Virus record (IMG/VR): IMGVR_UViG_3300035698_017765
Span: 1-21,861 of that record
DNA from: a virus
Strand: one strand, 5' to 3'
Length of the DNA stretch: 21,861 nt
The notes under the pieces were generated by a model. That model did no database searches. It was given only the letters and a program-made list of their open reading frames with translations, and was not told where the DNA came from. Positions 1-21,861 of the stretch are shown piece after piece; within the stretch, counting starts at the first letter, position 1, and each line of letters begins with the position of its first letter. A program made the translations under genes and the position numbers.

Positions 1-735
1 ACATCTTATTATAAGCTAGAGATAAAAGCCTGGCAGTTGAAAAATTACAGAAAGTATTTCGACCCCAAAGATATAATGGTAGAGAAAAAGATAATTTGCA
101 TCAGCTATAAGTGGCAATACGAAGACACGGTACATACTTTGGATTGGCGAAATGGTGAAAAAGAAATGCTAAAGAAGTTCATTAAGATAATCGGAGAATC
201 AGACGAGGCAATAGGCCACAATGGAGACCGCTTTGATCTTCGCTTCCTTCGCACCAGATGCCTCGCTAATGGCGTATTGATGTTTCCTACTTATAGAACG
301 TTAGACACGCTTAAAAAGGCCCGTGAGTCGTTTAGCTTTGCGTCCAATAAACTAGACTACTTAGGTACATTTATGGGTGTGGGTGGAAAAGAGGAACATG
401 ATGGTTTCGAAATGTGGGAGCGAATATGTGAAGAGGGAAGCGAAGAAGATTTACTGAAAATGATTTCCTATTGTGAAAGGGATGTCACTTTACTGGAAGA
501 CGTGTTCTTTATTATGAGTCCGTTTATTACGCATAACAATAACTTTGCTGTCCTAACGGGGGGTGATAAATGGGATTGTCCTGAATGTGCTAGCCAAGAT
601 GTTGAGATGTATAAAACGTACTCTACTCCACTTGGAATTATTCGAAGGAATATGAAATGTAATAACTGTAAGAAACAATATAAAATTAGTAATAAAAACT
701 ACATGGGATTCTTAGAGAATCAAATGAAAAACTAA
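1..735 (+). CDS. DEDDy 3'-5' exonuclease-like protein with C-terminal zinc ribbon (5' end outside window)
   Basis: The frame is open from base 1, so the gene starts upstream; 244 codons are visible. The first visible residues (TSYYKLEIKAW) look like what follows the 'DIET' Exo I motif of RNase H-fold exonucleases, so the first catalytic Asp/Glu pair probably lies just outside. An Exo II-like motif HNGDRFD is at visible residues 73-79 and an Exo III-like YCERD at 157-161, which fits the DEDDy (DnaQ / family-B polymerase proofreading / YprB-like) group. No polymerase domain follows. The last ~50 residues carry CPEC (193-196) and CNNC (220-223), a four-cysteine zinc ribbon that could bind nucleic acid. 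It ends 89 bases before the portal gene. The role (replication, recombination or genome processing) is not shown by the sequence. The first in-window start-like codon (TTG at 37) is not believed to be the true start. Confidence 0.75.
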   Translation, partial: TSYYKLEIKAWQLKNYRKYFDPKDIMVEKKIICISYKWQYEDTVHTLDWRNGEKEMLKKFIKIIGESDEAIGHNGDRFDLRFLRTRCLANGVLMFPTYRTLDTLKKARESFSFASNKLDYLGTFMGVGGKEEHDGFEMWERICEEGSEEDLLKMISYCERDVTLLEDVFFIMSPFITHNNNFAVLTGGDKWDCPECASQDVEMYKTYSTPLGIIRRNMKCNNCKKQYKISNKNYMGFLENQMKN

Positions 736-824
736 ATAAACTTTACAAAAGTACATTAAAAATGTTCTATTTTAGGTAGTATGCCTACTAATAACAGTAA
801 AAATATAAGGAATAATTTAAAATT
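736..824 (+). promoter_or_regulatory. Non-coding gap before portal; candidate late promoter
   Basis: This is the only gap near 90 bases before the long run of coupled structural genes. A TTTACA at 742-747 (5 of 6 matches to TTGACA) is followed after 17 bases by TTCTAT (765-770, only 3 of 6 matches to TATAAT), so a sigma-70-type promoter is possible but weak. A short imperfect inverted repeat, TAGG..CCTA, lies at 773-787. AAGGA at 807-811 is a poorly spaced ribosome site for the portal ATG at 825. The location argues for a transcription start more than the motifs do. Confidence 0.25.
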
Positions 825-2225
825 ATGGAGCAGATTAAAGGTAAGAGTCCAAATAAGATATTAGCGGTAATGTCTGCTATAGCGAATCGGTTTGCAACAG
901 CTAATCGAATGGGAAAGCAGTACGGGGGTGATAGGGACGTGTATGAGGCACTTGGGTACCCCACAACCATTAATTTTGATGACTATGCTGCAAAGTATGC
1001 CCGTCAGGATATGGCTAAGGCTATTATTAATCGTCCTATCCAATATACTTGGAAGGGCCCACTACTTTTAGAAGAGAATGGGGATGAGAAGAAAACTGCT
1101 TTTGAAAATACGTGGGCAGAATTAGAGAAAAATCTGAAAATAAAGGAAAAGTTTATTCGGTTAGACAAACTCTCTAGTATTGGGCAATATGGAGTTCTCT
1201 TGCTTGGGTTTGATGATGTTAAGAAAACGGATGACTTTACTAAGGCTGTTGCACAAGGAAAAAGAAAACTTCTTTATATCAATCCATTGGCTCAGGATTC
1301 TGCTCAGATTAATACCTATGTTTCTGATCCTGGTGATCCCAGGTATGGTAATGTAGAAACATATAGGATTTCTCTTACTAAACCCGGAGATAAAGGAAAT
1401 ATTGATTTCATAGCACATCATAGTAGGGTGTTACACGTAGCGGGGGAGTTACTTGAAAATGACATAGAGGGTGTTCCTGTGTTACAGGCGGTGTATAATC
1501 GATTAATGGACTTGGAGAAATTAACAGGTGGTTCCGCTGAGATGTTTTGGCGTGGAGCACGTCCCGGATACCAAGGTATTGTTGATAAGGATGCTGCACT
1601 TACTACAACAGTGGAAGATGGTTTACAAGATCAAATGGATGAGTATGAGCATAATCTTAGAAGGATGATACTCAATCAAGGAGTAGAATTTAAAGCATTG
1701 GAATCTCAAGTCAGTGAACCCACGGCACACGTAGAGGTTCAATTGCAGATGATTTCAGCTGTAACCGGAATTCCGAAAAGAATTCTTGTTGGAAGTGAGC
1801 GTGGGGAACTTGCTTCTTCACAAGATGAGACAGGGTGGTTAAATTTGATTCAAACACGAAGAGAAGAGTATGCAGTTGCAAAAATAATCAGACCTTTTGT
1901 GGAGACTTTACAGGCTTTTGGGATTTTACCTACTGTTGAGTTTGAAATTGCTTGGGCAGATTTATTCTCACCTAGTTTAAAAGATAAAGCGGATATTGGT
2001 AAAACAAGAGCATCTGCTTTGCGTGAATACGGCACAAATCCAATGTTATCAGCCATTGTTACTCCAGAAGCATTCTTTGAGTTCTTCTTAGGGTTAGAAG
2101 GGAAGCAAGTCAAGCGGATTAAGGAGATGACGGATGCTGAGTTATTTGAAGAGATTAGAGAATCACAATTAAATCCACCTTCACTGCCAGCTGCAGGAGA
2201 AGGAGGAGAGGGGACACAGGAATGA
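825..2225 (+). CDS. Phage portal protein (DUF1073 type)
   Basis: The portal forms the twelve-subunit ring at the capsid vertex through which DNA is packaged and to which connector and tail attach. The 466-aa length is normal. The N-terminal region (YAAKYARQDMAKAIINRP, then TWKGP) and the later 'SSIGQYGVLLLGFDD' stretch read like the DUF1073/Phage_portal family. The central region (residues ~210-330, including 'SAEMFWRGARPGYQG' and 'AVTGIPKRILVGSERGELAS') fits the portal wing/stem/clip pattern in which a conserved 'GIP...LxG' segment precedes the crown. The C-terminus is Pro/Gly-rich and acidic. It is first in a coupled gene string, and its TGA overlaps the next ATG. Position directly ahead of a Mu gpF-like protein supports the call. 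The family call is by recognition only. Confidence 0.9.
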   Translation: MEQIKGKSPNKILAVMSAIANRFATANRMGKQYGGDRDVYEALGYPTTINFDDYAAKYARQDMAKAIINRPIQYTWKGPLLLEENGDEKKTAFENTWAELEKNLKIKEKFIRLDKLSSIGQYGVLLLGFDDVKKTDDFTKAVAQGKRKLLYINPLAQDSAQINTYVSDPGDPRYGNVETYRISLTKPGDKGNIDFIAHHSRVLHVAGELLENDIEGVPVLQAVYNRLMDLEKLTGGSAEMFWRGARPGYQGIVDKDAALTTTVEDGLQDQMDEYEHNLRRMILNQGVEFKALESQVSEPTAHVEVQLQMISAVTGIPKRILVGSERGELASSQDETGWLNLIQTRREEYAVAKIIRPFVETLQAFGILPTVEFEIAWADLFSPSLKDKADIGKTRASALREYGTNPMLSAIVTPEAFFEFFLGLEGKQVKRIKEMTDAELFEEIRESQLNPPSLPAAGEGGEGTQE

Positions 2226-2440
2226 CATCAATATCGAATCAATCCGGAATAGTACAAGAATTTGTAAAGTCGTTGGGATTAGATCCTAAAAAGATTTACA
2301 AACTCACGCTTACAATTGCTGTAGGACATACTGTTCAAATTGAAACGACATCATTCGTATTTCATGATGATTTAAAAAAGACTGTAGAAGTAATTGAAAA
2401 ATATGAATTGTACGCAAAAGAAGTAGAAAAAGATGTGTGA
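2222..2440 (+). CDS. Small protein of unknown function between portal and minor head protein
   Basis: This is a 72-aa reading frame whose ATG overlaps the portal stop (ATGA), so it should be translated by reinitiation. It has no recognised domain, signal peptide or membrane segment. The sequence is soluble and mixed alpha/beta in character: a short N-terminal helix-like part (GIVQEFVKSLGLDPKK), a beta-like middle (IYKLTLTIAVGHTVQIETTS) and a charged helix-like end. It overlaps the following gene by 8 bases. Its place in the head block suggests a small virion or assembly protein, but that is inference from context. Confidence 0.7.
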   Translation: MTSISNQSGIVQEFVKSLGLDPKKIYKLTLTIAVGHTVQIETTSFVFHDDLKKTVEVIEKYELYAKEVEKDV

Positions 2441-3869
2441 TATTTGTGGAACATATAACCATATGGTGCCCTTGACTAATGTCCAGATAAATGCTTATGA
2501 TCCTACGCACACGACTACGCTGAGAAATGCGTTTGTGCGTGATATGAATAGAAGGTTCCGGGAATTAACTAAGGTTATTAAACAAACTATTGTAGATAAG
2601 GATTGTTTTGGGTTATCTACTGAGACTTACCAAATGGAACCTTCAGGGCATAGGGCATTTGATTTCCCAAGGACCTCAGATAAGATAGATGGTTTCATGG
2701 AGTGGTTAAATGAACAAGTAGATAAAGGAATTTTAGAATATCGATATGCAGCAAGAATAGGAGATTCAATTGAGGCTGCATGGACAAACATATATATTTA
2801 TGACTCATATAAAAGAGGAGTTATTAGAGCGAGGTACGAACTCAATAAAGCTGGGTATGATGTACCCACTGTCCCACAGTCAGGAGGGATTAGTGCTGTC
2901 TTATCAGCTCCGTTTCACGTTGACCGGGTTGGCTACTTATACACTCGTGTATTCTCAGATTTAAAAGGAATCACAAAGGCAATGGATACCCAAATAAGTC
3001 GTGTATTAGGACAAGGACTTGTGGATGGTGATAATCCATTACTTCTTGCACGGAAGCTCATGTCTACCATTAATGGAAGTGGTATGGGAGAATTAGGGAT
3101 TACGGATACACTAGGGAGATTTATTCCTGCTAAACGTAGAGCACAGATGCTTGCACGGACTGAAATAATTAGAGCACATCATGCAGCCAATATGCAGGAA
3201 TATAAGAATTGGGGGGCAGAGGGGATTTCGGTTATAGCCGAGTTTGTTACTGCAGGAGACTCACGAGTATGTCCAGAATGCGCTGGTTATCATGGGAATA
3301 GGTATAGTTTAGAGGAAGCGGAGTGGATGATTCCCGTCCACCCAAATTGCTTTATTACACCACAAATTCCAATATATACTTCTAAGGGTTGGAAGCATAT
3401 TGGGGACATTAAAGTTGGTGATATGGTGTTGACACATAAGCATAGGTTTAGAAAAGTCACAGAATTAATTAGAACAGCCAAGCAATCTCCAAATGTTGTT
3501 AAGTTTAAGATGAAAGGTAATATGCACCTGACAATGACGGAGGGCCATCCTGTTCTTGTACTTCAGGAGTATGATAGTATTCCTTCTTGGAAATTAGCAA
3601 AAAATTGCACTTTGGATGATTGGATTGTACTATTAGAGAATGAACAAAGTTCTATTCCTTGTAAGATTGAGTCCATTAAAACATGGAAAGTTGCAAAACC
3701 AAAAATGCTTTATAATTTTAGTGTAGAAGAGGATGAATCTTATATAGCAAAAGGAATGGTGGTTCATAATTGCCGGTGTATTGTAATTCCAGTATCCTCT
3801 ACAAATACAAGAGCACGAAGGTGGAATGATTTAGATGCAGTTCAATCAGGAGAATTACCATTAATATGA
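2433..3869 (+). CDS. Mu gpF-like minor head (head morphogenesis) protein precursor, interrupted by an intein
   Basis: The product is a minor capsid/head morphogenesis protein of the Mu gpF / SPP1 gp7 family, associated with the portal during head assembly. The precursor is 478 aa. Residues ~50-300 form the head protein domain, ending in the family's cysteine signature: CPEC at 280-283 and, after splicing, HPN|CRC followed by IVIPV. Codons 306-446 are a mini-intein inserted exactly between the N and C of HPNCRC. Removing it leaves a 337-aa protein, normal for the family, with the zinc-binding-like motif restored. The ATG at 2433 overlaps the preceding gene by 8 bases; ATG 2463 (residue 11) is an alternative. 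The stop overlaps the next ATG (ATGA). Activity of the spliced or unspliced form is not known. Confidence 0.92.
   Translation: MCDICGTYNHMVPLTNVQINAYDPTHTTTLRNAFVRDMNRRFRELTKVIKQTIVDKDCFGLSTETYQMEPSGHRAFDFPRTSDKIDGFMEWLNEQVDKGILEYRYAARIGDSIEAAWTNIYIYDSYKRGVIRARYELNKAGYDVPTVPQSGGISAVLSAPFHVDRVGYLYTRVFSDLKGITKAMDTQISRVLGQGLVDGDNPLLLARKLMSTINGSGMGELGITDTLGRFIPAKRRAQMLARTEIIRAHHAANMQEYKNWGAEGISVIAEFVTAGDSRVCPECAGYHGNRYSLEEAEWMIPVHPNCFITPQIPIYTSKGWKHIGDIKVGDMVLTHKHRFRKVTELIRTAKQSPNVVKFKMKGNMHLTMTEGHPVLVLQEYDSIPSWKLAKNCTLDDWIVLLENEQSSIPCKIESIKTWKVAKPKMLYNFSVEEDESYIAKGMVVHNCRCIVIPVSSTNTRARRWNDLDAVQSGELPLI
3348..3770 (+). other. Mini-intein (Hint domain, 141 aa) within the minor head protein gene
   Basis: The block begins with Cys1 (codon 306, CFITPQIPIYTSKGW) and the N-terminal splicing pattern 'IGDIKVGDMVLT'. 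Block B is TEGHPV, giving the conserved T-x-x-H at intein residues 64-67. The C-terminal blocks read LYNFSVEEDESYIAKG and then MVVHN, ending in His140-Asn141, followed by Cys+1 of the extein. These are all the catalytic positions of a class 1 intein: Cys1, block B Thr/His, penultimate His, terminal Asn, +1 Cys. At 141 aa there is no room for a homing endonuclease, so it is a mini-intein. A non-splicing Hint domain is less likely because excision precisely restores the HPNCRC motif of the gpF family. Confidence 0.92.
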
Positions 3870-4576
3870 CAATAACAATACCATATTATAACAATCCTAA
3901 GATGCTTGAAAAGCAGATGGAGTATTGGTCTGTTTATCCAAGGGGGGTTTGGAAGAACTTAAAGGTAATTATTGTAGATGATGGTAGTAAGTATCCTGCA
4001 AAGGATGTATTAACAGGGGAACTTCCTTTAGATATTGAATTATATCGGATACGGGAGAACATTCCCTGGAACCATGGAGGTGCAAGAAACTTAGCTTTTT
4101 ATCAAGCAGACCCTGGCTGGTGTATAATGACGGATATGGATCATTGTATTCCCGCAGAGAGTTTAAAAGTGTTATTAAAAAAAGAATTGAATCCAAATAG
4201 AGCGTATTTGATGGCTCGAAAAGAACGAATGCTTGACAGCTCGTTAATGCCCTTAGGGAGGCATATTGATAGTTACATACTGACACGGGAGTTATATTGG
4301 AAAATAGGGGGGTTTAACGAAGATTTCAGCGGGTATTGGAATGGAGTAAGTAGATTGTTTCGTAAGCAACTCGGAAAACCACAAATATTAGAAGATGTTT
4401 TCTTACATCGGTATAATAGTAATGTAGTAAAAGATGCGAATGTATCTGAGTGGGGAAGAGGTGGAAGTGAGTATGATATTAAGAATAATAAGGAATTGTT
4501 TGTAAGGTTTAATAAGCAATTAAGAAAATATACTCCAGAGAAATCATTAAGGTTTTCTTGGGGAAGAGAGATATGA
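3866..4576 (+). CDS. GT2-like glycosyltransferase (GT-A fold)
   Basis: A 236-aa cytoplasmic, soluble enzyme predicted to transfer a sugar from a nucleotide-sugar donor. It opens with a TITIPYYNNPKML strand/loop typical of family 2 enzymes, followed by VIIVDDGS at 34-41 (nucleotide-binding), NHGGARNLAF (69-78), the metal-binding D-x-D at 90-92 (TDMDH), and GGFNEDFSGYW at 148-158. That last motif resembles the 'GGFDEDF' acceptor motif of galactosyltransferase-type enzymes. There is no membrane segment. Its ATG overlaps the minor head stop and its stop overlaps the next ATG, so it is embedded in the head operon with a methyltransferase as partner. Donor and acceptor cannot be read from the sequence. 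Confidence 0.85.
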   Translation: MTITIPYYNNPKMLEKQMEYWSVYPRGVWKNLKVIIVDDGSKYPAKDVLTGELPLDIELYRIRENIPWNHGGARNLAFYQADPGWCIMTDMDHCIPAESLKVLLKKELNPNRAYLMARKERMLDSSLMPLGRHIDSYILTRELYWKIGGFNEDFSGYWNGVSRLFRKQLGKPQILEDVFLHRYNSNVVKDANVSEWGRGGSEYDIKNNKELFVRFNKQLRKYTPEKSLRFSWGREI

Positions 4577-5217
4577 AAGAATTAAAAGACATACCAGCAA
4601 TGACTCCACCTGCGGTTCACGAGTATCTCGTTGGAATCGGGAATGAGTGGAGTGGGCGCGGAGTAGCAATGGAACTAGGATGTTGGTTAGGAGCCTCATC
4701 TGCCCCATTGCTACACGGGCTGGTACAGGCAGGATATAATAGAAAGTTTTGGGCATTTGATCGATGGCAAGCCAATAAAGGGCAGGTGGAGAAAGCAAAA
4801 GAATTTGGAGTGGTTTTAGAGGATGGTCAAAATACCTTACCTATTTATAAGAAAAATATAGATTCAATTTATGAAGATGCTGTATTTGTAAGGGGCGAAT
4901 TACCATTTGGGTTGCGTTATTTTAAACAAAGAAGTGAACCTATTGAAATTTTGATATTGGATGCACCTAAGCGAAATGAAATATTTGGTAAGTGTATAAA
5001 GGAATTACTTCCATATTGTATTCCGGGAGTAACAATAATTGGATTTTTAGATTACTATTTTTACAATAGGCATAATGAGGATGCACGGTTTAAAGCACCT
5101 ATAGATTTAATAGAACAAAATAGAGATAATTTTACTTTACTAAACCATTGGCCTGAGGAGTGTACTTGTGCATTTTTTAGGTATGAAAAAGAATTGATAT
5201 GGAAACAGCAGAATTAA
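4573..5217 (+). CDS. Class I SAM-dependent methyltransferase-like protein (TylF/Methyltransf_24-like)
   Basis: A 214-aa protein from the ATG at 4573, which overlaps the preceding stop as ATGA; an in-frame TTG at 4558 is less likely. It carries a SAM-binding motif I-like ELGCWLGASS (34-43), an acidic strand end FWAFDRW (59-65), and a late ILILDAPKR / YCIPGVTIIGFLDYY pattern resembling O-methyltransferases related to TylF/MycF and the Methyltransf_24 family. Paired with the GT2-like gene, it may methylate a sugar or a protein-linked glycan. The motif I glycine pattern is somewhat degenerate, so the catalytic call is moderate. It overlaps the protease gene by 19 bases. Confidence 0.7.
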   Translation: MKELKDIPAMTPPAVHEYLVGIGNEWSGRGVAMELGCWLGASSAPLLHGLVQAGYNRKFWAFDRWQANKGQVEKAKEFGVVLEDGQNTLPIYKKNIDSIYEDAVFVRGELPFGLRYFKQRSEPIEILILDAPKRNEIFGKCIKELLPYCIPGVTIIGFLDYYFYNRHNEDARFKAPIDLIEQNRDNFTLLNHWPEECTCAFFRYEKELIWKQQN

Positions 5218-6638
5218 CAACACATGCACAGCGAGTTGCAGAATATGAGGTAAGGGAAGAACAATGGGATGGAAGAACCCATATTGTCGTTCCGGTTATT
5301 ATGATGAAAGAAGGAGTACACTGTGGAAGCCATGGATGTATTTTTCACTCATCTGAAGAATTAAGCAAATTTGCAGAGGCATGGAACGGGGAACCCGTAA
5401 CTATTATGCATCCGGAACAAGAAGGACAAAATGTATCTGCCAATTCTCCAAGGATGCTGGAACAAGCTGTCGGAAAGATATTTAATGCAGTTTACCAAGA
5501 TGGCCTACGGGCAGAAGCTTGGATTGACTTAGCAAAAATAACAGAATCAAGTCCAGAAGCACTTGCTTATATTAGACAGGGGGCAGTGTTGGACGTGAGC
5601 GTTGGTGTTTTCACTGACGAAGAAGCCACACAAGGCGTGTGGAATGATGAATCGTATGTATCTATTGCTAGAAACTACAGACCAGACCACTTGGCACTTT
5701 TGCCCGGAGTGAACGGTGCATGTTCTTGGGCGGACGGTTGTGGGGTACGTACAAATAAGAAAGGAGGAGAAATGAATGACCTTTTAAAATCATTCAAAAC
5801 CCTAAGTAACAAAGGGTATGCGGTATCGCTGATCAATAATGAGGCAGGATATCAGGAAATCTTTAACCTTCTTCAAATTAAGTTGGATTCGATGGACACG
5901 ACTAGTCGGGTGAATTACCTGGAAGAGGTATATCAGGACTACTTCATTTATCGGGTACGCAATCATGAAGGAGGGGGCACTCTTTATAAACGAGGGTATT
6001 CAACGCAGAATAACGAAGTTACTTTTGCTGAAAATCCCGTTGAGGTAAGAAAGTCAGTTTCATATGTCACGATGGAAATGAAAAGGACTAAAACAAATAG
6101 TGATAGTGTTAAAAATGAAAAAGTGAAAACAATGGAGAATGGAAAACTCCCTTGTTGTGAGGCTAAAGTGGATGCTTTGATTGCAAATGTGCAGACAAAG
6201 TTTACAGCTTCAGACAAGGAATGGCTGATGACTCAAGAAGTTACAGTCATAGACAAGCTTGTTCCCAATGCACCCGTTGAGGTGAACGCGGAAGAGGCTG
6301 CTACGGAAGCTGTAACGGTTTTCAAGAGCACCATCAAAACATTGGAAGATGTTGCATCTTTGGTTCCAGAGGAATACAAAGAGCAATGGGAAGCCAGTGC
6401 AGCTCTCTACACTGAGAAACGTGATGGTCTTATTAAGGGAATTCTTGACAATACCAAAGAGGTATGGGAAGAGGACAAACTTAAAGAGATGACCACAAAT
6501 ATGTTGGAGAGTATTTCAAAATCAATCCCAAAAACAGAGAATTACTCTGGCCAAGGTGCGGGGCAAAGTGTCCAAACAAGTAAATCGACTGTGAAGCCGA
6601 TGTTGCCGCCTGGTGTTGGGGAAGTAGATACTAAATAA
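5199..6638 (+). CDS. Prohead protease fused to scaffold-like region (DUF2213 type)
   Basis: The N-terminal ~185 residues match the DUF2213/prohead protease pattern: GVHCGSHG (39-46), AWNGEPVTIMHPE (61-73), VSANSPRMLEQAVGKIFNA (79-97), LDVSVGVFTDE (131-141) and YRPDHLALLPG (160-170). His71, Ser134 and His164 are the likely active-site residues of a herpes-type serine protease fold. Residues ~192-300 and the charged, helix-rich part to 479 look like a fused internal scaffold (the DKEWLMTQEVTVIDKLVP and EEYKEQWEAS stretches). The protease is expected to process scaffold and head proteins during capsid maturation. The start overlaps the methyltransferase gene by 19 bases with no clear SD. A strong internal SD and ATG at 5772 may give a separate scaffold product. 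Confidence 0.85.
   Translation: METAELTTHAQRVAEYEVREEQWDGRTHIVVPVIMMKEGVHCGSHGCIFHSSEELSKFAEAWNGEPVTIMHPEQEGQNVSANSPRMLEQAVGKIFNAVYQDGLRAEAWIDLAKITESSPEALAYIRQGAVLDVSVGVFTDEEATQGVWNDESYVSIARNYRPDHLALLPGVNGACSWADGCGVRTNKKGGEMNDLLKSFKTLSNKGYAVSLINNEAGYQEIFNLLQIKLDSMDTTSRVNYLEEVYQDYFIYRVRNHEGGGTLYKRGYSTQNNEVTFAENPVEVRKSVSYVTMEMKRTKTNSDSVKNEKVKTMENGKLPCCEAKVDALIANVQTKFTASDKEWLMTQEVTVIDKLVPNAPVEVNAEEAATEAVTVFKSTIKTLEDVASLVPEEYKEQWEASAALYTEKRDGLIKGILDNTKEVWEEDKLKEMTTNMLESISKSIPKTENYSGQGAGQSVQTSKSTVKPMLPPGVGEVDTK
5772..6638 (+). CDS. Putative scaffold protein from an internal in-frame start in the protease gene
   Basis: An AAAGGAGG at 5760-5767 sits 4 bases before ATG 5772, which is codon 192 in the frame of the protease/scaffold gene. 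Translation from here would give a 288-aa product lacking the protease domain. The junction falls exactly where the protease signature ends (YRPDHLALLPG, then GACSWADGCGV) and the scaffold-like part begins (MNDLLKSFKTL). Lambda's C/Nu3 gene pair is a known precedent for this arrangement. Against it, the SD lies over Lys-Lys-Gly-Gly-Glu codons and could be incidental, and its spacing is slightly short. Inference only. Confidence 0.5.
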   Translation: MNDLLKSFKTLSNKGYAVSLINNEAGYQEIFNLLQIKLDSMDTTSRVNYLEEVYQDYFIYRVRNHEGGGTLYKRGYSTQNNEVTFAENPVEVRKSVSYVTMEMKRTKTNSDSVKNEKVKTMENGKLPCCEAKVDALIANVQTKFTASDKEWLMTQEVTVIDKLVPNAPVEVNAEEAATEAVTVFKSTIKTLEDVASLVPEEYKEQWEASAALYTEKRDGLIKGILDNTKEVWEEDKLKEMTTNMLESISKSIPKTENYSGQGAGQSVQTSKSTVKPMLPPGVGEVDTK

Positions 6639-6644
6639 TTAATG

Positions 6645-6652
6645 AAAGGAGG
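6645..6652 (+). promoter_or_regulatory. Perfect Shine-Dalgarno for decoration protein
   Basis: AAAGGAGG ends 8 bases before ATG 6661. The block GAAAGGAGGAACAAAA is repeated almost exactly in front of the major capsid gene. The full-consensus site is consistent with high-dose translation. Confidence 0.85.
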
Positions 6653-6660
6653 AACAAAAA

Positions 6661-7143
6661 ATGGCACAAAATTCAATTAGAGTTAAAAATTATCTCAATG
6701 TTGAGGAGGAATTGGTAGCAGTAGCTGGCATTACACCGGGAATGTTGATAGAAGAAACTGCTGCAGGGGAAGTGCAAGTGCACTCAACTTCTGGTGGAAA
6801 TGCAATTCCAATGTTTGCATTGGAAAATGAACTTGAGGGACAAGGCATTACAGATGCTTATGAAGCAGATGATCCTGTACAATGTTGGTTTCCACAGCGC
6901 GGAGATCAAGTATATGCTTATTTAGCAGGTGATGAAACAGCGGTTATTGGAGACTTTTTAGAGTCCGATGGTGCAGGTTCATTAAAAGTACACGTTGCGG
7001 ATGTAGAATCTTTTGAATCTGCTGAAGCGGGATCAATCACAGTGTATCCATTACAAATTGTTGGACAAGCAATGGAAGCTGTTGATTTGAGTGATTCTGA
7101 TAACTTGTCAGCAATTGGCAGAATAATCATTAGAATAGTTTAA
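6661..7143 (+). CDS. Head decoration / capsid cement protein
   Basis: A 160-aa protein immediately upstream of the major capsid gene. It has an acidic, beta-rich composition (LVAVAGITPGMLIEET, AGEVQVHSTSGG, GDQVYAYLAGDETAVIGDFL), as in small decoration/stabilisation proteins that sit on the capsid lattice. The spaced glycine turns and the 'ITPGMLIE' start resemble capsid-cement proteins encoded just before major capsid genes in siphoviruses. It has the same strong SD module as the capsid gene, as expected for a protein needed in hundreds of copies. It has no Lys-rich or membrane features. It could be a plausible carrier for the glycan made by the neighbouring sugar genes, but the sequence does not show this. 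Confidence 0.7.
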   Translation: MAQNSIRVKNYLNVEEELVAVAGITPGMLIEETAAGEVQVHSTSGGNAIPMFALENELEGQGITDAYEADDPVQCWFPQRGDQVYAYLAGDETAVIGDFLESDGAGSLKVHVADVESFESAEAGSITVYPLQIVGQAMEAVDLSDSDNLSAIGRIIIRIV

Positions 7144-7145
7144 AG

Positions 7146-7153
7146 AAAGGAGG
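7146..7153 (+). promoter_or_regulatory. Perfect Shine-Dalgarno for major capsid protein
   Basis: AAAGGAGG ends 6 bases before ATG 7160 and shares the extended GAAAGGAGGAACAAAA block with the decoration gene's leader. It fixes the capsid gene start. Confidence 0.88.
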
Positions 7154-7159
7154 AACAAA

Positions 7160-8245
7160 ATGGATACAAATATGGATTTTATTGGAAAAGGAAGTGCGCA
7201 AGGTCAAGTAGCAGCTTCTATGATGGCAAATGGATACATCGATCCAAATGCAATGCGTCCGTTCATCGGTGAAGATGGTAAGGCGTATGTGACGGTGTTC
7301 AAAGGTGGAGACGCTAAGAACCCGGAAAGTTATGGTCAAAGACTTGTAACAAACGCAACCCTTCGCAGGGATGAGTGGAAATACTTGGATGCTGCTGTGC
7401 TGAAAATCTCTGAGACTCGTTTAAATGGTGTTGCAGATCTTATTGCTCATGGTTTAACTTTCCAAATTGGGAATGGAATGGGTAGTACTGTTCTTGAAAC
7501 ACATGACATCAGTGATGCTCTTGTGGCTGATATGACAATGGATGGTATCACCAGGGGTAGAAATGATCGTCAGGTATATACAACCAATTACCTACCATTG
7601 CCGATTATACATGCTGACTATGAGATTAATTCTCGGGTTTTGGCATCTAGTCGTAATATGGGAAGTTCATTGGATGTAGGTATGGCAGAAAGAGCAGCTA
7701 GAAAAGTGGCTTTCAAATTAGAGTCATTGTTATTTACTGCTGATCCTTATACTTTTGGTGGTGGTACTATTTATGGTTATCTGAATGAAACAAACAGAAA
7801 TCAAGTTACTCTGTCCGTTGGATGGGATGATTCTGCTAAGAGTTCAAGAGATATCCTTGATGAAGTATTGTCTCTGAAACAAACGAGTATTAATGCGGAA
7901 CATTATGGACCATGGCAACTGTATATCCCAACTGCGTATGAAACCACGCTAGATGAGGATTATGAAGATACAGGTACCACAGCAACTAATAACACTGTTC
8001 GTGAAAGAATTTTAAAAATTGAAGGAATCAACGGTATTAAAGTTGTTGATACTTTGACTGCGGATAATGTGATATTGGTACAAATGACATCAGACGTAGT
8101 TCGTTTGGTTCAAGGTATGCCAATTCAGAATGTTGAGTGGAGTCAAGAAGGTGGAATGATTCATAAATACAAGGTAATGACAATTCAGGTTCCTCAGGTC
8201 CGTGCGGATCAAGAAGGTAATTCTGGTGTTGTTCATCTTGCATAA
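7160..8245 (+). CDS. Major capsid protein (HK97-fold, by context and pattern)
   Basis: A 361-aa protein, the right size and place for the shell subunit, between decoration protein and connector genes and directly after the protease/scaffold. The N-terminal arm is followed by FIGEDGKAYVTV and then LRRDEWKYLDAAVL (residues ~69-82), a segment typical of major capsid proteins whose N-arm is followed by the 'L..dEW..ID..v' pattern. The middle part has 'LPLPIIHADYEINSR' and 'AARKVAFKLESLLFTAD', where capsid subunits of this type have their A-domain/spine helix. The C-terminal part (VQGMPIQNVEWSQEGGM, then YKVMTIQVPQVRAD) is the usual end strand region. It has a full SD. An inverted repeat follows the stop. 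Confidence 0.88.
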   Translation: MDTNMDFIGKGSAQGQVAASMMANGYIDPNAMRPFIGEDGKAYVTVFKGGDAKNPESYGQRLVTNATLRRDEWKYLDAAVLKISETRLNGVADLIAHGLTFQIGNGMGSTVLETHDISDALVADMTMDGITRGRNDRQVYTTNYLPLPIIHADYEINSRVLASSRNMGSSLDVGMAERAARKVAFKLESLLFTADPYTFGGGTIYGYLNETNRNQVTLSVGWDDSAKSSRDILDEVLSLKQTSINAEHYGPWQLYIPTAYETTLDEDYEDTGTTATNNTVRERILKIEGINGIKVVDTLTADNVILVQMTSDVVRLVQGMPIQNVEWSQEGGMIHKYKVMTIQVPQVRADQEGNSGVVHLA

Positions 8246-8250
8246 AAACT

Positions 8251-8275
8251 GGTATTCACTAATCAAGTGAATTCC
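8251..8275 (+). terminator. Hairpin after major capsid gene (processing, attenuation or weak terminator)
   Basis: GG-t-ATTCACT, loop AATCA, AGTGAAT-t-CC forms a 7-bp stem extended by two G-C pairs across a T/T mismatch. There is no U-run, only CTAATTAAAAAGG, so it is unlikely to be a strong intrinsic terminator. A transcript-stabilising or partial-attenuation element after the most abundant gene fits better. The AATCA loop recurs in the hairpin after the tail tube gene. Confidence 0.55.
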
Positions 8276-8284
8276 TAATTAAAA

Positions 8285-8290
8285 AGGAGG
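8285..8290 (+). promoter_or_regulatory. Strong Shine-Dalgarno for the 113-aa gene
   Basis: AGGAGG ends 5 bases before ATG 8296. The block AGGAGGTTATTATGG is identical to the one in front of the tail tube gene at 16104-16118, suggesting this small protein is also made in quantity. Confidence 0.8.
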
Positions 8291-8295
8291 TTATT

Positions 8296-8637
8296 ATGGA
8301 ACGTACAGCAAAAAGTAAAGTAATTAAGTGGCAAAAAACAGGTGGTGGTTCTTTCCGTATGGGAAATAAGAAGCTAATTAAACCTGGACAAATATTTAGT
8401 GCAACTATAGAAGAAATCCCAATAGCATTTAGGGATGTTGTAAAACCGGTAGATGGAAAAGATGTATTGGTTACAGTTGATGCTGCTGCCCTTATTAAAA
8501 CGGCACCAGAATTAAAATACTATGTCAAGCATGTGAATAGTGGTTGGTATAATGTAGAAGATGTCAATGGAAAAGTAATGAATGATAAGAAGCTAAGGCA
8601 AGAGGCAGCTGAGGGTCTTTTAAAGTCATTACAATAA
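8296..8637 (+). CDS. Small conserved-context protein after major capsid gene, function unknown
   Basis: A 113-aa protein, basic overall, with the stretches KLIKPGQIFSATIEEIPIAF and YYVKHVNSGWYNVEDVNGKV, the latter reading like a small beta domain that packs aromatic residues. The C-terminal 20 residues are likely helical (KLRQEAAEGLLKSLQ). I recognise no named domain. Its strong SD, shared with the tail tube gene, and its position right after the capsid gene suggest a virion component such as a second decoration or connector-associated protein. That is inference. Its TAA shares one base with the ATG of the first gene in the large sugar cassette (TAATG), so the cassette is coupled to it. Confidence 0.75.
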   Translation: MERTAKSKVIKWQKTGGGSFRMGNKKLIKPGQIFSATIEEIPIAFRDVVKPVDGKDVLVTVDAAALIKTAPELKYYVKHVNSGWYNVEDVNGKVMNDKKLRQEAAEGLLKSLQ

Positions 8638-9338
8638 TGGATTGGCAGATTCCCAAAATGTGGGAAGATGGAGAGTGTTGGATTTTAGGTGGTGGGCCAA
8701 GTTTGTCTCACCAATTTAATATTCCAGAGGACACTATCCAACGAGTACTGAACAGGGAGGAATCCCCATCAGTGTACTCTCCATATCTTTCTGCCCTTCA
8801 TACAAAGCATGTAATAGCCGTAAATGCGGCTTATTTATTAGGTGATTGGATGGATATCATATTTTTTGGGGATGCTAATTTTTATCGGACGAATAGAAAG
8901 CAGTTATTATTTTATCCAAAACTTAAAGTTACTTGTAATTCTAAATTGAAACAATATACTAAGGCAGGAGAAATCAAATGTGTCGCTCGGGATAATAACA
9001 AACCGCATGGTTTAACTATAAGAAAAGGACATGTTAGTTGGAACGGCAATAGTGGAGCAGCCGCAATTAATTTAGCAGTTCAGTTAGGTGCGAAGAAAAT
9101 AATACTTTTAGGGTTCGATATGGAGTGTACAGAGGGAATGCAACATTGGCACAGTCATTATAAGCCAAAAGGACAACCAAACATGAAGGAGCTCCGGAAA
9201 TTGCCGTTTCACAGGCATATAAAATGTTTTGAACATGTTGCTAAAGATGCTAAACGGTTAGGAGTGGAGATTTTAAATGTTTCTCCACATAGTCAAATTA
9301 AAGAAATTAAGAAAGTACAAATCCAAGATGTGTTATGA
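8637..9338 (+). CDS. DUF115 / Maf-like putative glycosyltransferase (sialyltransferase-related Rossmann fold)
   Basis: A 233-aa soluble protein. It has WILGGGPSL (15-23), the glycine loop seen in DUF115/MAF_flag10 and Cst-type sialyltransferase-like proteins; IAVNAAYLLGDWMDIIFFGD (60-79), where this fold places its nucleotide-binding strand; and NSGAAAINLAVQLGAKK (138-154) then IILLGFDM (155-162), the most recognisable block of the family. His170, His172 and His174 lie in a QHWHSHY cluster that could be catalytic. Maf proteins transfer nonulosonic acids to flagellin in some bacteria; whether this one does is unknown. It is the first gene of the nine-gene sugar cassette, coupled to the small head-block gene upstream and, by ATGA, to the methyltransferase downstream. 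Confidence 0.7.
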   Translation: MDWQIPKMWEDGECWILGGGPSLSHQFNIPEDTIQRVLNREESPSVYSPYLSALHTKHVIAVNAAYLLGDWMDIIFFGDANFYRTNRKQLLFYPKLKVTCNSKLKQYTKAGEIKCVARDNNKPHGLTIRKGHVSWNGNSGAAAINLAVQLGAKKIILLGFDMECTEGMQHWHSHYKPKGQPNMKELRKLPFHRHIKCFEHVAKDAKRLGVEILNVSPHSQIKEIKKVQIQDVL

Positions 9339-9877
9339 AACGAAGACAAAAACAGAGAAGGAGAAGATGGAATTGGATTTCAGAACAAATACTGAAACAT
9401 GGATTTACCAAAGGAGCTGAGATAGGTTGCCATAAAGGAAACACTACTAGTTATGTTTTACAATATTGTCCTGAGGTTCATCTTATAGCAGTTGATTTAT
9501 GGGCATTCCTTCCGGAAGTATATTGTCCTAGAGAATTGACGTTAAGAACGAATGAAAATCAGGATGCTATATTCAATATTTTTAAAAAGAAAGTAGAACC
9601 ATATAAGAAACGATTACAAATATTACGAGGTGTTAGTTGGGAAATGGCTAATCTGGTTCCTGATGAATCCCTGGATTTTATATTCATCGATGCAGATCAT
9701 GGATATGAAAATGTAAAGAAAGATATTATTGCTTGGGTACCTAAAGTGAAAAAAGGTGGTTTAATTTGTGGACATGATATTAATATTTCAGGAGTTTATC
9801 AAGCAGTACAAGAATTAATTATTGATAGTAAAGCAGCGGGAACTGATGTAATATGGTACACATGGAAGAGTTTATAA
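9335..9877 (+). CDS. Class I SAM-dependent methyltransferase (Methyltransf_24-like)
   Basis: A 180-aa protein with a very basic N-terminus (MKRRQKQRRRRW). SAM-binding motif I is GAEIGCHKGNTT (27-38), motif II ends in VDLW (53-56), and FIFIDADHGYENV (115-127) followed by WVPKVKKGGLICGHD (134-148) is the Methyltransf_24 signature, in which the Asp residues (119, 121, 148) often bind a metal for O-methyl transfer. It is ATGA-coupled to the preceding gene. Likely substrate by context: a sugar hydroxyl on the glycan built by its neighbours. The poly-Arg start is unusual and might bind nucleic acid or an acidic glycan, but this is speculative. Confidence 0.82.
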   Translation: MKRRQKQRRRRWNWISEQILKHGFTKGAEIGCHKGNTTSYVLQYCPEVHLIAVDLWAFLPEVYCPRELTLRTNENQDAIFNIFKKKVEPYKKRLQILRGVSWEMANLVPDESLDFIFIDADHGYENVKKDIIAWVPKVKKGGLICGHDINISGVYQAVQELIIDSKAAGTDVIWYTWKSL

Positions 9878-10509
9878 AAGGGAAAAGTGTTGCATTTGTA
9901 GGTATGGCACCTACAATAGTAGGCAAAGGATTTGGAGAACGAATAGACTCCTTTGATGTGGTTATTCGTACCAATGTATTTCCGATACCAGAAAACTATG
10001 TTAAAGACTACGGAAAGAAGTGTGATATTCTGTCTTTGCATAAAGATTTTACAGTCAATCCTGGTATTTTTGCAGATGGCGGAATAAAATGGGTTATCCA
10101 TTATATTAAAGTAAATGAGTCTCCACGACTGAATTATTATTACATGACTCTGGAAAAAAGAAATGCAATATCAAAGGATATTTTTAAAATTGTAGGTAAA
10201 GCTCCTGGGCGTGGAACAGCTGGAATAAACATTATAAATTTAGTACTTAAATATAGTCCTAAAATGTTCACTATTTTTGGTGTAACAGGGTACCAAGATA
10301 AGGATGGGAATATAATCGATCATAACAAAGGAACAATACATTATATTGATGGTGCTGGACCTAGCATTGATATTGATGGTCCTAAAAAAGTGCAGTCACT
10401 TGAAAATCATGGTTCACATAGATTTCTTGTACAAAATGATTATATCAGGCATTTACTTAAAACAGGTGAAATAGGAATGGATGAATTTTCATTTCAATAT
10501 TTTAAATAG
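9853..10509 (+). CDS. GT29-like sialyltransferase homologue
   Basis: A 218-aa protein. Residues 12-41 read SVAFVGMAPTIVGKGFGE then RIDSFDVVIRTN, which follows the large sialylmotif of family GT29 (VGNS..l.GSG.G..ID..d.ViR.N). The second block, GRGTAGINIINLVLKYSP then FTIFGVTGY, matches the small sialylmotif position, and QSLENHGSHRF fits the very-small motif with its His. It lacks the membrane anchor of eukaryotic enzymes. The likely donor is a CMP-activated nonulosonic acid or related sugar, but that is family knowledge only. It overlaps the preceding gene by 25 bases; ATG 9862 (residue 4) is an alternative start. There is no clear SD. Confidence 0.72.
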   Translation: MVHMEEFIKGKSVAFVGMAPTIVGKGFGERIDSFDVVIRTNVFPIPENYVKDYGKKCDILSLHKDFTVNPGIFADGGIKWVIHYIKVNESPRLNYYYMTLEKRNAISKDIFKIVGKAPGRGTAGINIINLVLKYSPKMFTIFGVTGYQDKDGNIIDHNKGTIHYIDGAGPSIDIDGPKKVQSLENHGSHRFLVQNDYIRHLLKTGEIGMDEFSFQYFK

Positions 10510-10515
10510 AATAAT

Positions 10516-11205
10516 ATGAAGGAAAAAGTAAATATAATATGTCTTTATTGGGTAGGTGAATTTCGTGGTAGAAATTTTACAGAAAATGATGTATGGCGGT
10601 TACATCAAACGGTTAGTAAACATATTGATAGGGATTTTGATTTCTACGTACTTACCAATGATTTAAAAGCAGAACTTCCAGGCACAAGTATTCCACTAAT
10701 AAATCCAGAGGAATGGCCCGGATGGTGGAGTAAGATGGATTTACATCGTACTGACTTACCTGCAGGGAGAACATTGTATTTAGATTTGGATTCTCATGTG
10801 ATTCGTTCACTTCAACCAATATTAGATACTCCTGGAGATTTAGTAATGTTTCCAAGTCGGATGAGTGGGTCTAGTGGAGGGATTGTTTCACGATACCAAG
10901 CAGCTACTATGTTGTTTGATCCAGGAGAGATGGAGAGAAAATACCAATTGTTTTCCAAATTTCAGAGAGATGATGATTATTGGATGGCACATTATCGTAG
11001 TGAACAAGATATTATGGGAGAGTGGATTCCGGATCAACCTACATTTTTAGATAAGTGGTTGATGAAAGCAAGGTTAATAAAGAGAACAAGACCATACAGA
11101 AAACATCCTCCAAAGGATGTAATAATAATAACAGGACAGCCAAAGAATAATTTTTTTAGGGAACATTCAAATTTTCCTTGGTTAGAACAAATGGCAAGAG
11201 GATGA
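10516..11205 (+). CDS. GT8-like glycosyltransferase, first of a tandem pair
   Basis: A 229-aa protein starting with IICLYWVGEFRGRNF, then FYVLTND (44-49), WPGWWSKMDLHR (67-78) and TLYLDLDSHVIRSL (86-99), with the metal-binding D-x-D at 90-92. This order of strand, acceptor segment and D-x-D is that of GT-A fold, GT8-type enzymes. The C-terminal third (SEQDIMGEWIPDQPTFLDKW) is where the catalytic acceptor loop would sit. It shares a start pattern (IIC-x-YW-x-G) and D-x-D placement with the next gene, so the two may have come from duplication, though they are now very different. It sits 6 bases after the GT29-like gene and is ATGA-coupled to the next. Confidence 0.75.
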   Translation: MKEKVNIICLYWVGEFRGRNFTENDVWRLHQTVSKHIDRDFDFYVLTNDLKAELPGTSIPLINPEEWPGWWSKMDLHRTDLPAGRTLYLDLDSHVIRSLQPILDTPGDLVMFPSRMSGSSGGIVSRYQAATMLFDPGEMERKYQLFSKFQRDDDYWMAHYRSEQDIMGEWIPDQPTFLDKWLMKARLIKRTRPYRKHPPKDVIIITGQPKNNFFREHSNFPWLEQMARG

Positions 11206-11933
11206 AAGTAATATGTTTTTATTGGAAAGGGGATAGATGGAAGTCGGTGAATAAACCTACTCTCAGGTACAATAATTTGATTGAACGTGTGGGTACTGTG
11301 GATGATACTCTTGCTGCTGAATATATTAATAACTTATACAAAGGAGTTCGGAGAAATACAACACTTAAATTTGAATTTATTTGTTTTACTAATGAGAAAT
11401 TGGACTTACATAAAAATATTACAATTCGTCCTTTCAAGATGGTTACTAACATGGGAGTTCTTCCCAGGATGTATATGTTTAGTGAAGAAGCTGGTTTATT
11501 TGGACATCAAGTTCTTTGTTTAGATATCGATATTGTGATTGTAGGTAATATGGATGATATTCTCCAATATGAAGGAACGTTTTGTGCCCGGAGTAAATTC
11601 ATGCCAGGGCAAGAATATAAATTGGATGGTGATATAATGAGTTTTAAGGCAGATAAGGAAAATGAAGAACGGTTTTGGGATCCATTGAATATTGAACCTG
11701 AGACTGTGGAAGAAATGACGGATGGGCGAGAACGATATTGGGTGCGTCATGTAATAGGTGATTTGGCCGAGCGGTGGGATATTGTATTACCTGGACAAGT
11801 AGTGAGTTATAAAAAGCATGTTCTTAAAAAAAAGAGAATTCCATTTGGAGCACGAATTGTTTCTTGTCATGGACATCCTAGACCTCATCAAGCTATTCAA
11901 TATAATATAAACAATATATGGAAAGGGAAATAA
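11202..11933 (+). CDS. GT8-like glycosyltransferase, second of a tandem pair
   Basis: A 243-aa protein from ATG 11202, which overlaps the preceding stop; a TTG 24 bases upstream is a less likely start. MKVICFYWKGD opens the protein, FEFICFTNE follows (57-65), and VLCLDIDIVIVGNMDDIL (104-121) holds the D-x-D at 108-110 with the conserved 'G..DD' after it. The C-terminal part ends in SCHGHPRPHQ, a His-rich loop often present in GT8-like phage and bacterial enzymes. It probably transfers a hexose or similar sugar from a nucleotide-sugar donor. It overlaps the cupin gene by 16 bases. Confidence 0.78.
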   Translation: MKVICFYWKGDRWKSVNKPTLRYNNLIERVGTVDDTLAAEYINNLYKGVRRNTTLKFEFICFTNEKLDLHKNITIRPFKMVTNMGVLPRMYMFSEEAGLFGHQVLCLDIDIVIVGNMDDILQYEGTFCARSKFMPGQEYKLDGDIMSFKADKENEERFWDPLNIEPETVEEMTDGRERYWVRHVIGDLAERWDIVLPGQVVSYKKHVLKKKRIPFGARIVSCHGHPRPHQAIQYNINNIWKGK

Positions 11934-12259
11934 AAGTATGGGGTGAGCGGTGGTTAATCCGGAAGGATTCCACACATGCTGTTTCTTATTTAAAAATTAG
12001 GAAAGGATATCGATGTAGTTGGCATAATCATCAAACTAAGTATAATTTGTTTGTTGTCATTAAAGGTACGTTGGGTATAATTGTAGAGGAGCTCGGTAAG
12101 AAGCGCAAAATTGAACTTAAGCAAGGAGAATGTCTTACCATACCACCAGGACAGTTTCATGAGTTCTATGGGGCTACAAAGTGCCAATGTATAGAGGAAA
12201 TGTATGTAGAGTATGATGAATCAGATATAAATAGAATAAAAGTAGGGGGTCATGTATAA
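11918..12259 (+). CDS. Small cupin-domain protein
   Basis: A 113-aa single-domain cupin. Motif 1 is GYRCSWHNHQTKYNLFVVIKG (residues 30-50) with H36-x-H38, and motif 2 is CLTIPPGQFHEF (72-83) with H81, giving three His as possible metal ligands. The motif 1 Glu usual in cupins is replaced by a Lys-Tyr segment. Sugar-nucleotide 3,4-ketoisomerases, epimerases and phosphomannose-isomerase-type cupins share this fold, so a sugar-modifying role fits its place between glycosyltransferases. A binding-only role is equally possible. It overlaps both neighbours (16 and 8 bases). Confidence 0.8.
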   Translation: MEREIKVWGERWLIRKDSTHAVSYLKIRKGYRCSWHNHQTKYNLFVVIKGTLGIIVEELGKKRKIELKQGECLTIPPGQFHEFYGATKCQCIEEMYVEYDESDINRIKVGGHV

Positions 12260-13157
12260 ATTAATAGCGCATAAGGCATCTTTTGGTAATTGTGTTGGTT
12301 TGTATAATTCATTAGTTCTAAGTGGAAAAACAGCTGTCTTTTTTAAAACGGAAGATGGAAAAAGAATGGCATCACAAATTCCACATGCATTAGGTTATAA
12401 ATTAGCGATTTTTAAAAAGAAGACAGATGAAGATATTCATTATTTTATTGTAGCAGCGGTTACTTTAGAAGCAATTGATAAAAAATTTCCTATGGTATTA
12501 AAGGATCCAAAGAAAGTGACTATTATTTTGACAGACACTTCTTATAGGAGGCATACAGAATCTGTTAATAAAAGAATTAAAGGTATGAATATTTATTGCA
12601 TGTCTGATTTAAGTCAGTATTGCCCACACCCTCATAAAATATATTATCAACCTTTTGAATTAGGATTAAAAAATAACAAAAAAGCAAAGAAATTAACAAT
12701 TACACATTCTCCATATAGCGTAAATAAACGAATTCAAAAAGGAAGTAGATTTATTGAAAAGGTGCTTGATGGTATTTCTGCATATTATGTTTTTGATTAT
12801 GATTGTATAATGCTAGTTTCCTGGGAAGAATCCATTAGAAGAAAAAGTAAATCTCATATTTTTATTGATCAGGTATTATCCGCAGATGAACGCGGATGGA
12901 TAGGAGGTATTGGTAAATCTGGAATAGAAGCAATGGCGGCTGGATGTTTAACAATTACATCAGGTAATCTTTCTTATGGAAATGTCATTCCACAATGCCC
13001 TGTTGTGTTAGTTACTCCGGAAACTTTAGAAGAGACTGTAAGATATTACATTACACATCCTATTGACAGGGAGAAAAAAGCTAAGGAACAAAAATTATGG
13101 GTAGATACTTATTTGAATTATGAATACCAATCAAAATATTTAACCAATGAAATCTAA
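12252..13157 (+). CDS. GT-B fold glycosyltransferase (GT1/GT4-like C-terminal domain)
   Basis: A 301-aa protein. The C-terminal half holds GGIGKSGIEAMAAGCLTITSG (218-238), the donor-nucleotide-binding E-x(n)-G pattern of GT-B enzymes ('G.s..EAmA.G...I.s'), followed by VVLVTPETLEETVRYYI (253-269), the typical closing helix. An earlier THSPYSVNKRIQKGS (151-165) is where the second Rossmann domain would start. The N-terminal half is less recognisable: MYKLIAHKASFGNCVGLYNSL. The gene is AT-rich with many Lys and Ile codons, more so than the capsid genes. It overlaps the cupin gene by 8 bases and the next methyltransferase by 11. Confidence 0.75.
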   Translation: MYKLIAHKASFGNCVGLYNSLVLSGKTAVFFKTEDGKRMASQIPHALGYKLAIFKKKTDEDIHYFIVAAVTLEAIDKKFPMVLKDPKKVTIILTDTSYRRHTESVNKRIKGMNIYCMSDLSQYCPHPHKIYYQPFELGLKNNKKAKKLTITHSPYSVNKRIQKGSRFIEKVLDGISAYYVFDYDCIMLVSWEESIRRKSKSHIFIDQVLSADERGWIGGIGKSGIEAMAAGCLTITSGNLSYGNVIPQCPVVLVTPETLEETVRYYITHPIDREKKAKEQKLWVDTYLNYEYQSKYLTNEI

Positions 13158-13752
13158 ATACGAAAAAATATATAATACTCCTATTTCTAGGATGAAAGTG
13201 GATAAATCCTGGGAACGGTATTTCAAACCAACTGACCGTAAGAATCAAATGCCATTACGTTATTCTTTTTCGGTATCTAAATTATACGGGAATGTATTGG
13301 ACGTGGGAGCCGGGGATGGGTTTGGTGCATACCTAATGAGTAAAAATAAAAAGATAACTCATATCACTTGTTTAGAAATACAGGATAAAGCGATTGTACA
13401 GATTATTAAGAATACAAAAGGAATTGACAATATTACAATAATTAAATCAGCGGCAGAATGTTTTAAAACAGATCAGATGTTTGATTGTGTTCATTGTGGC
13501 CATACCCTAGAACACGTTTTGGATCCTATTAAAACATTGAAAATGATAGAATCAGTTACTAAAGATTTAGCAGTGATTTCAGTTCCAATTCATGGGGGGA
13601 TTAATAGGATGCATCTTTGGGAATATCATTCAATGCAAGAGGTAAAAAATTTGGTAGGAAAATACTTTGAAATTCTACAGACAAAAATGTATGCGAAGAA
13701 TAGTAAAGTTTCTTCTGCAGTAATAGTAGGAAGAAAAATTGATAAATTATGA
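13147..13752 (+). CDS. Class I SAM-dependent methyltransferase (Methyltransf_11/23-like)
   Basis: A 201-aa protein with a canonical SAM-binding motif I, VLDVGAGDGFGAYLM (50-64), an acidic motif II end CLEIQ (75-79), and FDCVHCGHTLEHVLDP (112-127), which carries the 'HtLEHv.dp' signature of the Methyltransf_11/23 group. IHGGINRMHLWEYHSMQEV is the usual post-motif region of small sugar/lipid methyltransferases. It is the third methyltransferase in the window and belongs to a different subfamily from the other two. It is ATGA-coupled to the sulfotransferase. The target is unknown; a sugar is likely from context. Confidence 0.85.
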   Translation: MKSKYEKIYNTPISRMKVDKSWERYFKPTDRKNQMPLRYSFSVSKLYGNVLDVGAGDGFGAYLMSKNKKITHITCLEIQDKAIVQIIKNTKGIDNITIIKSAAECFKTDQMFDCVHCGHTLEHVLDPIKTLKMIESVTKDLAVISVPIHGGINRMHLWEYHSMQEVKNLVGKYFEILQTKMYAKNSKVSSAVIVGRKIDKL

Positions 13753-14453
13753 AAGCACCTATTTTAATTACTGGATGTGCGAGAAGTGGGACTAGTATGG
13801 TTGCCGGGATTATAAATATCTGTGGTGCCTTTGGTGGAGAGATGTCGGGGCCTACAAAATCAAATGCTAAGGGAATGTTTGAAAATGCTAAAATCCGGAA
13901 TACCATTGTAAAGCCTTATTACCGTCAAATCGGTGTAGATCCAATGGGACAATATCCCTTACCCGATACTCAGAATCTAGTTATCCCAATTGGTTGGAGA
14001 AGTAACGTGGAATCTATTTTACGGGAAGAAGAATATCAAGATGGTGAGTGGATGTATAAGGGTGCAAAATTATGTCAACATTGGCCTATATGGAATTATG
14101 CTTTCCCGGATGCCAAGTATATTATTGTTCGAAGAAAGACAAGTGATATTATTAATTCTTGTATTCGTACTGGATTTATGAGGGCATTTCAAAATACACA
14201 TATTCAACGAAAGGTAGGAGTAAGTAGTGAATGGGATGGTTGGTTATGGTGGGTGCATCAACATGAAAACCGATTTGTAGAAATGATTCAAGCCGGTTTA
14301 AATTGTCGAATAGTTTGGCCTGATCGAATGGTGGATGAAAATTATGAACAAATGGAAGAGACTATTGAGTGGTTGGGTTTAGAATGGAAAGACAAGGAAG
14401 TGAAAGATTTCATATCTCCAAAATTGTGGAAAAGTAGACAACTTAAAAAATAG
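13749..14453 (+). CDS. Sulfotransferase family protein
   Basis: A 234-aa soluble protein. PILITGCARSGTSMVAGII (4-22) is the 5'-phosphosulfate-binding loop of PAPS-dependent sulfotransferases (xxGxxRSGTS). YIIVRRKTSDIINSCI (124-139) is the 3'-phosphate-binding segment, with Arg128/129 and a Ser. Such enzymes transfer sulfate from PAPS to carbohydrate hydroxyls. It is the last gene of the sugar cassette, ATGA-coupled to the methyltransferase, and lies 5 bases before the head-tail connector gene. With the methyltransferases it would be a capping enzyme for the glycan. A nucleotide-kinase-like P-loop role is possible but the two-motif spacing favours sulfotransferase. Confidence 0.82.
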   Translation: MKAPILITGCARSGTSMVAGIINICGAFGGEMSGPTKSNAKGMFENAKIRNTIVKPYYRQIGVDPMGQYPLPDTQNLVIPIGWRSNVESILREEEYQDGEWMYKGAKLCQHWPIWNYAFPDAKYIIVRRKTSDIINSCIRTGFMRAFQNTHIQRKVGVSSEWDGWLWWVHQHENRFVEMIQAGLNCRIVWPDRMVDENYEQMEETIEWLGLEWKDKEVKDFISPKLWKSRQLKK

Positions 14454-14458
14454 AAATT

Positions 14459-14827
14459 ATGGCAAGAACAACGTATTCAGAAGTAAATGAGATAATGAAT
14501 GGGTCTTTAACAGAAGCTAAAATTACTCCATTTATAGGAATAGCTAATGTTTTTATTACAAATCAGATGTCTGCAGTTACTTTTAGTGTGGCTCAATTAA
14601 CTGAGATGGAACGATGGCTTACAGCCCATTTAATCGCTTCTACGATTGCCAGGTTAGGGTCAACGGAAACACTTGGGGAGGCTACTATTAAATATATAGG
14701 ACAGTTTGGGAAAGGATTTGAAAGTACCCCTTATGGACAAATGCTTTTAGCACTTGATACCTCAGGTACATTTGCTGCTTTAAGTAAAAGGAATATAAAT
14801 ATAACAGCAATAACAAGTTTTGAATAA
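14459..14827 (+). CDS. Head-tail connector (adaptor) protein
   Basis: A 122-aa helical protein with the pattern 'SEVNEIMNGSLTEAKITPFI', 'ANVFITN' and 'LTEMERWLTAHLIAS' seen in small adaptor proteins that dock under the portal (HK97 gp6 / SPP1 gp15-like, DUF4054-like). It resumes the structural gene order after the sugar cassette. The start context is AGAAATTATGG with no SD. It is followed by a TAATG overlap with the closure protein gene. Confidence 0.75.
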   Translation: MARTTYSEVNEIMNGSLTEAKITPFIGIANVFITNQMSAVTFSVAQLTEMERWLTAHLIASTIARLGSTETLGEATIKYIGQFGKGFESTPYGQMLLALDTSGTFAALSKRNINITAITSFE

Positions 14828-15207
14828 TGAGTATTAATAACTTTTTAAATCGATCATACAATCAGACAGCGGTGTATTGGGGCACCCCTGCAGTAGATGG
14901 ATTTAACCGTATGACTTTTGCGGATCCGGTTGAAGTTGCTTGTAGGTGGGAATTAGTGGATGAGATTATACGGGATAAGAAAACAACAGAGGAACTTAAA
15001 AGAGCGCATGTTTGGCTTCCACAAAGCGTGGATATGGAAGGGTATCTTTATTTGGGGACTTTGGATGACCTTGATTCCAATCCGGATGACCCTATTACGA
15101 TTGCAGGGGCAGATAAGATTAGGTCGGTTAGAAAAATACCTACGTTAAATAATGAGGTTACATTATACAGAGCGAATTTACAATTAACTTCAGTACAAAG
15201 AATGTAA
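14827..15207 (+). CDS. Head closure (stopper) protein, probable
   Basis: A 126-aa protein, second in the connector series. It has beta-rich stretches (NQTAVYWGTPAVDGFNRMTF, ACRWELVDE, HVWLPQSVDMEGYLYLGTLD) fitting the SPP1 gp16 / HK97 gp7-like fold of the closure ring. The call rests on size, beta content and position between adaptor and HK97 gp10-like genes rather than a unique motif. Its ATG shares the last base of the adaptor's TAA. Confidence 0.68.
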   Translation: MSINNFLNRSYNQTAVYWGTPAVDGFNRMTFADPVEVACRWELVDEIIRDKKTTEELKRAHVWLPQSVDMEGYLYLGTLDDLDSNPDDPITIAGADKIRSVRKIPTLNNEVTLYRANLQLTSVQRM

Positions 15208-15209
15208 TT

Positions 15210-15689
15210 ATGGCTAGAATACCTGCACCAGGCAGAGCAAGTCGTGGAATAGTAAGAAGAACAGGACCAGGTGGAAAAGCACTTGGGGGAAGTTCAATGT
15301 ATCATACTACTGGATTAGTAGGAATAGATATAGTTATGGCTGGCATCCAAAAGCAATTAGAAAGGATGCAGTATCAAAGTATTGCAGGTATGGTGGATGC
15401 AGTGTCTTTTATTAGGGAAGATATGGAAAAGACAAGTCCAAAAGTTCCGGTGGATACAGGGAATCTTAGGGCTAGTTGGGCGCAAGATGTTCAAGTAGGG
15501 CTTAATGGAAATCCAGGAGCTATTTTTGGATTTACAGCTAATTATGCACGTAGGGTACATGAAATGGTAGGAAAAGGTGGGAAAGATATAAATTGGAGTA
15601 GACCTGGAAGTGGTTCTAAGTTTTTTCAATCAGCTATTAGAAGAAATTCAACTAAAATTACAGCTATGATAGGAAGGAGAATGCGATGA
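15210..15689 (+). CDS. HK97 gp10-like neck / tail completion protein
   Basis: A 159-aa protein with the family signature SPKVPVDTGNLRASW (residues ~75-89) and NYARRVHEMVG (~110-120), followed by a basic C-terminus ending RRMR. The N-terminal ~30 residues (RIPAPGRASRGIVRRTGPGG) are a Gly/Arg-rich extension. The family lies between connector and tail terminator and helps join head to tail. An AGGAAGGAG near its end (15671-15679) serves the next gene. Confidence 0.88.
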   Translation: MARIPAPGRASRGIVRRTGPGGKALGGSSMYHTTGLVGIDIVMAGIQKQLERMQYQSIAGMVDAVSFIREDMEKTSPKVPVDTGNLRASWAQDVQVGLNGNPGAIFGFTANYARRVHEMVGKGGKDINWSRPGSGSKFFQSAIRRNSTKITAMIGRRMR

Positions 15690-16081
15690 ATCCAGCAAGT
15701 GTAGACATAAAAGACATCATAATTGCCGAAACTAGTTTAGGCTATGTTTTCGGAACAAATATTTTTATAGGAGAAGAACCAATTAGTCCAGATAATTGTG
15801 TCACAATATTTGACACCCCTGGCTTTCCACAGATGTTAACAGCAACTCGTGGTGAAAATTATTATTATCCCTCAGTCCAAATCAGAGTCCGCAATGGGCG
15901 GTATGATACGGGATGGGATAAAGCAAATGACATAGTGCAACTATTACACGCTCGGGCACAAGGGACCGTGAATGGTACATTATATAGTTTAATTCGAGCG
16001 ATGGGAGAACCTGTCCTTCTTGATATCGATGAGAACGAAAGGTACCGCTTTGTTATGAATTTTGATATTCAAAGGCGGTAG
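15686..16081 (+). CDS. Tail terminator / minor tail protein
   Basis: A 131-aa protein in the usual terminator slot between the gp10-like gene and the tail tube gene. It has PSVQIRVRNGRYDTGWDKANDIVQLLHA (in parts, residues ~67-94), which is the typical 'v.iRvR...yd.a...a..i...L' pattern of tail terminators that cap the tube and stop its growth. It is ATGA-coupled, with AGGAAGGAG spaced 6 bases before its ATG, a reasonable SD within the preceding coding region. Confidence 0.78.
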   Translation: MNPASVDIKDIIIAETSLGYVFGTNIFIGEEPISPDNCVTIFDTPGFPQMLTATRGENYYYPSVQIRVRNGRYDTGWDKANDIVQLLHARAQGTVNGTLYSLIRAMGEPVLLDIDENERYRFVMNFDIQRR

Positions 16082-16103
16082 GTATTAGTATTAATTTAAA
16101 AAT

Positions 16104-16109
16104 AGGAGG
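16104..16109 (+). promoter_or_regulatory. Strong Shine-Dalgarno for tail tube protein
   Basis: AGGAGG ends 5 bases before ATG 16115 within AGGAGGTTATTATGG, an exact copy of the block before the gene at 8296. It fixes the tail tube start. Confidence 0.82.
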
Positions 16110-16114
16110 TTATT

Positions 16115-16555
16115 ATGGCAAGTAATGCAGTATCAGGAGTGGGTACAACACTCTATAGATGGAATGGGTCTTCAGCTTGGGTTGCCCTGACTGAGATCAA
16201 TTCTATTTCTGGTCCGTCTAAGACCAGGGATACCATTGATGTCACTTCTTTGGACTCCACTAGTGGGTACAGGGAGTTTATCGCTGGTTTCCGTGATGCG
16301 GGCACTGTTCAATTGAACATGAATTTTACGCGTGCTTCATTTGAGGTTATGAATGATGATTTCGAAAGTGATGTTGTGCAGAACTACGAGATAGTTTTGC
16401 CGGATGATGAAAATACCACTTTTGAATTTGAAGGTTTGGTGACAGAAGTTCCGTTGGAAGTACCAATGGATGACAAAATCACTGTATCTGCAACTATTAA
16501 GATTACTGGCCCTGTTACAGTTAACAGTGGAGCAGCAAGTGCATCACCAGGATGA
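16115..16555 (+). CDS. Major tail tube protein
   Basis: A 146-aa beta-rich protein that builds the non-contractile tube. SISGPSKTRDTIDVTSLDS (residues ~30-48), GYREFIAGFRDAGTVQLNM (~51-69) and YEIVLPDDENTTFEFEG (~91-107) are the lambda gpV / TP901-type tube signature, in which 'k.d.idvt.ld...g..efi.G..d.G....' is the core. The C-terminus is a short Ala/Ser-rich tail (GAASASPG). The strong SD fits the high copy number, and no sheath gene precedes it. A hairpin follows. Confidence 0.92.
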   Translation: MASNAVSGVGTTLYRWNGSSAWVALTEINSISGPSKTRDTIDVTSLDSTSGYREFIAGFRDAGTVQLNMNFTRASFEVMNDDFESDVVQNYEIVLPDDENTTFEFEGLVTEVPLEVPMDDKITVSATIKITGPVTVNSGAASASPG

Positions 16556-16564
16556 TAAAAATTT

Positions 16565-16579
16565 ACCTTAATCAAAGGT
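16565..16579 (+). terminator. Hairpin after tail tube gene, followed by T-rich stretch
   Basis: ACCTT, loop AATCA, AAGGT forms a 5-bp stem that can extend, after two mismatches, with AAAAT/ATTTT. TTATTTTAG and then TTATTAATTATTAATTTTTT follow, so a weak or partial terminator, or a 3'-end stabiliser, is plausible. The same AATCA loop occurs in the hairpin after the capsid gene. The stem is short and AT-rich. Confidence 0.45.
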
Positions 16580-16623
16580 TTATTTTAGTTATTAATTATT
16601 AATTTTTTAAAAAAGACTTAATC

Positions 16624-16944
16624 ATGGCAGTCGAGTATATCAAATACAAAGGGGAAGAACTTCCCGTACAAGTAGGGTACTACGCATTGAAACATATGCA
16701 GAAGCATACAAAAGGAAAAGGAATGGCTCATTTGCAAGAAGATTTTGCACTCTACGAACCATTGCTTTATTTCTCATTAAAAATGGGACATCTAACAGAA
16801 GACAAACCTTTTACATTTAAAATGGCAGATATGGAATTAATCCTGGAAGACGTTTTGTTTTCCCAGTTTATCCATATAGTAGGAAACTCTTTTACAGATG
16901 AGGCAGAAGCCACAGAGGAGGAAGGGGATGCAAAAAAGAAGTAG
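16624..16944 (+). CDS. Tail assembly chaperone, short form (gpG-like)
   Basis: A 106-aa protein ending in KKK after an acidic, Glu/Ala-rich tail (DEAEATEEEGDAKKK). Position between tail tube and tape measure, the length, and the frameshift signal at its 3' end identify it as the gpG-like chaperone that coats the tape measure during tail assembly and is absent from the virion. The body (VEYIKYKGEELPVQVGYYAL then a helical part) fits. It has no SD (GACTTAATCATGG). Confidence 0.82.
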   Translation: MAVEYIKYKGEELPVQVGYYALKHMQKHTKGKGMAHLQEDFALYEPLLYFSLKMGHLTEDKPFTFKMADMELILEDVLFSQFIHIVGNSFTDEAEATEEEGDAKKK

Positions 16945-17303
16945 GCCCTGTTGATTATGACAAGTTAGCAGGGAGTGCTGTTGGGCTGCTTGGAATATCA
17001 GTGAATGAATTCTTCCAACTAAGCCCGAAAGAGTTTTATTTTGCAGTAAAAGTTAAGAATGAGAGGGAAACAGAAAGGATAAAGTTTAATCATCAAAGAC
17101 AATATGAGATTGCAAGATTTCACGCTGTCTTAGTAATTAATCCGACTCTGAAGAAATCGGACCAAATAAAAGACCCATCTGCACAGTATCCTTTCCCTTG
17201 GGAGAAAAAGGCAGAGCCACAAACGATGGAGCAAATGAAAATGATAATGATGGGGATTGCACGCACAAGTAAAAAGAAGAAGTCAAAACACTCTAAAAAA
17301 TAG
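16624..17303 (+). CDS. Tail assembly chaperone GT fusion made by programmed -1 frameshift
   Basis: Slippage at A AAA AAG (16932-16938) moves ribosomes into the -1 frame, which is open from there to the TAG at 17301-17303. The product would be 105 residues of the G form plus 121 of the T part (EVGPVDYDKLAGSAVGLLG..., then NEFFQLSPKEFYFAVK), 226 aa in all. 'FFQLSPKEFYFAVK' resembles the gpT segment that binds the tape measure and tube protein. An ATG at 17001 exists in this frame but has no SD, and the open frame extends well upstream of it to the slip site, so it is not the natural start. Confidence 0.88.
16915..16973 (+). promoter_or_regulatory. Programmed -1 ribosomal frameshift signal
   Basis: It has three parts. 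An SD-like AGGAGG at 16916-16921 ends 10 bases before the slip site. The slippery heptamer A AAA AAG is at 16932-16938, in the zero frame as required (GCA AAA AAG). After a 7-base spacer, CCCTG (16946-16950) pairs with CAGGG (16969-16973), with further wobble and A-T pairs inward. The zero-frame stop TAG (16942-16944) follows at once. This is the same design as the dnaX signal of Escherichia coli. The SD does not serve a useful start: ATG 16928 next to it opens only 8 codons. Confidence 0.88.
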
Positions 17304-17308
17304 GAATT

Positions 17309-20206
17309 ATGCCAACGATGGGGAGTATGGGTGGTTACAATGTGGGGGCTTTAGTGGCTTCACTGAATTTAAACAATGCTGGAATGCTAAGAGGTATGGC
17401 TGCTTCTGAGGTAGCTATGAAGAAAATGGAATCCGTTGTAACAGCATCCAATAGGAGGATGAATGCTTCCTTTGCTACTGTAGCAGTTAGTGCAGCTAAA
17501 GTAGGACGTGCAATGACTATGTTTGTTACCATTCCAATTGTTGGTATGGGAATGGCTGCGGTGAAAATGCAAAAAGACTTTGAGAAGTCGATGGCTATGA
17601 TTGAGGGTTTGGTAGGGGTCGCTCGAGATCAAGTACAAGCGTGGTCTAAAGATATTTTAAATTTAGCCCCAAAGGTAGGGAGAGGTCCTAAAGAATTGGC
17701 AGATGCTATGTTCTTTATTACTTCTGCTGGTATTAGAGGTGCTGAGGCTATGCAAGTGTTAGAAATGGCTGCAAAAGGTTCTGTAGCAGGAATGGGGAAA
17801 GTTAAAGTAATAGCTGATCTTGTTACTTCTGCTATGAATGCATACGGTAAGGAGAACCTATCTGCTGCACAAGCTACAGACATTCTTACAGCCGCTGTAA
17901 GGGAAGGTAAGGCAGAAGCGGATGCCATGGCAAGTAGTATGGGAAAAGTACTTCCTATTGCTGCGGAGATGGGTGTTACTTTTGATCAAGTTGCCGCTGC
18001 TACAGCTGCAATGACTCGTACAGGTACTACTGCTGATACAGCTGCGGTGCAGTTAAAAGCTATTTTGAATACCATGTTAAAAGGTGGTTCAGAAAAAGCA
18101 AAGAAAGCCATGTCTCAAATGGGAACTTCTTTTGGAGAGTTACGTAAAGAAATACAGAATAAGGGTTTACTTTCTGGACTTATGACAATCCGGGAATTAA
18201 CCAATCAGTATGGTGAGGAAATGATGGCGAATTTGTTTCCTAATATTAGAGCACTTATGGGTATTCTTGACCTCATGGGTAAGAACGTAGAGGATAATGT
18301 GAAGATTTTTAAAGAACTTGCAAATGCAACAGGCTCACTAGATAGAGCTTTTATAGTATCACAAAATACTGTTCAGAACAAGTTTGACAAGACAATGGCT
18401 GCTTTAGAATCCACTTTTGTAAAAATTGGGATTTCTTTAAAAGCTGTGGTTATTCCAATGCTTGAAAAATTTACAGCATGGCTTGTTAAAATTGGGAATA
18501 AATGGGAAGATTTAAATGAGGTTCAAAAAAAGGCTGCTATTAGAATGGCAGCATTTGTAGCAGCAGCAGGACCAGTTCTTCTTATTATGGGCAAATTGAT
18601 GTTGCTAGTAAAATCTAATCCATATGTGCAATTTGCCGTAGTGGTAATGGCACTTGTAACTGCTTTAATTGCATTACGTAAAAGAACTAAAGAAACTGTT
18701 GATGATTTAGGAACACTTGCTACTGCTATTCAAAAAGGCAATAATGATTTTGTTGATCAAAAAAGGCATATTGATAAATTAATATGGTTAGTTAATGATG
18801 AAAATACAGCTTTAGAAGATAAAAAAATAGCATTAGATGAGTTAAATAAAATAATGCCTACCTATAATGGGTATTTGGATGATGAAACAGGAGCACTCGT
18901 AGCTTCTGCCACAGCAATGGAATCTTATTTAAAGGCATTAAAGGCAAAAATTTTATTTACTTCCAAACAGGAAGCCTATACAAAATTAGTATTAGATGAG
19001 GCAGAGGCACAAGTTAAATTAAAAGAACAAAAAGAACTTGTACAGGATATTAGATATCAGTATAAAGAAAAAGGAATTCCATTTCCAAAAGTCTCAGGGA
19101 GGTTTCCAGGAAGTACCGGGGATAATGAAGGACTTGGTGGTCCTGGTGGTTGGGGTGGTAGTCTAATAGGAACAGCAACCGCAGATGCATTAGATTTAGG
19201 ACTAGCATACAGAGATGCTACGGCAGCTGTTACAGAAACTCAAATAGCAGTTGATGCATTAGGTGTTGAAGTAAAATCATTAGAAAATGATTTTAAAGCA
19301 GGTTTAGGAACTGATCCTGTAATTCCAAAAGGCCCTGTTGCTATTACAAAAGAACAAATTCAAATAATAAAAGACCAAGCAGAGGCATATTCTAAATTAA
19401 CTGCTGAGATGAAAATTCATAAGCAATTAAATCAATTAGATGTGTTATTAGAAGCTGGAGGAGATACGGCAGCGGTAACTAAACGAATACAGGAATTAGA
19501 AACAGCGTTGGGTCGTTTAAGAACAGAGGGTGCCATTCCTATGGGGGAAGCTGTTACTCAGGCAATGAAAGAAATTGGAGAAGATGGCCTCCCTATTTTT
19601 GAAACAAAACTTGATGCACTTATACAAAAGTATCATGAATTCGTTAATAGTATCCAAAAAGGAAATAATCAAATAGCAGATAGTTTTAATAGAGTATTTA
19701 CTCAAGAAGTATATGCAGCACTTGAATCTTTTTCTAAAAGTTTGGGGGAGGCGTTTGTAACAGGAAATTATGATGATATATGGAAAGGACTTTTAATTAG
19801 CATAGGTCAATTTGCTGAGGGATTTGGGGCATTAATAATGGCACAAGGGGGTGCTATTGAAGCATTTAAAGCATCAATAGAGACATTACAAGGGATTCCT
19901 GCTATAATTGCAGGTGGTGTTCTTATTGCTGCTGGAGCTGCTGTCATACATTTTGCTAATCAGGGACCGGAAGGATACGCCTACGGTGGAGTTGTACCCG
20001 GCTCATCTTATTCAGGAGATCAAGTTCCAGCTATGTTAAACTCTGGAGAAATGGTATTAAATTCTGGACAACAAGCCAAATTATTTCAAGCAGCAAATAT
20101 AGGGGGTTCAGGTGGTGGAGAATGGGGAACTGCAAAGGTTTCAATTGGATTTGATGAGATGGAAATTATGTTGGAAAAGATTAATAAACGCAAAGGATAC
20201 AGATAA
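17309..20206 (+). CDS. Tail tape measure protein
   Basis: A 965-aa protein, the largest complete gene, which sets tail length and is ejected ahead of the DNA. Residues ~85-345 are the TP901-type tape-measure core (KMQKDFEKSMAMIEGL, then 'ELADAMFFITSAG', 'AADTAAVQL'-like and 'SLDRAF' segments). Two hydrophobic segments at ~412-434 and ~440-458 and a third at ~862-882 (IPAIIAGGVLIAAGAAVIHF) could cross the host membrane. A helical stretch (~460-860) is broken by a Gly-rich loop at ~595-621. The C-terminus (YAYGGVVPG...GDQVPAMLNSGEMVLN) is the conserved tape-measure end motif. It begins 5 bases after the chaperone stop. Confidence 0.93.
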   Translation: MPTMGSMGGYNVGALVASLNLNNAGMLRGMAASEVAMKKMESVVTASNRRMNASFATVAVSAAKVGRAMTMFVTIPIVGMGMAAVKMQKDFEKSMAMIEGLVGVARDQVQAWSKDILNLAPKVGRGPKELADAMFFITSAGIRGAEAMQVLEMAAKGSVAGMGKVKVIADLVTSAMNAYGKENLSAAQATDILTAAVREGKAEADAMASSMGKVLPIAAEMGVTFDQVAAATAAMTRTGTTADTAAVQLKAILNTMLKGGSEKAKKAMSQMGTSFGELRKEIQNKGLLSGLMTIRELTNQYGEEMMANLFPNIRALMGILDLMGKNVEDNVKIFKELANATGSLDRAFIVSQNTVQNKFDKTMAALESTFVKIGISLKAVVIPMLEKFTAWLVKIGNKWEDLNEVQKKAAIRMAAFVAAAGPVLLIMGKLMLLVKSNPYVQFAVVVMALVTALIALRKRTKETVDDLGTLATAIQKGNNDFVDQKRHIDKLIWLVNDENTALEDKKIALDELNKIMPTYNGYLDDETGALVASATAMESYLKALKAKILFTSKQEAYTKLVLDEAEAQVKLKEQKELVQDIRYQYKEKGIPFPKVSGRFPGSTGDNEGLGGPGGWGGSLIGTATADALDLGLAYRDATAAVTETQIAVDALGVEVKSLENDFKAGLGTDPVIPKGPVAITKEQIQIIKDQAEAYSKLTAEMKIHKQLNQLDVLLEAGGDTAAVTKRIQELETALGRLRTEGAIPMGEAVTQAMKEIGEDGLPIFETKLDALIQKYHEFVNSIQKGNNQIADSFNRVFTQEVYAALESFSKSLGEAFVTGNYDDIWKGLLISIGQFAEGFGALIMAQGGAIEAFKASIETLQGIPAIIAGGVLIAAGAAVIHFANQGPEGYAYGGVVPGSSYSGDQVPAMLNSGEMVLNSGQQAKLFQAANIGGSGGGEWGTAKVSIGFDEMEIMLEKINKRKGYR

Positions 20207-21861
20207 TGGCTTACTTAGAAAAGTATTATGGTAATTTTGAAAGTCTAAAAGGAGGTTCCTACGATGTAGTCTTGTATCAAGACACAGCGGTGGTTGGCAA
20301 ACAAGAAATTAAAATAAAATCTGTCAAATTACGATGGACAAAAAATGAGAATGTTCTTACCAGTACTTTAGATGTGTCTTTTGAAAATACATATACTTTT
20401 GCTGAGTTTGATGATTTGCTTACAAACGAAGTTAGAGAGTGGAAAATACAAATTACTACTCATGGCAGTCGTATTGCTGCAGCTATTTACTTTGAGGGGT
20501 ATATGGTGGTTGATGTGAATGAAAGAGCATTTAGTCGTGCGAAGGGGACAATTAGGATAAGTGCGTCTGATGAACTATTAAAAATGAAAGATGAGCAGGT
20601 TGCTGATATAGTTTTTGGGAATCAGTATTCTCATTTGCAAATTATTCAAGATGGATTACGTGCAATTTTCCCCAAGCCTCTTTACATAAATTCTTCTTTA
20701 TTTTATAAAGACCATGATGATAATTCTGCAGGGACTGATACTTTTTTAGAACAATCTTATTTAGATGCTGATTATTTCTATAAAAACAATATAGAAACGA
20801 AAACGTATTGGGAAGTGATTAATGATATTTGTAAGACCTATAATTGTATTATTTACAAATATAAGAATGCCTACTATATAGAAAGGTATGATGACATTAA
20901 GAATACAAGTAATTGGGTATGGGTATCTTCTGGTGGGATAACATATACATCAGTAGCTTCTGAGTATGCTGTTTATACAAAGCAAAGTGATTTCAATTAT
21001 ATTAATACTTCACAAAAGCTTCTCTATAATGCAGGACTTTCTGAATTTACTGTGAATATAAATCCAGAACCTTATGTTTCACAATTATCAAATTCATTTT
21101 CAGATGTAGCTTTATTTACAGCAGATACATTTCCAGTTGCTTCAGATATTAATAAAAGACAATGGTATTTAAACACATCATCAAATCCTGGAGGTACTTA
21201 TAATTTAACTTATGGACAATCAGAGTATGGTATGGATAATTATATAAAATTTGATACTGATGGAGATGGATTTACTACAAATTTAATGTATAGATTTCCG
21301 TTTACAATGAATAGTGGAAGTTCTACACAATTACAACTTAAATGGAAAGCATATATTGATACATCACATTCAGGAGATGAATTAACAGAATGGGTGGGGC
21401 AATGGTACTTAGGTATTGGTGAAGGAACTTATGCTGATTATTGGTTGGTAGATAATGCTGGTGTTGTTTTTTTAGATATTAGTCCAGATACATGGGAGAT
21501 TTTAGGATCTACTGATGTAGGAGGTACATTGGTTCAATTTTCAACAACAATTGAAATAGGACACTTAACAGCATATTTTGATAATCCTGGAAGTATATTC
21601 TTTCAAACAAATTCAGGAGGACAGACTAATCATGCTGTTGCTGGTGATGCTGGTACTAGTTATTGGCCTTCTACTGCTATTTTAGGAGATTTTGAGGTTA
21701 AGATTCTTCCAGAAAATCAAGACAATCAATGGATTTATGAAGTCAATACAGGTTTTATAAATACAGAAGAAACAGATCTCAATATATATGATTTTGCAAA
21801 TCAAAATATAAAAAATGGTGTTTTCTTAGATGACGGTACAAAAACAGATGATGACAATGGA
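20206..21861 (+). CDS. Distal tail / tail-associated protein, 3' end outside window
   Basis: The ATG at 20206 shares the last base of the tape measure's TAA (TAATG). The frame is open for 552 codons to the window end. The N-terminal ~130 residues (YYGNFESLKGGSYDVVLYQD, IKIKSVKLRWTKNENVL, AAIYFEGYMVVDVNERAFSR) are beta-rich like a distal-tail or hub subunit. YWEVINDICKTYNCIIYKYK (~204-223) and IERYDDI follow. Residues ~300-508 form a different, Ser/Gly/Thr- and aromatic-rich beta domain (with DTDGDGF) that reads like a jelly-roll/carbohydrate-binding insert. The overall plan resembles post-tape-measure proteins of Bacteroidota phages. Position makes it a baseplate or receptor-contact protein. 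Confidence 0.65.
   Translation, partial: MAYLEKYYGNFESLKGGSYDVVLYQDTAVVGKQEIKIKSVKLRWTKNENVLTSTLDVSFENTYTFAEFDDLLTNEVREWKIQITTHGSRIAAAIYFEGYMVVDVNERAFSRAKGTIRISASDELLKMKDEQVADIVFGNQYSHLQIIQDGLRAIFPKPLYINSSLFYKDHDDNSAGTDTFLEQSYLDADYFYKNNIETKTYWEVINDICKTYNCIIYKYKNAYYIERYDDIKNTSNWVWVSSGGITYTSVASEYAVYTKQSDFNYINTSQKLLYNAGLSEFTVNINPEPYVSQLSNSFSDVALFTADTFPVASDINKRQWYLNTSSNPGGTYNLTYGQSEYGMDNYIKFDTDGDGFTTNLMYRFPFTMNSGSSTQLQLKWKAYIDTSHSGDELTEWVGQWYLGIGEGTYADYWLVDNAGVVFLDISPDTWEILGSTDVGGTLVQFSTTIEIGHLTAYFDNPGSIFFQTNSGGQTNHAVAGDAGTSYWPSTAILGDFEVKILPENQDNQWIYEVNTGFINTEETDLNIYDFANQNIKNGVFLDDGTKTDDDNG

Follow-up and report, generated by a model that had tools for sequence, protein, structure and literature searches.

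A hypervariable gene cassette in the head operon of a phage lineage, and its possible role in sulfate-capped glycosylation of virion proteins

Introduction

Virion glycosylation has been reported for the mycobacteriophages Che8, Corndog and Myrna (Freeman et al. 2023, via PMC12363180, PMC12619734). In the sections of these articles that concern it, phage glycosyltransferases are proposed to glycosylate capsid and tail-tube proteins, with tail-tube C-termini as the sites. Further afield, the cited part of an account of chlorovirus PBCV-1 describes soluble virus enzymes, methyltransferase domains within glycosyltransferases, GDP-fucose synthesis, and glycan variants on one capsid protein (PMC5408694). 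Finally, Maf flagellin glycosyltransferases, which carry a DUF115/MAF-type domain, are described in the abstract of PMC11339370 as transferring nonulosonic acids in the cytoplasm to Ser/Thr residues of a self-assembling surface protein.

Here, we analyse a 21,861 nt stretch of viral DNA (positions 1 to 21,861 of IMG/VR record IMGVR_UViG_3300035698_017765; hereafter, the window), for which a near-identity search against phages gave no match. In keeping with phage-encoded virion glycosylation, glycosyltransferase genes lie within the window's head operon, in a run of nine genes whose families were tested. The locus is unlike that of PBCV-1, which is a eukaryotic virus with an unrelated capsid; the cited part of PMC5408694 does not describe its genes as one operon slot, and mentions no sulfotransferase. 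It also differs from the Maf enzymes, in that the DUF115 protein of the window is short (233 residues) and falls under the Pfam cut-off (MptE-like, MAF_flag10, PF01973; 27.9 bits against 34.6).

Nine genes between the capsid and connector genes

As a preliminary description of this DNA had it, nine co-directional ORFs occupy positions 8637–14453, all on the + strand and tightly packed. They sit between a small conserved gene that follows the capsid gene (g8296; 8296–8637, +; 125 homologues in the fetched loci) and the head-tail connector (14459–14827, +; PHROG 302, E 9e-4), which form the left and right borders of the slot. Starts mostly overlap the previous stop, and the sole gaps are of 6 and 5 nt; for the second GT8-like gene, ATG 11202 (4-nt overlap) fits better than TTG 11178. 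The claims that the cassette has no promoter of its own and no mobile-element scars agree with further results: promoter-like sites show no excess over chance (24 versus 30.5 ± 5.3 expected), and a search for long repeats at the cassette found none. With a GC content of 34.4%, the slot lies below its flanks (39.7%).

Of the nine families proposed earlier, eight were upheld. Between the first gene (DUF115/MptE-like; 8637–9338) and the last (a sulfotransferase; 13749–14453) lie (i) a SAM methyltransferase (Methyltransf_24; 9335–9877; Pfam E 6.9e-18), whose PHROG relative is labelled 'DNA methyltransferase', (ii) a GT29-type, sialyltransferase-like glycosyltransferase (9853–10509; Pfam PF00777, E 2e-6; 27.9 bits against a cut-off of 23, with the scored stretch covering profile positions 58–102 only), (iii) a GT8-like glycosyltransferase with a DxD motif (10516–11205; PHROG 1962, E 6e-15), (iv) a second GT8-like glycosyltransferase (11202–11933, with the corrected start; PHROG 1962, E 4e-18), (v) a cupin that looks like a mannose-6-phosphate isomerase C-terminal domain (11918–12259; over the Pfam cut-off for Cupin_2, E 1.6e-8, as well as for MannoseP_isomer, E 8.9e-6), (vi) a probable GT-B glycosyltransferase (12252–13157), and (vii) a second SAM methyltransferase (Methyltransf_31/23; 13147–13752; Pfam E 2.5e-10). 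The GT-B call is the weakest (Pfam Glyco_trans_1_2, E 0.013, below cut-off). The GT8-like calls are borne out by a combined profile, in whose alignment D-x-D is invariant across 32 sequences and which matches solved GT8 enzymes (E 1.7e-5 to 5gvv; LgtC is matched too). No relatives of the GT29-type protein were found among 50,697 phage records.

The nearest named family of the DUF115 protein is PHROG 4603 (E 5e-36). Because searches of the PDB by sequence profile gave nothing significant for either this protein or that of g8296, folds were predicted for both. Among PDB structures, the AlphaFold model of the DUF115 protein (pLDDT 94.8) comes closest to the sialyltransferase Cst-I (E 4.7e-4, probability 1.00, TM 0.51), followed by MptE/HPPK. 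The predicted fold is sialyltransferase-like, which agrees with the glycosyltransferase fold expected in the preliminary description, and it is this fold that suggests sugar transfer. We propose that the modelled protein is the first-sugar transferase of the slot. For g8296, the model (mean pLDDT 83.5, pTM 0.44) gave no informative fold match; its N-terminal motif also occurs fused to larger cassette proteins in four loci (L024, L029, L036 and L048).

The sulfotransferase scores above its Pfam cut-off (Sulfotransfer_3, E 7.8e-8; 33.3 bits against 27). R12, S13, R128/R129 and S137 are invariant in 35 sulfotransferase sequences and an RSGTS loop is conserved; we take the loop and R129/S137 to be the PAPS-binding motifs (5'-PSB loop and 3'-PB Arg/Ser, respectively). 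No relatives of the protein were found among 50,697 phages or 72,556 plasmids.

A hypervariable slot with near-constant ends

The same slot was found in 61 distinct loci of this family of uncultured tailed phages. Among the 53 distinct loci recruited by the capsid protein alone, 51 carry the same DUF115 gene first, and a sulfotransferase stands at the slot end in 45 of the 46 loci that have one (8.8 expected); some members of the lineage lack it. Between these two genes lie 0 to 11 others, differing from phage to phage, so that slots hold up to 13 genes. The interiors include GT2, GT8, GT9, GT11, GT29 and GT47 glycosyltransferases, methyltransferases, GDP-fucose synthase and PseB/PseC-type enzymes, and the recognisable contents are nearly all glycan related. 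Organization is strict: across 58 relatives, no minus-strand gene occurs among the 365 of the slot, and of 307 neighbours, 286 lie within 10 nt of each other. Turnover is illustrated by two phages whose capsid proteins are 91% identical; these have the bracket of first and last genes in common, while the interior has been swapped. The nine genes of the window represent one allele of this slot, which is hypervariable apart from the near-constant genes at its two ends. When the same cassette is sought at the same locus in related phages, as the preliminary description suggested, the slot and its bracket recur, but the interior genes differ.

Two features of the relatives bear on biosynthesis. 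Firstly, APS kinase, which makes the sulfate donor PAPS, is encoded in six loci (Pfam 6.6e-16; NCBIfam apsK) and adjoins a sulfotransferase in all six (permutation P 0.003); these kinases are short, the best-scored one covering profile positions 4–97 of 152. Secondly, some slots contain a GDP-L-fucose synthase (E 1e-121), and all four loci with fucose-synthase-type genes also have a GT11 fucosyltransferase (P 0.001). According to the preliminary description, the genes form a dedicated pathway for a glycan that is, among other steps, sulfated. This gains support, since relatives carry APS kinase and GDP-fucose synthase genes; the pathway is not, however, a fixed one.

A second, smaller slot lies upstream in the same operon. 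It holds a GT2 glycosyltransferase (3866–4576, +; Pfam PF00535, E 3.4e-12), kept in locus L002 and with a relative inside the slot of Tetraselmis viridis virus S20, and a methyltransferase paired with it (4558–5217, +; Methyltransf_24, E 7.4e-5, just under cut-off), kept in L002 and L004. In MaInes and Hardycor1, connector homologues lie one small gene past the capsid gene and the slot is empty of cassette. At the start of the window, the ORF at 37–735 encodes a 3'-5' exonuclease-like protein, not a TerL_C domain.

Candidate acceptors, expression and hosts

Two structural proteins are candidate glycan acceptors. The first is the head decoration protein (6661–7143, +; PHROG 766, E 5e-9), which has a serine-rich loop near its C-terminus. 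Of the 94 unique sequences that come from loci with DUF115, 92 have at least two Ser in this loop, whereas the two loci without DUF115 have 0 and 1 Ser; the correlation (Fisher P 0.0013) depends on those two negative loci. The window's own loop is moderately Ser-rich (3 Ser). The second candidate is a putative tail-tube-like structural protein (16115–16555, +), with a Ser/Gly-rich C-terminus (NSGAASASPG); an SG-rich C-terminal motif is present in 32 of 41 unique homologues. Its position points to a tail-tube role, as does the annotation of its homologues in phages D3 and S20 as major tail proteins. Our guess is that the decoration loop, the tail-tube C-terminus, or both, could accept the glycan.

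Ribosome-binding sites are strong on the decoration, capsid and tail-tube-like genes, and near-random on the cassette genes, as would fit enzymes. This is only a hint of low expression, because cassette genes and low-copy structural genes (the portal and second connector) look alike and are not separated by their sites. Host labels of the lineage, taken from MAGs, conflict (Bacteroidota, Spirochaetota, Deltaproteobacteria and Puniceicoccales); strong Shine-Dalgarno sites on high-copy structural genes are a poor fit with a Bacteroidota host.

Discussion

The observed gene families, conservation of the slot, turnover, purifying selection (dN/dS of 0.06–0.14 for DUF115 in most compared pairs) and lack of membrane components are, in our judgement, probably best explained by phage-encoded, exchangeable, sulfate-capped glycosylation of virion proteins. 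The cassette would be the glycan-building part of such a system, turned on with the head genes. Its steps may run as follows: (i) in the cytoplasm, the DUF115 protein links the first sugar, for which a CMP-activated donor is probable, to Ser/Thr residues of virion proteins that are abundant, (ii) exchangeable GT8, GT29 and GT-B glycosyltransferases and methyltransferases lengthen and methylate the chain, and (iii) the last enzyme transfers sulfate from PAPS, which would come from the host in the window's phage and from an APS kinase of their own in some relatives. The interior is swapped between phages while bracket and flanks are retained, and related phages would therefore bear different coats, in the manner of bacterial O-antigen loci. 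The purpose may be to change the adsorption, recognition or stability of the particle. We infer the donor sugars, order of steps, acceptor and purpose.

The preliminary description left the target as either virion proteins or the host surface. Modification of host LPS, capsule or S-layer, blocking superinfection as in serotype conversion, has precedent in phage glycosyltransferases that modify host serotype (PMC12619734), and the gene classes resemble those of O-antigen and capsule loci. Nevertheless, a membrane-like segment is present in just 3 of the 366 cassette products. Among 22 contigs of 30–78 kb, the flippase GtrA (PF04138) that would mark a gtr cassette was not found, nor were a Wzx-type flippase (PF01943) or a lipid-carrier initiating transferase (PF02397), which would mark an O-antigen or capsule locus; control genomes were positive in each case. 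An integrase occurs in only one of these 22 contigs, and the cassette has its place in the head operon, not beside lysogeny genes. Taken together, these findings from 366 cassette proteins and 22 contigs disfavour a host-surface target, which we regard as unlikely.

Direct protein modification with no core glycan, in which amino acids of virion proteins are the substrates of DUF115 and the sulfotransferase (e.g., Tyr/Ser sulfation) and the sugar enzymes are accessory, would account for the minimal loci: one (L068) consists of DUF115 and the sulfotransferase, and another (L142) of the sulfotransferase only. The weak best PDB match of the sulfotransferase profile, a protein-tyrosine sulfotransferase (E 0.013), also points this way. 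Most loci nonetheless hold sugar enzymes, including the coherent pairing of GDP-fucose synthesis with GT11, and the predicted DUF115 fold resembles that of sialyltransferases; this reading, too, we judge improbable.

Glycosyltransferases could instead decorate modified bases and so protect the phage genome; phages are known to encode clustered glycosyltransferases that have DNA as their target (Pyle et al. 2024, via PMC12619734), and the 'DNA methyltransferase' label mentioned above would fit. Yet thymidylate synthase occurs in 1 of the 22 contigs and Tet/JBP in none (no control was positive for Tet/JBP), and sulfation, FkbM-type methylation, fucose synthesis and the head-operon location are a misfit, which makes DNA hypermodification very unlikely. 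Least credible of all is a permissive insertion site gathering unrelated cargo with no joint function: high interior turnover and a slot GC below that of the flanks in 59 of 59 loci would suit it, and co-location with head genes could partly reflect such a site, but the almost entirely glycan-related contents, the strict strand, spacing, first and last gene, and the purifying selection speak against it.

Glycosylation of virion proteins may be taken one step further, to a head-operon 'glycotype' locus in a lineage of tailed phages. An exchanged interior of sugar enzymes would lie between two constant genes, for the initiating transferase and the terminal sulfotransferase, in some phages with phage PAPS synthesis, and each phage would show its own sulfated glycan on the particle. 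We put this forward tentatively, as a reading with slightly less than an even chance of being right. We know of no earlier case in which a prokaryotic virus makes a sulfated glycan for its virion; a glycotype locus would be the first, and a phage parallel to O-antigen serotypes. Environmental phage particles would then wear self-made, highly diverse, sulfated sugar coats, giving a new view of phage adsorption, recognition and antigenic diversity and accounting for the glycosyltransferase and methyltransferase genes found among capsid genes in metagenomes. DUF115 and the sulfotransferase could serve as an anchor pair for finding such loci, whose interiors offer many soluble sugar enzymes that are predicted to share one task. 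In the sequenced phages S20 and D3, a vague 'auxiliary metabolic gene' annotation becomes a testable claim.

Comparison with known systems

The preliminary description knew of no comparable set of genes. This needs qualifying: Tetraselmis viridis virus S20 (S20/SI1: NC_020840, HQ632858) has a comparable, undescribed cassette in the same place, between capsid-side genes and head closure, with two DUF115 genes, GT-D, GT2, FkbM and other methyltransferases, and a GT8-like last gene; we found no study of its function. S20 differs in having no detectable relation in its capsid protein, no detectable relative of the sulfotransferase, and no SG-rich tail-tube motif. Pseudomonas phage D3 (NC_002484) and its relatives carry a DUF115-family gene (orf7; HMM E 4e-24) that precedes the head-tail adaptor and is separated from the major head protein by one small gene, but it is a lone gene with no cassette there (methyltransferase orf13 lies further on), and the capsid is of a different type; neither the S20 nor the D3 capsid protein is detected by the lineage's capsid profile. 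In Caulobacter phage CcrColossus (gp126–gp131), a DUF115-family 'alpha-2,3-sialyltransferase' is followed by sugar-transferase, methyltransferase and GT9-like genes; unlike our lineage, this is a jumbo phage whose genes adjoin tail rather than capsid genes, with no sulfotransferase relative detected.

For Che8, Corndog and Myrna, the cited sections of PMC12363180 and PMC12619734 only mention glycosyltransferases, whereas the slots described here hold up to 13 genes, with a sulfotransferase, APS kinase, nucleotide-sugar synthesis and swapped content; set against those phages, glycosylation in our lineage is read from its genes. In the open literature searched, no phage sulfotransferase was described as modifying virions, which does not prove absence, and phage virion glycosylation was linked neither to sulfation nor to an exchangeable cassette among head genes. 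Glycosylation of virions by phage enzymes is already known from the mycobacteriophages, as far as the cited sections go, and what appears to be new here is the proposed sulfation arm and the swappable cassette within the head operon.

Gene content of the operon and conservation of the cassette slot

At 21.9 kb, the window is an entire IMG/VR fragment and carries an operon of a tailed phage. In order, it encodes an exonuclease-like protein, the portal, a MuF-type head protein, a GT2, a methyltransferase, DUF2213, the decoration protein (6661–7143), the major capsid protein, the small gene g8296 (8296–8637), nine cassette genes (8637–14453), connectors, a putative tail-tube-like protein (16115–16555; named from its position and from homologues annotated as major tail proteins in phages D3 and S20) and the tape measure. 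The nine genes of the preliminary description are real, and eight of its family calls passed at least one significant test each; the GT-B call (12252) is only weakly supported. The second GT8-like gene has a better start at ATG 11202. The product of the first gene (37–735) resembles a 3'-5' exonuclease (DNA_pol_B_exo2/RNase_H_2), carries a zinc-ribbon-like tail and is not a terminase. The MuF-type head morphogenesis gene (2433–3869) is split by an intein/Hint-like insertion of ~140 residues (about 3345–3765, with C...HNC at its ends); in relatives L003 and L004 the protein is shorter and uninterrupted. Between this gene and DUF2213 lies a second, small glycan slot (3866–5217; GT2 and methyltransferase), partly retained in loci L002 and L004.

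Capsid-protein searches yielded 80 viral and 5 genome-bin loci, with further loci coming from DUF115 searches; both slot borders, g8296 and connector, are present in 61 distinct loci. DUF115 (8637–9338) directly follows g8296 in 51 of the 53 loci recruited by capsid protein only. Across 58 DUF115-bearing loci, none of 365 genes lies on the minus strand and 286 of 307 neighbouring pairs are spaced by at most 10 nt; slot GC is below that of the flanks in 59/59 loci. Among 46 loci with a sulfotransferase and more than two genes, the sulfotransferase (13749–14453 in the window) is last in 45 (8.8 expected; APS kinase set aside) and DUF115 first in 44. In cassette-free phages with homologous capsid genes (MaInes, Hardycor1), a single small gene separates the capsid gene from the connector.

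Four larger cassette proteins (L024:12525-13472, L029:12180-14297, L036:12172-13116, L048:12493-14613; the L029 protein is capsule-synthesis-like) carry the g8296 N-terminal motif as a fused part. This suggests that g8296 is a module for docking or linked to enzymes, and not simply a structural protein.

Exchangeable interior genes

Interior genes fall into about a hundred clusters. Loci L061 and L073, with capsid proteins 91% identical, share only DUF115, sulfotransferase and APS kinase. Pfam and NCBIfam searches of 142 further cassette proteins gave methyltransferases (FkbM, 12, plus others), glycosyltransferases (GT11, 11; GT2, 9; GT9, 5; GT47, 3), dehydratases and epimerases for nucleotide sugars (7), GDP-L-fucose synthase (4), PseB-type (2) and PseC-type (2) proteins, APS kinase (6), aminotransferases and radical SAM proteins. 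A GT11 fucosyltransferase accompanies each of the four fucose-synthase-type genes in its locus (hypergeometric P 0.001), and APS kinase, the enzyme that supplies PAPS as sulfate donor, adjoins a sulfotransferase in 6/6 loci (permutation P 0.003); these appear to be two coherent sub-pathways. Invariant RSG and Arg/Ser residues of the sulfotransferase can be read as PAPS-binding motifs. The L073 cassette (L073:5550-8455) holds alcohol-dehydrogenase-like, thiamine-dependent E1/transketolase-like and short-chain dehydrogenase genes, possibly for an unusual sugar.

The proposal of a dedicated glycan pathway holds in part: the slot carries a probable glycan-and-sulfate module, bracketed and exchangeable instead of one fixed nine-step route.

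dN/dS is 0.06–0.14 for DUF115 in most pairs and 0.06–0.17 for interior genes of L003/L103, where synonymous sites are near saturation; it is higher in two comparisons, of divergent L061 and L073 genes. Decoration, capsid and tail-tube-like genes have strong Shine-Dalgarno sites (at least 5 matches in 83–95%). Such sites precede 10% of cassette genes versus 4% of random positions, which suits enzymes made in small amounts from genes coupled through overlapping stop and start codons. The cupin gene holds two 11-of-12 sigma-70-like sites (12019–12081); the total of such sites is below chance.

DUF115 and its relatives

The closest PDB structure to the DUF115 AlphaFold model (pLDDT 94.8) is the Campylobacter sialyltransferase Cst-I (E 4.7e-4), followed by MptE and, weakly, human ST8SiaIII. 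The L005 protein, about twice the usual length, clusters with GT8-like proteins, as a fusion of DUF115 to GT8 would. Unrelated phages also have relatives next to their virion genes. In D3, a single small gene lies between the head protein gene and orf7; S20 has two copies within a comparable cassette; and in CcrColossus the relative adjoins tail genes. The D3 frame (L153:4263-4907) is open well upstream of its annotated start, so orf7 is probably annotated too short. In phages P7, Eowyn and PAJU2 (NC_050152, LR881104, AP009624), relatives bear the annotation HdmB or 'structural protein', which points to a wider virion-linked role of the family.

Target of the cassette

Virion proteins and the host surface had both been offered as targets. 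Export to the host surface and lysogenic conversion are disfavoured, since only 3/366 cassette proteins have a membrane-like segment (simple hydropathy test), 22 contigs of 30–78 kb hold no GtrA, Wzx-type flippase or lipid-carrier transferase (control genomes gave matches), and an integrase occurs in 1/22. DNA modification is less likely, with thymidylate synthase in 1/22 contigs and Tet/JBP without a match in the 22, though no control responded for Tet/JBP. Virion proteins in the cytoplasm are left as the target, likelier than the host surface.

Two virion proteins have Ser-rich flexible stretches, a decoration-protein loop and the tail-tube-like C-terminus. The loop has at least two Ser in 92/94 unique sequences from DUF115-bearing loci, versus 0 and 1 in the two DUF115-lacking loci (P 0.0013, not corrected for relatedness). 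The C-terminus is SG-rich in 32/41; this feature is missing in both DUF115-lacking loci, but also in several DUF115-bearing ones. Both stretches are candidate acceptors, on suggestive grounds only. Virion glycosylation by phage enzymes is already known, and in mycobacteriophages glycans are reported at capsid and tail-tube C-termini, as recounted in PMC12619734, citing Freeman et al. 2023.
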